64,000 nt of DNA from Pseudomonas sp. LRP2-20 (GTDB taxonomy: Bacteria > Pseudomonadota > Gammaproteobacteria > Pseudomonadales > Pseudomonadaceae): positions 62,001-126,000 of the forward strand of contig NZ_AP025944.1 in the NCBI RefSeq assembly GCF_024349685.1, given 5' to 3'. A program made the translations under genes and the position numbers. The notes under the pieces are model-generated. The model was not told where the DNA came from. It saw only the letters and a program-made list of their open reading frames with translations, and made no database searches. This document shows positions 1-64,000 of this stretch, one piece after another. Within the stretch, counting starts at the first letter, position 1, and each line of letters opens with the position of its first letter.

Positions 1-1385
1 GTATCGTGGTCGGCTTCCTGGCGGGTTCGCCGCTGCAGGTCAGTGGCCCGGCAGCTGGCCTGGCGGTACTGGTGTTCGAGCTGGTACGCCAGCACGGCAT
101 GGCGATGCTCGGGCCGATTCTGCTGCTCGCCGGCATCCTGCAGTTGCTGGCCGGGCGTTTGCGCCTGGGTTGCTGGTTCCGGGTCACGGCGCCGGCAGTG
201 GTGTACGGCATGCTCGCCGGTATCGGCGTGCTGATCGTGCTGTCCCAGGTGCACGTGATGTTCGACACGGCGCCACAGCCGTCGGGTATGCAGAACCTGC
301 TGGAATTCCCGTCCACCGTGGCCGCGGCCCTGCCGCTTGAACATGCAGGTTCTGGCTGGATGGCTGGCGCGCTGGGCTTGGGCACCATTGCCATCATGTG
401 GGGTTGGGAACGCCTGCGGCCACAGAAGCTGCGCTTCGTGCCGGGCGCCTTGTTGGGCGTAGCGGCGATGACCGCCATTGCGATGTGGCTGGCGTTACCG
501 GTGAACCGGGTGCAGGTGCCGGCGGACCTTTCCGAAGCGATCGACTGGATCCGCTTGGACGACCTGATGCAGTTGGCCGACCCGACCCTGCTGGTGGCGG
601 CCTTCGCCCTGGCCTTCATCGCCAGTGCCGAGACGCTGTTGTCGGCGGCGGCGGTAGACCGCATGCACAGCGGCCAGCGCTCGGACTTCGACCGTGAACT
701 GTCGGCGCAGGGCATCGGCAACATGCTCTGTGGTGTGCTGGGTGCATTGCCGATGACCGGGGTGATCGTGCGCAGTTCGGCCAACGTTCAGGCTGGCGCG
801 CAAACCCGCGCTTCGGCAATTCTGCATGGCCTGTGGTTACTGGCGTTCGTGGTGGTGCTGAGCAGCGTGCTGCAGCAAATTCCAGTGGCGAGCCTGGCCG
901 GGGTGCTGGTGTTCACCGGCGTGAAACTGGTGGATTTCAAGGCGTTTCGAGGGTTGGGCCGTTATGGGCGGATGCCGATGTTCACCTACGCGGCTACCGC
1001 GCTGGCGATCATCTTTACCGACCTGCTGACCGGCGTGCTGTTAGGCTTTGCCCTGACCTTGCTGAAGCTGGCGTTCAAGGCGGCGCGGCTGAAGATCAAC
1101 CTGGTGAGCCTGGAGAAAAACGGCCATATGGAGCTGCGGCTCAGTGGCGCGGCGACTTTCCTGAAGGTGCCGGCGTTGACCCAGGTGCTCGATACCGTGC
1201 CGGCGGGGACGACTTTGCATGTGCCGTTGGGCAACCTGAGCTATATCGACCATTCGTGCCTGGAACTGCTTGAGGACTGGCACCGCAGCAACGCGGCCAA
1301 TGGTGCGCGGCTGGTGATCGAGCAGCGGCGCTTGAAGCGGCGGATCGAGGGGCGGCTGCGCACCACGGCTGGCGTGGGGGCCTGA
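1..1385 (+). CDS. SulP-family anion permease, 5' end outside the window
   Basis: Inner-membrane anion permease of the SulP family (sulfate, bicarbonate or similar). The reading frame is open from the window edge and the first visible residues already lie in the transporter core, so the start is to the left; about 460 residues are visible. The family signature QVSGPAAGLAV is near visible residue 11, followed by many hydrophobic segments to about residue 365, then a C-terminal STAS-type domain (about 370-455, with the strand LHVPLGNLSYIDHSCLELL). It is codirectional with the oxidase operon but separated from it by an opposing gene. In Pseudomonas, relatives beside aa3-oxidase genes commonly neighbour a carbonic anhydrase, suggesting bicarbonate as substrate; that neighbour is not visible here, so the substrate is inference. 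Confidence 0.88.
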   Translation, partial: IVVGFLAGSPLQVSGPAAGLAVLVFELVRQHGMAMLGPILLLAGILQLLAGRLRLGCWFRVTAPAVVYGMLAGIGVLIVLSQVHVMFDTAPQPSGMQNLLEFPSTVAAALPLEHAGSGWMAGALGLGTIAIMWGWERLRPQKLRFVPGALLGVAAMTAIAMWLALPVNRVQVPADLSEAIDWIRLDDLMQLADPTLLVAAFALAFIASAETLLSAAAVDRMHSGQRSDFDRELSAQGIGNMLCGVLGALPMTGVIVRSSANVQAGAQTRASAILHGLWLLAFVVVLSSVLQQIPVASLAGVLVFTGVKLVDFKAFRGLGRYGRMPMFTYAATALAIIFTDLLTGVLLGFALTLLKLAFKAARLKINLVSLEKNGHMELRLSGAATFLKVPALTQVLDTVPAGTTLHVPLGNLSYIDHSCLELLEDWHRSNAANGARLVIEQRRLKRRIEGRLRTTAGVGA

Positions 1386-1407
1386 GCTGAAGAGTGGTGT
1401 TGCCTGG

Positions 1408-1489
1408 CCGGGCCTCTTCGCGGGTGAACCCGCTCCTGCTGGAGTCGCGTTGCACCTGTGGGAGCGGGTCTGCTCGCGAAAAGGCCCGG
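1408..1489. repeat. REP palindrome pair
   Basis: Two inverted copies of the Pseudomonas putida-type REP unit (core gcgggtgaacccgctcc / ggagcgggtctgctcgcg) lie between the convergent stops of the SulP gene and the gene at 1500. The left copy is 1408-1440 and the right copy 1454-1489. Both copies have drifted slightly from the consensus seen elsewhere in the window. Known roles of such elements are mRNA 3'-end protection and IHF or gyrase binding; none is shown here. Confidence 0.85.
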
Positions 1490-1499
1490 TCAGGCGGAA

Positions 1500-2141
1500 T
1501 CAGGCCGGCTGGCCCAGCTCCACACCCAGCTGGCGCGACAGGCACGGCCAGCGCTTCCATGCCTCGCCTGTCTCGGGGCTGGTGAGGGTGTCGCGATAGG
1601 CTTCCACCGACTCTGCGGCAAAGCTTTCATCGTTCAGCATCTCATCCACCGAGTGGTGCACCACTTCATCCAGCTGGTTGGCGAAGGTTTCGCCAATCAA
1701 CTGGTGCGCGATCAGGTTGGCCACCGTGGTGTCGACCGGGATCAGCGGCTGCTGGAAGTGGCGGATGTACAGGTCGTTGACCTCCTCCACCAGGCGGTGC
1801 GCCAGGTAGGCCTCATCCAGCAGGCAATCGAGCCCCACATGCCCCTGCATCACACTCGGCGGCTGCAGGAAGTAGGCCTCGGCAATTTTCAGCACAGGTT
1901 TGATCTGCGATTCGATACCGGCTTCGCGGGCGACCTCGTGGGCGGCTTCCAGCAGCTCTGGAACTTGATCGATATAAGCGCTGACGAAGCGCGCCAAAGT
2001 ACCCTGGGCGTCCTGCTCAGGCAGTTGGATCGAGGGGTGCAGGTGGGGCAGTTGCAGCTCGAGACGCTCTTTCAGTTGGCCGGTGCGGCCTTCGTGATCG
2101 TGGGCTTGGCTAATCTGCTCGCGTACAGCAGCGATGTTCAT
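1500..2141 (-). CDS. conserved hypothetical protein, 213 aa
   Basis: I do not recognise a named family. The product is a 213-residue, acidic, soluble-looking protein with no signal peptide or membrane segment, predicted largely alpha-helical. It contains several His/Glu-bearing helices (for example EVVHHSVDEMLNDESF near residue 165), but no catalytic signature I can assign. The start at 2141 is chosen because CTGGAG lies 6-7 nt upstream, and a longer reading begins without a ribosome binding site. It converges on the SulP gene and is divergent from the cytochrome oxidase operon, with 368 nt between. It occupies the position of a hypothetical gene in other P. putida-type genomes, but that does not give a function. 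Confidence 0.72.
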   Translation of the reverse strand: MNIAAVREQISQAHDHEGRTGQLKERLELQLPHLHPSIQLPEQDAQGTLARFVSAYIDQVPELLEAAHEVAREAGIESQIKPVLKIAEAYFLQPPSVMQGHVGLDCLLDEAYLAHRLVEEVNDLYIRHFQQPLIPVDTTVANLIAHQLIGETFANQLDEVVHHSVDEMLNDESFAAESVEAYRDTLTSPETGEAWKRWPCLSRQLGVELGQPA

Positions 2142-2509
2142 GACAACTCCAGGGACAAGACGTTTCAAACGGAAGACACTAAATTAGCTCGGTATACAGA
2201 ATACCTAAGACGCATTTGTTATAAACCGCGCAAACGTGTGCGCAGTTCGGCATATCGCGGTGCCATTATTTTGCCATAACCCATCAAGCTCGGGCCTTTG
2301 CAGCGTTTTACCGATTTCGTGAAGTTCATTTCACCGGTGCCGTTGCGTGCCGTTGGTCGCTGTCTATACTCCCGTTGAACGTGATTCGTTGATGAGGCCC
2401 GACTGCTTTTGCAGGGGCTCGGTCGTCGAAGCCAGGCAGTCTTGACCGCCGTTCCCTCTTGCCGCAGGCCACGCCTCCGGGACTACAAGAACGAGAAGGG
2501 GAACCCGCA
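2142..2509 (+). promoter_or_regulatory. cox operon promoter region with a sigma-S type -10 (CTATACT at 2364-2370)
   Basis: This 368-nt intergenic region separates the divergent gene at 2141 from coxB. The heptamer CTATACT at 2364-2370 is identical to the extended -10 preferred by the stationary-phase sigma factor RpoS, and no good -35 hexamer precedes it, as is typical for that class. The implied leader is about 130 nt. RpoS control of the aa3 oxidase is established for P. aeruginosa; applying it here is inference from the motif. No small gene or other structure is apparent in the rest of the region apart from the dyad at 2191. Confidence 0.5.
2191..2205. promoter_or_regulatory. perfect 5-5-5 dyad GGTAT-N5-ATACC in the coxB upstream region
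   Basis: The sequence ggtatacagaatacc is a perfect inverted repeat with a five-base spacer. It lies about 50 nt upstream of the start of the minus-strand hypothetical gene and about 170 nt upstream of the oxidase promoter. It could be an operator for either gene. No regulator is identified. Confidence 0.4.
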
Positions 2510-3637
2510 ATGATGCGACATCCACATGTCTGGATGGGCCTCCTGTTGTGGTCGGTTTTTGGTCAGGCCAACGCCGCCTGGACTGTGAACATGCACCCGG
2601 GGGCGACGGAAGTCTCCAACGCCGTGTTCGACCTGCACATGACGATCTTCTGGATCTGCGTGATCATCGGCATCGTGGTATTCGGTGCGATGTTCTGGTC
2701 CATGGTCATCCATCGCCGTTCCACCGGCCAGCAGCCAGCGCATTTCCACGAGCACACCTGGGTGGAAATCCTCTGGACCATCGTCCCCTTCCTGATTCTG
2801 GTGGCCATGGCCATTCCGGCCACCAAGACCCTGATCGACATCTACGACGCCAGTGAATCGGACATCGACATCCAGGTCACCGGCTACCAGTGGAAGTGGC
2901 ATTACAAGTACCTTGGCCAGGATGTGGAGTTCTTCAGCAACCTGGCCACCCCTGCTGACCAGATCCACAACAAGGCGCCCAAGGACGAGCACTACCTGCT
3001 TGAGGTCGACCAGCCGCTGGTGCTGCCGGTAGGTGCCAAGGTGCGCTTCCTGGTGACCGCCGCCGATGTCATCCATTCCTGGTGGGTGCCGGCCTTCGCG
3101 GTCAAGCGTGACGCCATCCCCGGCTTCGTCAACGAAGCCTGGACCCGTATCGAGAAACCCGGCATCTACCGCGGCCAGTGCACCGAACTGTGCGGCAAGG
3201 ACCACGGCTTCATGCCAGTGGTGGTCGAGGTCAAGTCCAAGGCCGATTACGACACCTGGCTCGGCGAACGCAAGGCCGAGGCGGCCAAGCTCAAGGAACT
3301 GACCAGCAAGGACTGGACCCTCGAAGAGCTGGTCGAGCGTGGCGACAAGGTCTACCACACCACCTGCGTGGCCTGTCACCAGGCCGAAGGCCAGGGCTTG
3401 CCGCCAATGTTCCCGGCGCTCAAGGGGTCGAAAGTGGCCACCGGGCCGAAGGAAGAACATCTGGGCGTGGTGTTCCACGGTCGCCCAGGCACGGCAATGG
3501 CCGCATTCGGCAAGCAGCTCTCGGAAGTCGACATCGCCGCCGTGGTCACCTACGAGCGCAACGCCTGGGGCAACAACAAGGGCGACATGGTCACGCCGAA
3601 GGACGTGCTGGCGCTCAAGCAGGCAGAAGCCAAGTGA
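2510..3637 (+). CDS. coxB: cytochrome c oxidase subunit II with C-terminal cytochrome c domain
   Basis: Subunit II of an aa3-type terminal oxidase, carrying the CuA electron-entry site on the periplasmic side. The 375-aa product has a signal peptide (ending ...FGQANA), two membrane helices (about 43-65 and 87-107), and a cupredoxin domain. Its CuA ligands are visible: His in VIHSWW, then GQCTELCGKDHGFM supplying Cys, Glu, Cys, His and Met. A fused cytochrome c domain follows (CVACH near residue 290), making this the caa3/cytochrome-c-fused subtype. The ATG at 2510 is preferred to an upstream TTG because GAGAAGGGGA lies just before it and the signal peptide then begins at the N terminus. First gene of the operon. 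Confidence 0.96.
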   Translation: MMRHPHVWMGLLLWSVFGQANAAWTVNMHPGATEVSNAVFDLHMTIFWICVIIGIVVFGAMFWSMVIHRRSTGQQPAHFHEHTWVEILWTIVPFLILVAMAIPATKTLIDIYDASESDIDIQVTGYQWKWHYKYLGQDVEFFSNLATPADQIHNKAPKDEHYLLEVDQPLVLPVGAKVRFLVTAADVIHSWWVPAFAVKRDAIPGFVNEAWTRIEKPGIYRGQCTELCGKDHGFMPVVVEVKSKADYDTWLGERKAEAAKLKELTSKDWTLEELVERGDKVYHTTCVACHQAEGQGLPPMFPALKGSKVATGPKEEHLGVVFHGRPGTAMAAFGKQLSEVDIAAVVTYERNAWGNNKGDMVTPKDVLALKQAEAK

Positions 3638-3680
3638 ACCGGGTTTTGCGCGGCAATCAGCGGATTGCAGGAGACAGGAC

Positions 3681-5270
3681 ATGAGTGCAGTGATCGACGA
3701 CCACGCCCACGGCCATGACCACGCCCACGGCCCGGCCAAGGGCCTGATGCGCTGGGTGCTGACCACCAACCACAAGGACATCGGCACGATGTACCTGTGG
3801 TTCGCCTTCATGATGTTCCTGCTTGGCGGCTCGTTCGCCATGGTGATCCGCGCCGAGCTGTTCCAGCCCGGGCTGCAGATCGTGGAGCCGGCGTTCTTCA
3901 ACCAGATGACCACCATGCACGGCCTGATCATGGTGTTCGGCGCGGTGATGCCGGCCTTCGTCGGCCTGGCCAACTGGATGATCCCGCTGATGATCGGCGC
4001 ACCCGACATGGCCCTGCCGCGGATGAACAACTTCAGCTTCTGGCTGTTGCCGGCAGCCTTCCTGCTGCTGGTCTCGACCCTGTTCAGCCCGGGCGGCGGG
4101 CCTAACTTCGGCTGGACCTTCTATGCCCCGCTGTCGACCACCTATGCGCCGGCCAGCGTCACCTTCTTCATCTTCGCCATCCACCTGATGGGCATCAGCT
4201 CGATCATGGGCGCGATCAACGTGATCGCCACCATCCTCAACCTGCGCGCCCCGGGCATGACTCTGATGAAGATGCCGCTGTTCGTCTGGACCTGGCTGAT
4301 CACCGCGTTCCTGCTGATCGCGGTGATGCCGGTGCTGGCCGGGGTGGTGACCATGATGCTGATGGACATCCACTTCGGCACCAGCTTCTTCAGTGCCGCC
4401 GGTGGCGGAGACCCGGTGCTGTTCCAGCATGTGTTCTGGTTCTTCGGCCACCCCGAGGTGTACATCATGATCCTGCCGGCCTTTGGTGCGGTCAGCTCGA
4501 TCATTCCGGCGTTCTCGCGCAAGCCGCTGTTTGGCTACACCTCGATGGTTTACGCCACCGGTGCCATTGCCTTCCTGTCGTTCATCGTCTGGGCCCACCA
4601 CATGTTCGTGGTCGGCATCCCGGTGGTCGGCGAGCTGTTCTTCATGTACGCCACCATGCTCATCGCCGTACCCACCGGGGTCAAGGTGTTCAACTGGGTC
4701 AGCACCATGTGGGAAGGCTCGCTCAGTTTCGAGACGCCGATGCTGTTCGCCATCGCCTTCGTCATCCTGTTCACCATCGGTGGCTTCTCCGGGCTGATGC
4801 TGGCCATCGCCCCGGCGGACTTCCAGTACCACGACACCTACTTCGTGGTGGCGCATTTCCACTATGTGCTGGTGCCCGGGGCGATCTTCGGCATCTTTGC
4901 CTCGGCCTACTACTGGTTGCCGAAATGGACCGGCCACATGTATGACGAAACCCTCGGCAAGCTGCATTTCTGGCTGTCGTTCGTCGGCATGAACATGGCC
5001 TTCTTCCCCATGCACTTCGTGGGTTTGGCCGGGATGCCGCGGCGTATTCCCGACTACAACCTGCAGTTCGCCGACTTCAACATGGTGTCGTCGATCGGCG
5101 CCTTCCTGTTCGGCGCCACGCAGATATTCTTCCTGTTCATCGTCATCAAGTGCATCCGGGGCGGCGCGCCAGCGCCTGCCAAGCCGTGGGATGGTGCCGA
5201 GGGGCTTGAGTGGTCTATTCCCTCGCCTGCGCCCTACCACACCTTCCAGACCCCACCGGAAGTGAAATAG
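3681..5270 (+). CDS. coxA: cytochrome c oxidase subunit I
   Basis: Catalytic heme a / heme a3-CuB subunit that reduces O2 and pumps protons. The 529-aa product has twelve expected membrane helices. Diagnostic residues are present: HGLIMVF (heme a His), GHPEVYIMILPAFG (CuB His and the cross-linked Tyr), AHHMFVVG (two CuB His) and VAHFHYVLV (heme a3 and heme a His). The N terminus is unusually His-rich (DDHAHGHDHAHG). The ATG at 3681 follows GCAGGAGA; the frame is open further upstream but that part overlaps coxB and has no start context. It begins 43 nt after coxB and ends 10 nt before the Cox11 gene. Confidence 0.97.
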   Translation: MSAVIDDHAHGHDHAHGPAKGLMRWVLTTNHKDIGTMYLWFAFMMFLLGGSFAMVIRAELFQPGLQIVEPAFFNQMTTMHGLIMVFGAVMPAFVGLANWMIPLMIGAPDMALPRMNNFSFWLLPAAFLLLVSTLFSPGGGPNFGWTFYAPLSTTYAPASVTFFIFAIHLMGISSIMGAINVIATILNLRAPGMTLMKMPLFVWTWLITAFLLIAVMPVLAGVVTMMLMDIHFGTSFFSAAGGGDPVLFQHVFWFFGHPEVYIMILPAFGAVSSIIPAFSRKPLFGYTSMVYATGAIAFLSFIVWAHHMFVVGIPVVGELFFMYATMLIAVPTGVKVFNWVSTMWEGSLSFETPMLFAIAFVILFTIGGFSGLMLAIAPADFQYHDTYFVVAHFHYVLVPGAIFGIFASAYYWLPKWTGHMYDETLGKLHFWLSFVGMNMAFFPMHFVGLAGMPRRIPDYNLQFADFNMVSSIGAFLFGATQIFFLFIVIKCIRGGAPAPAKPWDGAEGLEWSIPSPAPYHTFQTPPEVK

Positions 5271-5280
5271 GAGCGCTGCC

Positions 5281-5847
5281 ATGAATGGCCTGTCGCTCAA
5301 ACGGCTGGTAACGCGCCTGCTGATGCTGACGGTGGTGATGTTTGCCTTTGGTTTCGCCCTGGTGCCGATTTATGACGTGATGTGCAAGGCGTTCGGCATC
5401 AACGGCAAGACTGGCGGGCAGTACGAGGGTAGCCAGGTCAGCGACCCATCGCGTTCGGTGAGGGTGCAGTTCATGTCGACCAACGCTGGCGACATGGTCT
5501 GGGACTTCTACTCCACCGCCGACCAGCTCGAGGTCAACCCGGGAGCGGTGAACCAGATGATCTTCATCGCCCACAACCCGACCGACCGGCCGATGAGTGC
5601 GCAAGCGATTCCCAGCATCACCCCGGCCGAGGCCGCGGCGTATTTCCACAAGATCGAGTGCTTCTGCTTTACCCAGCAGGTGCTGCAGCCCGGCGAACGC
5701 ATCGAGATGCCGGTGCGCTTCATCGTCGACCGCGACCTGCCGGCCAGCGTGAAGCACCTGACACTGGCCTACACCTTGTTCGACATCACTGCGCGTCATC
5801 CGCCGGTCGCCCATGCCGCGGTGCAGAACGCCCAGGGCGCCCGCTAA
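5281..5847 (+). CDS. ctaG: cytochrome c oxidase assembly protein CtaG/Cox11
   Basis: Copper chaperone that delivers copper to the CuB site of subunit I. The 188-aa product has one N-terminal membrane anchor (about 10-30) and a periplasmic immunoglobulin-like domain. It carries the family copper motif CFCFTQQVLQPGE near residue 123 and normal family length. Start at 5281 with AGGAG 6 nt upstream. It sits between the subunit I and subunit III genes with spacings of 10 and 16 nt, so cotranscription is near certain. Confidence 0.95.
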   Translation: MNGLSLKRLVTRLLMLTVVMFAFGFALVPIYDVMCKAFGINGKTGGQYEGSQVSDPSRSVRVQFMSTNAGDMVWDFYSTADQLEVNPGAVNQMIFIAHNPTDRPMSAQAIPSITPAEAAAYFHKIECFCFTQQVLQPGERIEMPVRFIVDRDLPASVKHLTLAYTLFDITARHPPVAHAAVQNAQGAR

Positions 5848-5863
5848 GGGAAGGAGATCGGCA

Positions 5864-6751
5864 ATGGCAAGTCACGAGCACTACTACGTACCGGCGCAGA
5901 GCAAGTGGCCGATCATCGCCACCATCGGCATGTTCATCACGGTGTTCGGCCTGGGCACCTGGTTCAACGACCTCAAGGCCGGCCACCCGTCATCACACGG
6001 GCCACTGATCTTCTTCGTCGGCGCGCTGTTCCTGGCCTACATGCTGTTCGGCTGGTTCGGTTCGGTAGTCCGCGAGAGCCGCGCCGGGTTGTACAGCCCG
6101 CAGCTGGACCGTTCGTTCCGTTGGGGCATGAGCTGGTTCATCTTCTCGGAAGTGATGTTCTTCCTGGCCTTCTTCGGCGCCCTGTTCTACGTGCGCGTGC
6201 TGGCCGGGCCCTGGCTGGGCGGCGAGGGGCACAAGGGTATCGCCCATATGCTGTGGCCAAGTTTCGAGTTCGCCTGGCCGTTGCTGCACACCCCGGACCC
6301 GAAACTGTTCCCGCCGCCCAAGGAAGTGATCAACCCGTGGCACCTGCCGCTGATCAACACCATTTTGCTGGTCAGCTCCAGCGTGACCATCACCATCGCT
6401 CACCACGCCCTACGCCGTGACCACCGTGGCCCGCTGAAATTCTGGATGGCGCTGACCATCCTGCTGGGTATCAGCTTCATCTCGCTGCAGGCCTACGAGT
6501 ACCACGAGGCCTACACCAAGCTGGGGCTGACCCTGGGCTCGGGCATCTATGGCGCGACGTTCTTCATGCTCACCGGCTTCCACGGGGCCCACGTGACCTT
6601 GGGCACGATCATCCTGATCGTGATGTTCGTGCGCATCCTGCGCGGGCACTTCAACCCCGACAAACACTTCGGTTTCGAGGCGGCGAGCTGGTACTGGCAC
6701 TTCGTCGATGTGGTGTGGGTGGGGCTGTTCATCTTTGTGTATGTGCTCTGA
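5864..6751 (+). CDS. coxC: cytochrome c oxidase subunit III
   Basis: Structural subunit III of the aa3 oxidase. The 295-aa product has seven predicted membrane helices. Characteristic stretches include SWFIFSEVMFFLAFFGALF (about 87-105) and the C-terminal SWYWHFVDVVWVGLFIFVY, which carries the conserved His. The ATG at 5864 follows AAGGAGATC; an in-frame extension into the end of ctaG is not credible. It is the last gene of the first transcriptional block; a half REP unit (6752-6768) follows, then a convergent small gene. Confidence 0.96.
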   Translation: MASHEHYYVPAQSKWPIIATIGMFITVFGLGTWFNDLKAGHPSSHGPLIFFVGALFLAYMLFGWFGSVVRESRAGLYSPQLDRSFRWGMSWFIFSEVMFFLAFFGALFYVRVLAGPWLGGEGHKGIAHMLWPSFEFAWPLLHTPDPKLFPPPKEVINPWHLPLINTILLVSSSVTITIAHHALRRDHRGPLKFWMALTILLGISFISLQAYEYHEAYTKLGLTLGSGIYGATFFMLTGFHGAHVTLGTIILIVMFVRILRGHFNPDKHFGFEAASWYWHFVDVVWVGLFIFVYVL

Positions 6752-6768
6752 AGCCCGCTCCCACAGGG
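6752..6768. repeat. partial REP unit
   Basis: The sequence agcccgctcccacaggg directly after the coxC stop matches one half of the REP palindrome found complete elsewhere in this window. The other half is missing, so this is a remnant. Confidence 0.6.
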
Positions 6769-6781
6769 TTAGAGGGTCACT

Positions 6782-6985
6782 TCAAAAGGGGGCGTGGGAC
6801 ACCAGCTGGCCACTGATGAAGCCCCAGGCGACCAGGCCCACGGTCAGGGCCGCCAGGGTCACCCGCACGGTCAGGGCCTTGAGCAGGCGGGTCGAGTTTT
6901 CATCGTCCTTGACCAGGAACACCAGGCCACTGAACAGGCTGGCAACCGTGGCCAACAGCATCAGGACAATCGCGGCCTTGAGCAT
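6782..6985 (-). CDS. twin-transmembrane protein, DUF2909 family
   Basis: Small inner-membrane protein of 67 aa with two hydrophobic helices (about 3-25 and 43-63) separated by the charged loop KDDENSTRLLKALTVR. This is the organisation of the DUF2909 family, often found inside cytochrome oxidase loci. The start at 6985 has CGGAGAAG 6-7 nt upstream. It runs opposite to the oxidase genes and is divergent from the SURF1 gene, with only about 50 nt between them. The conserved location suggests a role in oxidase assembly or stability, but no biochemical function is known. Confidence 0.85.
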   Translation of the reverse strand: MLKAAIVLMLLATVASLFSGLVFLVKDDENSTRLLKALTVRVTLAALTVGLVAWGFISGQLVSHAPF

Positions 6986-7036
6986 GGCGCTTCTCCGGGG
7001 GGATGCGGTGATGTGGATAAGTATAGCGAGGCGCCC

Positions 7037-7774
7037 GTGAGGCCGTTTCGCCCTGGCTGGATACCGACCCTGGTGGTGCTCGCGCTGCTGCCGGGGCTGA
7101 TAGCGCTTGGCTGCTGGCAGCTCGGCCGGGCTGAAGAGAAGCGCGCGCTGCTGGCGACCTATGCCGAGCGTGAGGTCGAGGCCCCGCTAGCTACCACGCA
7201 GCTGCTGCAGACGCAGGACGCCGCCTTCCGCCGGGTGCATCTGTACGGCCAGTTTGACGCCGAGCACAGCCTGCTGCTGGACAACCGCATGCGTGACGGC
7301 CAGGCCGGTGTCGAGCTGTTGCAACCCTTCCATGACCAGGCTAGCGGCCTGTGGCTGCTGGTCAACCGTGGCTGGCTGGCGTGGCCAGATCGTCGCGTGC
7401 CGGTGCATTTCGACACGCCCGACCAAGCTCTGGCGCTGAACGCGTCGGTGTATGTGGCGCCGGGCAGCACCTTCCAGCTGCACCCCGACCCGGTCGGGGG
7501 GCAATGGCCGCACCTGCTTACTGCGGTCGACGCGGCGCACGTGTGGCAGCAGCTGGATCGCGAAGGCTTTGCCCATGAATTACGCCTGGAGCCGGGGCCG
7601 GCGGCTTATCGGCTGGACTGGCCGATAGTCGCCATGGGCCCGGAAAAACACCTCGGCTACGCAGTGCAGTGGTTCGCCCTGGCCACGGCGCTGGTGCTGC
7701 TCTACCTCTATTTCGGCTGGCACGACAACAAGGAGAAACAGCATGGCCACCGCCACTCCACTGGACCTGCCTGA
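7037..7774 (+). CDS. SURF1-family cytochrome oxidase biogenesis protein
   Basis: Membrane protein needed for heme a insertion into subunit I. The 245-aa product has an N-terminal helix (about 8-27) and a C-terminal helix (about 212-232) flanking a periplasmic domain. Family hallmarks are GCWQLGRAEEKR after the first helix, LVNRGWLAWPD in the middle, and MGPEKHLGYAVQWFALA before the last helix. A GTG start at 7037 is preferred because CGAGG lies 5 nt upstream; another GTG at 7013 is possible. Its last 32 nt overlap the next gene, so the two are translationally linked. Confidence 0.9.
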   Translation: MRPFRPGWIPTLVVLALLPGLIALGCWQLGRAEEKRALLATYAEREVEAPLATTQLLQTQDAAFRRVHLYGQFDAEHSLLLDNRMRDGQAGVELLQPFHDQASGLWLLVNRGWLAWPDRRVPVHFDTPDQALALNASVYVAPGSTFQLHPDPVGGQWPHLLTAVDAAHVWQQLDREGFAHELRLEPGPAAYRLDWPIVAMGPEKHLGYAVQWFALATALVLLYLYFGWHDNKEKQHGHRHSTGPA

Positions 7775-8324
7775 TCGTAGCAAACCCAGAGCCCGCGGGC
7801 GTTTGCAGCTGATGCTGATCTTGCTGGTGGTGCTCGGGCCGATGATCCTGGCCACCTGCATGTACAAGCTCCAGTTCTGGGTGCCGGAGGGCCGCAGCTA
7901 CCACGGCACGATGATCGGCAACGGCGAGAGCCGCGCCGATATCGGCATCGCTGGCGAGGACCAACGCTGGCAACTGCTGGTCAGCGCCCCGGCAGCCTGC
8001 GCCGAGGATTGCCAGCGCCTGGTGTACCTGGTGCGGCAGATCCAGGTCGGCCTGGGCCGCGACGCCAGCCGTGCCAGTCACGCCTTGGCCACCGCCCAGC
8101 CGTTGGCCAGCGACTACCAGGCGCAGCTGGAGCGTGAATATCCGCAGCTGCAACGCTACCCGCTGGATGCCCAGCGCTACCTGCAGAAGGTTGGCGAACC
8201 CGGCCCGCAACTGTGGATTGTCGACCCGCATGGCAACCTGGTGCTGCGCTACGACGCCAAGGTCAACGGCAAGCACGTGCTCGACGACCTGCGTCACCTG
8301 CTCAAGCTGTCCAACATCGGCTAG
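7743..8324 (+). CDS. conserved membrane-anchored protein of the oxidase locus, function unknown
   Basis: 193-aa protein with one N-terminal membrane anchor (about 20-43) and a periplasmic remainder. A CAEDC pair (C-x3-C, near residue 82) and the C-terminal stretch GPQLWIVDPHGNLVLRYD resemble the thioredoxin-fold layout of SCO proteins: a C-x3-C site, then a strand with a D-x-x-G turn. Overall similarity to SCO is weak by eye. AAGGAGAAACAGC precedes the ATG. It overlaps SURF1 by 32 nt and ends 9 nt before the heme A synthase gene, so a role in oxidase maturation is a fair inference, not an identification. Confidence 0.82.
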   Translation: MATATPLDLPDRSKPRARGRLQLMLILLVVLGPMILATCMYKLQFWVPEGRSYHGTMIGNGESRADIGIAGEDQRWQLLVSAPAACAEDCQRLVYLVRQIQVGLGRDASRASHALATAQPLASDYQAQLEREYPQLQRYPLDAQRYLQKVGEPGPQLWIVDPHGNLVLRYDAKVNGKHVLDDLRHLLKLSNIG

Positions 8325-8333
8325 GAGCCTGCC

Positions 8334-9413
8334 ATGGCCAGACCCGGATTCCGCTTAGCTGTGTTCGCCACCCTGCTGGCACTGCTGGTCGTCCTGCTCG
8401 GTGCCTACACCCGCCTGACCCACGCCGGGCTCGGCTGCCCTGACTGGCCTGGCTGCTATGGCTTCATCAGCGTGCCCAAGAGCGAAGCGCAGCTGGCCCA
8501 TGCCGAGCTGCACTTCCCTGACCACCCGGTGGAAGAAGCCAAGGGCTGGGCCGAGATGGTCCACCGCTACTTCGCCGGCACCCTCGCCGTGGTGATCGCC
8601 CTGCTCGCCTTGCAGGCACTGCGCTTGCATGCCCGCGATGGCCAGCCTTATCGCCTACCCTTGCTGTTGCTGGGCGTGGTGCTGGCGCAGGCGGCGTTTG
8701 GCATGTGGACCGTTACCCTCAAGCTGTGGCCGCAAGTGGTCACCGCGCACCTGCTGGGCGGCTTCACCACCTTGAGCCTGCTGTTCCTGCTGTCCCTGCG
8801 TCTATCCCGAGCCTTTGCGCCCTTGCCGAAATTGCCGCTCAGCCTACGGCGGATCGCCGCGCTGGCGTTGCTGGTGGTGATCGGCCAGATCGCCCTGGGT
8901 GGCTGGGTCAGTGCCAACTATGCGGCGGTCGCCTGCATCGACCTGCCCACCTGCCATGGCCAATGGTGGCCGGCGGCAGACTTCAGCAACGGCTTCCACC
9001 TCACTCAGCACGTTGGCCCCAACTACCTGGGAGGGCAGCTCGACAGCGATGCGCGCACGGCCATCCATATCAGCCATCGCCTGGGCGCGCTGCTGGTGAC
9101 CTGTGTACTGCTGATGCTCAGCTGGAAGTTGCACCGCTGTGGCCTCACTGGTCTGTCGCGGGTGGTGTTGCTGGCGCTGGCCTTGCAGATCGGCCTGGGC
9201 ATCAGCAATGTGCTGTTCCACCTGCCATTGGCCGTGGCGGTGGCGCATAACGCCGGTGGGGCGCTGCTGCTGCTGAGCATGGTGCTGGTGAACTATCGCA
9301 TCCGCGTGGTCGACAAGGTGCGTGTCGGGGTTGGCCATGGCTGGCGCCTGCGGCCCGTGGCCGGGGTGAGCATCAGCCATCACATGAGGAACGATTCGTG
9401 GCGACGCTTCTGA
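8334..9413 (+). CDS. ctaA: heme A synthase (COX15/CtaA)
   Basis: Oxidises the C8 methyl of heme O to the formyl group of heme A, the cofactor of the aa3 oxidase. The 359-aa membrane protein has eight helices and the four conserved heme-ligand histidines in the expected settings ([27 protein letters not shown] and [10 protein letters not shown]). It also has the cysteine-bearing loops [12 protein letters not shown] and [14 protein letters not shown] lies 6 nt before the ATG. The 3' end overlaps the next gene by 16 nt. Confidence 0.95.
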
Positions 9414-10291
9414 GCGCACGGCGTGCCGGCTGGCGCGATTACCTGGAGCTGACCAAGCCCAAGGTGGTGGTGCTGATGCTGATCACGTCGCTGGCGGGGA
9501 TGTTCCTGGCGACCCGTGCCGGGGTCGGCTGGAGCGTGCTGCTGTTCGGCAACCTGGGTATTGCCCTGTGCGCGGGCAGCGCGGCCGTGGTCAACCATGT
9601 GGTGGACCGGCGCATCGACGCCCTGATGGCACGTACCCATAAACGCCCGTTGCCCCAGGGCCGGGTCGAGCCGTTGCCGGCCTTGCTGTTCGCCCTGGCC
9701 CTGGCGCTGCTTGGCATGGCCTTGCTGCTGGTGTTCACCAACGCCCTCACCGCCTGGCTGACCCTGGCCTCGTTGCTCGGTTACGCGGTGCTCTATACCG
9801 GCTTTCTCAAGCGTGCCACGCCGCAGAACATCGTCATTGGCGGCCTGGCTGGCGCCGCTCCGCCGTTGCTGGGCTGGGTTGCAGTGAGCGGCCATGTCAG
9901 CGCCGAGCCTCTGCTGCTGGTACTGATCATCTTCGCCTGGACGCCACCGCACTTCTGGGCGCTGGCCATCCACCGCAAGGAAGAGTACGCCAAAGCCGAT
10001 ATCCCGATGCTGCCGGTCACCCATGGCGAGCGTTACACCAAGCTGCATATCCTGCTGTACAGCCTGATATTGCTGGCGGTGAGCCTGCTGCCGTTTGCCA
10101 TCCACATGAGCGGCCCGTTGTACCTGGCATGCGCCCTGGCGCTGGGCCTGCGCTTCCTGCAATGGGCCTGGGTGTTGTACCGTGGCAGCCGGCCGCACGC
10201 GGCGATCGGCACCTTCAAGTACTCCATCGGCTACCTGTTCGCGCTGTTCATCGCATTGCTCGTTGACCACTACCTGTTGCTGAATCTATGA
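9398..10291 (+). CDS. ctaB: protoheme IX farnesyltransferase (heme O synthase)
   Basis: UbiA-fold prenyltransferase that adds the farnesyl tail to heme B to make heme O, the substrate of the preceding gene's product. The 297-aa product has about nine membrane helices. The two Asp-rich loops are present: [18 protein letters not shown] near residue 65, and the later cytoplasmic loop [16 protein letters not shown] near residue 191. The start is GTG at 9398 with ATGAGGA 7 nt upstream, overlapping ctaA by 16 nt. A second paralogue (cyoE of the bo3 oxidase) would be expected elsewhere in the genome. Confidence 0.95.
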
Positions 10292-10920
10292 CCCGAACCC
10301 AGAAAACCGTCTTTATCCTCGTCGCCCTGGTCGCGCTGATCCTGGGCCTTACCGTCAACAAGGTGCTCAATGGCCGTGGCCAGCTCAACCCCACCGAACT
10401 GATCGACGCTGGCATCATTCTGTTGCCGCAGAGCCGCACGGTGGCTGACGTGACCATGACCAACCAGGATGGCCAGCCAGTACAGCTGGACGACCTGAAG
10501 GGCAAATGGTCGCTGCTGTTCTTCGGCTACACCTACTGCCCGGACATCTGCCCGACCACCTTGGCCCAGTTGCGCCAGGTGAAGAGCGAGCTGCCCAAGG
10601 AGGCCGTGGACCGGCTGCAGGTGGTATTGGTGAGCGTGGACCCGAACCGCGATACGCCGAACCAGCTGAAGCAGTACCTGGGCTATTTCGACAAGGATTT
10701 CGTCGGGGTGGCGGGGTCGATCGAAGATACCCAGAAGCTGGCCAATGCCTTGAGCATTCCGTTCATTCCGGCGGATACCAGCAAGCCGGGGTATACCGTG
10801 GATCACAGCGGCAACCTGGCGATCGTCGGGCCGGATGGGCGCCAGCGTGGGTTCATTCGTGCGCCGTTCAACAACCAGAAGCTGGTGGCGCAACTGCCCG
10901 GGCTGGTTAAACGGGATTGA
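10288..10920 (+). CDS. SCO1/SenC/PrrC-family copper chaperone
   Basis: Thioredoxin-fold protein that loads copper into the CuA centre of subunit II. The 210-aa product has an N-terminal membrane anchor (about 7-25), the metal-binding motif YCPDICPTT near residue 82, and the third ligand His in the YTVDHSGN turn near residue 172. The ATG overlaps the ctaB stop as ATGA (4 nt), so the two are translationally coupled. It is the final gene of the oxidase block; a REP pair follows. Confidence 0.94.
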
Positions 10921-10934
10921 TGGGGCTTTAAAAG

Positions 10935-11020
10935 CTTCGCGGGCAAGCCCGCTCCCACAGTGATATCGACAAGCCTGAGGCTAGCGGTAATCCTGTGGGA
11001 GCGGGCTTGCCCGCGAAGAG
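10935..11020. repeat. REP palindrome pair
   Basis: Two inverted REP units (cgcgggcaagcccgctcccacag at 10938-10960 and its complement at 10992-11017) fill the gap between the convergent SCO and metQ genes. Each unit can form a stem and the pair can form a longer one, probably acting as a bidirectional 3' mRNA barrier. Confidence 0.85.
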
Positions 11021-11039
11021 TCCAGCGCGATGTGACGGC

Positions 11040-11810
11040 TTAGAAGGCCGGAACCACAGCGCCCTTGTACTTCTCGACGATGAACTGCTTCACCTCAGGC
11101 GAGTGCAGGGCAGCCGCCAGTTTCTTCATGTCTTCCGAATCCTTGTTGTCCGGGCGGGCAACCAGGATGTTCACGTACGGCGAGTCGCTGCCTTCGATGG
11201 CCAGCGCGTCCTTCTCCGGGTTCAGCTTGGCTTCCAACGCGTAGTTGGTGTTGATCAGGGCGGCATCGACCTGGGTCAGCACGCGCGGGATGGTGGCCGC
11301 TTCCAGCTCACGGAATTTCACGCTTTTCGGGTTTTCGGCAACGTCCTTCACGGTAGACAGGATGTTGGTGTTGTCCTTGAGCTTGATCACGCCGGCCTTG
11401 TCCAGCAGCAGCAGGGCACGGCCGCCGTTGGTGGCGTCGTTGGGGATGACCACGGTGGCGCCGGAGGACAGCTCGTCGAGCTTCTTGATCTTGGTCGAAT
11501 ACACGCCCAGCGGCTCGATGTGCACACCGGCAACGCTGACCAGGTGGGTGCCCTTGGCCTTGTTGAACTCATCCAGGTACGGCTGGTGCTGGAAGAAGTT
11601 GGCATCCAGACGCTTTTCCGCCACTTGCACGTTCGGCTGGATGTAGTCGGTGAACTCCTTCACCTTGAGGTTGACGCCCTCTTTCGCCAGTTGCGGTTTG
11701 ATGAAGTTGAGGATCTCGGCGTGCGGCACCGGGGTGGCGGCGACGGACAGATCACCGGCATGGGCCGAGAAGGCCGCGACGGCGGCAGCGACAGCAAGCA
11801 GCTTCTTCAT
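11040..11810 (-). CDS. metQ: methionine ABC transporter substrate-binding protein (NlpA/MetQ family)
   Basis: Periplasmic binding protein for D/L-methionine. The 256-aa product has a signal peptide (MKKLLAVAAAVAAFSAHA), then the NlpA-family opening LSVAATPVPHAEILNF and the diagnostic FTDYIQPNVQV near residue 60. No Cys follows the signal peptide, so unlike many homologues it should be soluble rather than a lipoprotein. AAGGAG lies 6 nt before the start. It is third in the metN-metI-metQ order, separated from metI by a 64-nt gap holding a GC-rich hairpin. Confidence 0.93.
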   Translation of the reverse strand: MKKLLAVAAAVAAFSAHAGDLSVAATPVPHAEILNFIKPQLAKEGVNLKVKEFTDYIQPNVQVAEKRLDANFFQHQPYLDEFNKAKGTHLVSVAGVHIEPLGVYSTKIKKLDELSSGATVVIPNDATNGGRALLLLDKAGVIKLKDNTNILSTVKDVAENPKSVKFRELEAATIPRVLTQVDAALINTNYALEAKLNPEKDALAIEGSDSPYVNILVARPDNKDSEDMKKLAAALHSPEVKQFIVEKYKGAVVPAF

Positions 11811-11847
11811 GAATCACTCCTTGTGAGGGCCGCGACGGCCCCCGAAC

Positions 11848-11867
11848 GGGTCGGCCGGGCCGACCCC
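11848..11867 (-). other. GC-rich intercistronic hairpin between metI and metQ
   Basis: The sequence gggtcggccgggccgacccc can fold into a seven-to-eight base-pair stem and has no T-run. It lies just after the metI stop and upstream of the metQ ribosome binding site. A plausible role is to stabilise the upstream part of the message or to set the ratio of permease to binding protein. This is inference only. Confidence 0.4.
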
Positions 11868-11874
11868 ATTGGGG

Positions 11875-12546
11875 TTACTTACGGGAAAAATGCACGACCA
11901 GTTTGTCGCCCACACTCTGCAGGACTTGAACCAGCACCAGCAACAGCACCACGGTGACCACCATCACGTCGGTCTGGAAACGCTGGTAACCAAAGCGGAT
12001 GGCCAGGTCGCCAAGGCCTCCAGCGCCGACCACACCGGCCATGGCGGTGTACGACACCAGGGTGATGGCGGTGACGGTAATGGCCGCGAAGATGCCCGGG
12101 CGGGCCTCCGGCAGCAGCGCGCTGGTGATGATCTGGCGGGTGGTGGCGCCCATCGACTGGGTGGCCTCGATGATGCCGCGGTCCACTTCGCGCAGGGCGG
12201 TTTCCACCAGGCGCGCGAAGAACGGCGTGGCACCCACCACCAACGGCGGGATGGCGCCAGCGACACCCAGCGAGGTGCCGGTGATCAACACGGTGAACGG
12301 GATCATCACGATCAGCAGGATGATGAACGGCAGCGAGCGCAGGATGTTGACCACCAGCGACAGCAGTGCGTACACGCCCTTCTGCTCGAACATCTGCTTC
12401 GGCCCGCAGAGGAACAGCAGTACCCCCAGCGGTAGGCCGAGCAGCACGGTGAAGAACAGCGAGCCGAACAGCATGATCATGGTATCGACGGTGGCCAGCC
12501 AGATCTCGGCCCAGTCGACATTGGCGAAGAAATTCAGGGCGTCCAT
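11875..12546 (-). CDS. metI: methionine ABC transporter permease
   Basis: Inner-membrane permease of the methionine importer. The 223-aa product has about five membrane helices and the binding-protein-dependent transport EAA loop (ALREVDRGIIEATQSMGAT near residue 110), which docks on the ATPase. The ATG at 12546 is used because it overlaps the metN stop as TGATG; one further upstream TTG codon is possible but unnecessary. Transcribed with metN and metQ. Confidence 0.93.
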   Translation of the reverse strand: MDALNFFANVDWAEIWLATVDTMIMLFGSLFFTVLLGLPLGVLLFLCGPKQMFEQKGVYALLSLVVNILRSLPFIILLIVMIPFTVLITGTSLGVAGAIPPLVVGATPFFARLVETALREVDRGIIEATQSMGATTRQIITSALLPEARPGIFAAITVTAITLVSYTAMAGVVGAGGLGDLAIRFGYQRFQTDVMVVTVVLLLVLVQVLQSVGDKLVVHFSRK

Positions 12547-13553
12547 CAACGCAGTACCTCCATATGTACATCAGCTGCCTTGAAGCGGGCGAATGCCGCT
12601 TCCATGTCTCCGCCGATCAGGGCGAGGGTGAGCTGGCCATAGGGGACATCCTTGATGCGGTCGATACGCCCGGCGAGGATGCTGTAGTCCACACCGGTTT
12701 CGCGGGCCACGGTACCCAGCAGCGGCGCGTAGGTGGCGTCGCCCTGGAAGGTCAGGCGCACGATACGGCCTGGCACGTGGGCGAAGTCGTCGCGCTGCTC
12801 GCCTTCGTCGACCTGCTCGTCTTCCTGAACGAAACGCTTGGTGGTTGGGTGCTGCGGGTGCAGGAACACCTCGGCCACCGAGCCTTGCTCGACGATCTGG
12901 CCGGCATCCATCACCGCCACGCGGTCGCAGACACGGCGGATCACGTCCATTTCGTGGGTGATCAGCACGATGGTCAGCTTCAGCTCACGGTTGATCTCGG
13001 CCAGCAGTTGCAGCACCGAAGCGGTGGTCTGTGGGTCGAGGGCGCTGGTGGCTTCGTCGCACAGCAGGATCTTCGGGTTGGTTGACAGCGCGCGGGCGAT
13101 GCCGACGCGCTGCTTCTGCCCGCCGGAAAGCTGGGCCGGGTACTTCTTCGCGTGGTCCTGCAGGCCGACGCGGGCCAGCAGCTCGGTGACACGCTGGTCG
13201 ATCTCGCTGCGCGACAGCTCGCCGGCCAGGGTCAGCGGCAGGGCAACGTTGTCGGCGACGGTCTTGGACGCCAGCAGGTTGAAGTGCTGGAAGATCATGC
13301 CGACCTGTTGACGGAAGCCGCGCAGCTGGCTGGCGTTGAACGCGGTGACGTCTTCGCCGTCGACGATGATCGTGCCGCCGGAAGGCTCTTCGAGGCGGTT
13401 GATCAGGCGCAGCATGGTGCTTTTACCGGCGCCGGAATGGCCGATCAGGCCGAACACCTGGCCATTTTCAATGGTCAGGCTGGTCGGATTCAGTGCGGGG
13501 ATTTCCCTACCGGCGACGCGGTAGGTCTTGTGTACCTGTTGGAACTCGATCAC
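12546..13553 (-). CDS. metN: methionine ABC transporter ATP-binding protein
   Basis: ATPase of the methionine importer, 335 aa. Walker [11 protein letters not shown] is near residue 38, the signature [15 protein letters not shown] near 141, and Walker [13 protein letters not shown] near 160, followed by the H-loop [11 protein letters not shown]-terminal NIL regulatory domain (about 260-335, [13 protein letters not shown] onward) is the hallmark of MetN; in E. coli it binds methionine and inhibits transport. First gene of the operon and divergent from katE. I saw no clear SAM riboswitch or MetJ box array upstream. Confidence 0.94.
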
Positions 13554-13778
13554 GTAGCGAACCTTGTGGGGCGCATGAAATTTGGGTCAGCGGTTAGCTG
13601 GGGTCGCGCATTTTAGCCTTTTCCCATAGCTGTTCTTAGCATTTATTTCGTAATGCACCAATCCTTCGGGCATATCGCGACAACCGGTAATTCTGATTGA
13701 ACGCTCGGCAAAGCCCTCCAGTCACTACTTGAACAAGCCCGTCAGGGGCACGCCTGAAGACTGATAAGGAGAGCCGTG

Positions 13779-15908
13779 ATGCCCAGCAAGAAACCGGATT
13801 CGCCGAAACAGAGCCAGCTCGCCGGTACCGACACCCCCGACCGGGCCAACTCCAACAGCAAACTGCAGGCCCTGGAGGCGGCTCGCAGCGATGCCACCGG
13901 CCAGGCCCTGCGGACCAACCAGGGCGTGCGCATAGCCGACAACCAGAACACGCTCAAGGCCGGCCCGCGCGGACCGTCGCTGCTCGAAGACTTCATCATG
14001 CGCGAGAAGATCACCCACTTTGACCACGAGCGCATCCCTGAACGTATCGTTCATGCCCGCGGCACCGGCGCGCATGGCTTCTTCCAGAGCTACGGCAATC
14101 ACGCCGAGCTGACCAAGGCGGGATTCCTGCAGGACCCGGAGAAGATCACCCCGGTGTTCGTGCGGTTTTCCACCGTGCAAGGCCCGCGCGGGTCGGGCGA
14201 CACGGTGCGCGACGTGCGTGGGTTCGCCGTGAAGTTCTATACGGATGAAGGCAATTTCGACCTGGTGGGTAACAACATGCCAGTCTTCTTCATTCAGGAC
14301 GCGATCAAATTCCCGGATTTCGTGCACGCAGTGAAACCGGAGCCGCATAATGAAATCCCCACCGGTGGTTCGGCCCACGACACCTTCTGGGATTTTGTCT
14401 CGCTGGTGCCTGAATCCGCCCACATGGTCATCTGGGCCATGTCCGACCGCGCCATCCCGCGCAGCCTGCGGATGATGGAAGGCTTCGGCGTGCATACCTT
14501 CCGCCTGATCAATGCCCAGGGCGTGGCGAGTTTCGTCAAGTTCCACTGGAAGCCGCGCCAGGGTGTGCACTCGCTTTTGTGGGACGAGGCTCAGAAACTT
14601 GCAGGCAAAGACACCGATTTTCAGCGCCGGGACCTGTGGGAAGCCATCGAGACGGGCGATTATCCGGAATGGGAACTGGGCGTGCAGATCGTGCCCGAGG
14701 CGGATGAGCACAAGTTCGACTTCGACCTGCTCGACCCGACCAAGATCATTCCCGAAGAGCTGGTGCCGGTTACGCCGCTGGGCAAGATGGTGCTCAACCG
14801 TAACCCGGACAACTTCTTCGCTGAGGTGGAGCAGGTTGCCTTCTGCCCAGGCCATATCGTGCCGGGAATCGATTTCACCAATGACCCGTTGCTGCAGGGA
14901 CGGCTGTTCTCCTACACCGACACCCAGATCAGCCGTCTTGGTGGGCCGAATTTCCACCAGATCCCGATCAACCAGCCCGTTGCGCCAAACCACAACAATC
15001 AGCGCGATGCGCTGCATCAGCATGTGGTGCACAAGGGGCGAGCTTCCTATGAGCCTAATTCGATCGATGGCGGCTGGCCGAAAGAAACGCCACCGGCTGC
15101 CCAGGATGGGGGCTTCGAGAGCTACCAGGAACGCATCGACGCGCACAAGATCCGCCAGCGCAGCGAGTCATTCGGGGATCACTTCTCCCAGGCGCGGCTG
15201 TTCTTCCAGAGCATGAGTCCGACCGAGCAGCAGCACATCATCAAGGCCTACAGCTTCGAGCTGGGCAAGGTGGAGCGTGAGCACATTCGCGCGCGCCAGG
15301 TGAATGAGATCCTTGCCAACATCGACCTGAAACTGGCCGCCGCCGTCGCTGCCAACCTCGGCTTGCCGGCTCCCAAGGCCGGTACGGTGCAGGTCAAGGG
15401 TAGCCAGCTTGCGAAATCGCCGGCCTTGAGCCAGATGAACCACCCAGGCGTGGTCGGCATCAAGGGGCGCAAGATCGCGGTGCTGGTAGCCGATGGCGTA
15501 GATGGCGCAAGCGTCGACAAGCTGGTCAAGGCGCTGGAGGCCGAAAGCGCTCGGCCGAGGCTGCTGGGGCCTACTTCGGCGCCAGTCAAGACGGCGGATG
15601 GCAAGCAGTTACCCGTAGATGCATCGATGGAGGGGATGCCGTCGATCATGTTCGACGGGATTGTCGTGCCCAAGGGGGTGGACAAGGCCTTGGCTTCCAG
15701 TGGGCTGGCGAAGCACTTTCTGCTGGAGGGCTACAAGCATCTGAAGGCGATGGTGCTGACCAAGGACTTGATGAACAGTCTGGGGCTCAAGGAAGACAAG
15801 GGTTTGCTGCTTGGGGACGAGCAGAAGGTGGTCGATGCCTTTGTCAAAGCAGTTGAAGGGCATCGGGTGTGGGAGCGGGAGGCTGCCGCAGAGGCGGTAC
15901 CCGCCTGA
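13779..15908 (+). CDS. katE: catalase HPII, large-subunit monofunctional catalase
   Basis: Dismutates hydrogen peroxide. The 709-aa length identifies the large-subunit clade. Visible catalytic parts are the essential His in [12 protein letters not shown] (near 91), the Asn in [14 protein letters not shown] (near 164), and the proximal heme ligand Tyr in [14 protein letters not shown] (near 376). The C-terminal domain from about residue 560 ([20 protein letters not shown]) is the class I glutamine-amidotransferase/DJ-1-like fold typical of HPII. TAAGGAGAGCC precedes GTGATG; the ATG at 13779 gives better spacing than the GTG at 13776. Monocistronic; homologues are usually RpoS-controlled. Confidence 0.96.
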
Positions 15909-15910
15909 CA

Positions 15911-16001
15911 GGGCCTCTTCGCGGGTGAACCCGCTCCCACAGGTACTGCATCGCCTTCAAGGCCTGTGTAATCCCTGTGGGAGCGGGTTTACCCGCGAAA
16001 G
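15911..16001. repeat. REP palindrome pair
   Basis: Two inverted REP units (15911-15943 and 15974-16001, core gcgggtgaacccgctcccacagg) separate the convergent stops of katE and the lipoprotein gene at 16004. Confidence 0.87.
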
Positions 16002-16003
16002 CT

Positions 16004-16711
16004 TTAACGCTGATGCGGGACCAGTACCACCTGGGCCGGCATCGAGCGCTGAATCTCATGCTTCTGCTTCAGCTTGAACCCGCTGTCGAGCTTGTGCACG
16101 CGCTTCTCCAGCAGGCTCTTCAACCAAGGTGCATCCTGGGTACGCGGCACCTGGAACACCACCTCGCACTGGTAATTGACCACGTCCTTGGCAATCTCGT
16201 CGAGCTGGCGACGCATTGCCCGAATGTCGGTGGTCTTCAACGCAATCACGGTGCTCGGCGCCGTCGGGTCGATCACCCGTGGCTGGGGCTTGGTTTCGGC
16301 TGCCTTCAAGGCCGCTTCTGCTTTCTCCAGCTCGGCCTTGCGCGCCTGGGTCACGGCATCGCCACCGGTCACTGCCGGTGCCTGGGGCATCAGTGCCCGG
16401 GCCCGGGCCAGCGCGGTGGCGGCAGCGTTGACGTCGCCCTTTTGCAGCACGATCTGGCTGCGTTTCAGGTAGGCCTCTGCCAACTGGCGCTGGTTTTGCT
16501 CCAGGCGTGCGTCATCAGGCGCCTGCGCCTGCAGGGCAGCCAACTGGTCTTCGGCGGTGGCCAGCTCGTTGCTGGCGATACTCTGTTGCAGCTGCTGCCA
16601 GGCATCGGCTTGGGCAGGTGCATCGGCCTGCTCGACCGGCGCGCTGGAACACGCTGCCAGGAACAGGGAAAACGCGGCAACAAGCAGATAACGGGATGCG
16701 AACGGCTTCAT
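16004..16711 (-). CDS. putative outer-membrane lipoprotein with helical repeats
   Basis: 235-aa lipoprotein with lipobox FLAAC (Cys near residue 21). The mature part is mainly alpha-helical and tetratricopeptide-like: two helix-turn-helix blocks are visible at about 40-75 and 78-112 (QNQRQLAEAYLKRSQIVLQK, DVNAAATALARARALMP). A C-terminal segment has TTDIRAMRRQLDEIAKDVVNY. No enzymatic motif. It lies downstream of znuB in the same direction with a 127-nt gap containing a hairpin. The same adjacency to the znu locus is known in other pseudomonads, but no role in zinc uptake is established. Confidence 0.82.
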   Translation of the reverse strand: MKPFASRYLLVAAFSLFLAACSSAPVEQADAPAQADAWQQLQQSIASNELATAEDQLAALQAQAPDDARLEQNQRQLAEAYLKRSQIVLQKGDVNAAATALARARALMPQAPAVTGGDAVTQARKAELEKAEAALKAAETKPQPRVIDPTAPSTVIALKTTDIRAMRRQLDEIAKDVVNYQCEVVFQVPRTQDAPWLKSLLEKRVHKLDSGFKLKQKHEIQRSMPAQVVLVPHQR

Positions 16712-16812
16712 TCCTGCGACTCTCTATTTGCGCAAAAAGCGAGCAAGTCTACACCCAGGTGCGCACGCTCGAAAATAAGTCTTACAGACCCTTTACCCGC
16801 TAAAAGGTTGCA

Positions 16813-16832
16813 GGGTGCACCGGCGTGCACCC
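16813..16832 (-). terminator. hairpin downstream of znuB
   Basis: The sequence gggtgcaccggcgtgcaccc forms a perfect eight-base-pair stem with a four-base loop just after the znuB stop. On the znuB strand only a weak U tract follows, while the opposite strand carries GTTTTT. It may act as a bidirectional or attenuating terminator. Confidence 0.45.
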
Positions 16833-16838
16833 CGTTTT

Positions 16839-17621
16839 TCAGCGTTTTGGCAGGGCCAGGCTCAGCAAGAATAGCACCGCCGCGCAGACCACGATCGATG
16901 GCCCGGCCGGGGTGTCCTTGAACCAGGACATGGCCAGACCGCCGCACACCGAGGTGATGCCGATCAGCGTGGCGGCCGCTGCCATCTGCTCTGGCGAGCG
17001 GGCGTGACGCTGTGCCGCAGCGGCGGGAATGATCAGCAGCGAGGTGATCAGCAGCACGCCGACGATCTTCATGGCCACGGCGATCACCACAGCGATCAGC
17101 AGCATCAGCGCCATGCGCAGGCCCGCCACCGGCAGCCCTTCGACCATGGCCAGTTCCTCGTGCACGGTGATCGCCAGCAACGGCCGCCACAGCGCGGCGA
17201 GCAGCAGCAGGACCAGCGCGCTGCCGCCCAGGATCCAGGCCAGGTCGCTGGTGCTGATGGCCAGCAGGTCGCCGAACAGGTAGGCCATCAGGTCGATGCG
17301 CACGTCGTGCATGAAACTCAGCACCACCAGGCCCAGCGACAGGGTGCTGGGGGCAAGGATGCCGAGCAGGGTATCGGACGCCAGTGGCTGGCGTTGCTGC
17401 AAGGTCACCAGCAGGATCGCCAGCAGCAGGCAGCCCACGGTCACCGCCAGGGCCGGGCTGACATCCAGCACGAAGCCCATGGCCACGCCCAGTAGCGCGG
17501 CGTGGGACAGGGTGTCGCCAAAGTAGGCCATGCGCCGCCACACCACGAACGAGCCGAGCGGACCCGCCACCACTGCCAGGGAAAGACCCGCAAGCAAGGC
17601 GTAGAGAAGAAAATCAGCCAT
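16839..17621 (-). CDS. znuB: zinc ABC transporter permease ZnuB
   Basis: Inner-membrane permease of the high-affinity zinc importer, ABC-3 family, 260 aa with seven to nine hydrophobic segments. The family opening [20 protein letters not shown] and the loop [18 protein letters not shown] are present. The ATG at 17621 is used because it overlaps the znuC stop by 8 nt; the frame is open further upstream but that portion is the shadow of znuC. Transcribed as zur-znuC-znuB. Confidence 0.94.
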
Positions 17622-18387
17622 GCTTGCAGTGCTCTCCGTGAACATGGGCGCCAGGGGCGACGACCGAGCCGTGCAGGTCGTGGCTGTGGTCGTGATGATG
17701 GTGGTAGACAGCCAGGCTTGGGGCGTTCTGGCCGAACAGCTCGACAAAGGCCGGGTCGTTGCTGACCTGCTCGGGGTGGCCCGAGCAGCACACGTGGCGG
17801 TTCAGGCAGACCACCTGGTCGGTGGCGCTCATGACCAGGTGCAGGTCGTGGGAGACCATCAGCACGCCGCAGCCGTGGCGGTCGCGCAGGCGGGTGATGA
17901 GGTTGTACAGCTCGGTCTGGCCGACCACGTCGACACCTTGAACCGGCTCGTCGAGCACCAGCAGCTGCGGCTCGCGCAGCAGCGCCCGGGCCAGCAGCAC
18001 GCGCTGCATCTCGCCGCCGGAAATGGTCTGGATCGGGCTGTCGATGACCTGTTCGGCGCCCACTTCCTGCAATGCCGACAAGGCAGCCGCACGGTCTACG
18101 CCGGGCACCAGGCGCAAGAAACGCAGCACCGACAGCGGCAGCGTGGCGTCCACCTGGATCTTTTGCGGCATGTAACCGATACGCAGCTTCGGCTTGCGCC
18201 AGACCTTGCCGCGGTGTGGCTTGAGCAGCCCCAGCACGGCGCGTACCAGGGTGGTCTTGCCGGCGCCGTTGGGGCCGATCAGGGTGACGATCTGGCCGGG
18301 CGCCACCGACAGGTCGATGCTGTCGAGCACGGCCTCGCCGGCGAAGCTGACACCGACCTGCTCAAGGCGGATCAGGGCGTCGCTCAT
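17614..18387 (-). CDS. znuC: zinc ABC transporter ATP-binding protein ZnuC with His-rich tail
   Basis: ATPase of the zinc importer, 257 aa. Walker [11 protein letters not shown] is near residue 37, the signature [16 protein letters not shown] near 130, and Walker [13 protein letters not shown] near 152. The C terminus is a histidine-rich tail ([13 protein letters not shown], then [10 protein letters not shown]) that could bind zinc. The start at 18387 overlaps the zur stop by 4 nt (ATGA). Confidence 0.95.
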
Positions 18388-18869
18388 GCTGCGCTCCGGC
18401 AGTTGGCGCACAGGCCGACGATTTCCACTGTCTGGGTTTCGACGCTGAAGCCGACGCCCTTGGCGCTGTTGATGATGGCGTCGCTGATGCTGTCCTGCTC
18501 CAGCTCGATGGCCACATGGCAGGCACGGCAGATCAGGAACTGGCCCTGGTGCGCGTGCTCCGGGTGGCTGCAGCCGATGAAGGCGTTGAGCGAGGCGATG
18601 CGGTGCACCAGGCCGTTTTCCAGGAGGAAGTCCAGGGCGCGGTACACGGTCGGCGGCGCGGCGCGACGGCCATCCTGCTCGCTGAGCACGGCGAGGATGT
18701 CATAGGCACCCAGCGGCTTGTGGCTCTGCCATACCAGCTCCAGCACACGCCGGCGCAGTGCGGTCAGGCGCAGGCCCTGGCGCGTGCACAGGGCATCGGC
18801 TTCGGACAAGGCGCTGTGCACGCAATGGGAATGATCGTGGGGACGGTGAGCCAGCGGCGTGATGGACAT
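18384..18869 (-). CDS. zur: zinc uptake regulator Zur (Fur family)
   Basis: Fur-family repressor that senses zinc, 161 aa. The winged-helix domain occupies about 25-105 ([40 protein letters not shown]). The structural zinc-site cysteines are CRAC near 115 and CANC near the C terminus, which places it in Zur rather than Fur. An additional N-terminal His cluster ([11 protein letters not shown]) precedes the domain. It is the first gene of zur-znuC-znuB and divergent from znuA, so it can autoregulate the whole locus from one operator. Confidence 0.94.
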
Positions 18870-18895
18870 GGGCAGCGACGGTTCTGGATGGAGAC

Positions 18896-18908
18896 GTTAT
18901 TATGTTAC
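18896..18908. promoter_or_regulatory. candidate Zur box between zur and znuA
   Basis: The sequence gttattatgttac (complement gtaacataataac) in the 66-nt divergent interval matches the Zur core GTTATANTATAAC at 9 of 12 defined positions on the complementary strand. Its position lets one dimer control both zur-znuCB and znuA. Sequence match and location support the call; binding is not shown. Confidence 0.55.
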
Positions 18909-18935
18909 CTGTTTCTGACGAGTCGAGTATTCATC

Positions 18936-19844
18936 GTGTCCCGATTCCTTGTGCTTTTTGTCGCTTTCATCGCCTGCTCGGCACAGGCCGACGTGCGTGT
19001 GCTGACCAGTATCAAACCGCTGCAGCAGATTGCCGCCGCTATCCAGGATGGCGTGGGTAGCCCAGACGTGTTGTTGCCGCCTGGCGCTTCGCCGCACCAC
19101 TACGCCCTGCGCCCCTCCGATGTGCGCAAGGTCGGCGATGCCGACCTGCTGTACTGGATCGGCCCGGACATGGAGAACTTCCTGCCCCGGGTGCTGGGCA
19201 GCCGCAGCAAGCCGACCGTGGCCGTGCAGTCGCTGGCGGGCATGAAGCTGCGCCACTTTGGCGAAGACAGCCATTCCCATGAAGAGGCGGATCAGGACGA
19301 CCACGACCATGATCACCGCCCGGGCAGCCTGGATGCGCACCTGTGGCTGTCGTCGGTCAACGCCCGGGTGATTGCGGCTAAGATGGCGGCTGACCTGGCG
19401 ACGGCCGACCCGGCCAACGCCGCGCGTTACCAGAGCAACCTGAAGGCCTTCGACGAGCGCATGGATGCCCTCGATGCACGGATCAAGGCGCGTGTGGCGG
19501 GTATCGCCGGCAAGCCCTATTTCGTGTTCCACGAGGCGTTCGACTACTTCGAGTCGGCCTATGGTTTGCAGCACACTGGCGTGTTCAGTGTGGCGTCCGA
19601 GGTGCAGCCGGGCGCGCAGCATGTGGCCGCGATGCGCAAGCGCCTGCAGGAAGTGGGCAAGACCTGTGTGTTCAGTGAGCCACCGCTGCGGCCGCGCCTG
19701 GCCGAGACACTGACGGCCGGGCTGCCGGTTCGCCTGGCGGAGCTGGATGCCCTGGGTGGTGCCGACCCGGTGGATGCCAAGGGCTATGAGCGTTTGCTCG
19801 AAAAGCTGGGTGGTGACCTGGCTGGGTGCCTGGAACAGTTGTAA
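18936..19844 (+). CDS. znuA: zinc ABC transporter substrate-binding protein ZnuA
   Basis: Periplasmic zinc-binding protein, 302 aa with a signal peptide (VSRFLVLFVAFIACSAQA). Zinc ligands in the expected places are the His in GASPHHYALRP (near 54), the His in SLDAHLWLSS (near 134) and the His in FVFHEAFDYFE (near 198). Between the first two lies the flexible His/Asp-rich loop EDSHSHEEADQDDHDHDH, typical of zinc-specific members. The start is taken as GTG at 18936, giving a normal signal peptide; no strong ribosome site is visible, so it could shift by a few codons. Confidence 0.93.
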   Translation: MSRFLVLFVAFIACSAQADVRVLTSIKPLQQIAAAIQDGVGSPDVLLPPGASPHHYALRPSDVRKVGDADLLYWIGPDMENFLPRVLGSRSKPTVAVQSLAGMKLRHFGEDSHSHEEADQDDHDHDHRPGSLDAHLWLSSVNARVIAAKMAADLATADPANAARYQSNLKAFDERMDALDARIKARVAGIAGKPYFVFHEAFDYFESAYGLQHTGVFSVASEVQPGAQHVAAMRKRLQEVGKTCVFSEPPLRPRLAETLTAGLPVRLAELDALGGADPVDAKGYERLLEKLGGDLAGCLEQL

Positions 19845-19867
19845 GCCTTGGGTTTTTCTTCGCCTGC

Positions 19868-20094
19868 GAGATCGAGCGCCGCCCGCGCGGCGCATCGCGA
19901 GCTGCGCTCGCTCCTACGCTTGTTTCGGGCCAGTAACGCCTGCGGCAGGCGCGCGCGACCGCCTTGTTTGCACGGCGCAATATCGCGCCTTGCGCCAGGG
20001 CGTTCGTGCGCAAATTCCACAGGAATAATTGGCCCGAAACAAACGTAGGAGCGAGCGCAGCTCGCGATGCGCCGCGCGGGCGGCGCTCGATCTC
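19868..20094. repeat. 65-bp inverted repeat (64/65 match) around a 97-bp centre
   Basis: The left arm 19868-19932 and right arm 20030-20094 are reverse complements with one mismatch (t at 19919 against a at 20043 by position in the arm). The arms are GC-rich and contain smaller palindromes (gcgagctgcgctcgc; gcgccgcccgcgcggcgc). The 97-bp centre holds a hairpin-prone stretch (gcctgcggcaggc) and no gene. The right arm ends on the stop codon of the thrB-type gene and the left arm begins 24 nt after the znuA stop. It differs from the REP units elsewhere in the window. Confidence 0.9.
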
Positions 20095-21043
20095 AGAGGG
20101 CGAACGGAAGGTGCAGGGCGACTTGCTGGCGCTGCGCCAGGCGCACCTCGAACTCGCTCGGGTCATGGATCATCACATCCATCCCGGCAAACGATTCTGC
20201 GGCAATCAGGCGCGACAGCCAGAAGCGCACGCAGCCTACCCGCAACATTTCCGGCCACAGCTCGGCTTCGGCAGCGGTAAACGGCCGCAGCGCCGCATAG
20301 GCCGCCAGCAGCGCCTGGGCCCGTGGCATATCGATCGCGCCGTGCTCATCCAGGCACCAGTCGTTCACGGTGATGGCGATGTCATACAGCATCGGCCCGG
20401 AACAGGCGTTGTAGAAATCGATGACACCGGTCAGGTGGGTCCCTTCGAACATCACGTTGTCGCGGAACAGGTCGGCATGCAGGTTGGCCCGCGGCAAGGC
20501 CAGGATCTGCGCCTTGTGCGCGGTGATCTCGTCCAGCGCAGGCTGCAACAGGCTTGCCTGCTCGGCGCTCAGGCGCGGCAGCAGTTCGGCACCGGATGCC
20601 AGCATCCAGTCCAGGCCGCGGTCGGTGCGGCGCTCGATGATGCGTTCGCGGGTGGCCAGGTGAATGTGCGCCAGCAGCTCGCCAACCTGGGCGCAGTGCT
20701 GGGCGTTCGGTGCCTTGATGTGCTTGCCCGACAGCCGTGGCTGCAGCAAGGCCGGCTTGCCGCACAGCTCGCGCAGGGCATTGCCGTCACGGTCACGCAG
20801 GGCGTAGGGCACCGGCATGTCGGCGCCGTGCAGCACGTCGAGCAGTTCGATGAAGAACGGCATGTCCTCGACCGGGCCGCGTTCGACCAGCGTCAGGACG
20901 AACTCCCCCTGTTCGAGGCTGACGAAGAAGTTGCTGTTCTCGGTACCGGCGGCAATGCCCTGGAAGTCGAGCAGACGGCCCAGCTCGTACGGCGCCAGAA
21001 AGGTTTCCAGCTCAGGCCGGGTCACGGGGGTGAAGACTGACAT
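20093..21043 (-). CDS. thrB: homoserine kinase, aminoglycoside-phosphotransferase fold (ThrB type)
   Basis: Phosphorylates L-homoserine in threonine synthesis. The 316-aa product has a protein-kinase-like fold: the nucleotide-binding opening FQGIAAGTENSNFFV near residue 27, the catalytic-loop HADLFRDNVMF near 189, and the metal-binding GVIDFYNA near 205. Length and layout match the ThrB form of pseudomonads, which is unrelated to GHMP-family homoserine kinase. A hairpin with a T-run ends just before its ATG and no Shine-Dalgarno is evident, so its expression context is unusual. The stop codon lies on the edge of the inverted repeat. Confidence 0.9.
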   Translation of the reverse strand: MSVFTPVTRPELETFLAPYELGRLLDFQGIAAGTENSNFFVSLEQGEFVLTLVERGPVEDMPFFIELLDVLHGADMPVPYALRDRDGNALRELCGKPALLQPRLSGKHIKAPNAQHCAQVGELLAHIHLATRERIIERRTDRGLDWMLASGAELLPRLSAEQASLLQPALDEITAHKAQILALPRANLHADLFRDNVMFEGTHLTGVIDFYNACSGPMLYDIAITVNDWCLDEHGAIDMPRAQALLAAYAALRPFTAAEAELWPEMLRVGCVRFWLSRLIAAESFAGMDVMIHDPSEFEVRLAQRQQVALHLPFAL

Positions 21044-21047
21044 GATG

Positions 21048-21066
21048 AAAAAAAGCCCATACGGGC
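21048..21066 (-). terminator. intrinsic terminator abutting the thrB start
   Basis: On the minus strand the sequence reads GCCCGTATGGGC followed by seven T residues, ending five bases before the thrB start codon. It lies downstream of the DUF2782 gene (stop at 21115). A second short stem (cacttcc..ggaagtg) precedes it. It may attenuate read-through into thrB. Confidence 0.65.
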
Positions 21067-21114
21067 ACTTCCGCCGGGAAGTGCCGGGTTGATGTGAACG
21101 GTGCGCGCGTCAGA

Positions 21115-21402
21115 TTACCACTCGAAGATCTTCCAGGACGGGATCAGCATGTCCGGTTGGTCGGAACGAATGAAATTGGCATCAGTGCCATCGGCGCGGA
21201 CCAGGAAATACGGCTTGCCGTTTTTCGGCGTGATCTTGATCGCATACAGGAAGCCGTTCTGCCGGTATTCCTGGATGGTTTTATCGCCTTCCGTGCGAAT
21301 GGTCACCTCGGGATCGGCCGAGGGGGCGTCTTCCGCCGCCAGGGTGACGACCGGCATGGTTGCCAACAGGCCGAGCAGTAACAGGCGATTGAGTGTACGC
21401 AT
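21115..21402 (-). CDS. DUF2782 family secreted protein
   Basis: 95-aa protein with a signal peptide (MRTLNRLLLLGLLATMPVVTLA) and a compact 70-residue mature domain of the DUF2782 family (EVTIRTEGDKTIQEYRQNG, then YAIKITPKNGKPYFLV). No cysteine and no enzymatic motif. It is divergent from polA, with 74 nt between the start codons, and upstream of the thrB-type gene on the same strand. The neighbourhood polA-DUF2782-thrB is conserved in pseudomonads. Function unknown. Confidence 0.88.
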   Translation of the reverse strand: MRTLNRLLLLGLLATMPVVTLAAEDAPSADPEVTIRTEGDKTIQEYRQNGFLYAIKITPKNGKPYFLVRADGTDANFIRSDQPDMLIPSWKIFEW

Positions 21403-21476
21403 GATAACCTAGTCCCTTTGTCGTCATTGATCCGGCTATTCTAGCTCCGGACCCGCCGAAAAGGTTGATTCTGCTC

Positions 21477-24224
21477 ATGAGCCAAGCGCCCCTCGTCCTG
21501 GTGGACGGTTCCTCCTACCTCTACCGCGCCTTCCATGCGCTGCCGCCGCTGACCACTTCCAAAGGCATGCCGACCGGCGCGGTCAAGGGTGTGCTGAACA
21601 TGCTCAAGAGCCTGCGCAAGCAATACCCCGACAGCCTGTTCGCCGTGGTCTTCGACGCCAAGGGCGGGACCTTCCGCGATGCCATGTTCGCCGAGTACAA
21701 GGCCAACCGCCCGAGCATGCCTGATGACCTGCGCGTGCAGGTCGAGCCGCTGCACGCCAGCGTCCGGGCGCTGGGCTACCCCTTGCTGTGCGTCGAAGGC
21801 GTCGAGGCCGATGACGTGATCGGCACCCTCGCCCGCAGCAGCGCGACCCAGGGCCGGCCGGTGATCATCTCGACCGGCGACAAGGACATGGCGCAGCTGG
21901 TGGACGGCCACGTGACACTGGTCAACACCATGACCGGCAGTGTGCTGGACGTGGCCGGCGTGCACGAAAAGTTCGGCGTTGGTCCGGAACACATCATCGA
22001 CTTCCTTGCCCTGATGGGTGACAAGGTCGACAACATCCCGGGCGTGCCGGGTGTCGGTGAAAAAACCGCTGTTGGCCTGCTGACCGGAATCGGCGGCGGC
22101 CTGAGCGACCTGTACGCCAACCTCGACAAGGTTCCGGCCCTGGCCATCCGGGGTGCCAAGACCCTGCCCGCCAAGCTTGAAGAGCACCGCGACGCGGCGT
22201 TCCTGTCCTATGAGCTGGCCACCATCAAGTGCGATGTGCCGCTGGAGGTGGAAGTCGAAGCGCTGGTCTGCGGCGAGCCTGACCGCGAGGCGCTGCTGGC
22301 GCTGTACACCGAGATGGAGTTCAAGAGCTGGATCGCCGACGTGCAGCGCGATGCAGCCAAGGTCGGCGATGCCGTCGCCGCGGTCGAAGTGCCGGCCGCC
22401 ACGGTCGAGCCCAAGTACGAGACCATCCTCGACCAGGCGCGCTTCGACGCCTGGCTGGATAAGCTGCGCCAGGCGCCGCTGTTCGCCTTCGACACCGAAA
22501 CCACCAGCCTGGACGCCCAGCAGGCGCAGCTGGTTGGCCTGTCGTTCGCCGTCGAGCCCCATGAAGCGGCCTATGTACCGCTGGCCCACGACTACGAAGG
22601 CGCGCCGGCCCAGCTGGACCGCGAGGCGGTGCTGCTGGCGTTGAAACCGCTGCTGGAAGACCCGGCCAAGGCCAAGGTCGGGCAGAACGCCAAGTACGAC
22701 ATCAACATCCTCGCCAACACCTCGCCCGCCATCGAGATGCGCGGCGTGGCCTACGACACCATGCTCGAGTCGTACGTGCTCAATTCCACCGCCACCCGTC
22801 ATGACATGGACAGCCTGGCGCTGAAATACCTCGACCACACCACCATCGCCTTCGAGGACATCGCCGGCAAGGGTGCCAAGCAGCTGACCTTCAACCAGAT
22901 CAACCTGGACAAGGCCGGCCCTTACGCCGCCGAGGATGCCGACATCACCCTGCGCCTGCACCACGCGCTGCAGGCGCGCCTGGCGCAGACGCCAAGCGTG
23001 CAGCCGGTGCTGATGGACATCGAGATGCCGCTGGTGCCGGTACTGGCCAAGATCGAGCGCCAGGGCGCATTGGTCGATGCGGCGTTGCTGCAGGTGCAAA
23101 GCGGCGAGCTGGGCGTGAAGATGGCCGAACTGGAGCAGCGCGCCTACGCGCTGGCCGGCGAGGAATTCAACCTTGGCTCGCCCAAGCAGCTGGGGGCGAT
23201 CCTCTACGACAAGCTGGGCATGCCAGTGTTGAGCAAGACCGCCAAGGGCCAGCCTTCCACCGCCGAAGCGGTGCTCGACGAGCTGGCCGAGCAAGGTTAT
23301 CCGCTGCCTGAGGTGCTGATGCAGTACCGCAGCCTGAGCAAGCTCAAGAGCACCTACACCGACAAGCTGCCGGGGCAGATCAACCCGCGCACCGGGCGCA
23401 TCCACACCTCCTACCAGCAGGCCGTGGCCGCCACCGGGCGCCTGTCGTCCAGCGACCCGAACCTGCAGAACATCCCGATCCGCACCGCCGAAGGCCGGCG
23501 CATTCGCCAGGCCTTCGTTGCCAGCCCCGGCTACAAGCTGGTGGCGGCGGACTATTCGCAGATCGAACTGCGCATCATGGCCCACCTGGCCAAGGACGAA
23601 GGCTTGCTGCACGCCTTCCGCAACGATCTGGACGTGCACCGCGCCACCGCCGCTGAAGTGTTCGGCGTGGCGCTGGAAGAGGTCACCACCGACCAGCGCC
23701 GCAGCGCCAAGGCCATCAACTTCGGCCTGATCTACGGCATGAGTGCGTTCGGCCTGGCCAAGCAGATCGGCGTCGACCGCAAACAGTCGCAGGATTACAT
23801 CGACCGCTACTTCGCCCGCTACCCCGGCGTGCTGGCCTACATGGAGCGCACCCGCGCCCAGGCGGCGGAGCAAGGTTTCGTCGAAACCCTGTTTGGCCGC
23901 CGCCTGTACCTGCCGGACATCAACGCCAAGAACCCGGCCTTGCGCAAGGGTGCCGAGCGCACGGCGATCAACGCGCCGATGCAGGGCACTGCCGCCGACA
24001 TCATCAAGCGCGCCATGGTCAACGTCGACAACTGGCTGAGCGCCAGCGGCCTGGACGCACGCGTGATCCTGCAAGTGCACGACGAACTGGTGCTGGAAGT
24101 GCGTGCGGACCTGGTCGAGCAGGTGAAAGATGAAATTCGCACGCACATGAGCAGCGCCGCACAGCTGGATGTTCCGCTGGTGGTCGAGGCAGGTGTTGGT
24201 TTGAATTGGGACGAAGCTCACTGA
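21477..24224 (+). CDS. polA: DNA polymerase I
   Basis: Repair and Okazaki-fragment polymerase, 915 aa with three domains: 5' nuclease (about 1-290, starting [18 protein letters not shown]), 3'-5' proofreading exonuclease (about 315-510) and family A polymerase (about 520-915). The proofreading motifs are intact: FDTETTSLD near 336, [11 protein letters not shown] near 403 and [12 protein letters not shown] near 483. Polymerase motifs are [14 protein letters not shown] near 692, [19 protein letters not shown] near 742 and VHDELVLEV near 866. The ATG at 21477 is preferred over a TTG at 21465 because the family begins [12 protein letters not shown]. Confidence 0.97.
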
Positions 24225-24338
24225 TTGGGCAGGGAAAGGTGTGTAGGATCTGCGACGTAGTGACGCGGATCCTGGCATGGCTCGATGCCATTAGTTCGGG
24301 AGTTTCATGAAACTATCGCAAATAGTTTTGAGGGCTCC

Positions 24339-24367
24339 GGAACTAAACCGGTGAAGCGGAACTCAGA
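24339..24367 (+). promoter_or_regulatory. sigma-22 (AlgU/RpoE-type) promoter for the polA-engB small RNA
   Basis: The -35 GGAACT (24339-24344) and the -10 TCAGA (24363-24367) are separated so that GAACTA-N17-TCAGA closely follows the AlgU consensus GAACTT-N16/17-TCTGA. The predicted start is about 24373-24375. In P. aeruginosa the small RNA at this locus is transcribed by sigma-22. Confidence 0.72.
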
Positions 24368-24373
24368 GTAACT

Positions 24374-24503
24374 GAATGGCTGGTGAAGCCTTTCGATGCT
24401 CCTATGTTGTGTTAAGTGTTGGCAGATACCTGGACCCCGCCCTAGCGGTCCAGACTTGAACCCCGAACTTCCCCCTCCCCATACGAAGTCCGGGGTTTTT
24501 TTT
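24374..24503 (+). ncRNA. ersA: ErsA-like small regulatory RNA in the polA-engB interval
   Basis: Predicted RNA of about 130 nt running from the start implied by the AlgU-type promoter to the T-run at 24496-24503. It contains a stem tggacc...ggtcca (24431-24452) and a Rho-independent terminator aaccccgaactt...aagtccggggtt with eight T. The terminator loop carries the C-rich stretch ccccctcccc, a likely seed for G-rich ribosome binding sites. Length (ErsA of P. aeruginosa is 132 nt), locus (the same interval that holds Spot 42 in enterics), promoter type and C-rich loop all agree. No open reading frame fits. The exact 5' end is inferred. Confidence 0.85.
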
Positions 24504-24537
24504 GCCCGGAATTTGACCTGTGGCCTGTAGGCAACCT

Positions 24538-24611
24538 CTGTGGGAGCGGGTTCACCCGCGAATGCGATGTTGAATGTGCCGTCGCATTCGCGGGTGAACC
24601 CGCTCCCACAG
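24538..24611. repeat. REP palindrome pair forming a perfect 30-bp inverted repeat
   Basis: The arms 24538-24567 and 24582-24611 are perfect reverse complements with a 14-nt loop. Each contains the REP core gggagcgggttcacccgcg extended by aatgcga. It lies downstream of the small RNA and 17 nt past the engB stop, on the convergent side. Confidence 0.9.
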
Positions 24612-24627
24612 TGTGTGACGCCAGTCA

Positions 24628-25260
24628 TCAAACAGCTGGCTTGTCTTCCAGTTCCATCCAGTCCGCCAGCACCCGGTAGGCCTCTTCCAGGCCCAGGCGC
24701 TTGGGCGCCGAGAACAGCTGGATGGTCACGCCATCACCCCAGCCCTTGCGGATTTCCGACTGGACCTTGAGCAGGGTGTTCTTGCCCGCACCGTGGGTCA
24801 GCTTGTCGGCCTTGGTCAGCAGGATGTGCATCGGCATGCCGCTGGCCTTGGCCCAGTCGAGCATCATCTTGTCGAAATCGGTCATCGGGTGGCGCGTGTC
24901 CATCATCAGGATCACCCCACGCAGGCACTCGCGGCTGCCGAGGTACGCCTCCAGGTGTTTCTGCCAGTGCTGCTTGAGCGGAATCGGGACTTTTGCATAT
25001 CCGTAGCCCGGCAGGTCGACCAAACGCCGTTCATCGTCCAGACTGAAGAAATTCAACAGCTGGGTGCGCCCTGGGGTTTTCGAGGTACGCGCCAGGCTGG
25101 CATGAGTCAGGGTATTGAGGGCGCTGGATTTGCCGGCGTTGGAACGGCCGGCGAAAGCCACCTCGTAACCCTGGTCGTCCGGGCATTGTTCGACCTTGGC
25201 AGCGCTGAGGGCGAATTTGGCTTTCTGGCAGAGGCCGAGGATGGGGTTCTTGACTTGCAT
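24628..25260 (-). CDS. engB: ribosome biogenesis GTP-binding protein EngB/YihA/YsxC
   Basis: Small essential GTPase involved in 50S subunit assembly, 210 aa. G-motifs are GRSNAGKSS (G1, near 36), the TPGRT threonine (G2 region), [10 protein letters not shown] (G3, near 82) and TKAD (G4, near 148). The start [16 protein letters not shown] at 25260 matches the usual N terminus; the frame is open for a further 94 codons upstream, but that region contains the promoter of the divergent cytochrome gene. No strong Shine-Dalgarno is visible. Confidence 0.93.
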
Positions 25261-25333
25261 GGGATATCCGATGTGGGTGTTGCCAAAGCCTAGGCCGGCA
25301 AGCGGTGTCGTTTCCGTTTGGATGGCGGAAGTA

Positions 25334-25339
25334 TATAAT
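25334..25339 (+). promoter_or_regulatory. consensus -10 (TATAAT) upstream of the cytochrome c gene
   Basis: A perfect TATAAT lies between the divergent engB and cytochrome genes. The expected -35 position (tttccg at 25311) is weak. A start near 25346 would give a leader of about 108 nt to the ATG at 25454. Confidence 0.5.
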
Positions 25340-25453
25340 GCCCCAGTTTTTGTGTGCTCATTCTTCCAGCGAAGGGGAATGCGCATGGGGTGTCGAACAA
25401 TAGCTCGCGCATCAGAACGCAGCGCGTCCCCCAACCCTGTCAGGTCGTTTCGC

Positions 25454-25756
25454 ATGGCGAAATGGCTGCTAGCTGTCGGTATGTTCCTGCCGTTTTTCAG
25501 CGCACAGGCTACACAGGATCCCGAGGCGTTGTACAACCGCACGTGTGCGGCCTGTCACGCCGGGCAGTTGCCACAGGCACCCAAGAAGGGTGACCCGGCA
25601 GCTTGGGAGCCAAGGCTGGCGCAAGGCATGGAGCAACTGGTGGTGCATGTTACCCAGGGTTTCAAGGCTATGCCGCCGCGTGGATTGTGCATGGACTGCA
25701 GTGCCGAGGACTACCGTTTGGTCATCCTTTGGATGAGCGGCAGTCCCGATACATAA
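25454..25756 (+). CDS. small periplasmic c-type cytochrome (cytochrome c5-like)
   Basis: 100-aa protein with a signal peptide ([19 protein letters not shown]) and a single heme site CAACH near residue 30, with the axial Met probably in [10 protein letters not shown]. The pair of cysteines in GLCMDCS near the C terminus recalls the cytochrome c5 family. The start at 25454 is chosen because the signal peptide begins there. An ATG at 25385 has a better ribosome site (GAAGGGGA) but adds 23 residues with atypical codons. It lies 31 nt before the cytochrome c4 gene, probably cotranscribed. Likely an electron carrier to terminal oxidases. Confidence 0.85.
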
Positions 25757-25787
25757 CATTTCACCCTTAGCCGTGTTGGATTAGCTG

Positions 25788-26405
25788 ATGAACAAACTAG
25801 TCGTGAGTCTGCTGTTGACCCTGGGTGTCGCAGGTGCGGCCACTGCTGCGGAACCCATCAAAGGCGATGCCGCCGCCGGCCAGGCCAAGACGGCCGTCTG
25901 TGGCGCCTGCCACAACCCTGACGGCAACAGCCTGGCGCCGAACTTCCCGAAACTGGCCGGCCAGGGCCAGCGCTATCTGGAAAAACAACTGCACGACATC
26001 AAGTCGGGCAAGCGCACCGTGCTGGAAATGACCGGCATGCTGGCCAATTTCAGTGACCAGGACCTGGCCGACATCGCCGCCTGGTTCTCCAGCCAGAAGG
26101 GCAGCGTCGGTGCCGCCGATCCCAAGCTGGTCGAACGCGGCCGCGCGCTGTTCAATGGCGGCAACCTGGAAAAAGGCATGCCGGCCTGTACCGGCTGCCA
26201 CTCGCCCAACGGCGCGGGTATCGCCCTCGCCGGCTTCCCGCACCTGGGCGGCCAGCATTCGCAGTACGTGACCAAGCAGCTCACCGACTTCCGTGAGGGC
26301 AACCGCACCAACGACGGCGATGCGATGACCATGCGCACCATCGCCGGCAAGTTGAGCAATCACGAGATCGAAGCACTGGCCAGCTACATCCAGGGCCTGC
26401 ATTAA
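25788..26405 (+). CDS. diheme cytochrome c4
   Basis: Periplasmic or membrane-associated diheme electron carrier, 205 aa, with a signal peptide ending at about residue 20. Two tandem cytochrome c domains carry CGACH (near 38) and CTGCH (near 135). Each is followed by a Met ligand segment (LEMTGMLANFSD and AMTMRTIAGKLS). Normal length for cytochrome c4, a donor to cbb3- and aa3-type oxidases. It forms a unit with the preceding small cytochrome and ends in a strong intrinsic terminator. Confidence 0.94.
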   Translation: MNKLVVSLLLTLGVAGAATAAEPIKGDAAAGQAKTAVCGACHNPDGNSLAPNFPKLAGQGQRYLEKQLHDIKSGKRTVLEMTGMLANFSDQDLADIAAWFSSQKGSVGAADPKLVERGRALFNGGNLEKGMPACTGCHSPNGAGIALAGFPHLGGQHSQYVTKQLTDFREGNRTNDGDAMTMRTIAGKLSNHEIEALASYIQGLH

Positions 26406-26435
26406 CATTCGGTTAATGCTGCAACGCTAAAGATG

Positions 26436-26462
26436 AAAGGGCGGCGCGGACCGCCCTTTTTT
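26436..26462 (+). terminator. intrinsic terminator after cytochrome c4
   Basis: The sequence aaagggcggcgcggaccgcccttttttc forms a stem of about nine base pairs followed by six T. It cleanly separates the cytochrome unit from dsbA. Confidence 0.9.
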
Positions 26463-26558
26463 CTGTCCGCAGCCGTTACACTACAGAACTCGGGCCCTTC
26501 GCCACCGGTCTCAGCACAGGTCGCGTCGAGGCGACCAATGAATGCTCAGGAGTAAAGC

Positions 26559-27194
26559 ATGCGTAAACTGATTCTCAGCGCTGCGCTGGTCGCTGCCAGC
26601 GTCTTCGGTATGACTGCCGTCCAGGCCGCCGAGCCTGCCACCGCCGGCAAGGAATACATCGAGCTGAGCAACCCTGTTCCGGTGTCCCAGCCAGGCAAGA
26701 TCGAAGTGGTCGAGCTGTTCTGGTACGGCTGCCCCCACTGCTACCACTTCGAGCCGACCATCAACCCGTGGATCGACAAGCTGCCCAAGGACGTCAACTT
26801 CAAGCGCGTACCGGCCATGTTCGGTGGCCCGTGGGACGCTCACGGCCAGATGTTCCTGACCCTCGAAGCCATGGGCGTCGAGCACAAGGTTCATGCTGCT
26901 GTCTTCGACGCCATCCAGAACCAGCGCAAGCGCCTGACCGACCCGCAAGACATGGCCGACTTCCTCGCCACCCAGGGCGTCGACAAAGACAAGTTCCTCG
27001 CCACCTTCAACTCGTTCGCCATCAAGGGCCAGGTCAACCAGGCCAAGGAACTGGCGAAGAAGTACGAAATCACCGGCGTACCGAGCATGGTGGTCAACGG
27101 CAAGTACCGCTTCGACCTGGGTACCGCTGGCGGGCCGGAAGGCGTGCTGAACGTCGCCGACCAGCTGATTGCCAAGGAGCGCGCCGCTAAGTAA
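26559..27194 (+). CDS. dsbA: thiol:disulfide interchange protein DsbA
   Basis: Periplasmic dithiol oxidase that introduces disulfides into secreted proteins, 211 aa. It has a signal peptide (ending ...MTAVQAA), a thioredoxin domain with active site CPHC near residue 58 (WYGCPHCYHFEP), a helical insertion, and the cis-Pro loop ITGVPSMVVNG near 172. CAGGAG precedes the ATG. The gene ends 12 nt before an EEP-fold gene, suggesting read-through. Confidence 0.96.
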   Translation: MRKLILSAALVAASVFGMTAVQAAEPATAGKEYIELSNPVPVSQPGKIEVVELFWYGCPHCYHFEPTINPWIDKLPKDVNFKRVPAMFGGPWDAHGQMFLTLEAMGVEHKVHAAVFDAIQNQRKRLTDPQDMADFLATQGVDKDKFLATFNSFAIKGQVNQAKELAKKYEITGVPSMVVNGKYRFDLGTAGGPEGVLNVADQLIAKERAAK

Positions 27195-27206
27195 GCGGCG
27201 TACCCC

Positions 27207-28061
27207 ATGCGCCGCTTCAGAACCGCGCGTGGCATTGGCCTGCACCAGCCGCAGGTCAACGAGCATCACTTGCAGGCCCCAGGCCTGCCCGAGGATGGTC
27301 GTCTGCGGCTGCTCAGCTTCAACATCCAGGTGGGTATCAGTACCGAGCGCTACCGGCATTACCTGACGCGCAGCTGGCAGCACCTGCTGCCGCACACGGG
27401 TCGGGCCGGTAACCTGCAGAAAATCGGGCAACTGCTCAGTGATTTCGACCTGGTGGCCCTGCAGGAGGCCGATGGCGGCAGCCTGCGCTCAGGCTACGTC
27501 AACCAGGTGGAGCACCTGGCTCAGCTGGGAGCCTTCCCTTACTGGTACCAGCAGCTCAATCGCAACCTCGGGCGTTTCGCTCAGCACAGCAATGGCGTGC
27601 TCAGCCGCCTCAAGCCGCAACTGCTCGAAGATCACCCGCTGCCTGGACCCGCCGGCCGTGGTGCGATCCTGGTGCGTTTCGGTGAGGGGGAAGACGCGCT
27701 GATCGTGGTCATGATGCACCTGGCCCTGGGGGCCAAGACGCGTGCTCTGCAACTGGCCTACATCCGAGAGCTGATTGGTGGTTACCGCCATCAGGTGTTG
27801 ATGGGTGACATGAACACCCACGCCAGCGACCTGCTTGAACACTCGCCCCTGCGTGATCTGGGCCTGATCGCCCCCCAGGTCGAAGCCACCTTCCCCAGCT
27901 GGCGCCCGCAGCGCTGTCTGGATCACATCCTGCTCAGCCCGAGCCTGACCCTGGAGCGGGTCGAAGTGCTGGCACAGCCAATATCAGACCACCTTCCCGT
28001 TGCGGTAGAGATCCGATTGCCTGATGCACTGACTGTGGATACGCTGCCGGTCTTGAGCTAA
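27207..28061 (+). CDS. endonuclease/exonuclease/phosphatase family protein
   Basis: EEP-superfamily metal-dependent phosphohydrolase, 284 aa with no signal peptide. Catalytic elements are LLSFNIQVG near 35, VALQEADG near 82 (metal Glu), MGDMNTHASD near 196 (catalytic Asp and Asn) and ISDHLPVAVE near 262 (general-base His). The substrate (nucleic acid or phospholipid head group) cannot be read from the sequence. It begins 12 nt after dsbA and precedes the diguanylate cyclase gene in the same direction. Confidence 0.88.
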   Translation: MRRFRTARGIGLHQPQVNEHHLQAPGLPEDGRLRLLSFNIQVGISTERYRHYLTRSWQHLLPHTGRAGNLQKIGQLLSDFDLVALQEADGGSLRSGYVNQVEHLAQLGAFPYWYQQLNRNLGRFAQHSNGVLSRLKPQLLEDHPLPGPAGRGAILVRFGEGEDALIVVMMHLALGAKTRALQLAYIRELIGGYRHQVLMGDMNTHASDLLEHSPLRDLGLIAPQVEATFPSWRPQRCLDHILLSPSLTLERVEVLAQPISDHLPVAVEIRLPDALTVDTLPVLS

Positions 28062-28157
28062 ATCAGCTAAAGCGCGGCAAGCCCTCAAGTGTTCGCGGGG
28101 CGCGCCGACAGCGTGTCATTACAGCCCACAGATGCATTACCCGTCGCGGATCCAGGC

Positions 28158-30104
28158 ATGACCGAAGAAGCCGAGCGCTGGAAAGAAAAATACCTAAAAA
28201 GCATCGAACAGCAGGAAAAGCTCGAGCGCCGCTGGAATGCGCGCCTCGACCTGCTACGCCGTGGCCTGGTGCGCAGTACCCTGGCGGCCGAAGGCAGCGA
28301 CAAGGTCGTCGACCAGTGCATGAAGGAAATGCGCGAGGTCATCCGCAGCGACAACATGGACGCCGGCCTCGCCGGGCTGATCCCGCGCCTGGAAAAGGCC
28401 GTGCTGGACTCCGAGCAGCGCCGGGAAACCCGCATGAATCAGGTCAGTGATGCCCTGAACGCGTTGGTTACCCAGCTTCAGGGCTTGCCGTTGCCCGGTG
28501 AGGTTGCCCGGCCGCTGAAAAAACTGGCAAAGAAGCTCGATGGTGGTGTCGCCCAGTCACGTGAACTGCCACCCCTGCTGGGTGAGCTCAGTGGCCTGCA
28601 AGGCCGCGCCCTTTCCTCCTTGAGCAAGGCGGATGACGAGGCCAGGCCGGGCTTCCTGCAGCGCCTGTTCGGCAACCGCGATAATGAGCCGCAGGCAGAG
28701 AGCGCACAGGCAGCGCAGCCTCAGTCGGAAATCGCCCCGGCCGCCGCTCAGCTGCAGCCGGATGGGCCTGTGCTGGTTGACTTGCCGCCGCGTGATGCGG
28801 ACGAGCTGCAACCGTTAGAGGCGGCAGCCCCTGCTCCGCTGCCTGAGGAGGCGCCTGATGCAGCCGAGGCGCAAGCGCTCGCAGAGTCGCATGCGATTGA
28901 ACAAGAGGTCGTGGCCCCAGCCGAACCCGAGATCCAGGCAGACGAGCCTGGCGACGTGCAAGCGCAGCCAGAGCAACTGGCGGCCCCGGTGCTGGCGACA
29001 CTCGAAGAAATGTTCGGTGAGGACGGCCCCTACTCCCTTCCCGATGCGGTTGAGCCGCCCTACAGCCAGGTCGCTGCGCATATAGAACAGACGCTGATCG
29101 GCCTGCTGGACGACCTCAGCCTACCGGAACGCCACAAGGCTCAGGCCCTTGAGATGCGTGAGCGGGTGGCACGCGGGCTGAACTGGTATGAACTGATCCC
29201 GGTCCTCGATGACCTGGCCGTGCTCATGCTGGCGATCACCGACAGCGGGCAGCACGAATTCGAGACATACCTGCAGCAACTCAACGAACGCCTCGACAGC
29301 TTCCAGAGCCATCTTCACGAAGCCAGTGCCGGCCATGCCGACAACAGTTCCGCCGCGCGTGAACTGGACAGCCAGCTGCGCGAACAGGTCGATGGCCTGC
29401 AAAGCAGTGTGCAGGGCGCAGTGGATGTGGACAGCCTCAAGCACATCCTGGAAAGCCGTCTGGAAGGGCTGCTTGGCACCATGGACGAGCACCAGCTCGA
29501 GCGTGATCGCCGCGAGCAGGAGCTTGCCGGGCGCCTGCAGGGCCTGGCCGAGCGCGTCGCCAGCATGGAGCAGGAAGCGCTTGGCTATCGCGAACACCTG
29601 GAAGAGCAGCGGCAGAAGGCGCTGATCGACCCGCTGACGGGGTTGCCCAATCGCGCGGCCTGGACCGAGCAGGTGGAGCGCGAAATGCTCGACTGGCAGG
29701 AAAACGGCGGCCACCTGGCCATGGCCATCCTTGACCTGGACCACTTCAAGCGGATCAACGACAGCTATGGCCACCTGGCCGGCGACAAAGTGCTGAAGAT
29801 CGTTGCCGACCAGTTGCGCAAACGCCTGCGCCCGCGTGATTTCATCGCCCGGTTCGGCGGCGAAGAATTCGTGCTCTTGCTACCGCAGACGTCTCCGGCA
29901 GCCGCTGCCCAGGTTGCCGAAGTACTGCGTGCAGCGATCGAGGCCTGCCCGTTCCATTTCAAGGGCGAACGTGTGGTCATCACCACCTCGATCGGTTTGA
30001 GTACCTTCCGTTCCGGCGAGCGTGGCGACCAGGTGCTCAAGCGCGCCGATGCTGCGTTGTACCGCGCCAAGGACCAAGGCCGAAATCGCGTGCTGTCAGC
30101 GTAA
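28158..30104 (+). CDS. dgcH: diguanylate cyclase, DgcH-like
   Basis: Makes cyclic di-GMP. The 648-aa soluble product has a long N-terminal region with coiled-coil stretches (about 1-130), an acidic low-complexity Pro/Ala/Glu/Gln linker (about 180-290), a helical middle (about 300-480) and a C-terminal GGDEF domain (about 485-648). The active motif RFGGEEF is near 566 and the inhibitory I-site RPRD lies five residues before GGEEF, so it should be active and product-inhibited. The start MTEEAERWKEKYLK at 28158 is favoured over a GTG at 28089 because the extra 23 codons use rare codons. Its position two genes from the amidase matches dgcH of P. aeruginosa. Confidence 0.9.
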   Translation: MTEEAERWKEKYLKSIEQQEKLERRWNARLDLLRRGLVRSTLAAEGSDKVVDQCMKEMREVIRSDNMDAGLAGLIPRLEKAVLDSEQRRETRMNQVSDALNALVTQLQGLPLPGEVARPLKKLAKKLDGGVAQSRELPPLLGELSGLQGRALSSLSKADDEARPGFLQRLFGNRDNEPQAESAQAAQPQSEIAPAAAQLQPDGPVLVDLPPRDADELQPLEAAAPAPLPEEAPDAAEAQALAESHAIEQEVVAPAEPEIQADEPGDVQAQPEQLAAPVLATLEEMFGEDGPYSLPDAVEPPYSQVAAHIEQTLIGLLDDLSLPERHKAQALEMRERVARGLNWYELIPVLDDLAVLMLAITDSGQHEFETYLQQLNERLDSFQSHLHEASAGHADNSSAARELDSQLREQVDGLQSSVQGAVDVDSLKHILESRLEGLLGTMDEHQLERDRREQELAGRLQGLAERVASMEQEALGYREHLEEQRQKALIDPLTGLPNRAAWTEQVEREMLDWQENGGHLAMAILDLDHFKRINDSYGHLAGDKVLKIVADQLRKRLRPRDFIARFGGEEFVLLLPQTSPAAAAQVAEVLRAAIEACPFHFKGERVVITTSIGLSTFRSGERGDQVLKRADAALYRAKDQGRNRVLSA

Positions 30105-30199
30105 ATAGATACCCCATCCAACCTCTGGCTGGTTCTGACAATGATGCCCCGCCTACCTGATAGTCAGGCCGGCGAAGTCGATCAGACCGGAGTAGAACG

Positions 30200-30595
30200 A
30201 TGAAGATGAGTAATGGGCTGGTGATGCTCGCCTTGGGCGTGACTTTCCAGGGCGCCGCCTTTGCCAATGATGAGCTGTTGACGGCTCATGTGTCGGCAGA
30301 GGGCAAGGTGCTCAGGCAGTGGCCGCAGTGGATAACCGAAGTCGATTACCAGCCGAAGGAAAATTACTTCAGCCGGTACGCGCTTAAGCTGAACTCGCGA
30401 ATCGTGCATAAGGACCCGGGCTTTTGCAGTGTTTCGCCGATAGACGCCAGCACTTACGCGCGGCAATTGCACGGGCAGGCGAAGGTGATTGGCAAGCCAT
30501 TGGCCGAGAAGGTCGATGTGATGACCCAATTGGTCGACAAGCAGGGGGCGAGCGGTGACAACTCGCTGGAGTTCCTGGTGATGTGCAGCCGTTGA
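30200..30595 (+). CDS. small secreted protein of unknown function
   Basis: 131-aa protein with a signal peptide (MKMSNGLVMLALGVTFQGAAFA) and a mature part of about 109 residues. Two cysteines (in GFCSVSP and at the C-terminal MCSR) could form one disulfide. No named domain recognised. It is preceded by a reasonable ribosome site (gaccggagtagaacg) and lies between the diguanylate cyclase and amidase genes, all on the plus strand. Periplasmic location is inferred from the signal peptide. Confidence 0.75.
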   Translation: MKMSNGLVMLALGVTFQGAAFANDELLTAHVSAEGKVLRQWPQWITEVDYQPKENYFSRYALKLNSRIVHKDPGFCSVSPIDASTYARQLHGQAKVIGKPLAEKVDVMTQLVDKQGASGDNSLEFLVMCSR

Positions 30596-30682
30596 CATAA
30601 CGGTGGTCGAAGCACCGAAACCGGAGGAGCACGTTATACTGTAGCGCTGTCGTCATTGACCCTACCAATGTGTTCCTCTGCC

Positions 30683-31459
30683 ATGAAAACGCTTTTTGCC
30701 GGGCTTTTGCTTCTCATTCTTGCCGGTTGCTCGACCGGCCTGCGCATCGACCGCAGCCACCCTTCTGCCAACCAGGACAACCGTATCCAGTTCGTTGTCC
30801 TGCACTACACCAACGCCTCGCTGGAGCGTTCGCTGGCCTTGCTCACCCATGGCGAAGTCAGTGCCCACTACCTGATTGGCGACGGCCCCGGCACGGTCTA
30901 CCAGCTGGTCGACGAGAACCGCCGCGCCTGGCATGCCGGTGACAGCCAATGGCAGGGGCGCACCTGGCTCAATTCCAGCTCTATCGGCATCGAAATCGTC
31001 AACCCCGGGTTCGACGAAACGGCCAATGGCCGCGTCTGGTACCCGTACAGCGAGGCGCAGATCCAGTCCTTGATCGCTTTGCTCAAGGACATCGTCAAGC
31101 GCAACAACATCGAGCCGCGGCACATCATCGGCCACAGCGACATTGCCCCATCGCGCAAGCTTGACCCAGGCCCGTTGTTCCCCTGGAAGCGCCTTGCAGA
31201 TGCAGGCCTCGGCGTGTGGCCCGAGCCCAATGCCGTGGCCCGCCAGCAGGCTTACTTCAACGTCAACCCACCGACCATCGGCTGGTACCAGCAGGAGCTG
31301 GCGCGCTTTGGCTATGCCATCGAGCAGACCGGGCAGCTCGATGTGAACACGCGGCACGTCATCGCCGCCTTCCAGATGCACTTCCGCCCGCAGCGTTTCG
31401 ATGGCATGCCGGACGCGCAGACCGCAGCCATGCTGTCGGTGCTCAACCGTATGCGCTAA
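30683..31459 (+). CDS. ampDh2: N-acetylmuramoyl-L-alanine amidase, lipoprotein (AmpDh2-like)
   Basis: Peptidoglycan amidase anchored in the envelope, 258 aa. The lipobox LAGC is near residue 15. The Amidase_2 domain (about 30-180) has zinc ligands His in VVLHYTNA near 43, His in GHSDIAPSRK near 152, and Asp in KLDPGP. A C-terminal peptidoglycan-binding domain follows (about 195-255, GYAIEQTGQLDVNTRHVIAAF). The ATG at 30683 places the lipobox correctly. Genomic position between dgcH and kinB/algB, as in P. aeruginosa, supports AmpDh2 rather than AmpDh3. Confidence 0.92.
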   Translation: MKTLFAGLLLLILAGCSTGLRIDRSHPSANQDNRIQFVVLHYTNASLERSLALLTHGEVSAHYLIGDGPGTVYQLVDENRRAWHAGDSQWQGRTWLNSSSIGIEIVNPGFDETANGRVWYPYSEAQIQSLIALLKDIVKRNNIEPRHIIGHSDIAPSRKLDPGPLFPWKRLADAGLGVWPEPNAVARQQAYFNVNPPTIGWYQQELARFGYAIEQTGQLDVNTRHVIAAFQMHFRPQRFDGMPDAQTAAMLSVLNRMR

Positions 31460-31541
31460 GGCGAATTGCATTCGGGCGCCAAACGGCAGAGCCGATTCTC
31501 ATTCCAGTTGCTATACCTTGTTAATCAACTGGATGCTGCCC

Positions 31542-33161
31542 ATGTCTGCCCTGATTTCTGCGTTGCGCCAATTTTTTTACCGCCCCTGGATGCTGGCCTC
31601 CATGGCAGCATTGGCCAGCGCCGCAGTATTGCTGACCGCCAGCATCGGTATCGCGCTGCAGCAGATGAAGGAAAGCGAGAGCGCACAGATGAACGCCCAG
31701 GGCGAGCGCTTTCTCGACCGCCTGGAGCAGGTGTTCGGCCAACTGCGCGAGGGCGTCGACGAACTGCAGGCGCAGTCGCTGCGCGGCTGCAGCCCGGCAA
31801 TGATCTCGGTGTTGCAGCAGGTCGGCCTGGGTTCGCGCTTCATTTATGAAGCGGCCTATGTCGATGCCAATGTCGCTTGCTCCAACCGGGGTGGGGCAAG
31901 GGCCTTCGTGCCAACGCGAGCACCGGATATCCAGGGCCCGACCTACAGCTACTGGCTCAATACCACCACTGAACCCAACGAAAACCTCGCCGCCCTTATG
32001 CTCGCTCGGGGTAATTTTCTGGTCTCCACTTCACGTGGGCACCTGACCGATGTAGTCGACCTGCCACCGGGCGGCAGCTTGCTGGTGGTGCTGGATAACG
32101 GCACCCGCGCAATCCCTGTGCTGGGGCCGCCCCAGGCCTGGCCGCCGACCAGTGGCTGGCCACCGCCCAGCCAGAAGTCCCTGTTCGAGCTCCGCGATCG
32201 GTTGGTCTATCGCATGCCGACCAAGTCGCCGGACTATCAGTTGGTGCTGATCGCGCCGCGGGCCAGTCTGCCGTTGCGCATGAACGGCATGCTCTGGCTA
32301 TTGTTCCCGGGCAGTGTGCTGGCAGCCTGCTGCATTGGCTGGCTGGTGCTGCAGTTGATCCTGCAGCGGCGTTCGATGAGTTCCGAACTGCAGAATGCCC
32401 TGCGCCGGGGCGAGCTGCAGGTGTTGTATCAGCCGATCATCGAACTCGACAGCCGCCGCTGTGTCGGTGCCGAGGCCCTGGTGCGTTGGCGCCGCCCGGA
32501 CGGTTCGCTGACCAGCCCGGACCTGTTCATACCCCTGGCGGAAAACACCGGGCAGATCCGGCAGATCACCGATTTTGTACTGCAACGCGTGCTGGAGCAG
32601 TTGGGCCAGCTGCTGCGCTCGCATCGCAACCTTTATATATCGGTCAACCTGGCGGCCTGCGATGTGATGGTGCCGCGCATTGGTCGGGTGGCGGCGCGGC
32701 TGCTGGCGCTGCACCGTGTGGCAGCCAGCCAGATTGCCTTTGAAGTCACCGAGCGTGGCCTGATCGATGTGGTGGTGGCGCGGGATAACCTGCAAGCCCT
32801 GCGTGCGGTCGGGCACCAGGTGCTGATCGACGATTTCGGCACGGGCTATTGCAGCCTGGCCTACCTGCAGACCTTGCCGGTGGACTGCCTGAAGATCGAC
32901 AAGGCGTTCATCGATGCACTGGGGCACGATGCCGCCAGCAGCGGCGTGGCGCCGCACATCATCCGCATGGCCCATGACCTGCATTTGCGGGTGATTGCCG
33001 AGGGTATCGAGTGCGAGGCGCAGGCGGTGCTGCTCAACAGCGAGGGGGTGAATTATGGCCAGGGCTGGTTGTTCGCCCACCCGCTCAATGCCCGGCAGTT
33101 TGCCGAACTCGTGACCCGCGGCCGGCAGCCGCGGCGGGCAAGGATTGATGATGAGCCTTGA
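31542..33161 (+). CDS. membrane-bound CSS-motif EAL phosphodiesterase
   Basis: Degrades cyclic di-GMP. The 539-aa product has one membrane helix at about 15-37, a periplasmic sensory domain (about 38-245) with the CSS motif (GCSPAM near 83) and a second cysteine (NVACSN near 112), a second helix at about 250-273, and a cytoplasmic EAL domain (about 285-535). Catalytic residues are present: GAEALVRW, FEVTERGL, LIDDFGTGYCSLAYL, DCLKIDKAF and VIAEGIE. In related E. coli proteins the periplasmic cysteines respond to DsbA/DsbB redox state. The start is ATG 31542 or 31533. Confidence 0.9.
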   Translation: MSALISALRQFFYRPWMLASMAALASAAVLLTASIGIALQQMKESESAQMNAQGERFLDRLEQVFGQLREGVDELQAQSLRGCSPAMISVLQQVGLGSRFIYEAAYVDANVACSNRGGARAFVPTRAPDIQGPTYSYWLNTTTEPNENLAALMLARGNFLVSTSRGHLTDVVDLPPGGSLLVVLDNGTRAIPVLGPPQAWPPTSGWPPPSQKSLFELRDRLVYRMPTKSPDYQLVLIAPRASLPLRMNGMLWLLFPGSVLAACCIGWLVLQLILQRRSMSSELQNALRRGELQVLYQPIIELDSRRCVGAEALVRWRRPDGSLTSPDLFIPLAENTGQIRQITDFVLQRVLEQLGQLLRSHRNLYISVNLAACDVMVPRIGRVAARLLALHRVAASQIAFEVTERGLIDVVVARDNLQALRAVGHQVLIDDFGTGYCSLAYLQTLPVDCLKIDKAFIDALGHDAASSGVAPHIIRMAHDLHLRVIAEGIECEAQAVLLNSEGVNYGQGWLFAHPLNARQFAELVTRGRQPRRARIDDEP

Positions 33162-33173
33162 GCGCGAACAAGG

Positions 33174-34952
33174 TCAGACTGGCAAGGCCATGTAGAACTG
33201 TGTGCCCTGCCCTGGCCGGGAAAACACCCCCATGCGCCCGCCATGCAACTGCACGATCTCCTTGCACAGTGCCAGCCCCAACCCGGCGCCACCTTTCTTG
33301 CGCCCCACCTGTACGAACGGCTCGAAGATCCGCCCCTGCTGCCCGTAGGCGATGCCTTCACCATTATCCTCGACACTGATGATCACCCGCTCCGCATGCC
33401 GCCGTGCATGCAGGCGGATGCGCCCGCCGCTGGCGGTATGGCGAATGGCGTTGTGCAGCAGGTTGTCCAGCACCCGGTCGAGTTGCGCCACGTCGGCCTG
33501 GATACGTGGCAGCGGTGGCTCCAGGGCTTTGATCAGCTCGATCTGCTTGTTGGCAGCCTGCTCGCCGAAGCGTGCTTGCGCCCTGTCGAGCAGTTCGTCG
33601 ATGGCGCATGGGGCAAGCTCAAGCTTCTGCAAGCCGCTCTGGTAGCGCGAGAAATTGAGCAGGTCGTTGATCAGTTGGGTCAGGCGCTGCATTTCCTCGC
33701 TGATAGTCTCCAGCAGATCGTTCTCGCGTGCCTCGGGCGGGAACTTCAACCGTTCACGCAACAGGCCGAATGCCATGTGCATGCCCGTCACCGGAGTGCG
33801 CAGCTCATGGGAAGCACGCAGTACGAACTCGCTGCGTACGCGCTCGAAGGCGCGTTGCTCGGTGACATCGTGCAACACCATGACCGCGCCCAGGATCGGC
33901 CCTTGCGGATGGCTGACCGGGGTCAGGCTGTAGGTCAGCAGTCGGGATTCTTCATCGACCTCGATGCTCAGGTCGTCCGGTGGGCGATCCAGGCTGCCGC
34001 CCCGCAGCACCTGGCGCAGCTGTTGCTCCAGCTCCGGGCGCTGCAGGGCTTCGGCCAGGCCACTGCCGACGCGGCTGTTGTTCCAGCCCAGCTGCCGCTG
34101 TGCAACCGGGTTGAGGTGCTCCAGGTGACCTTGGCGGTCGATGATCAGCAAGCCGTCGTCGATACTGTCGAGTACGGCCTGCAGGCGCTGCTGGCCAGCC
34201 AGCAGTTCGTCGACATTGGTTTCCTGGTGCTTGCGCAGGGCCTCGGCCATCAGCCCGAAACGGCGGGTCAGCTGGTTGAGTTCGATGGCTTGGGTGACCG
34301 GCAGGGTGATTTCGAAATCCCCCTGGCCGAGCTGGTCGGCAGCCTTGGCCAGGGCTTCGATCGGCTGGCCGAAGCGGCGGGCGATATTGTGCGCGGTGAC
34401 GAAACCGAGCACCAGCACCACCAGCCCCATCAGGCCCAGCACACCGCTGACCAGCAAGGCGCGGTCACGGGTGTGCTCTTCGCTGCGGGTGATGTAATCG
34501 AGGGCCTGTTTGTGCGAATCGACCAGGTCGCTGCGCACCTGGTTGAATGCTGCCCCCAGTGGTTGATCAATGCCCATGCTGCGGGCCGGTGCCGAGCTTT
34601 CGCGGTAAGCCTGCAGAAAGGCCTGGTAGTTGCTGCTGGCCTTGCTGAAACCGGTGCGTTCGCCGCCTTGCGTCAGGCCCTGGTTGAGCAGTTGCTGAAA
34701 GTCGTCCTGCAAGGTTCGCAGGTTTTCCGGGGCAGTGTCCTCGTCCAGCAGCAATATCAGTTGCTCGCCGAGGTTCTGCCGCAGTTTCAAGCCCACTTCC
34801 AGCGCATGGGTGGTTTCGCGCACCGACTGCTGCTGCACCGTGGCCATCTGCAGCACGCTCACCAAGCCCAGCAACAGGCCCAGCAGGGCCACGGTCACCA
34901 GGGCAGAGATGCTGAGAAAGAGCCGCGTGCGCAGCTTCATCGGCAGCCTCAT
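33174..34952 (-). CDS. kinB: sensor histidine kinase/phosphatase KinB
   Basis: Membrane partner of AlgB, 592 aa. It has two membrane helices (about 10-32 and 170-192) flanking a periplasmic helical sensor, a HAMP linker, a PAS domain (about 255-360), the phosphoacceptor HisKA site ASHELRTPVTGM (His near 381), and an ATPase domain with N-box LLHNAIRHTASG and G-box VEDNGEGIAYG. The ATG at 34952 overlaps the algB stop (ATGA), so translation is coupled. It converges on the EAL gene. In P. aeruginosa KinB acts mainly as a phosphatase on AlgB and governs alginate and virulence. Confidence 0.94.
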   Translation of the reverse strand: MRLPMKLRTRLFLSISALVTVALLGLLLGLVSVLQMATVQQQSVRETTHALEVGLKLRQNLGEQLILLLDEDTAPENLRTLQDDFQQLLNQGLTQGGERTGFSKASSNYQAFLQAYRESSAPARSMGIDQPLGAAFNQVRSDLVDSHKQALDYITRSEEHTRDRALLVSGVLGLMGLVVLVLGFVTAHNIARRFGQPIEALAKAADQLGQGDFEITLPVTQAIELNQLTRRFGLMAEALRKHQETNVDELLAGQQRLQAVLDSIDDGLLIIDRQGHLEHLNPVAQRQLGWNNSRVGSGLAEALQRPELEQQLRQVLRGGSLDRPPDDLSIEVDEESRLLTYSLTPVSHPQGPILGAVMVLHDVTEQRAFERVRSEFVLRASHELRTPVTGMHMAFGLLRERLKFPPEARENDLLETISEEMQRLTQLINDLLNFSRYQSGLQKLELAPCAIDELLDRAQARFGEQAANKQIELIKALEPPLPRIQADVAQLDRVLDNLLHNAIRHTASGGRIRLHARRHAERVIISVEDNGEGIAYGQQGRIFEPFVQVGRKKGGAGLGLALCKEIVQLHGGRMGVFSRPGQGTQFYMALPV

Positions 34953-36295
34953 AGGTTGTACTGCTTGCGTTTGCGGTAGAGCGTGGAGGCGTCGATGCCG
35001 AGGGTCTTGGCAGCCTGGTCGAGGGTGTCGCTGGCGGCAAGTACCGCGCCGATGTGCGCCCGTTCCAGTTCATCCAGGCTCATGGCCGCGCCTACCCGGG
35101 GCGCATTGCCTGCGGGCTGTTCGCCCATGCCGAGGTGGACGATTTCGACGCGCTCCTGCGGGCAGATGATGCTGGCACGTTCGATGACGTTGCGCAGTTC
35201 GCGGATGTTACCCGGCCAGCGGTAGTTGAGCAGCGCACTGCGCGCTTCGTCGCTGAAGCCACGGGCCGGGCGGGAGTATTCCTTGACGAAGCGGGCCAGG
35301 AAGCGGTCGGCCAGGGTCAGGATGTCCTCGCTGCGCTCGCGCAGCGGCGGCAGATGCAAGGTAATGACGTTGAGGCGGTACAGCAGGTCTTCACGGAAGC
35401 GGTTCTCGCGCACCATGTCGTCCAGGTTGAGGTTGGTCGCCGCGAGAATGCGCACGTCGGCGCGTCGGGTGACCGGGTCGCCGACCCGCTCGTACTCCTT
35501 GTCCTGGATGAAACGCAGCAGCTTGGGCTGCAAGGTCAGGGGGAAATCGCCGATTTCATCGAGAAACAGCGTACCGCCGTCCGCCTGGCTGACCCGGCCC
35601 AGCGTGCTTTCGCTGGCGCCGGTAAAGGCCCCGCGGGTATGGCCGAACAGTTCGCTCTCCATCAGTTCGGCATTCAGCGACGGGCAGTTGATGGTCACGC
35701 AGGCCTTGCGCGCCCGCTTGCTCCAGCCGTGGATGGCGCGGGCCAGTTCGCCCTTGCCGGTACCCGATTCGCCGAGGATGAGGATGTTGGCATCGGTGGT
35801 GGCCACTTGGCGGGCGGTTTCCAGCACCGCCATCATCGCCGGGCTGTGCGAGTCGAGGCCGTCCTTGGGCTTGCGCACTTCGCCTTCGAGGGCTTCCAGG
35901 CGCGCCGAAAGCTGGCGGACTTCCAGCTGCTTGGCGGTGGCCAGGCGCAGTTGGTCGGGGCTGCAGGGTTTGACCAGGTAATCGGCGGCACCGGCCTGGA
36001 TGGCATCGACTGCGGTGTCGATCGCCGAATGTGCGGTGACGATCACCACCCGCATCCAGGGTGCCTGAATACGCATTTGCGCCAGTACGTCGAGGCCATT
36101 GTCCTCGCCCAGGCGCAGGTCGAGGAAACACAGGTCGAACACCTGGCGCTGGAGCAAGGCCTCAGCCTGCGCGGCGCTGTTGGCGGTGGCCACGCTGTAG
36201 CCTTCGTCTTCCAGGCAGTAGCGGAAGGTGCGCAGGATCGCGGACTCGTCATCCACCAGCAGAATGCGGCCTTGGTTGTCCTGGGCTGATTCCAT
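34949..36295 (-). CDS. algB: NtrC-family response regulator AlgB
   Basis: Response regulator paired with KinB, 448 aa. The receiver domain (about 10-125) has phosphoacceptor Asp59 in FLDLRLGEDNG. The AAA+ domain (about 145-380) has Walker A GESGTGKGEL, the sigma-54 contact loop GAFTGA and Walker B LFLDEIGDF. The C-terminal Fis-type helix-turn-helix reads LDQAAKTLGIDASTLYRKRKQYNL in part. GAAGGAGCGCAGGAA precedes the ATG at 36295. In P. aeruginosa AlgB activates alginate synthesis (algD) and is linked to AlgU-regulated genes; here it neighbours several envelope genes. Confidence 0.95.
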   Translation of the reverse strand: MESAQDNQGRILLVDDESAILRTFRYCLEDEGYSVATANSAAQAEALLQRQVFDLCFLDLRLGEDNGLDVLAQMRIQAPWMRVVIVTAHSAIDTAVDAIQAGAADYLVKPCSPDQLRLATAKQLEVRQLSARLEALEGEVRKPKDGLDSHSPAMMAVLETARQVATTDANILILGESGTGKGELARAIHGWSKRARKACVTINCPSLNAELMESELFGHTRGAFTGASESTLGRVSQADGGTLFLDEIGDFPLTLQPKLLRFIQDKEYERVGDPVTRRADVRILAATNLNLDDMVRENRFREDLLYRLNVITLHLPPLRERSEDILTLADRFLARFVKEYSRPARGFSDEARSALLNYRWPGNIRELRNVIERASIICPQERVEIVHLGMGEQPAGNAPRVGAAMSLDELERAHIGAVLAASDTLDQAAKTLGIDASTLYRKRKQYNL

Positions 36296-36505
36296 TTCCT
36301 GCGCTCCTTCGGGTAGGTCTTCAATTAGTGTGGGGAAAATCGGGCAAGTTGCACGGTCAATTGTGAAGGAAACGGTCCTTTGCATGCTAGCCAATGGCCA
36401 AGCCTTACCGTGACGCCGGATATCTCGATGATTTCCTTAGAGCAGCGCGCTGGCACATTGGTTGCGATGATTTTCTGCTTTTGCCAACTAAAAGGAGGTA
36501 CAGCC

Positions 36506-37327
36506 GTGTCCCATGCCATCCGAATGGCCGTGTTGGCGGCCACCCTGCTGTCCGTTTGCACACCAGCGTCGGCAGACCCTGTTCAGGAAGCTCGCCTGGA
36601 GGGTTCGCTGCAAACCGCGTTGGCCCTCAACCCGATGCTTAACCCATTCAGCATCAAAGTCGAGGTCGATGGCCAGCGGGCTCACCTTTCCGGGGAGGTC
36701 GAGAACGATGTCGAGCGGCAGCTGGCCGAACATGTAGCCCTGGCCACACGGGGCATCGAGCAGGTCGACAACCAGTTGCGGGTCAACGCCGAACTGGTCG
36801 AGCGCCCACTGGAGCTGCGTGCTTACGCCCAGCGCCTGGAAGATGCGACCTTGGCGGCCGTGATCCGGGCGCGCCTGCTGTGGAGCCGGGCCACGGAAAA
36901 GGCGCCCATCGAAGTGCAGAGCAGCGATGGCGTGGTCACCCTGCGTGGCAAGGTCGACAGTGCCGAGGCCAAGGAGCTGGCGGGCGTGGTGGCACGCACC
37001 ACCGACGGCGTGCACCTGGTCAACAACCTGGTCAGCCTGGATAGCGCAGCCATGGCCAAGGCAAGGGAGAACCCTGCAGGCGCGGCGAGCGGGCCGCAGC
37101 CGAGCGACAGCTGGGTAGTCGACAAGATTCAGACCAGTTACCGCTTCAGCCGCAATCTGGACGGCCTGAATATCAAGGTGGCCAGTGAACATGGCATGGT
37201 CAGGCTGACCGGCGAGGTGGTCAGCAGCGAGCAGAAGACCATTGCCGTGGATATCGCTCGTCAGATCATCGGCGTACGGGGGGTCGATGCCGATCTGCTC
37301 AAAGTGGCAACCAAGGTCGAGGGCTGA
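36506..37327 (+). CDS. secreted BON-domain protein
   Basis: Periplasmic protein of 273 aa with a signal peptide (ending ...TPASA) and three BON-like repeats at about 25-95, 100-172 and 200-270. These are recognisable by GQRAHLSGEVENDVER, DGVVTLRGKVDSAEAKEL and HGMVRLTGEVVSSEQKT. BON domains are thought to bind phospholipid or outer-membrane surfaces and are common in osmotic or envelope-stress proteins such as OsmY. The start is GTG at 36506 behind a perfect AAAGGAGGT. It is divergent from algB with 210 nt between. Confidence 0.87.
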   Translation: MSHAIRMAVLAATLLSVCTPASADPVQEARLEGSLQTALALNPMLNPFSIKVEVDGQRAHLSGEVENDVERQLAEHVALATRGIEQVDNQLRVNAELVERPLELRAYAQRLEDATLAAVIRARLLWSRATEKAPIEVQSSDGVVTLRGKVDSAEAKELAGVVARTTDGVHLVNNLVSLDSAAMAKARENPAGAASGPQPSDSWVVDKIQTSYRFSRNLDGLNIKVASEHGMVRLTGEVVSSEQKTIAVDIARQIIGVRGVDADLLKVATKVEG

Positions 37328-37403
37328 ATCGTGCAATTCGCACGACGCCTGAAGGGGCATCGTGCAGGATACGTCCTCAGTGACAATGCGCATTGATTGT
37401 ATC

Positions 37404-37433
37404 TTATTGATTTATAAAGATTTTTATTGATTT
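37404..37433 (+). promoter_or_regulatory. 20-bp-phased direct repeat in the promoter of the Ivy unit
   Basis: The decamer ttattgattt occurs at 37404-37413 and 37424-37433, exactly 20 bp apart (two helical turns), inside an AT-rich block upstream of the 97-aa gene. A related cattgatt lies at 37391. This arrangement suits a dimeric activator or repressor. No regulator is identified. Confidence 0.45.
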
Positions 37434-37504
37434 GCCGGGCTGGCATGCAGGCTGCAATTACCTGTTCAGGTTTGAACAAAAAAATTACAGCAGGAGAAGC
37501 CGGC

Positions 37505-37798
37505 ATGAACCGCCAATCCGTCCACCGCTCGCTGAATGCCGCACTCCCCGTGCGCCAGTTCCTGTTCTTTGGGATGGCTGTGCTGCTGAGCTTGGCCGCT
37601 GGCCTCTTCTACTACAGCTGGCAGACCGCGCGACTGGCTGATCAGGTCGCGGCGCAAACCGCGCTGATATCGCAGATCCAGGCGACCCGTGCCAATACCT
37701 TGGTCAAGGCGGCCGAACCCGCCGGGCAGCAGCCTGCCGCCAATACCTCGCCGGCCACTGTAGACAACGTCGTGCCCCAGCAGCGCTGGGTGTTCTGA
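37505..37798 (+). CDS. small membrane-anchored protein, unknown family
   Basis: 97-aa protein with one membrane helix (about 18-39, LFFGMAVLLSLAAGLFYYSW). A short periplasmic helical segment (LADQVAAQTALISQIQA) and a low-complexity Ala/Pro/Asn tail follow. AGGAGAAGCCGGC precedes the ATG at 37505; an in-frame extension upstream is not supported. It is the first gene of a tight unit with the DUF1328 and Ivy-family genes (gaps 42 and 2 nt). No function can be assigned. Confidence 0.72.
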   Translation: MNRQSVHRSLNAALPVRQFLFFGMAVLLSLAAGLFYYSWQTARLADQVAAQTALISQIQATRANTLVKAAEPAGQQPAANTSPATVDNVVPQQRWVF

Positions 37799-38002
<204 letters not shown>

Positions 38003-38004
38003 CG

Positions 38005-38478
38005 ATGAGCAGGAAGCTATCCACAGCCCTGGCTGCTGCTGCCCTGATGTTGGGCAGCAGTGCAGCGGTGCTGGCGGCCAATGATGGCCAGGTCCGGGTC
38101 GAGCAGTTGCTCGGCTCGGACCCTGAATACCGGGAAACCTGGCAAGACACGATCAAAGGCGAGGAACGCTTGCCCGATTGGGTGATCAACCTGAGCGGCA
38201 GCGGCCAGGAGCAGATGTCTGCCGTGACTGAAGACGGCGACAAATATCTGGTCGGCCCGCTGTGCGAGTCGCCGCAGAACTGCACCTACAAGCGCCTGAT
38301 CGTGGCGTTCAGCTGGGACAAGGACGACGCCTACGGGATGCTGGTGGAAGTGCCCGAGGGCTTGCCGAGTGACAAGTCGCCAACCCGCCATGCGCAGTAC
38401 CGCTGGCTGGGTGATCCGGACGACGGCATGAAGGCGATGTTGCAGGAGCAACTCAAGCGCGATCCGAAGTGGTACTGA
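38005..38478 (+). CDS. Ivy-family inhibitor of vertebrate lysozyme
   Basis: Periplasmic lysozyme inhibitor candidate, 157 aa with a signal peptide (ending ...AAVLAA). The mature domain carries the Ivy hallmark loop CESPQNC near residue 91, equivalent to the disulfide-closed inhibitory loop (CxxxxxC) that plugs the C-type lysozyme active site, followed by KRLIVAFSWDKDDAYGMLV. The ATG at 38005 follows GAGGTTGACG. Third gene of the unit starting at 37505. Whether it inhibits host or self muramidases is not deducible. Confidence 0.85.
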   Translation: MSRKLSTALAAAALMLGSSAAVLAANDGQVRVEQLLGSDPEYRETWQDTIKGEERLPDWVINLSGSGQEQMSAVTEDGDKYLVGPLCESPQNCTYKRLIVAFSWDKDDAYGMLVEVPEGLPSDKSPTRHAQYRWLGDPDDGMKAMLQEQLKRDPKWY

Positions 38479-39207
38479 CCAGCGGTCGCGCGCTGTCATC
38501 TGATGGAAGCGGAACCTTTTTATCTTTCTCGCTTCTATGATGCGCCGCCCCGAGGAGGGGTAGCGCATGACCAGGGGGCCGGGCTGTTCTGATTGTTGCA
38601 GGATCGGAGTGGCCTAGGGGTACAGGGAGTACCTCCAGCACTGGGCCGGGTCAGGCAAAGGCAGAATCGGAAGCTTCAGGTCAGGCGTGTCGAAAAACAC
38701 GTGCACCCGGCCTGGCTTCCGAGGCGCCATCCCGCCGTTTTGCTAAATCCTTTCAGGATTTCTCTCTTGAGACACATTTTGTCTTGACCGTACATCAAAT
38801 TTTTTTCGCTCAATACGGGTGCCGCGCAAGTGTCATTTCGGCCATTCGGATTGTCGAACAAGCCGTTTTTATCCCTGCCAATACACCGCCAAAACTGCCT
38901 AAATATGGCGGTTTGGTCTTGTTCGGATTTCCGAACGTTATAAATCAATGACTTACGTGCGGCGTATTTTGACTTCGATGTCTATGCCGTATCGGCATGG
39001 GGTATGCGTTTCCGGCATTAGATTTCAGCCTTCCCCGTCGCAATAGTTGCCGCCTTTTTCGCTGGCCCGAGCGCCCTGTCGCTCGCTCGCGGTGTCCTTA
39101 CATGAGGTCTCCGGACGGAAGCCAAAAGCTCCCCGTGACGTTGCCAACGGCTTTGTTACGCGCTTTTCCGGTCGGTGCCCGTGACCACTACAACAAAGGG
39201 TAAAGAC
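38479..39207. other. 729-bp gene-free region with strong hairpins upstream of gltP
   Basis: No convincing coding frame is visible on either strand. Direct observations are: (a) a hairpin atgcgc..cccc-gagga-gggg..gcgcat at 38540-38568, with GGA in its loop; (b) a long imperfect stem at 38670-38722 (ggaagc...gcttcc, enclosing cagg/cctg and cgtgt/acacg); (c) a nested dyad at 38847-38933 (cgaacaag, ccgcca / tggcgg, cttgttcg); and (d) lower GC content than the flanks from about 38740 to 39000. A weak AlgU-like promoter (GAACCT-N16-TCTAT, 38512-38538) precedes (a). It may hold a small RNA plus the gltP control region. Confidence 0.5.
38847..38933. promoter_or_regulatory. nested inverted repeat upstream of gltP
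   Basis: Outer arms cggattgtcgaacaag (38847-38862) and cttgttcggatttccg (38918-38933) are largely complementary, with CGAACAAG/CTTGTTCG perfect. Inner arms CCGCCA (38886-38891) and TGGCGG (38906-38911) are perfect. It could be a transcribed hairpin or a multi-site operator. The gltP start is 275 nt downstream. Confidence 0.5.
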
Positions 39208-40536
39208 ATGAAGAAGGCAAAACTGAGCCTCGCCTGGCAGATCGTCATCGGTCTGGTCCTGGGCGTTGCAGTCGGCGCGCTGCTGAACCACTTCAGCGCG
39301 GAAAAGGCCTGGTGGATCAGCAACGTCCTCCAGCCCGCCGGTGACATCTTCATTCGCCTGATCAAGATGATCGTTGTCCCGATCGTGATTTCGTCGCTGA
39401 TCGTGGGTATCGCCGGGGTTGGCGATGCGAAGAAACTCGGCAGCATCGGTCTGAAGACCATCCTCTACTTCGAGGTGGTGACCACCATCGCCATCGTTGT
39501 CGGCCTGGTGTTGGCCAACCTGTTCCACCCGGGCGCCGGCATCGACATGAGCACCCTGGGTACCGTCGACATCTCCAAGTACCAGGCCACCGCGGCTGAA
39601 GTGCAGCATGAGCATGCGTTCATCGAGACCCTGCTCAACCTGATCCCGTCGAACATCTTCGCGGCGCTGATGCGTGGTGAAATGCTGCCGATCATCTTCT
39701 TCTCGGTCATGTTCGGCCTTGGCCTGTCGAGCCTGCAGGCCGACCTGCGCGAGCCGCTGGTGCGTACCTTCCAGGCCGTGTCGGAGACCATGTTCAAGGT
39801 CACCCACATGATCATGAACTACGCCCCGATCGGTGTGTTCGCGCTGATCGCCGTGACTGTTGCCAACTTCGGTTTCAGCTCGCTGCTGCCGCTGGCCAAG
39901 CTGGTGCTGCTGGTGTACTTCGCCATCGCCTTCTTCGCCTTCATGGTGCTGGGCCTGGTCGCGCGCCTGTTCGGCTTCTCGGTGATCAAGATCATGCGCA
40001 TCATGAAAGATGAGCTGATCCTCGCCTACTCCACTTCCAGCTCCGAAACCGTGCTGCCGCGCGTGATCGAGAAGATGGAGAAGTACGGTGCGCCGAAGTC
40101 GATCTGCTCGTTCGTGGTACCGACCGGCTACTCGTTCAACCTCGACGGTTCGACCCTGTACCAGAGCATCGCGGCCATCTTCATCGCCCAGCTGTACGGC
40201 ATCGACCTGTCCTGGAGCCAGCAGTTGCTGCTGGTGCTGACCCTGATGGTCACCTCCAAAGGTATCGCCGGGGTACCGGGCGTATCCTTCGTGGTACTGC
40301 TGGCGACCCTGGGCAGCGTGGGCATCCCGCTGGAAGGCCTGGCCTTCATCGCCGGTGTCGACCGCATCATGGACATGGCGCGTACCGCCCTGAACGTGAT
40401 CGGCAACGCCCTCGCAGCCCTGGTCATTGCGCGTTGGGAAGGCATGTACGACGCCGCCAAGGGCGAGCAGTACTACGCCTCGCTGATGGCTGACAAGCAG
40501 CAGGCAGCAGTCATTGGCGAAGCTGCCAAGCGCTGA
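39208..40536 (+). CDS. gltP: proton/glutamate (dicarboxylate/amino acid:cation) symporter
   Basis: Inner-membrane symporter of the DAACS family, 442 aa. It has eight hydrophobic helices, and the two re-entrant loop regions are marked by the serine-rich SSSETVLPRVIEKMEKYG near 277 and GYSFNLDGSTLYQ near 308. The substrate-binding DRIMDMARTALNVIGNA is near 393. These match GltP/GltT glutamate-aspartate carriers. AAAGGG lies 6-7 nt before the ATG at 39208. It follows a long, structured upstream region and ends in a clear terminator. Confidence 0.92.
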   Translation: MKKAKLSLAWQIVIGLVLGVAVGALLNHFSAEKAWWISNVLQPAGDIFIRLIKMIVVPIVISSLIVGIAGVGDAKKLGSIGLKTILYFEVVTTIAIVVGLVLANLFHPGAGIDMSTLGTVDISKYQATAAEVQHEHAFIETLLNLIPSNIFAALMRGEMLPIIFFSVMFGLGLSSLQADLREPLVRTFQAVSETMFKVTHMIMNYAPIGVFALIAVTVANFGFSSLLPLAKLVLLVYFAIAFFAFMVLGLVARLFGFSVIKIMRIMKDELILAYSTSSSETVLPRVIEKMEKYGAPKSICSFVVPTGYSFNLDGSTLYQSIAAIFIAQLYGIDLSWSQQLLLVLTLMVTSKGIAGVPGVSFVVLLATLGSVGIPLEGLAFIAGVDRIMDMARTALNVIGNALAALVIARWEGMYDAAKGEQYYASLMADKQQAAVIGEAAKR

Positions 40537-40555
40537 GCCTGATGTGCTGAACCTG

Positions 40556-40582
40556 AAAGCCCCGACTCGTCGGGGCTTTTTG
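40556..40582 (+). terminator. intrinsic terminator of gltP
   Basis: The sequence aaagccccgactcgtcggggctttttg forms an 11-base-pair stem followed by five T, 19 nt after the gltP stop. Confidence 0.92.
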
Positions 40583-40624
40583 TTGTCTGTGGTTTTATCC
40601 GGTCTGCTGGCAGTTCGGCGATCT

Positions 40625-40712
40625 CTGTGGGAGCGGGCTTGCCCGCGAACACGGGCGAAGCCCGTGCCATCCACCGCGTTGTCTGCTTCGCGGGCAAGCC
40701 CGCTCCCACAGG
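40625..40712. repeat. REP palindrome pair
   Basis: Inverted REP units (40625-40650 and 40686-40712, core gcgggcttgcccgcg) flank a short hairpin acgggcgaagcccgt. They lie between the gltP terminator and the next plus-strand gene. Confidence 0.87.
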
Positions 40713-40790
40713 GTTCAGCGTCAGCCGAGAGTTCTCCAGTCACAGGCCCGATACGCTATCATTCGAGCATTTTTCAGGGAGAACATACGG

Positions 40791-42020
40791 ATGCTCAACG
40801 GCCTTTGGCTCGGCTTTTTCCTGGTGGCGGCCGTCTCTGCCCTGGCCCAATGGCTGGTCGGTGGCAACGCTGGCATTTTCGCCGCGATGGTCGAGAGCAT
40901 CTTCGCCATGGCCAAGCTGTCGGTGGAGGTCATGGTCCTGCTGTTCGGTACCCTCACCCTGTGGCTGGGTTTCCTCAAGATCGCCGAAAAGGCGGGCATC
41001 GTCGAATGGCTGGCCAAGGTGCTGGGGCCGCTGTTCGCCCGCCTGATGCCGGAGGTGCCGCCTGGCCACCCGGCCCTGGGCCTGATCACCATGAACTTCG
41101 CCGCCAATGGCCTGGGCCTGGATAACGCTGCAACGCCGATCGGCCTCAAGGCCATGCGCGCGCTGCAGGAGCTCAACCCCAGCAGCACCACGGCCAGCAA
41201 TGCGCAGATCCTGTTCCTGGTGCTGAACGCCTCGTCGCTGACCCTGCTGCCGGTGACCATCTTCATGTACCGCGCTCAGCAAGGCGCCACCGACCCCACC
41301 CTGGTGTTCCTGCCAATCCTGCTGGCCACCAGTGCCTCGACCCTGGTCGGCCTGTTGTCGGTGGCAGTGATGCAGCGCCTGCGCCTGTGGGACCCGGTGG
41401 TGCTCGCCTACCTGATCCCCGGCGCGCTGCTGCTGGGCGGCTTCATGGCCTTCCTGGGCACCTTGTCGGCTGCTGCGCTCGCCAGCCTGTCGTCGATCCT
41501 CGGCAACCTGACGCTGTTCGGGGTGATCATCCTGTTCCTGGTGATCGGTGCGTTGAAGCGGGTGCAGGTGTATGAAGCCTTTGTGGAGGGCGCCAAGGAA
41601 GGCTTCGACGTGGCCAAGAGCCTGCTGCCGTATCTGGTGGCGATGCTGGTGGCGGTCGGTGTACTGCGCGCCTCTGGGGCGCTGGAACTGGCGCTGGACG
41701 GCATTCGCCACGCGGTCAACTGGATGGGCCTGGATACCCGCTTCGTCGAGGGCCTGCCCACCGCGCTGGTGAAGCCGTTCTCTGGCAGTGCCGCGCGGGC
41801 CATGCTGATCGAGACCATGCAGACCCACGGTGTCGACAGCTTCCCGGCCCTGGTGGCGGCAACCATCCAGGGCAGCACCGAAACCACCTTCTACGTGCTG
41901 GCGGTGTATTTCGGCGCCGTGGGCATCCAGCGGGTGCGCCACGCCGTCGGCTGCGCCCTGCTGGCCGAGCTGTCCGGTGTGATCGCGGCCATCTGCGTCT
42001 GCTACTGGTTCTTTGCCTGA
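40791..42020 (+). CDS. SpmA-SpmB fusion, nucleoside-recognition (Gate) domain membrane protein
   Basis: 409-aa integral membrane protein. Its N-terminal half resembles spore maturation protein SpmA (NFAANGLGLDNAATPIGLKA near 103) and its C-terminal half SpmB (TALVKPFSGSAARAMLIE near 324), joined by hydrophobic segments. Each half carries a Gate/nucleoside-recognition domain. Such fusions occur in non-sporulating proteobacteria, where the transported substrate is unknown. The ribosome site is CAGGGAGAACATACGG before the ATG. The 3' end overlaps the opposing lipoprotein gene by 19 nt. Confidence 0.85.
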   Translation: MLNGLWLGFFLVAAVSALAQWLVGGNAGIFAAMVESIFAMAKLSVEVMVLLFGTLTLWLGFLKIAEKAGIVEWLAKVLGPLFARLMPEVPPGHPALGLITMNFAANGLGLDNAATPIGLKAMRALQELNPSSTTASNAQILFLVLNASSLTLLPVTIFMYRAQQGATDPTLVFLPILLATSASTLVGLLSVAVMQRLRLWDPVVLAYLIPGALLLGGFMAFLGTLSAAALASLSSILGNLTLFGVIILFLVIGALKRVQVYEAFVEGAKEGFDVAKSLLPYLVAMLVAVGVLRASGALELALDGIRHAVNWMGLDTRFVEGLPTALVKPFSGSAARAMLIETMQTHGVDSFPALVAATIQGSTETTFYVLAVYFGAVGIQRVRHAVGCALLAELSGVIAAICVCYWFFA

Positions 42021-42637
42021 GCCTTAGCCTGAGCCTGGCCGCTTTGCGCCACGGTCCAGCCCACCACCAACCCGGCCAGCAGATCGCTGGCCTCGCCGAA
42101 GCCGGCGACCACAGTTGACACCCGGGTGTCGGCAAGCGGCTGGCGCACTTCGAAGCGCGTGCTGGTTAGGATGCGTTGGCTGCGGCCTTGCACCAGGCGC
42201 GCGACGAAGCGGATCACCACCTCCACCTTGCCATCCGGCTGATACTCGCTCTGGAACGCCAGCAGCTCGCCACTCAGCTCGTAGTCGGCTTGCAGGTTGC
42301 TGTCGTCTGCGCTCAGCCGCTGCACCTGGCCATCGCGCTGGAAGCCATCGAGCAGGCGGTTGCGCACCAGCAAAGGCACTGGGTCGCTCCAGCGGGCGCC
42401 CTTGTAGCTGCTGATCACATCCCCTTGGGGGATCACGGCGATGCGTGGCCCGGCCAGTGCTTCGCTGGCCAGCGGCTTGTTCAGGCGCAGTGACCAGTCC
42501 ACCGGGGTATTGCTGTGGCTGGCCTGGTTGACCGGCAGGCGGTAGATATCCACAGGTTCGCTCTGCGGCAGGATCGAGCAGGCGCCGGCCAGGCTCAGGG
42601 CGGCCGCCAGGGCCAGCAGGCGCAGCGAAGGGATCAT
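42002..42637 (-). CDS. ABC-type transport auxiliary lipoprotein (PqiC/MlaB-locus type)
   Basis: 211-aa lipoprotein with lipobox LAGAC (Cys near residue 20). It carries the ABC_trans_aux domain (VDIYRLPVN near 29, RIAVIPQGDVISSYKGARW near 64, VPLLVRNRLLDGF near 87). Such lipoproteins pair with MCE proteins in outer-membrane-facing lipid transport, like PqiC. The C terminus ends in a low-complexity Gln/Ala/Lys repeat. It overlaps the MCE gene by 4 nt as the last of a four-gene operon and overlaps the convergent gene by 19 nt. Confidence 0.87.
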   Translation of the reverse strand: MIPSLRLLALAAALSLAGACSILPQSEPVDIYRLPVNQASHSNTPVDWSLRLNKPLASEALAGPRIAVIPQGDVISSYKGARWSDPVPLLVRNRLLDGFQRDGQVQRLSADDSNLQADYELSGELLAFQSEYQPDGKVEVVIRFVARLVQGRSQRILTSTRFEVRQPLADTRVSTVVAGFGEASDLLAGLVVGWTVAQSGQAQAKAQAKNQ

Positions 42638-43572
42638 GGCTGGAACTCCTTGTTGTTGTCGCGGCCCAGCAGGTAGCCGCTCGGGTCGGCCTCCAGGCGC
42701 CGGGATATGCCCTTGAGCGAGTTGAGGGTTTCGCGCAGTTCGCGGATGGCCGGGGTCAGCTGGTTGAGCCCCTGGGCGCCGTCATCGATGGACTGGCGGT
42801 TGTCCTGCAGCAGGTTGTTGATGGTCGCAGCGCTTTGCGCCAGCGACTGCATGGCCTGCTCGGCATTGCCGATGGCCTGTTTACCCTGGGTGCCAAGCAG
42901 GCCGTTGGCGTTGCGCATCAGCGCCTGGGTTTCGGCCAGGGTGGCGTTGGCCTGCTTGCCGACCTGGGCCAGTTGCTCGATGGCGTCGCTGATACCGCCC
43001 TTCTGGTTGGCGAAGGCGCCAGTGGTCTGCTCCAGGTTGGCCAAGGTGTTACTCAGGCGGTCGATGTTGCTTTCCGAGAACATCTGGTTGGCGTTGTGCA
43101 GCAACAGGTTGATGTTGGTTACCAGGTCGCTGCTGTCGTTGAGCAGGCGGGAGATCGGCGAGGGTGAGGCGACGATCACCGGCAGCTTGCCGTCCTTGCC
43201 CCTGAGTTCCGGGCTGTGCGGCGTGCCGCCGCTTAGCTGGATGAACGAGTTGCCGGTGACCCCGGCCAGGGTCAGTTTGGCCTGGGTGTCTTCCTTGACC
43301 GGGGTGTCGCCGCTCAGGCGCACCCGGGCCAGCACCCGGCGCGGGTCTTTCGGGTCCAGGCGCAGGCTGGTGACATCGCCGACCTTGATGCCGTTGTACT
43401 GCACCGGGCTGCCACGGGACAGGCCCGAGACGGCTTCGTTGAAGATGACTTCGTAATCCTTGAAGGCGTCGTCGACGCTGGACTTGGTCAGCCACAGGCC
43501 GAACAGCATGGCGCCAGCCACCACCAGGACGGTGACCAGGCCAATCAGGACGTGATGAGCTCGGGTTTCCAT
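42634..43572 (-). CDS. MlaD-family MCE-domain protein
   Basis: Periplasmic lipid-shuttle subunit anchored in the inner membrane, 312 aa. It has one N-terminal helix (about 9-30), an MCE domain (about 38-120, SGLSRGSPVQYNGIKVGDV), then an extended helical or coiled-coil region (about 140-290) rich in Gln, Asn and Ala heptads, as in PqiB- or YebT-type proteins. It is longer than canonical MlaD (about 180 aa). It starts 3 nt after the ATPase gene and overlaps the lipoprotein gene, so it belongs to the same transporter. Confidence 0.91.
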   Translation of the reverse strand: METRAHHVLIGLVTVLVVAGAMLFGLWLTKSSVDDAFKDYEVIFNEAVSGLSRGSPVQYNGIKVGDVTSLRLDPKDPRRVLARVRLSGDTPVKEDTQAKLTLAGVTGNSFIQLSGGTPHSPELRGKDGKLPVIVASPSPISRLLNDSSDLVTNINLLLHNANQMFSESNIDRLSNTLANLEQTTGAFANQKGGISDAIEQLAQVGKQANATLAETQALMRNANGLLGTQGKQAIGNAEQAMQSLAQSAATINNLLQDNRQSIDDGAQGLNQLTPAIRELRETLNSLKGISRRLEADPSGYLLGRDNNKEFQP

Positions 43573-43575
43573 TGT

Positions 43576-44367
43576 TCAGCGCTCCTGCCCGGCGTTGGCG
43601 GCGGCGTGTTCGGCCGCGCGCCCGCGTGGGCCGTGAAAGTATTCGTGGATCCAGGGGTCGTTGGTCTGTTCGACCTCGGCCAGGGGGCCGGCGACCAGCA
43701 CCTTCTTCTGTGACAACACGGCGATGCGATCGGTGATGGTGTAGAGGGTGTCGAGATCGTGGGTGATCAGGAACACGCTCAGGCCCAGGGCATCGCGCAA
43801 GGTCAGGATCAACTGGTCGAAGGCAGCGGCGCCGATCGGGTCGAGGCCGGCGGTGGGCTCGTCGAGGAACAGGATGTCCGGGTCCAGCGCCAGGGCGCGA
43901 GCCAGGGCCGCGCGCTTGATCATGCCGCCGGAGAGCGACGAGGGGTATTTGTCGGCGGCGGAAATCGGCAGGCCGGCCAGCGCCAGCTTGACCCCGGCCA
44001 GGTGCTCGGCATCGGCGCGCGACAGGCCGGCATGCTCGATCAACGGCAGGGCGACGTTTTCGGTGACGGTCAGGGATGAAAACAGTGCGCCCTTCTGAAA
44101 CAGCACGCCGAAACGGCGTTCGACCAGCGAACGTTGTTCCTCGCGCAAACCGGCCAGGTCTTCGCCGAATACCTTGACCTGCCCCTCGTTGGGGCGCCGC
44201 AGGCCGATGATGCTGCGCAGCAACACCGACTTGCCGCTACCCGAACCGCCGACCACCGCGAGGATTTCGCCGCGGTACAGGTCCAGGTCGAGGTCCTTGT
44301 GCACCACCTGGCTGCCGAAGCGATTGCAGATGCCCCGCGCTTCGATCACCGCTTCCCGGCCATTCAC
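43576..44367 (-). CDS. MlaF-like ABC transporter ATP-binding protein
   Basis: ATPase of the MCE transporter, 263 aa. Walker A VGGSGSGKSVLLRS is near residue 39, the signature LSGGMIKRAALARAL near 144, and Walker B ILFLDEPTAGLD near 163, followed by LITHDLDTL. The residues around IEARGICNRFGSQVVHKDLD match the MlaF/MkL family rather than importer ATPases. Its start overlaps the permease stop by 4 nt. Confidence 0.92.
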   Translation of the reverse strand: MNGREAVIEARGICNRFGSQVVHKDLDLDLYRGEILAVVGGSGSGKSVLLRSIIGLRRPNEGQVKVFGEDLAGLREEQRSLVERRFGVLFQKGALFSSLTVTENVALPLIEHAGLSRADAEHLAGVKLALAGLPISAADKYPSSLSGGMIKRAALARALALDPDILFLDEPTAGLDPIGAAAFDQLILTLRDALGLSVFLITHDLDTLYTITDRIAVLSQKKVLVAGPLAEVEQTNDPWIHEYFHGPRGRAAEHAAANAGQER

Positions 44368-45488
44368 CAGCCCATCTCCATGCAGAACAGTGCCGCCACC
44401 GCATCCAGCACGATGACCACGAAAATCGATTGCACCACGCTGGAGGTGGTGTGGGCGCCGACCGATTCGGCGCTGCCACTGACCTTGAAGCCTTCGAGGC
44501 AGCCGATGGCGGCGATCAGGAAGGCAAAGATCGGCGCCTTGGCCAGGCCGACGAGGAAGTGCTGCACGCCGATGTCGGTTTGCAGCAGCGACAGGAACAT
44601 CGCCGGCGAAATGCCCAGTGACAGGGCGCAGACCACCGCACCACCGACGATGCCGCAGATCATCGCGACGAAGGTCAGCAGTGGCAGTGAGATCAGCAGC
44701 GCCAGTACCCGTGGCACCACCAGCAGCTCGATCGGGTTGAGGCCCAGGGTGCGGATGGCGTCGACCTCTTCATTGGCCTTCATCGAGCCGATCTGCGCGG
44801 TGAAGGCGCTGGCGGTGCGCCCGGCCATCAGGATGGCGGTCAGCAGCACGGCGAATTCGCGCAGGAACGAGAAGGCCACCAGGTCGACGGTGAAGACCGT
44901 GGCGCCAAAATCGGCCAGTACCGTGGCCCCGAGGAAGGCCACCACGGCGCCCACCAGGAAAGTCAGCAAGGCGACGATGGGGGCCGCGTCCAGCCCGGTC
45001 TGCTCGATGTGCGCGATGACCGGGGTGACGCGCCAGCGGTGTGGCTGCAGCAGGCGGCGCAGCAGGGTCTCGATGATCAGGCCGAGGAATCCGAGCAGCT
45101 GCATGGTGTCTTGCCACAGTGTGCCGACTGCGCGCCCGATGCGCTCCAGCAGCACCAGCAGCACGTTGCGCTCCGGCTCCTTGACCGGGATGCAGTAGTC
45201 CTGCACCGAACAGTAGACATTCTTGAGCAGGGCGCGGCTGGCTTCGGGCAGGTCGTTGGTGCAGTACGACAGGCGCTCGGAGCCGAGCAACTCGGCCAGC
45301 AGCGAGGCACCGGCAGTGTCCAGGCGGCCCAGCTGGCTGAGGTCGGCAATGGTGTCGGCGCCATACTGCGTGCGCAGGCGCTCGCTGTCGCGCTTGAGGC
45401 TGGCGTAGTGGGCCAGGGTCCAGTCACCGGCGATCCGCAGGCAGGCCGGCTGGCAGCTGGTGTCCAGGGTGGCGCTGGGGGTGGTCAT
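44364..45488 (-). CDS. MlaE-like permease with N-terminal STAS domain
   Basis: Inner-membrane permease of the lipid ABC transporter, about 374 aa. An N-terminal STAS domain (about 10-100, IADLSQLGRLDTAGASLL) is fused to the MlaE permease core (about 130-374, VDLVAFSFLREFAVLLTAIL and the EAA-like region GSMKANEEVDAIRTLGLNP). In E. coli the STAS subunit MlaB is a separate protein, so this is a fused form. The ATG at 45488 has GGAG just upstream; ATG 45497 is an alternative. First gene of the operon permease-ATPase-MCE-lipoprotein. Confidence 0.9.
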   Translation of the reverse strand: MTTPSATLDTSCQPACLRIAGDWTLAHYASLKRDSERLRTQYGADTIADLSQLGRLDTAGASLLAELLGSERLSYCTNDLPEASRALLKNVYCSVQDYCIPVKEPERNVLLVLLERIGRAVGTLWQDTMQLLGFLGLIIETLLRRLLQPHRWRVTPVIAHIEQTGLDAAPIVALLTFLVGAVVAFLGATVLADFGATVFTVDLVAFSFLREFAVLLTAILMAGRTASAFTAQIGSMKANEEVDAIRTLGLNPIELLVVPRVLALLISLPLLTFVAMICGIVGGAVVCALSLGISPAMFLSLLQTDIGVQHFLVGLAKAPIFAFLIAAIGCLEGFKVSGSAESVGAHTTSSVVQSIFVVIVLDAVAALFCMEMGW

Positions 45489-45577
45489 AGGCTCCATGCA
45501 TCCGACTGGGCTAGAGGCTGATCATAGCGCAGCGGGCATGGAGCAGTTTGTTGAATATGTGCTGTCCTGCGCTGGCG

Positions 45578-46600
45578 TCACGGCGCAGGCGCGTCGTCCA
45601 CTACCTTGAAGCGCAGCACGCCGATCACCTGGCCATCTTCGGTCAGCACCCGCACCTGCCACTTGCCCACCGGGTTGGGCGGGAAGTTCTGCTTGTGGGT
45701 CCAGGCGCGGTAGCCTTCCTTGCGCCCGCCGTGGATGTCCAGGGCAATGCGATCGACCTCCTGGCCGTCCTTCTGCCACACGTGGTAGATGCGCTCGTCC
45801 AGGCCTCGCGGTGCGTTGATCGCGGTATAGGCGTACAGGCCATTGCTGCGAATGCGGCTGGCGGCAATCTCTTCGAGGGATTCGCCGGGCTGGCGATTGA
45901 GTACTTCGGTGCTCACCGCCACGTCCGTCATCCACAGCGTTGCCGGTGGCACCCACGAGCGCAGCAGCCAGCCGCCAGCGCCCACGGCCAGCGTAACCAC
46001 CACCAGTGCCACGCCGCGGCGCCAGGTATTGACCGGGAAGCTGCTGACCAGGCTTGGGAACGACAGTGCCATGGCAGCGATCAACGCCAGCTTGAAGCTC
46101 TGTGCGGTAGTCAGGTGCAGGATGATCGGCAGCGCGGTGAGCAGCGCGGCGAACAGCGTCAGGGTGTGCAGCGCGAGGAACAGCCAGCGCCGGGGCGCCA
46201 GCCACTTGTAGTAGAGCGGATCGATGATCGAGATCAGCCCGGCGGCGCCAAGCAGGCCGGTGAACACCAGCTGGCCGCTGTTCCAGGTGGTGGTGATGAA
46301 GAAGAACGGCAAGACGAAGAACAGGCTTTCCTGGTGGATCATCTGTGTCGCATAGCGCAGCAACGGCTGGGGGATCTCGCGGTTGAAGGTGCGCGCGAAC
46401 AGGCCGGTGAGGGTGTTTTCCAGCATCAGCCAGACCCAGCTGACCAGCATCAGGATGGCGATCCAGCTGGCCAGGCTGGCCTGGCGGTCGACCAGGATGA
46501 AGCTGCCGATGCCGGAGAGGAAACCACCGAGCGCAATGACGCCGGGGTAGCGTTTGAGCAGCTCGATGACGCGCTGGACGAAATGGGGTATTGGGGGCAT
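45578..46600 (-). CDS. DUF5924/DUF2914 membrane protein
   Basis: 340-aa protein. The N-terminal half has five or six hydrophobic helices (about 15-200, DUF5924 type). The C-terminal half (about 245-338) is a soluble beta-rich DUF2914 domain (RIYHVWQKDGQEVDRIALDI, then HKQNFPPNPVGKWQVRVLT). The start MPPIPHFVQRVIELL at 46600 is chosen because the upstream extension runs into the REP repeat. It lies upstream of the Mla-like operon on the same strand, but 80 nt separates its stop from that operon. Function unknown. Confidence 0.84.
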   Translation of the reverse strand: MPPIPHFVQRVIELLKRYPGVIALGGFLSGIGSFILVDRQASLASWIAILMLVSWVWLMLENTLTGLFARTFNREIPQPLLRYATQMIHQESLFFVLPFFFITTTWNSGQLVFTGLLGAAGLISIIDPLYYKWLAPRRWLFLALHTLTLFAALLTALPIILHLTTAQSFKLALIAAMALSFPSLVSSFPVNTWRRGVALVVVTLAVGAGGWLLRSWVPPATLWMTDVAVSTEVLNRQPGESLEEIAASRIRSNGLYAYTAINAPRGLDERIYHVWQKDGQEVDRIALDIHGGRKEGYRAWTHKQNFPPNPVGKWQVRVLTEDGQVIGVLRFKVVDDAPAP

Positions 46601-46630
46601 GGGTCTACAACAGGAGTTTGAGGTGGCTGT

Positions 46631-46730
46631 GCCGGCCTCTTCGCGGGTAAACCCGCTCCCACAGGTCGTGCACTGATCATGAAACCTGTGCGGTTCCTGT
46701 GGGAGCGGGTTTAGCCGCGAAAGGGCCGGT
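46631..46730. repeat. REP palindrome pair
   Basis: Inverted REP units (46631-46664 and 46696-46730, core gcgggtaaacccgctcccacagg) lie between the peptidase stop and the DUF5924 start. Both flanking genes are on the minus strand, so this is a tandem rather than a convergent interval. Confidence 0.87.
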
Positions 46731-46756
46731 ACTGGCAAAAGGATACCGCCGATTCA

Positions 46757-48160
46757 CTACTGCCGTGTAGCACCACTGGGTCGTTCCGGCTTCTGTCGCC
46801 GCCAGCGCAACAGCCCAAGCGCCAATATCAGCCCCAGCAGCAAGGCCACCAGCCCATAAAGCTCGTCATACCCCAGGAACGGCTTCTCGATCCGCAGGTA
46901 ACCTTCATCCTTGAGCAATTCCTTCAAGGCCGCATTGGCCTCTTCCAGCGTCACCTGGCGCAACTTGCGCGCCGGGTCGGCAAAGCGACCGTTGTTGTAA
47001 TCGTTCAGCGCACCCCAGTAGTAATCGGCCAGCGCACTGTTGCCCTGGGTGCTCCAGCTTTCCTTGGCCACGGCGGCATCCTTGATGCGGGCGAAGGTAT
47101 CCGGGTCGAGGCCTTCCTTGCGCAGGTGGTCGAACAGCTGCTGCATCACCTTCACAGCCTGGTCGACATCTTCGCGCTCAAGGTCGGCATTGAGGCTGAG
47201 CATGCCGCTGTCGCCAAAGCTCTCGCGTTGTACGGACGGCCCGTACGACAGGCCATTGCGCAGGCGCAGCTGGTCGTACATCGCCCAGTCGAGGTAGCGC
47301 GACAGCAGGTCGAGGGTTTGCTGATGGTCACTGTCCAGGACCGGCTCGATGAACAGCCAGTGCAACTTGACGCTGTCGCCCAGCAGGCCCCGGGTCAGGT
47401 CGCGGCGCTGTTCGGCCTGTTGGCTGATGCTTTCGAGGGTGCGCCGCTCTTCTGGCTCGGTGGCCGGCAGCTCACCAAAGGTGCGTTCCAGATAGGCTGG
47501 CAACAGGCGATCCAGGCCGCCCACCACGATCAGGGTCATGTTGTTGGCGGCGTACCAGTGCTCACGCAGGGTTTTCACCTGCTCCAGGGTCATGTCCGCG
47601 ACGTTGGAGCGTTCAGGGCATTTCAGGCCCAGCTCGGTGGCCAGCTGGTCGCTGGCCGGGTGGCCGATGTCCTGGCGGTCGAGCCAGCGCTGCAGGTGGC
47701 CATAGTGGCCGCCATCCTCGCGTTCGATGATGTGCTTGGCCGTGGCCAGGGCCTTGGCGTCGATGCGGGTGTCGCGGACGATTGCCAGCAACAGGTCGAG
47801 GACCTTGCGCTGGTTGCGTGCCGGTGCCTCGATGACGAAGGTGGTGTCGGCGCTGCTGGTATAGGCATTCCATTCGCCGCCCAGGCTCTGCAGGCGCTCC
47901 TCCAGGCCGCCTTCACCGGTCTCGTCGATGCCGGTGAACAGCAGGTGTTCGAGCAGGTGCGGCAATTCTTTCTGCTCGCAGCCAAAGTCATCCAGGCCAA
48001 CCCCCACCACCAGGCGGATCGCCACATGGTCGCGTTCGTAACCGGATTTCAGGATCACCTGCAGGCCATTGGGCAACAGGTAACCCTCGACCCGCGAGCG
48101 GTCGAGGGCAAATGAAGGCAGGCTGCAGATCAGCAGGCAAACGAACATCAGGCAACGCAT
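46757..48160 (-). CDS. M16-family zinc metallopeptidase with C-terminal membrane anchor
   Basis: 467-aa secreted peptidase with a signal peptide (ending ...LPSFA). The inverted zinc motif HLLEH is near residue 67 and the third-ligand segment HIIEREDGG near 144. The inactive-type partner domain follows (about 230-400, QLRLRNGLSYGPSVQRES). A C-terminal hydrophobic helix (about 433-452) and an Arg-rich tail indicate anchoring in the inner membrane facing the periplasm. The two-domain length fits the single-polypeptide half-unit of M16 enzymes. Substrate unknown. Confidence 0.88.
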   Translation of the reverse strand: MRCLMFVCLLICSLPSFALDRSRVEGYLLPNGLQVILKSGYERDHVAIRLVVGVGLDDFGCEQKELPHLLEHLLFTGIDETGEGGLEERLQSLGGEWNAYTSSADTTFVIEAPARNQRKVLDLLLAIVRDTRIDAKALATAKHIIEREDGGHYGHLQRWLDRQDIGHPASDQLATELGLKCPERSNVADMTLEQVKTLREHWYAANNMTLIVVGGLDRLLPAYLERTFGELPATEPEERRTLESISQQAEQRRDLTRGLLGDSVKLHWLFIEPVLDSDHQQTLDLLSRYLDWAMYDQLRLRNGLSYGPSVQRESFGDSGMLSLNADLEREDVDQAVKVMQQLFDHLRKEGLDPDTFARIKDAAVAKESWSTQGNSALADYYWGALNDYNNGRFADPARKLRQVTLEEANAALKELLKDEGYLRIEKPFLGYDELYGLVALLLGLILALGLLRWRRQKPERPSGATRQ

Positions 48161-48190
48161 GGGCGAGCGACGGTCTCCAGGTGTGCGAGA

Positions 48191-49849
48191 TCAGGACAGG
48201 TGGGCATCTTCCGGGACGCTGTCGAGCAGCAGCCCGCCGGTGTCCGAGCCACCCAGTACCACATAGGCACTGCTGCAGAACAAAGAGTTCAACCGCTTCA
48301 TATCGGCAATCAGCTCCAAGTGTAGCGAACTGGTCTCGATACTTTGCACGACCTTGCGCTGCAAACGGCTGACGTGGGCATGCGCCAGGCGCCGTTCCTG
48401 GGCGCGGAAACGGCGTTTTTCGCGCAGCAGCAGGCGTGCGCTCTCCGGATCGGCGCTGAGGAATACCGACAGGCCCAGGCGCAGGTTGGCCAGCAACTGC
48501 TCCTGCAGCCCGGTGAGTTCTTCCAGGCCGACCTGGGAAAACTCCCGGCGCTGGCTGGTTTTCTGCTGCTGCACCTTGCGCAGCATGCGTTCGATCAGGT
48601 CGCAAGCCAACTTCAGGTTGATCGCCAGCTCGATGACTTCTGCCCAGCGCCGGTTGTCCTGATCGCTGAGGTCTTCCCGTGGCATCTGCGCCAGGTACAG
48701 CTTGATCGCGCTATAGAGTGCTTCGGCATCTTCGCCCAAGGCCCGTACCTGCTGGGGCATGGCAGTGTGGGTGCCGCGCAGGGCGCCAAGCATGGCTTCC
48801 AGCAGGCTGTCGACGATGTCGCCCAGGCGCAGGGTTTCCCGGGCGGCATTGGCCAGGGCCAGGCTGGGCGTGGTCAACGCCGAGGCATCGAGATGGCGCG
48901 GGCGGATCTGGCCATTGGTGGTTTCGCGTTCGGGCAACAGCGTGTTGCACAGGCGGCCCATGGGTTTGACCGTCGGCAGCATGATCAGGCAGCGCAGCGT
49001 GTTGTAGAGCAGGTGGAAACCGATCACCAGCTCCTGCGGGCTGAAGCTCAGGCTGTCCATCCACTCCACCAGTGGGTGCAGCACAGGGATGATCAGCAGC
49101 AGGCCGATCAGCTTGTACAGCAGGCTACCCAGGGCCACGCGGCGGCCGGCGGCGTTCTGCATGCTGGTGCTGATGAAGGCCAGCAGGCCGCTGCCGATGT
49201 TGGCACCGACGACCAGGCCGATGGCCACCGGCAGGCTGATCACCTCAGCGCCGGCCAGGGTGGCGGTGAGTAGCACGGCAGCCAGGCTGGAATACGAGAC
49301 CATGGCGAACAGTGCGCCAACCAGAGCGTCGAGCAGGATATCGCCAGTCAGCGAGGCGAACAGCACCTTCACCCCTTGCGCATGGGTAATCGGCGCCGCG
49401 GCCTGCACGATCAGCTGCAGGGCCAGGATGATCAAGCCCAGGCCGATTGCCACGCGGCCCAGCTGGCCCACACGGGTCTGCTTGCGCGAGAGGAAGAAGA
49501 TCACCCCGAGGAACACCAGCAGCGGCGACAGCCACGACAGGTCGAAGGTCAGTACCCGGGCCATCAGCGCGGTCCCGACATCGGCGCCGAGCATGATCGC
49601 CAGCGCCGGGGTCATGGCCATCAGGCCCTGGCCGACGAAGGACGTGACCAGCATGGCAGTGGCGTTGCTGCTCTGCACCACGGCAGTGACCACGATACCG
49701 GCAATGAACGCCAGCGGTCGGCGGTTCATGTTCTGGCTGAGCACGCGGCGCAGGTTGGAGCCGAACACCCTGAGGATGCCGGTACGGACGATATGCGTGC
49801 CCCACACCAGCAAGGCCACGGCGGAGAGCAGGTTGAGCAGGGTCAGCAT
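48191..49849 (-). CDS. Na+/phosphate cotransporter family protein with PhoU-like tail
   Basis: 552-aa protein. The N-terminal half has two inverted PNaS transporter repeats with the QSS-type motif TAVVQSSNATAMLV near 57 and the counterpart MVSYSSLAAVLLTATL near 210. The C-terminal part (about 355-545) is helical and PhoU-like (LRLGDIVDSLLEAMLGAL, KLACDLIERMLRKVQQQK). The family (NptA/YjbB) moves phosphate, often outward. The start MLTLLNLLSAVALLVWG at 49849 has GGGGGG 7 nt upstream. It precedes the peptidase gene by 30 nt on the same strand. Confidence 0.88.
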   Translation of the reverse strand: MLTLLNLLSAVALLVWGTHIVRTGILRVFGSNLRRVLSQNMNRRPLAFIAGIVVTAVVQSSNATAMLVTSFVGQGLMAMTPALAIMLGADVGTALMARVLTFDLSWLSPLLVFLGVIFFLSRKQTRVGQLGRVAIGLGLIILALQLIVQAAAPITHAQGVKVLFASLTGDILLDALVGALFAMVSYSSLAAVLLTATLAGAEVISLPVAIGLVVGANIGSGLLAFISTSMQNAAGRRVALGSLLYKLIGLLLIIPVLHPLVEWMDSLSFSPQELVIGFHLLYNTLRCLIMLPTVKPMGRLCNTLLPERETTNGQIRPRHLDASALTTPSLALANAARETLRLGDIVDSLLEAMLGALRGTHTAMPQQVRALGEDAEALYSAIKLYLAQMPREDLSDQDNRRWAEVIELAINLKLACDLIERMLRKVQQQKTSQRREFSQVGLEELTGLQEQLLANLRLGLSVFLSADPESARLLLREKRRFRAQERRLAHAHVSRLQRKVVQSIETSSLHLELIADMKRLNSLFCSSAYVVLGGSDTGGLLLDSVPEDAHLS

Positions 49850-50035
49850 GGTCGAGCCCCCCTTTGTTATCGGGCTCCAGTGGCGGAGCCAAAATGGATG
49901 AAGCCGTAAGCCTGGCCCGGGGGTGGGTGTTTTGATCCAGTGCCTACTCAAGCTTTAGTTGTTTTGCGAAGCTCGCGCCAGCTTGGCACGCTCTGCAAGC
50001 ATTTGAAATGTTTGTGTGATGAAAGCCGGTACATG

Positions 50036-50059
50036 AAAAAGGGCCCCGGAGGGCCCTTT
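50036..50059 (-). terminator. intrinsic terminator of the TerC-family gene
   Basis: On the minus strand GGGCCC-TCCG-GGGCCC is followed by five T, located 16-40 nt past the stop of the gene at 50076. Confidence 0.85.
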
Positions 50060-50075
50060 ACACTGCGTCCGGATC

Positions 50076-50846
50076 TTATTGACCCGGAATGTCCTTGCGC
50101 AGTTTCACCGGCTCATGCTCCTTGCCCTGCTTGCGCGCCAAGGCAGTACGCATGCGGATGTTGATCGCCTCCACGGCCAGCGAGAAGGCCATGGCGAAGT
50201 AGACGTAGCCCTTCGGCACGTGAACATCGAAAGATTCGGCGATCAGCACGGTACCGACGACGATCAGGAAGGAAAGTGCAAGCATCTTCAGCGAAGGGTG
50301 TTTGTCGATGAAGTCGCTGATGGCGCCGGCGCAGGCCATCATCACCAGCACCGCGACGACGATTGCGGCAATCATCACCGGCACGTGCGAGACCATGCCG
50401 ACGGCAGTGATCACCGAGTCCAGCGAAAACACGATGTCGATGATGGCGATCTGAATGATGGTGTACAGGAACTTGCCGCCAGCCCCCTTGGGTTCGTCGG
50501 CGCTCTCTTCCTCGCCTTCCAGGCCGTGGTAGATCTCTTGCGAGCTTTTCCACAGCAGGAACAGGCCGCCGCAGAACAGGATCAGGTCACGCCCGGAAAT
50601 GCCCTGGCCGAATACCACGAACAGGTCGGCGGTCAGGCGCATGACCCAGGTGATCGACAGCAGCAGCATGATGCGGGTGACCATGGCCAGGGCCAGGCCG
50701 AAGATCCGGGTGCGTGGCTGCATGTGCTTGGGCATGCGGCTGACCAGGATCGAGATCATGATGATGTTGTCGATCCCGAGGACGATCTCAAGTGCCGTCA
50801 GGGTAAAAAAGGCAACCCAGATTTCCGGGCTGGTCAGCCATTCCAT
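50076..50846 (-). CDS. TerC-family integral membrane protein
   Basis: 256-aa membrane protein with seven hydrophobic segments. The TerC signature helices carry acidic residues inside the membrane (LEIVLGIDNIIMISIL near 19 and IIDIVFSLDSVITAVGM near 130). A charged loop (LEGEEESADEPKG) sits between helices. Members export metal ions, notably manganese (Alx/MntP-like activity), or act in tellurite resistance; the substrate here is not determinable. Monocistronic by context, ending in a clear terminator. Confidence 0.9.
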   Translation of the reverse strand: MEWLTSPEIWVAFFTLTALEIVLGIDNIIMISILVSRMPKHMQPRTRIFGLALAMVTRIMLLLSITWVMRLTADLFVVFGQGISGRDLILFCGGLFLLWKSSQEIYHGLEGEEESADEPKGAGGKFLYTIIQIAIIDIVFSLDSVITAVGMVSHVPVMIAAIVVAVLVMMACAGAISDFIDKHPSLKMLALSFLIVVGTVLIAESFDVHVPKGYVYFAMAFSLAVEAINIRMRTALARKQGKEHEPVKLRKDIPGQ

Positions 50847-50915
50847 GTGTATTCCTTCAAACGATAAAGGCGATGCACCCCGACCGGGGGCATCGCGTTG
50901 GGTGATGCGTGTTAA

Positions 50916-52223
50916 TTAAAGACTACTGAACAGCGGGAAAATGCCCATCAGCAGCGCGGCGAACATTATGCATAGGCACACCAGCACTGCCCACTTGAGT
51001 GTGAAGCGCTGGTGGTCGCCGAACTCGATACCGGCCAGGGCCACCAGCAGGTAGGTCGAAGGCACCAGCGGGCTGAGCAGGTGTACCGGCTGCCCGACGA
51101 TCGAGGCACGGGCCATTTCCACCGGGCTGATGCCGTAGTGGCTGGCCGCTTCCGACAGCACCGGCAGCACGCCGTAGTAGAAGGCGTCGTTGGACATGAA
51201 GAAGGTGAACGGCATGCTCACGATCGCGGTGATCACTGCCAGGTAGGGGCCCAATGCTTCAGGGATGACCGCCAGCAGGCTCTTGGACATGGCCTCGACC
51301 ATGCCGGTACCCGACAGGATGCCGGTGAAGATGCCGGCGGCGAAGATCAACCCGGTCACGGCCAGCACGCTGCCGGCGTGGGCGGCGATGCGGTCTTTCT
51401 GCTGCTGCAGGCACGGGTAGTTGACGATCATGGCGATACTGAAGGCGATCATGAACAGCACCGGCAGCGGCAGCACGCCGGCGATCAGCGCGACCATCAG
51501 GGCGGCGGTCAGGGCACCGTTGAAGTAGATCAGCTTGGGGCGGCGCGCTTCAGGGAACTGCGACACGCTGATTTCGCTGTGGTCGATGTCATCGGTCGGC
51601 AGGTGCAGCTCACCCAGGCGGGCACGTTCGCGCTTGCCGTACAGGTAGGCGATGGCAAGGATCGCCAGCACACCGAAGAGCATGGCCGGGATCATCGGCA
51701 CGAAGATGTCCGACGGGTCTACATGCAGGGCGCTGGCGGCGCGGGCGGTGGGGCCGCCCCACGGGGTCATGTTCATCACCCCGCCGGCGAGGATGATCAG
51801 GCCGGCCATGATCCGCGGGCTCATGCCCAGGCGGCTGTAAAGCGGCAGCATGGCGGCGCAGCAGATCATGTAGGTGGTGGCACCGTCACCGTCGAGTGAG
51901 ACCACCAAGGCCAGCACGGCGGTGCCGACCGAGACTTTCAACGGGTCGCCCTTGACCAGCTTGAGGATCTTGCGCACGGCCGGGTCGAACAGGCCGGAGT
52001 CGATCATCAGGGCGAAGTAGAGGATGGCGAACATCAGCATCACGCCGGTGGGTGCGAGCTTACTGATGCCTTCGAGCATCATTGGGCCGATCTTGGCGGA
52101 AAAACCGCCGAACAGAGCGAACAGGATCGGTACCAGGATCAGCGCGATCAAGGCCGACAGGCGCTTGGTCATGATCAGGTACATGAAGGTGATGACCATG
52201 GCAAAGCCGAGGAAGGTCAGCAT
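50916..52223 (-). CDS. CitMHS-family citrate:cation symporter
   Basis: 435-aa inner-membrane carrier with about twelve hydrophobic segments. Family hallmarks include VVSLDGDGATTYMICCAAMLPLY in part (near 108), GGVMNMTPWGGPTARAAS near 147 and a late segment MSNDAFYYGVLPVLSE near 349. CitMHS proteins import citrate complexed with Mg2+ or Ca2+ with protons. No two-component regulator lies next to it here, unlike some tricarboxylate loci. The preceding 267 nt up to the divergent gene holds no other gene. Confidence 0.9.
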   Translation of the reverse strand: MLTFLGFAMVITFMYLIMTKRLSALIALILVPILFALFGGFSAKIGPMMLEGISKLAPTGVMLMFAILYFALMIDSGLFDPAVRKILKLVKGDPLKVSVGTAVLALVVSLDGDGATTYMICCAAMLPLYSRLGMSPRIMAGLIILAGGVMNMTPWGGPTARAASALHVDPSDIFVPMIPAMLFGVLAILAIAYLYGKRERARLGELHLPTDDIDHSEISVSQFPEARRPKLIYFNGALTAALMVALIAGVLPLPVLFMIAFSIAMIVNYPCLQQQKDRIAAHAGSVLAVTGLIFAAGIFTGILSGTGMVEAMSKSLLAVIPEALGPYLAVITAIVSMPFTFFMSNDAFYYGVLPVLSEAASHYGISPVEMARASIVGQPVHLLSPLVPSTYLLVALAGIEFGDHQRFTLKWAVLVCLCIMFAALLMGIFPLFSSL

Positions 52224-52490
52224 GGCAATACTCCAGGCGTGGCGCGGCGAAAGGAATGTCGATTCGGGCGGATCAGCGCTTTAGGCGCTGCACGGGGAGC
52301 ATGCGCAGGGGTAGGACGCAAAGGCGGGTGCAGGAATACATCAGAATCACCATTGTTGTTGTTGATGGGCCGGGCGCGGAAAGTTCCGGGTGCCCTGGCT
52401 GACCGGTCTTGTGCCGGTAGTGGGGGGCTATCCTAGGGGGGCAAGCTTTCAGCCAGCTTTCGCCGAGAAAACGGCGACGGGAGGTAGGTG

Positions 52491-52892
52491 ATGCAGGATT
52501 TTACCGAGGGTGGCTGCCATTGCGGCGCCTTGCGCTATCGGCTGCAGGGTGACCTGACGGATGTCGCCCATTGCCATTGTTCGATCTGCCGGCGCGTCAG
52601 CGGCGGGTTGGTGGTGACCTGGGTCACCCTGCCCCGTTCGGGTTTCCGCTGGTTGGCGGGCCGGCCCCAGTGCTATGTGGCACCGGCCAGTTGCAAGCGG
52701 TATTTCTGTGGGGAATGCGGGGCGCATTTGGCGTTGGTCACGGAGCATAGTCCGGGAAGCATCGATGTGACGGTGGCGACGCTGGACCATCCGGAGCTGG
52801 CGCCAGCCAAGAGGCATATCTGGGCTAAAAGCCGGTTGTCTTGGCTGCATCTGGATGAGGGGTTGCCCTCGGAATCTGAGGAGAGGCTGTAG
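52491..52892 (+). CDS. GFA-family (CENP-V/glutathione-dependent formaldehyde-activating fold) protein
   Basis: 133-aa zinc-binding protein. Cysteines sit in the family pattern GGCHCGALRY (near 9), CHCSICRR (near 29) and CGECGAHL (near 77), which build the two zinc sites of the GFA fold. A glutathione-dependent reaction is the family association, but most members, including this one, have no demonstrated substrate. The ATG at 52491 follows GGGAGGTAGGTG; a GTG at 52488 is less well spaced. A single gene, divergent from the citrate carrier. Confidence 0.88.
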   Translation: MQDFTEGGCHCGALRYRLQGDLTDVAHCHCSICRRVSGGLVVTWVTLPRSGFRWLAGRPQCYVAPASCKRYFCGECGAHLALVTEHSPGSIDVTVATLDHPELAPAKRHIWAKSRLSWLHLDEGLPSESEERL

Positions 52893-52908
52893 CCTTGGGC
52901 TGCCTTTG

Positions 52909-52997
52909 CCGGCCATTTCGCGGGGCAAGCCCGACCCCACAGGTTCGAGGCTTGCGCTGGACCTGTGGGAGCGGGCTTGCCCGCGAAGAGGCCGGTA
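52909..52997. repeat. REP palindrome pair
   Basis: Inverted REP units (52909-52943, slightly degenerate; 52962-52997, consensus) lie between the convergent GFA-family and DUF4105 genes. Confidence 0.86.
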
Positions 52998-53003
52998 CAG
53001 GAT

Positions 53004-54962
53004 TCAGGGTAGCTGCAGGCCGCCAGCTGCCTTGTGCAATGCCCGCAAATGCTCGCCGATCTGCTTCACATTGGCCTCGACCGCAGCAATTTCCTTCGCC
53101 CGAGAAGGCTCCAGCAGCGCCCTCACCTCTTTGTCCAGGTCGGTACTCAGGCGCAGCAGCTTGGCCTGCCGCTCGGTACTGACCTGCTCCAGTTGCTTGC
53201 GCTCTTCTGGCTGCGGCAACCCATAGCCCTTGGCATCCAGCAATTCGGCCGGGCGGCTCAGGAAGCCGCTGTTGGCGAGCATCTGCTTCAGCGTTTCGTC
53301 GGCCTTGTTGATGCTGCCGTCCTTCAGCGCTGCAGCGTTCAGGTACCGCTGTTTCACTTCGTCCTGAGCCAGCAGCAATTGCCGGCGCAGGCTGGCCTGC
53401 TCGAGCAGCAGCAAGGCCGCACTGGTGCGCAGATCGGCCTTGTCGAACCACGGGCGCCTTTGTTCTGCATCCTGGGCCAGCCAGTCCTCGACCTCGGTCT
53501 GCTTGATCGGCAGCTGCTTCCTCAGCACATCGAACATGGCCTGGTAGCGGTCGCGATAGGAGTCGAAGCGATAACCCAGGCGCAGGGCTTCACGGGGGTC
53601 ATCAAGCACGCTGGTATCGGCCAGCCCCCTGCCCTTCAGCACAGCCAGCAGGCCATTTGGCATGATGTTGTCGAGGTCGTTGAGGCGTGGGTTGGCAGTA
53701 CCGCTGCGCAGCAGCTTCAACGACTCCACGGCGCAGTTGTTGGACAGGAACCAATAGTTGCCGTCGTAGCTCCAGTGCATCTCGGCGGCCTGGCGTACCA
53801 GGTTTTCGATCTCGTCGCGGTTGAGCTTGAGCGGTACCGAGGCCAGGCTGCGCAGTTCAGTCTTGGTGTATTCGTCGATCACCTGGCCCAGCGGCAGCAC
53901 GAACAGCCGTGAGGGATAGACGCCGACCAGGCCATCCCAGCTGGATAGCTGCACATCGTTGACGAATGCACGGTAAGACAGCACCAGGCTCTGGTCGAGG
54001 TCCAGGCGGCAGTCCGGCCCACGTGGGCGACCGGGTTTGCAGATCACCAGGCGCAGCATGCTGTGGCCCCAGCGGCTGACCAGGTTCTGGTTGGCTTCAG
54101 CCAGCAGGAAGTCGACCTGGTAGACCCGTTCTGGGTCGATCTCGCCCAGCGGCTGACGGGCGAAGTCACTGCCGGCATTGATGAACGGCAGGCCCTTGGC
54201 GCAGGTGTTCTGCTGTGGCGCCCAGTCAAAGTGGTCACGCAGGTACTGGTTGAGCGCCGGGCGACGGCAGCCGTAGCTTGGGTCCAGGAGGAAATACTCC
54301 ATGTTGACCGCGATGTATTCCTTGGGGCTGCTCAGTTCATAACTGTCGGGGCTGCGCATGAACTGGGCGTTGTGCTGCTCACGCTCACCACGCCGGCCAA
54401 CGTATTGCGGCCAGCCAGCCAGGTCGAGCAGACGCGGGTCGTCGCTGAGGGTAAAGCGGCGTTCGGCTTGACCTCGGCATTCTTCCAGCTGGCCGACCTT
54501 GCCCAGCGTGCCTTGCTGTCGCGCGCAGCGGGCGATCAGCGAGCGCTCGGCGCTGGGCCACAGGCGTGCACGATCGTAGATGTGGGTGAGTTCGTGCAGG
54601 ACAGTGGCCAGCAGCTCCTCGCGCACAGTGCCGTGGGGGCGGTTGGTGCGCTCAGTGGCGGCACTGCCGTCAGTCAGGCCCGGCAGCAAGCTGCGGTTGA
54701 GTTCGAGGGTCGATACCAGCGAAGCCTGGCCATAGGCATCGGCTGGCATGTTGTCGCTCCAGCTGACCCGGACGCGCCGGTCCAGCCGTTGCTTGAATCG
54801 TGGAGGCAGCTTGCTCATGGCCTCATCGAGCAGGGCCTGGCTGGCTTGGGTCTGTTGCGGATCGAGGCCTGCCGCCTGCAGTTCGAGCTGCAGGTCGGCC
54901 AGGGCGGGCGTGCCCAGCAGCGTCAAAGCGCCGCCGAGCAGCCAGGCACGCACGCGGTTCAC
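53004..54962 (-). CDS. DUF4105 secreted protein with HELTH metallopeptidase motif
   Basis: 652-aa exported protein (signal peptide ending ...GTPALA). A zinc-peptidase motif HELTHIYD is near residue 122. The central DUF4105 region (about 280-440) includes VYQVDFLLAEANQNLVSRWG, HSMLRLVIC and the NC pair in FLSNNCAVESLKLL, reminiscent of NlpC/P60-like Cys-His folds. The C-terminal third (about 480-652) is helical and probably coiled-coil. The start is GTG at 54962, overlapping the stop of the DUF2388 gene as GTGA. It is therefore translationally coupled to a DUF2388 protein. Activity and substrate are unknown. Confidence 0.85.
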   Translation of the reverse strand: MNRVRAWLLGGALTLLGTPALADLQLELQAAGLDPQQTQASQALLDEAMSKLPPRFKQRLDRRVRVSWSDNMPADAYGQASLVSTLELNRSLLPGLTDGSAATERTNRPHGTVREELLATVLHELTHIYDRARLWPSAERSLIARCARQQGTLGKVGQLEECRGQAERRFTLSDDPRLLDLAGWPQYVGRRGEREQHNAQFMRSPDSYELSSPKEYIAVNMEYFLLDPSYGCRRPALNQYLRDHFDWAPQQNTCAKGLPFINAGSDFARQPLGEIDPERVYQVDFLLAEANQNLVSRWGHSMLRLVICKPGRPRGPDCRLDLDQSLVLSYRAFVNDVQLSSWDGLVGVYPSRLFVLPLGQVIDEYTKTELRSLASVPLKLNRDEIENLVRQAAEMHWSYDGNYWFLSNNCAVESLKLLRSGTANPRLNDLDNIMPNGLLAVLKGRGLADTSVLDDPREALRLGYRFDSYRDRYQAMFDVLRKQLPIKQTEVEDWLAQDAEQRRPWFDKADLRTSAALLLLEQASLRRQLLLAQDEVKQRYLNAAALKDGSINKADETLKQMLANSGFLSRPAELLDAKGYGLPQPEERKQLEQVSTERQAKLLRLSTDLDKEVRALLEPSRAKEIAAVEANVKQIGEHLRALHKAAGGLQLP

Positions 54963-55279
54963 AGCGCGAGAATGGCTTCGGCCAGTACTTGGTCGCTGGC
55001 GTCGCGCGCTTCAGGTACGCGCTCGCGCAGGGTGCTGAAAGCGGCTTCGAGCTGCGCGCCACGGATATCGCCATTGCTGGCGACGAAGCTGGCGGCGTCG
55101 TCATGGGCTTCGCGCACGACTTTGGCGTCGCGGATCGAAGTGGTGGTGTCAGAAGTGAAATCGATCGAGCGGCCAAAGGCGCGCACGATGATATTGCTGG
55201 TGGCCACCAGGGTCTGTGCATGGGCCAGGTCGGCCAGCAGCAACATGCCGAGGGTAGCGGCAATCAGCGGTTTACGCAT
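54959..55279 (-). CDS. DUF2388 family secreted protein, copy 1
   Basis: 106-aa protein with a signal peptide (ending ...ADLAHA) and the DUF2388 core HDDAASFVASNGDIRGAQLE near 62, followed by LAEAILAL at the C terminus. It shares this core with the two genes at 55316 and 55699, so the three are tandem paralogues. CGGAGATG precedes the ATG. Its stop overlaps the start of the DUF4105 gene, the strongest clue that these proteins act together. No catalytic residues are apparent. Confidence 0.86.
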   Translation of the reverse strand: MRKPLIAATLGMLLLADLAHAQTLVATSNIIVRAFGRSIDFTSDTTTSIRDAKVVREAHDDAASFVASNGDIRGAQLEAAFSTLRERVPEARDASDQVLAEAILAL

Positions 55280-55315
55280 GGAGCATCTCCGAAAAATACA
55301 GGGAGTCAGGGGTAG

Positions 55316-55609
55316 TTATTGGACGAGAATTGCTTCTGCCAGTTCAAGGTCGCCGACGGAGTGCCGGGCGCAGTTGTGGCGCAACGAGTCGAGTGCCGCT
55401 TCCAGGCGTGCACCGCGGATCAGGCCATCGCTGGCAACGAATGCCGCAGCATCGTCGCGGGCCTGCCTGACCAGTTTGCGGTCGAAGGGGGCGGCGGTGA
55501 CCTGGCTGGTGACGTAACCGGTGATGACCAGGCCTTGGGTGGTGGTGTCCATGGCGTGGGCGCTGGCCATGCCAATGGCGGTGAGCAGCAACGGCAACAG
55601 ATAACGCAT
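55316..55609 (-). CDS. DUF2388 family secreted protein, copy 2
   Basis: 97-aa paralogue with a signal peptide (MRYLLPLLLTAIGMASAHA) and the core ARDDAAAFVASDGLIRGARL near 55. The C terminus ends LAEAILVQ. It is the most divergent of the three copies, with a shorter N-terminal strand region and a unique Cys (LRHNCARH). It lies 36 nt upstream of copy 1, probably in the same transcript. The ribosome site is weak. Confidence 0.83.
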   Translation of the reverse strand: MRYLLPLLLTAIGMASAHAMDTTTQGLVITGYVTSQVTAAPFDRKLVRQARDDAAAFVASDGLIRGARLEAALDSLRHNCARHSVGDLELAEAILVQ

Positions 55610-55698
55610 GAGCTTTCTTGACGGCTTGGGAAATGAACGGCGAAGGCTATCCCAGGTGCGTGAGCCGAAGCCAACGCACCTGCTGTGCAGCGCCTTGA

Positions 55699-56016
55699 TC
55701 AGATCGCGAGGATGGCCTGAGCCAGCTGCGCATCACTGGCTTGCAGCTGCGGCATGGTCGAACGGATGTGCAGGAAGGCACTTTCCAGCCGCGCACCACG
55801 AATGGCGCCTTGGGTGCCGACGAAGCTGGCGGCGTCATCACGTGCGGCCTGCACGATCTTGTCATCACGGAACGACGAGGTCAGGTCGGAAGTGGCGTCG
55901 GTGGAGGCGGCGACGGCGCGTACCACGGCATCAGTGGTCACAACGAAGCTGCTGGCATTGGCGGTGCTGGCCAGGCCGAGCAGCAGGGCGGCGCCAATCA
56001 GGTATTTACGGGACAT
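55699..56016 (-). CDS. DUF2388 family secreted protein, copy 3
   Basis: 105-aa paralogue with a signal peptide (ending ...ASTANA) and the core ARDDAASFVGTQGAIRGARL near 62, ending LAQAILAI. It is closest in layout to copy 1, sharing VVTTDAVVRAVAAS against VATSNIIVRAFGRS and a SDLTSSFRD segment. AGGAGTCCAAGAAC precedes the ATG at 56016; an in-frame extension upstream is not supported. First of the DUF2388 series. Confidence 0.86.
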   Translation of the reverse strand: MSRKYLIGAALLLGLASTANASSFVVTTDAVVRAVAASTDATSDLTSSFRDDKIVQAARDDAASFVGTQGAIRGARLESAFLHIRSTMPQLQASDAQLAQAILAI

Positions 56017-56245
56017 GTTCTTGGACTCCTGGATAGGGTTCTGCTGTATCGGACGCTTGCACAGCCCGTCGCGGTACGTTTTTGACAACTGGTTCTACCA
56101 GACTGTTTGGCGAAGCGTATCACGCGGTGCTGTATCTGGATGTTAACGAGAGCCGCAGCGAGAAACTGTTATGGTGGTTATTTGACTTTTTGAAAATTGT
56201 ACCTGTCCCGCGTAAAGCAGCGCTGGGACGCAGCTTTCGGGCAAT

Positions 56246-56276
56246 AAAAAACCCGCTGCAGTCGCCTGCAACGGGT
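56246..56276 (-). terminator. intrinsic terminator of the DUF1127 gene
   Basis: On the minus strand ACCCGTTGCAGGCGACTGCAGCGGGT forms a stable stem followed by TTTTTT, about 40 nt past the DUF1127 stop. Confidence 0.88.
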
Positions 56277-56317
56277 TGGGGAATTCGCGGTGCCGGCCGT
56301 AGCCGGCGAACCGGAGC

Positions 56318-56533
56318 TTAGCGCCAGAACGGCTTGCTCAGCTCTTCGTAACGCTGCGACTCGCTGATACCGGCGTCGGCCAGCAGGCGGGCGTCCAGGC
56401 GAGCCAGTTGACGACGGCTGGCCATGCGGCGCTGCCACAGCAGCAGGGTGGAAATAGCACGCAGTGGCAGGGAAGCCTGAGACTGCTGGGCGTTGCTTTC
56501 AAAAACCAGACCGGAACTGAGGGTACGTTCCAT
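56318..56533 (-). CDS. DUF1127 small Arg-rich protein, 71 aa
   Basis: 71-aa protein with a variable N terminus and a C-terminal DUF1127 domain (about 30-71). It has the usual layout: a helix rich in Arg and Leu (LWQRRMASRRQLARLDARLL) followed by LADAGISESQRYEELSKPFW. GCGGAAGGATG precedes the ATG. Small DUF1127 proteins elsewhere affect RNA turnover and phosphate or carbon metabolism. It is preceded by an unusual cluster of ACTGT/ACAGT elements and followed by a terminator, so it is transcribed alone. Confidence 0.88.
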   Translation of the reverse strand: MERTLSSGLVFESNAQQSQASLPLRAISTLLLWQRRMASRRQLARLDARLLADAGISESQRYEELSKPFWR

Positions 56534-56885
56534 GATGTTTCATCCTTCCGCTTATGGCGGGATTAGGTAGTGATTTAACTGATGCCAATGATCCTCCTCT
56601 GCTGTCTATAACAGTAGATACAGTTCAAGGGTAATGCGATGGGCCAGTTAACTGTTTAACCCGACTGTTGCACTCGAAATAGGCGCAACTGTACCGGTCC
56701 GCACTGTAGTGGTGCGTTTTTGCTTGTGCGTGCGGATTTGCAAGATGAAATGGCCTGAAAATACCAGTACAGAAGTACAGTTTTAATCAGTAAAAGGCGG
56801 GAGGTGTTCCGATGGGGTGGGTTGACTGTACTGGCCCTGTCGCCGGCGTGGCGACGACAAGGCCCGAACAGTTGAGGCGAGTGGA
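56534..56885 (-). promoter_or_regulatory. DUF1127 upstream region with eight ACTGT/ACAGT elements
   Basis: This 352-bp gene-free interval contains ACTGT at 56651, 56664, 56688, 56703 and 56825, and ACAGT at 56611, 56620 and 56777. Several are extended to ACTGTAC/GTACAG (aactgtacc at 56687, agtacagaagtacagtt around 56766-56782, gactgtactgg at 56824). About one occurrence in 350 bp would be expected by chance. The pattern suggests multiple binding sites for one regulator. No coding frame is credible. Confidence 0.55.
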
Positions 56886-58379
56886 TCAGCTGGCGAGCAT
56901 GCGCCCGGTTTCTTCCAGGTTCTCGTGCCAGCTCAGGGCTTCACGCAGGATGTGCGGGGTATGGCCGCCACGCTGGCAGGCGCGCTCGAAGTAATCGTTC
57001 AGCGCTGCACGGTAGTCCGGGTGCACACAGTTGTCGATGATCGCTCGAGCGCGCTCACGCGGTGCCAGGCCACGCAGGTCGGCCAGGCCCTGCTCGGTGA
57101 CCAGGATGTCGACGTCGTGCTCGGTATGGTCAACGTGGCTGACCATTGGCACCACGCTGGAAATGGCACCGCCCTTGGCGATCGACTTGGTGACGAACAC
57201 CGCCAGGTGGGCGTTGCGGGCGAAGTCACCCGAACCACCGATGCCGTTCATCATCCTGGTGCCACAGACGTGGGTCGAGTTGACGTTACCGTAGATGTCG
57301 AACTCCAGCGCCGTGTTGATGCCGATGATGCCCAGGCGGCGGACCACTTCGGGGTGGTTGGAGATTTCCTGCGGGCGCAGGACCAGCTTGTCCTTGTAGC
57401 GCTCAAGGTTGCCGAACACGTCGGCATTGCGGCGGGTCGACAGGGTGATCGAGCTGCCCGAGGCAAAGCTCAGCTTGCCGGCGTCGATCAGGTCGAAGGT
57501 CGAGTCCTGCAGCACTTCGGAGTACATGGTCAGTTCTTCGAACGGCGACTCGATCAGGCCACACATCACCGCGTTGGCGATGCTGCCGATACCTGCCTGC
57601 AGCGGGCCGAGCTTGTTGGTCATGCGGCCAGCTTCCACTTCTTGCTTGAGGAAGTTGATCAGGTGGTTGGCGATGCCCTGGGTTTCGTCATCCGGTGGCA
57701 GCACGGTGGATGGCGAATCCGGTTGGTCGCTGATGACGATGCCAACGATCTTGGCCGGGTCGATCGGGATCGCGGTGCTGCCAATGCGGTCGTCGACCTT
57801 GACCAGCGGGATTGGCGTGCGGGTCGGGCGATAGGTCGGGATATAGATGTCGTGCAGGCCTTCGAGGTTGGCGTTGTGCGACAGGTTGATCTCGACGATC
57901 ACTTGCTTGGCAAAGATCGCGAAGCTGGCCGAGTTGCCCACCGAAGTGGTCGGCACGATGTGGCCCTGCTCGGTGATGGCCACGGCTTCGATTACCGCGA
58001 TATCCGGCAGCTTGAGCTGCTGGTTGCGCAGCTGCTCGACGGTTTCCGACAGGTGCTGGTCGATGAACATCACCTGGCCGTCGTTGATGGCCTTGCGCAG
58101 GGTGCTGTCCACCTGGAACGGCATGCGACGGGCCAGCACGCCGGCTTCGGTCAACTGCTTGTCGAGGTCGTTGCCCAGGCTGGCGCCGGTCATCAGGCTG
58201 ATTTTCAGTGGCGACTGCTTGGCGCGTTCGGCCAGGGCATGCGGCACAGCCTTGGCTTCGCCGGCGCGGGTGAATCCGCTCATGCCGACGGTCATGCCGT
58301 CCTCGATCAGGCCAGCGGCATCAGCCGCACTCATTACCTTGCTGTGCAGGGAGGACAAGCGGATACGATCACGGTACAT
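56886..58379 (-). CDS. acetyl-CoA hydrolase/transferase family protein (succinyl-CoA:acetate CoA-transferase type)
   Basis: Class I CoA-transferase of 497 aa. The two-domain fold is recognisable from TVGMSGFTRAGEAKAVPHAL near 29 and the catalytic glutamate segment ALEFDIYGNVNSTHVCG near 318. The oxyanion and glycine loop NGIGGSGDFARNA follows near 338. Members move CoA between acetate and succinate or hydrolyse acetyl-CoA; which of these occurs here cannot be read from the sequence. It lies downstream of the transhydrogenase genes, separated by a terminator, with its own 5' region containing a palindrome. Confidence 0.9.
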   Translation of the reverse strand: MYRDRIRLSSLHSKVMSAADAAGLIEDGMTVGMSGFTRAGEAKAVPHALAERAKQSPLKISLMTGASLGNDLDKQLTEAGVLARRMPFQVDSTLRKAINDGQVMFIDQHLSETVEQLRNQQLKLPDIAVIEAVAITEQGHIVPTTSVGNSASFAIFAKQVIVEINLSHNANLEGLHDIYIPTYRPTRTPIPLVKVDDRIGSTAIPIDPAKIVGIVISDQPDSPSTVLPPDDETQGIANHLINFLKQEVEAGRMTNKLGPLQAGIGSIANAVMCGLIESPFEELTMYSEVLQDSTFDLIDAGKLSFASGSSITLSTRRNADVFGNLERYKDKLVLRPQEISNHPEVVRRLGIIGINTALEFDIYGNVNSTHVCGTRMMNGIGGSGDFARNAHLAVFVTKSIAKGGAISSVVPMVSHVDHTEHDVDILVTEQGLADLRGLAPRERARAIIDNCVHPDYRAALNDYFERACQRGGHTPHILREALSWHENLEETGRMLAS

Positions 58380-58445
58380 GGATTGTTATCTCGGGCTACT
58401 GAAACTACTGAAGCGCAGTCTAGAGATTTCGCCCATTGCCGTCCC

Positions 58446-58459
58446 ACGACCATGGTCGT
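58446..58459. promoter_or_regulatory. perfect 14-bp palindrome upstream of the CoA-transferase gene
   Basis: The sequence acgaccatggtcgt lies 67 nt upstream of the CoA-transferase start and beyond the pntB terminator. Its symmetry and location fit an operator. No regulator identified. Confidence 0.45.
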
Positions 58460-58495
58460 ATGAGAAGCCTTGAAGTAGAGCCGTTGATCCGGATC

Positions 58496-58531
58496 AATAA
58501 AAGAAAAGCCCCGGCAGATTCTGACCGGGGC
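58496..58531 (-). terminator. intrinsic terminator of the pnt operon
   Basis: On the minus strand GCCCCGG-TCAGAATCTG-CCGGGGC is followed by TTTTCTTTTATT, 35 nt past the pntB stop. Confidence 0.9.
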
Positions 58532-58565
58532 TTTCTTTATATCAGCGGGTTTGCAGCGGTAGCTG

Positions 58566-60002
58566 TCACTCCACTGCCTTGACCATGTCTTCGATGACCT
58601 TTTTCGCGTCACCGAACACCATCATGGTCTTGTCCAGGTAGAACAGTTCGTTGTCCAGGCCGGCATAGCCGCTGGCCATGGAGCGCTTGTTGACGATGAT
58701 GGTCTTGGCCTTGAATGCCTCGAGGATCGGCATGCCGGCGATCGGCGACTTCGGATCGTTCTTCGCCGCCGGGTTGACCACGTCGTTGGCGCCCAGCACC
58801 AGCACCACGTCGGCCTGGCCGAACTCGGCGTTGATGTCTTCCATCTCGAACACCTGATCGTACGGCACTTCGGCTTCAGCCAGCAGAACGTTCATGTGCC
58901 CAGGCATGCGCCCTGCTACCGGGTGGATCGCGTACTTCACGGTCACGCCGTTGTGGGTCAGCTTCTCGGTCAGTTCCTTGAGCGCGTGCTGGGCACGGGC
59001 CACCGCCAGGCCGTAACCCGGGACGATGATCACGCTGTCGGCGTTGCTCAGCAGGAAGGTGGCGTCGTCGGCCGAACCGGACTTCACCGGGCGCTGTTCT
59101 TTCGAACCTTGCGCCGCGCCGGCATCGGTATCGCCGCCAAAGCCACCGAGGATGACGTTGAAGAACGAACGGTTCATCGCCTTGCACATGATGTACGAGA
59201 GGATCGCACCGCTTGAGCCGACCAGGGAGCCGGCGATGATCAGCATCGAGTTGTTCAGCGAGAAGCCGATACCGGCCGCTGCCCAGCCCGAATAGCTGTT
59301 GAGCATCGACACCACCACCGGCATGTCGGCGCCACCGATCGGAATAATGATCAGCACGCCCATGATGAAGGCCAGGACCAGCATCAGGGTGAAGGCACTG
59401 TAGTGGCCGGTGAAGGTGAACAGCAGGCCCAGGGCAATGGTGGTCAGGCCGAGGATCAGGTTCAGCTTGTGCTGACCGGCGAACTGTACCGGTGCGCCCT
59501 GGAACAGGCGGAACTTGTACTTGCCCGACAGCTTGCCGAAGGCGATCACGGAACCTGAGAAGGTGATGGCGCCGATGGCTGCACCCAGGAACAGTTCCAG
59601 GCGGTTGCCGGTGGGGATCGGGTCGCTGATCGCAGCAACGATGCCCATCGACTGTGGCTCCAGCACGGCGGCGATGGCAATGAACACCGCGGCCAGGCCG
59701 ATCATGCTGTGCATGAAGGCGACCAGTTCCGGCATCTTGGTCATCTCGACGCGCTTGGCCATGATCGAACCGGCGGTACCGCCGACCAGCAGGCCGACGA
59801 TCACGTAGCCGATGCCGGCAGTCGCCAGCTCAGCTCCAAGCTTATAGATGAGTCCAACCGTAGTGAGGATGGCGATCCCCATGCCGATCATGCCGAACAG
59901 GTTGCCGCGCCGCGAAGTGGTCGGGTGCGACAGGCCCTTGAGCGCCTGGATGAAGCACACCGAGGCGACGAGGTAGAGGAGCGTTACCAGATTCATGCTC
60001 AT
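58566..60002 (-). CDS. pntB: NAD(P) transhydrogenase subunit beta
   Basis: Membrane and NADP(H)-binding subunit of the proton-translocating transhydrogenase, 478 aa. The N-terminal two thirds hold about nine membrane helices (domain II). From about residue 300 the soluble domain III carries the NADP(H) fingerprint GYGLAVARAQHALKEL and the conserved GANDVVNPAAKNDP near 420. ATG 60002 (MSMNL) is used; ATG 59996 is possible. It begins 2 nt after the pntAB stop. Confidence 0.95.
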   Translation of the reverse strand: MSMNLVTLLYLVASVCFIQALKGLSHPTTSRRGNLFGMIGMGIAILTTVGLIYKLGAELATAGIGYVIVGLLVGGTAGSIMAKRVEMTKMPELVAFMHSMIGLAAVFIAIAAVLEPQSMGIVAAISDPIPTGNRLELFLGAAIGAITFSGSVIAFGKLSGKYKFRLFQGAPVQFAGQHKLNLILGLTTIALGLLFTFTGHYSAFTLMLVLAFIMGVLIIIPIGGADMPVVVSMLNSYSGWAAAGIGFSLNNSMLIIAGSLVGSSGAILSYIMCKAMNRSFFNVILGGFGGDTDAGAAQGSKEQRPVKSGSADDATFLLSNADSVIIVPGYGLAVARAQHALKELTEKLTHNGVTVKYAIHPVAGRMPGHMNVLLAEAEVPYDQVFEMEDINAEFGQADVVLVLGANDVVNPAAKNDPKSPIAGMPILEAFKAKTIIVNKRSMASGYAGLDNELFYLDKTMMVFGDAKKVIEDMVKAVE

Positions 60003-60004
60003 GC

Positions 60005-60319
60005 TTACTTCTGCGCCTCGTTCTTGGTTTTCTTCTTGAACATCTCAAGCATGCGGCGGGTGACCAGGAAGCCACCGAACACGTTGACCGCAGCCAGGGC
60101 CACCGCCAGGGTGCCCATCAGCTTGCCTGCCGGGGTTACGGTCAGGGCCGCCGCCAGCATGGCACCGACGATGACGATTGCCGAGATGGCGTTGGTAACC
60201 GCCATCAGCGGGGTGTGCAGCGCCGGGGTAACGTTCCACACCACGTGGTAGCCCACATAGATGGCCAGCACGAAGATGATCAGGTTGTAGATGCCATGGG
60301 AAATCAGCATGTCTTCCAT
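60005..60319 (-). CDS. pntAB: NAD(P) transhydrogenase subunit alpha part 2
   Basis: 104-aa membrane subunit containing the three or four helices of domain II that belong to the alpha chain in organisms with an undivided PntA (HGIYNLIIFVLAIYVGYHVV, ending in a basic tail KKKTKNEAQK). AAGGAGCACGACA precedes the ATG at 60319; the longer open frame upstream is the shadow of pntAA. It sits between pntAA (11-nt gap) and pntB (2-nt gap). Confidence 0.93.
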   Translation of the reverse strand: MEDMLISHGIYNLIIFVLAIYVGYHVVWNVTPALHTPLMAVTNAISAIVIVGAMLAAALTVTPAGKLMGTLAVALAAVNVFGGFLVTRRMLEMFKKKTKNEAQK

Positions 60320-60330
60320 TGTCGTGCTCC

Positions 60331-61452
60331 TTAGCCGTTCTTGCGGACGACCTGGCCATCGCGGCACATGAGGCAGGCCGCGACGATGTCGTCTTCGAGG
60401 TTGATGACCAGTGCGCCGTCCTTGTCGAACAGCAGCTTCATGAAGTCCAGCAGGTTGCGCGCATACAGTGCCGAGGCATCGGCGCCCACCTGAGCCGGCA
60501 GGTTGGTCGGGCCGACGATGATCACGCCGTTCTCCTGCACCACCTGGTCGGCAACGGTCAGCGGACAGTTGCCGCCCTGGGCTGCCGCCAGGTCGATGAC
60601 CACCGAGCCGGGCTTCATCTGCGCCACGGTCTCGGCGCTGAGCAGCGTCGGTGCCTTGCGGCCAGGGATCAATGCGGTGGTGATGACGATATCGGCCTGC
60701 TTGGCGCGCTCGTGCACCGCCTGGGCCTGGCGTTGCATCCAGCTGGCCGGCATCGGCCGGGCATAGCCGCCGACGCCTTCGGCGCATTCACGTTCCTCAT
60801 CGGTCTCGTAAGGCACGTCGATGAACTTGGCGCCCAGCGACTCGATCTGCTCCTTCACCGCCGGGCGAACGTCGGACGCCTCGATCACCGCACCCAGGCG
60901 CTTGGCCGTGGCAATGGCCTGCAGGCCGGCAACCCCCGCCCCGAGGATCAGCACGCGCGCGGCCTTAACGGTACCGGCGGCGGTCATCAGCATGGGCATG
61001 AAGCGTGGGTAGTGGTGGGCGGCCAGCAGCACGGCCTTGTAACCGGCGATGTTGGCCTGAGACGACAGCACGTCCAGGCTTTGGGCCCGTGAGGTGCGGG
61101 GTGCGGCTTCCAGGGCGAAAGCGGTAATCCCGCGTTCGGCCATCTTGCCGATCAGTTCACTGTTGAAGGGGTTGAGCATGCCCACCAGGAGGCTGCCACT
61201 GTTGATCAGGGCCAGTTCCTGGTCGTTGGGAGCGACCACTTTGAGGACCAATTGGGCGCCGTAGGCATCGGCTGCGCTCCCCAGGGAAGCGCCCACGGCC
61301 TCATAGGCACTGTCCGGAATGCTGGCGTTGAGCCCTGCCCCCCGTTGGACGGTGACCTGATGGCCCTGGCCAATCAGTTTCTTGATGGTTTCTGGGGTCG
61401 CAGCGACCCTTGTCTCACCGGTCTGCGTCTCGAGAGGAACACCAATGTGCAC
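60331..61452 (-). CDS. pntAA: NAD(P) transhydrogenase subunit alpha part 1 (NAD-binding)
   Basis: Soluble NAD(H)-binding domain I, 373 aa, resembling alanine dehydrogenase. Diagnostic parts are GETRVAATPETI near 12, the Rossmann fingerprint VLILGAGVAGLQAIATAKRLG near 168, and the mobile-loop region YARPMPASWMQRQ near 230. The start is GTG at 61452 with AGGAG 9 nt upstream; further upstream sequence is open but lacks coding character. With pntAB and pntB it interconverts NADH and NADPH using the proton gradient. Confidence 0.94.
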   Translation of the reverse strand: MHIGVPLETQTGETRVAATPETIKKLIGQGHQVTVQRGAGLNASIPDSAYEAVGASLGSAADAYGAQLVLKVVAPNDQELALINSGSLLVGMLNPFNSELIGKMAERGITAFALEAAPRTSRAQSLDVLSSQANIAGYKAVLLAAHHYPRFMPMLMTAAGTVKAARVLILGAGVAGLQAIATAKRLGAVIEASDVRPAVKEQIESLGAKFIDVPYETDEERECAEGVGGYARPMPASWMQRQAQAVHERAKQADIVITTALIPGRKAPTLLSAETVAQMKPGSVVIDLAAAQGGNCPLTVADQVVQENGVIIVGPTNLPAQVGADASALYARNLLDFMKLLFDKDGALVINLEDDIVAACLMCRDGQVVRKNG

Positions 61453-61861
61453 GACTATTTCTCCTGCGGTGACCTTTTGTCTTTGTAAAAGCCAGCACAC
61501 TGCGGATGGCGCGCTGGGGCGGCTGTTGAGCGCCGAGCCCGCCGAATCCAAGGCGGGCGAAGCATTTTGCAGACGAACCCGAGGGCCTTCAACCGGTTCT
61601 GGAGCGAAACGAAGTTAAAACTACAAGTCACCCTGTGACCGTATGTCGCAAGTGATGGGCTGCAGCCCGTCAACCATGGGCTATTGGCAGATTAGGGGAA
61701 AATTTGAAATTTTTTGCGATGATTTCGCGGATGGGCTGGTGAGTGTCGTAAAACCCTCTGAAAGCCGCGTGTTTAGCGGCTTCGATGGGTTTTTCGATTC
61801 ACCTGAACAGTTTTCGCTAATGCGACAAAAACGTATATCTGTAGGTGTTTAAAATAATTGA
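61453..61861. other. 409-bp pntAA upstream / gcdR downstream region with dyads
   Basis: No gene is supported. Visible structures are a perfect hairpin gcccgcc-gaatccaa-ggcgggc (61537-61558) in the putative pntAA leader, a perfect dyad GTCAC-CCT-GTGAC (61627-61639), a palindrome GGGCTGCAGCCC (61657-61668), an AT-rich block near 61695-61720 likely to contain the pntAA promoter, and the gcdR terminator-like hairpin at 61762-61782. A 69-codon plus-strand frame here has poor codon character. Confidence 0.5.
61762..61782 (-). terminator. terminator-like hairpin after gcdR
   Basis: On the minus strand AAGCCGC-TAAACAC-GCGGCTT forms a seven-base-pair stem followed by TCAGAGGGTTTTA, 80 nt past the gcdR stop. 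The U tract is delayed, so its strength is uncertain. Confidence 0.5.
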
Positions 61862-62788
61862 CTACAAGGGTAGGTCAGCGCTGTCGCCTCTGTGCGAGGC
61901 GGTATAGAGCTGTGCCTGGCTCACCAGCCAGTCACGGAAGGCTCGCAGTGACGCGGACTCGACCTTGCGTTCGGGAATCATCAGATAGTAGGCCTTGTCG
62001 CTGGACAGCGCGTACCTGTTAGCGACCACCAGCCTGCCCTCATCCAGTTCGCGCTGGATCAGGAAGGGTGGGATCAGCGCGATGCCCATCTCGTGCATGG
62101 CCGCCTGGGCCAGCATCGAGAATAGTTCATAGCGCGGGCCTGTCATGTCGCCCGCGATATTCAGGCCCAGGCCATTGAACCACTGGCGCCAGGCGTAGGG
62201 CCGGGTGGTTTGCTGCAGCAGCGGCAGGCTGGCGATGCGCTGAGCGTCGAGCATGCCCTGCCCGCCCAGCAAGGCCGGGCTGCACACCGGCATGGGGTTC
62301 TCGCCCATCAGGCGATGGGACTGGGTGCCGGACCAGTCGGCATCACCGAAGTAGATGGCGGCATCGAACGGGGTGTCGGCGAACAGGAACGGGCGGGTGC
62401 GGTTGGTCAGGTTGACGGTGACCTCGGGGTGACGTTGCTGGAAGTCCTTGAGACGTGGCAACAGCCATTGGGTGCCGAAGGTGGGCACCACGGCCAGTTC
62501 GATGACGTTGGCGCCCTGCTGTCGCATCACCGACAACGTGTCGCGTTCCACCGCATCGAGCTGCGCGGCAACCTGTCGGCTATAGGAAAGCCCGGCTTCG
62601 GTCAGTTTCACGCCACGGCGTGAGCGCCTGAACAGTTCGACGTTGAGGAACTCCTCCAGCCCAGCGATCTGGCGACAGACGGCACCCTGGGTCAGGGCCA
62701 GCTCCTGGGCTGCCTTGGTAAAGCTCTCGTGACGTGCGGCCGCTTCGAAGCAGACCAGTGCGGTGGTGCTGGGGATCTTGCGGCGCAT
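61862..62788 (-). CDS. gcdR: LysR-family regulator of glutaryl-CoA dehydrogenase
   Basis: LysR-type transcription factor, 308 aa. The N-terminal helix-turn-helix (about 5-65) reads ALVCFEAAARHESFTKAAQE, then LTQGAVCRQIAGLEEFLNVEL. The effector-binding domain follows (about 90-300). Closest by layout to the GcvA-like branch. It is divergent from gcdH with a 162-nt interval, the classic arrangement for a LysR activator of glutarate/lysine catabolism. ATG 62788 is preferred (GAGG upstream) over an upstream ATG at 62803. Confidence 0.9.
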   Translation of the reverse strand: MRRKIPSTTALVCFEAAARHESFTKAAQELALTQGAVCRQIAGLEEFLNVELFRRSRRGVKLTEAGLSYSRQVAAQLDAVERDTLSVMRQQGANVIELAVVPTFGTQWLLPRLKDFQQRHPEVTVNLTNRTRPFLFADTPFDAAIYFGDADWSGTQSHRLMGENPMPVCSPALLGGQGMLDAQRIASLPLLQQTTRPYAWRQWFNGLGLNIAGDMTGPRYELFSMLAQAAMHEMGIALIPPFLIQRELDEGRLVVANRYALSSDKAYYLMIPERKVESASLRAFRDWLVSQAQLYTASHRGDSADLPL

Positions 62789-62841
62789 GTACGTCAACCT
62801 CACTTATAGAGCCGTGAATATGGCGATTTCGAGTATCACGG

Positions 62842-62858
62842 AGTGACAAAATATCACT
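62842..62858. promoter_or_regulatory. candidate GcdR operator
   Basis: AGTGA-N7-TCACT (62842-62846 and 62854-62858) is a perfect dyad in the gcdR-gcdH interval. A direct repeat tatcac (62834 and 62852) overlaps it. Dyads of this size between a LysR gene and its divergent target are typical operators. Confidence 0.5.
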
Positions 62859-62950
62859 TATGCGTGCGCAATCCTCGTTTGTCGTGTTGCCAGATCAGGC
62901 CTAGGATCAATGGCACAAGAAACCGCTCCCCTATTTCGAGGATTTCGCTC

Positions 62951-64000
62951 ATGGCCGGTAAAGCAAGCTTCAACTGGATCGACCCGCTGCTGCTGGATCA
63001 GCAGCTCACTGAAGAAGAGCGCATGGTGCGTGACAGCGCTTATCAGTTCGCCCAGGACAAGCTGGCCCCGCGCGTACTGGAAGCCTTCCGTCACGAACAG
63101 ACCGACCCGGCGATCTTCCGCGAGATGGGTGAAGTCGGCCTGCTTGGTGCGACCATTCCCGAGCAATACGGCGGCAGCGGCCTGAACTACGTGTGCTACG
63201 GCCTGATTGCCCGTGAAGTGGAGCGCATCGACTCCGGCTACCGTTCGATGATGAGCGTGCAGTCTTCGCTGGTGATGGTGCCGATCAATGAGTTCGGTAC
63301 CGAGGCGCAGAAGCAGAAGTACCTGCCCAAGCTGGCCTCCGGCGAGTGGATTGGCTGCTTTGGCCTGACCGAGCCTAACCATGGCTCCGACCCGGGCTCG
63401 ATGATTACCCGTGCCAGGAAGGTCGATGGCGGCTATCGCCTGAGTGGCAGCAAGATGTGGATCACCAACAGCCCGATCGCCGATGTGTTCGTGGTCTGGG
63501 CCAAGGATGATGCCGGCGATATCCGCGGCTTCGTGCTGGAGAAAGGCTGGCAAGGGCTCAGTGCTCCGGCGATCCACGGCAAGGTCGGCCTGCGCGCGTC
63601 GATCACCGGTGAGATCGTCATGGACAACGTATTCGTCCCTGAAGAGAACATTTTCCCGGATGTGCGTGGCCTCAAAGGTCCGTTCACCTGCCTGAACTCG
63701 GCGCGGTATGGTATCTCCTGGGGGGCGCTGGGGGCAGCCGAAGCCTGCTGGCACACCGCTCGCCAGTACACCCTGGACCGTCAGCAGTTCGGTCGCCCGC
63801 TGGCTGCCAACCAGCTGATCCAGAAGAAGCTGGCCGACATGCAGACCGAAATTACCCTGGCCCTGCAAGGCTGCCTGCGACTGGGGCGGATGAAGGATGA
63901 AGGCACTGCGGCGGTGGAGATCACTTCGATCATGAAGCGTAACTCCTGCGGCAAGGCCCTGGACATTGCCCGCATGGCCCGTGACATGCTCGGCGGCAAC
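62951..64000 (+). CDS. gcdH: glutaryl-CoA dehydrogenase, 3' end outside the window
   Basis: FAD-dependent acyl-CoA dehydrogenase that oxidises and decarboxylates glutaryl-CoA to crotonyl-CoA in lysine degradation. About 350 of an expected 393 residues are visible. Recognisable parts are [19 protein letters not shown] at the start, the FAD/substrate segment [16 protein letters not shown] near 138, [20 protein letters not shown] near 168, and [19 protein letters not shown] near 252. The catalytic Glu segment lies beyond the window end. The last complete codon ends at base 64000. It is divergent from gcdR. Confidence 0.94.

Follow-up and report, generated by a model that had tools for sequence, protein, structure and literature searches.

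Which RNA does the interval between polA and engB encode in Pseudomonas sp. LRP2-20, and how is it related to the small RNAs known from other polA loci? The window analysed here is a 64-kb stretch of this genome (NZ_AP025944.1, positions 62,001 to 126,000), and coordinates are counted from its first letter. A first-pass annotation had placed an ErsA-type small RNA with an AlgU promoter between the two genes, at 24339-24503, which is exactly the span from the -35 element through the last U of the features listed below.

21474..24224, + strand: polA, DNA polymerase I, upstream neighbour (NCBIfam NF004397, 1196.7 bits, cut-off 720)
24339..24367, + strand: AlgU/sigma-22-type promoter, -35 GGAACTA at 24339-24345, 17-nt spacer, -10 TCAGA at 24363-24367 (position and conservation)
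24374..24505, + strand: ersA, inferred small RNA of about 130-132 nt (Rfam RF01719 match; fold z -3.1)
24374..24394, + strand: SL1, predicted 5' hairpin, GAA.GGCU/AGCC.UUC (centroid fold; upstream of the Rfam model start)
24396..24428, + strand: domain II, U/G-rich, unpaired in the centroid (identity 1.00 in 32 genus loci)
24430..24453, + strand: SL2, predicted hairpin with the C-rich loop CCCCGCCC at 24435-24442 (fold; C-rich loop in 24 of 24 copies)
24458..24503, + strand: SL3, predicted intrinsic terminator with the C-rich loop CCCCCTCCCC at 24471-24480 and a U8 run (fold; covariation; C-rich loop in 24 of 24 copies)
24628..25542, - strand: engB/yihA GTPase, convergent downstream neighbour (NCBIfam TIGR03598, 231.6 bits, cut-off 124.45)

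Identity of the RNA gene

The polA-engB interval holds an RNA gene on the + strand, at the locus where ErsA lies. A covariance-model search with the ErsA family, which had been suggested as a check, gave a match of 141 bits to RF01719 (Pseudomon-1/ErsA) at 24396-24511 (+), covering model positions 1-116 of 116 with an E value of 9e-29; the gathering cut-off is 50 bits. When the whole window was scanned at the Rfam cut-offs, only ErsA and ivy-DE were listed, the latter (RF02999) at 38568-38661 (+) with 99.1 bits against a cut-off of 41.4. Both flanking genes were identified by NCBIfam models. TIGR03598 covers residues 108-292 of the listed engB ORF (24628-25542), and the true engB start is probably inside this ORF. 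The proposed elements of the RNA, namely GGAACT, TCAGA, an internal stem and a C-rich terminator loop, are all there, and its length agrees with the 132 nt that we take to be the published length of ErsA. Family score, locus, promoter, fold and length thus all point to ErsA at the level of sequence, and the first proposal was borne out. Taken as a whole, the best explanation is that 24374..24505 is almost certainly ersA of this Pseudomonas, an AlgU-type stress RNA. The gene shares with ErsA of P. aeruginosa and RF01719 the polA-engB locus, an AlgU-type promoter, three hairpins and a U-rich domain II, and differs from the P. aeruginosa RNA by small changes in SL1, domain II and SL2. The window gene itself is one more species' copy of an already known RNA family.

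The same interval downstream of polA would also suit an orthologue of Spot 42 (spf, RF00021) of Escherichia coli, whose gene lies immediately downstream of polA; the RNA would then be a CRP-repressed carbon-catabolite RNA instead of a stress RNA. However, RF00021 had no match in the window's genome, none of 195 genomes of the order exceeded its cut-off, and the E. coli control was matched. The four weak RF00021 matches in the order (31-33 bits) had neither polA nor engB in their 1.5-kb flanks. The window RNA further differs from Spot 42 by its promoter, which is of the sigma-E type. Spot 42 orthology was rejected for lack of an RF00021 match, and we regard it as scarcely credible.

Elsewhere in the window, a histidine kinase and an NtrC-type regulator are encoded at 33174-36394. 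By synteny we take them to be KinB and AlgB, although the models that they matched were other named ones, below curated cut-offs. The locus had been tied to AlgB/KinB in the first-pass annotation; this link comes down to proximity, as nothing connects those genes to ErsA expression. Inverted pairs of a REP-like element (GGGAGCGGGTTCACCCGCGAA) were found at 24542-24607, 15918-15999 and 46640-46721, with a single element at 1417-1437; with up to 2 mismatches, there were seven matches in the window and none in 100 shuffles. The pair at 24542-24607 separates the ErsA terminator from the 3' end of engB, where it may halt transcription coming from engB.

Promoter and predicted fold

The claim of a sigma-22/AlgU-type promoter held up: GGAACT occupies 24339-24344, 17 nt separate the hexamer GAACTA from TCAGA, and the putative promoter GGAACTA-N17-TCAGA is kept in relatives. 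The start at 24374, 6 nt past the -10, was deduced from the spacing to the -10, together with agreement with the published domain numbering of ErsA. Of the 89 homologues aligned, which came from 84 sources and include 73 distinct sequences, 88 had GAACT[T/A]-N16/17-TC upstream, with a spacer of 16 nt in 18 and of 17 nt in 70; the sole exception (L097) had GAACCG. In dinucleotide shuffles of the same upstream stretches, the pattern occurred in 97 of 4450 (2.2%), with spacings of 13-17 allowed. The promoter is independent evidence, because our own model R1 (described below) begins some 4 bases upstream of the inferred transcript and leaves out both the -35 and the -10. All 20 copies inspected from outside Pseudomonadaceae have GAACTT, the sigma-E/AlgU -35 consensus. 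The window's GAACTA differs from the GAACTT of genus g9, which was taken as the P. aeruginosa group. Judged from these alignments, the stress promoter is among the most constant parts of ErsA relatives. A second GGAACT at 24358 was rejected as the -35 element: it overlaps the -10, has no -10 of its own and is absent in some close relatives (e.g. L002).

A sigma gene of the RpoE/AlgU class exceeded the cut-off in all eight genomes tested, including the window's own, in which this gene is followed by an ORF that is presumably MucA-like. A generic promoter and terminator scan found neither the ersA promoter nor the ersA terminator, because it seeks sigma-70 promoters and terminator loops of 3-8 nt, and the ersA loop has 13 nt.

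The 132-nt RNA starting at 24374 folded 3.1 sd below dinucleotide shuffles, with none of 200 as low. In its centroid, an open stretch separates the 5' hairpin from a second one, and the terminator follows. This arrangement matches the domain plan published for P. aeruginosa ErsA, i.e. SL1, a U-rich domain II of 34 nt, SL2 and SL3 (PMC8575079). The SL3 stem spans 24458-24498 and the U run 24496-24503; the 3' end of ersA would lie within or just past this run. GGCAGA at the end of domain II (24421-24426) can pair with UUUGCC (24501-24506), a segment that crosses the 3' border of the U run and may fall partly outside the RNA. Pairs of this kind occurred in 9 of 17 rows folded singly.

To what extent is this fold kept among relatives? 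RNAalifold on a mixed MAFFT alignment returned 3 pairs only. Therefore, the rows were folded singly, the structure was set by hand for R1, and pairs were counted on the R1-fitted alignment. In this alignment, which leans towards the imposed structure, 85.6% of cells pair, compared with a shuffled mean of 74.6% and with 31-54% when the partner was slid by 1 to 3 columns. Changes on both sides were seen in 20 of the 21 pairs of the same alignment, i.e. the helices covary. The weakest was helix 1 (SL1), with both-side changes in 4 of 4 pairs and 71.0% of cells paired (alignment A3). Folded singly, all rows of the 17-row alignment A2 gave the two 3' hairpins, and 16 of them (not L069b) gave the 5' hairpin. 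Among 24 copies folded from 18 chosen loci, both 3' loops held at least CCC in every copy, though the stems differ. The 3' part of the 24 copies folded 2.9 to 7.8 sd below shuffles, and the 5' part more weakly, 1.0 to 5.2 sd.

Pairing regions and possible modes of action

Which part of the RNA would contact its targets? In 32 genus loci, a set chosen by high score and so weighted towards close relatives, sequence identity with the window was 1.00 for the -35, 0.85 for the spacer, 0.99 for the -10, 0.98 for SL1, 1.00 for domain II, 0.93 for SL2 and 0.99 for SL3. Outside ersA, it was 0.71 upstream and 0.53 downstream in the same loci. By this measure, conservation of domain II exceeds that of SL2 and equals or exceeds that of SL3. 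Its core, GTGTTnAGTGTTG, is common to the window copy and to those of Endozoicomonas and Zooshikella. In the ensemble, the core is unpaired at about 45% in the window copy and at 25-79% across the 24 copies. Domain II is likely the main pairing region. The first-pass annotation had instead put forward the C-rich terminator loop as a pairing site. This loop is real, yet it is one of two, since SL2 carries another, and domain II is the most conserved part.

Could the 5' part be translated instead? Spot 42 encodes a small protein, and in the window a 27-aa ORF begins with an ATG at 24376, two bases after the inferred start, in a frame that stays open, which would make ersA a dual-function RNA. 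The ORF gives 27 aa in 13 of 73 distinct copies, and some others share its beginning. However, the GAATGG start context is absent in 22 of the 73, and in the copies that have it small indels and shifted stops change the length to anything from 3 to 298 aa, while domain II is nearly fixed as nucleotides. A transcript start at 24374 also leaves no room for a ribosome-binding site. The translated ORF was therefore rejected on the variation of its length and start context among copies, and we consider it very improbable.

In P. aeruginosa, ErsA depends on AlgU, represses algC and oprD with the assistance of Hfq, and raises AmrZ and Anr (PMC8395346, PMC7264166, PMC5819304, PMC8575079). The contacts with amrZ and anr were assigned to domain II (PMC8575079, PMC5819304). 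Repression of oprD needs Hfq (PMC7264166), and regulation of amrZ was reported as Hfq-independent (PMC5819304). By analogy, we infer the same mode of action in the window species. Envelope stress would free AlgU, which would transcribe the RNA of about 130 nt from the promoter at 24339-24367. The predicted structure of this RNA, with covariation in its helices, has SL1 at the 5' end, then the U/G-rich stretch of domain II, SL2 and, as terminator, SL3. With domain II as the chief contact, and for the most part with Hfq assisting, the RNA would base-pair close to the start codons of mRNAs for envelope, exopolysaccharide and metabolic functions; some of these it would repress and others activate. 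The two conserved C-rich loops may form a second pairing module directed against G-rich ribosome-binding sites.

We searched for such contacts in two ways. Duplexes of domain II or either C-rich loop were scored against algC in 3 genomes and amrZ in 5, and none stood out from those with shuffled targets (lowest p 0.11). In G221, taken as P. aeruginosa group, the best amrZ site was +64 to +91, against the published +65 to +89, with p 0.13. Since the published site was recovered only at this p value, the duplex method lacks power. A seed-complement search of the window's genome placed the 11-mer CTGCCAACACT only at ersA itself and gave no target.

The C-rich loops also bring to mind sX13 of Xanthomonas, a polA-adjacent RNA with C-rich loops that needs no Hfq to repress mRNAs bearing GGGG motifs (PMC3771888). 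On this model, the two C-rich loops of the window RNA, and not domain II, would target G-rich ribosome-binding sites, perhaps without Hfq. The persistence of both C-rich 3' loops in 24 of 24 copies with differing stems speaks for it. Hairpins with apical C-rich loops next to polA are described for sX13 and, as cited there, for the alpha-r7 RNAs of alpha-proteobacteria (PMC3771888). Window ErsA shares the polA adjacency and the C-rich hairpin loops, a likeness of plan only, compared by description; sX13 itself was reported as exclusive to Xanthomonadaceae and Hfq-independent (PMC3771888). By contrast, the published amrZ and anr sites of P. aeruginosa lie in domain II, oprD repression there needs Hfq, no part of the RNA is better conserved in the genus than domain II, and the loop duplexes with algC and amrZ did not exceed shuffles. 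Action through the loops in place of domain II is therefore unlikely, and we retain pairing mainly by domain II.

Relatives within and beyond Pseudomonadaceae

RF01719 matched all 199 sampled genomes of the genus. Among 198 sampled genomes of Pseudomonadaceae, 193 had a match, which was over the cut-off in 182. The five family genomes without an RF01719 match were G224, G235, G245, G246 and G387; R1 gave 29.8 bits in G387, with neither polA nor engB in the flank, and no match in the other four. Four divergent members of the family (L140, L141, L143 and L144) had weak R1 matches of 28 to 40 bits, all beside polA. By eye, L140, L143 and L144 have GAACTT-N16-TC and a C-rich terminator loop (the promoter region of L141 falls outside the stretch inspected), and these three share little of domain II beyond TTGGCAGA. 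A second RF01719 match was present in the Pseudomonadaceae genomes G020, G021, G068, G184, G199, G205 and G216.

In a sample of 194 genomes of the order, RF01719 matched 18, of which 8 were Pseudomonadaceae and 10 were others at 34-46 bits, below the cut-off. Six outside loci searched against all of Rfam (E up to 0.5) matched RF01719 alone, with 28.7-37.3 bits. R1, our own model, was built with a hand-set structure from 17 sequences, 11 of them from outside Pseudomonadaceae. It matched 32 of 293 genomes of the order, 14 from Pseudomonadaceae and 18 from elsewhere. Of these 18, 13 scored at least 65 bits and 5 under 43 bits; the score is circular for the nine genomes in the build, and G421, G512, G587 and G605 were not in it. 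Across the scans, relatives outside Pseudomonadaceae, all below the Rfam cut-off, were seen in Endozoicomonas, Zooshikella and one further family, marine bacteria among them. Of the 13 strong R1 matches, 11 adjoin polA and/or engB. The other two, both of the further family (G389 and G433), had neither gene in the stretch fetched, which in G389 ends at the contig end. In the remaining 261 of the 293 order genomes R1 found no match, i.e. the RNA is patchy outside Pseudomonadaceae; therefore loss, divergence beyond the model and transfer are each possible. In a class-wide sample, 3 of 323 genomes matched R1, namely two Pseudomonadaceae and one weak match (G719, 37.6 bits) with no polA or engB. 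Named genomes, scanned with a pattern that requires the domain II core and not as a census, gave 13 stretches: 4 from Pseudomonadaceae, 4 from Endozoicomonas, 2 from Zooshikella and 3 unrelated ones without polA or engB. Not counted as homologues were the five order-sample matches under 43 bits, three of them from a single family and with flanks that lack both polA and engB, as well as G719 and L112, L115 and L117 (no polA or engB). On these matches, the ErsA family is wider than the Rfam cut-off shows. Endozoicomonas and Zooshikella share the locus and the kind of promoter, as far as sequence tells, and ersA probably predates Pseudomonadaceae.

Five loci of the Endozoicomonas family carried tandem copies, two in L068, L069, L102 and L103 and three in L118 (Endozoicomonas sp. 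OPT23), each copy with its own GAACTT element and U-run terminator. L111 (Endozoicomonas sp. ISHI1) had two matches and is probably the same genome as L069.

Pseudomon-1 was listed for Pseudomonadales by Weinberg et al. 2010 (PMC2864571). In open-licence PMC papers, we came across no report of the tandem arrays or of copies in Endozoicomonas, Zooshikella and the further family; among the matches listed, one paper, on Pseudomonas sp. ABC1, holds 'ErsA' together with a single mention of Endozoicomonas (PMC8085936). What is new here are these relatives outside Pseudomonadaceae (Endozoicomonas, Zooshikella and others) and their arrays; the window's own gene mainly confirms a known stress RNA in another species. 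The distant alignment helps to separate the pairing parts from the scaffold. In 2013 it was asked whether other polA loci encode RNAs and whether sX13-like RNAs with C-rich loops act alike (PMC3771888). ErsA, with its sX13-like build and its polA locus, fits the description in that question, and among open-licence PMC papers we found none naming both 'sX13' and 'ErsA'. We tentatively suggest, while leaning somewhat against the proposal as a whole, that ErsA might be a branch of an ancient, sigma-E-wired class of polA-locus RNAs. The longest-kept parts of this class would be the sigma-E promoter, a short U/G-rich core and the two C-rich loops; the loops would serve as an sX13-like second module against G-rich ribosome-binding sites, and the Endozoicomonas arrays of two or three copies as a device for dose or specialisation.

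Three loci in the order depart from the usual pattern. Two of them are the strong matches away from polA and engB, L073 3996-4139 (G433) and L065 4006-4148 (G389), where an ErsA-like RNA has a sigma-E-type promoter and neither gene appears in the sequence retrieved. In L073, msrA and a DNA polymerase II gene flank the RNA gene, which is perhaps a moved copy, once more with a DNA polymerase gene as its neighbour. The third, L070, comes from yet another family of the order (G494); it is not matched by R1 and was excluded from the 89 copies. Its polA-engB interval carries a GGAACTT element, C-rich-loop hairpins and a terminator with a U run, but no ErsA core, and may encode an intermediate polA-locus RNA.
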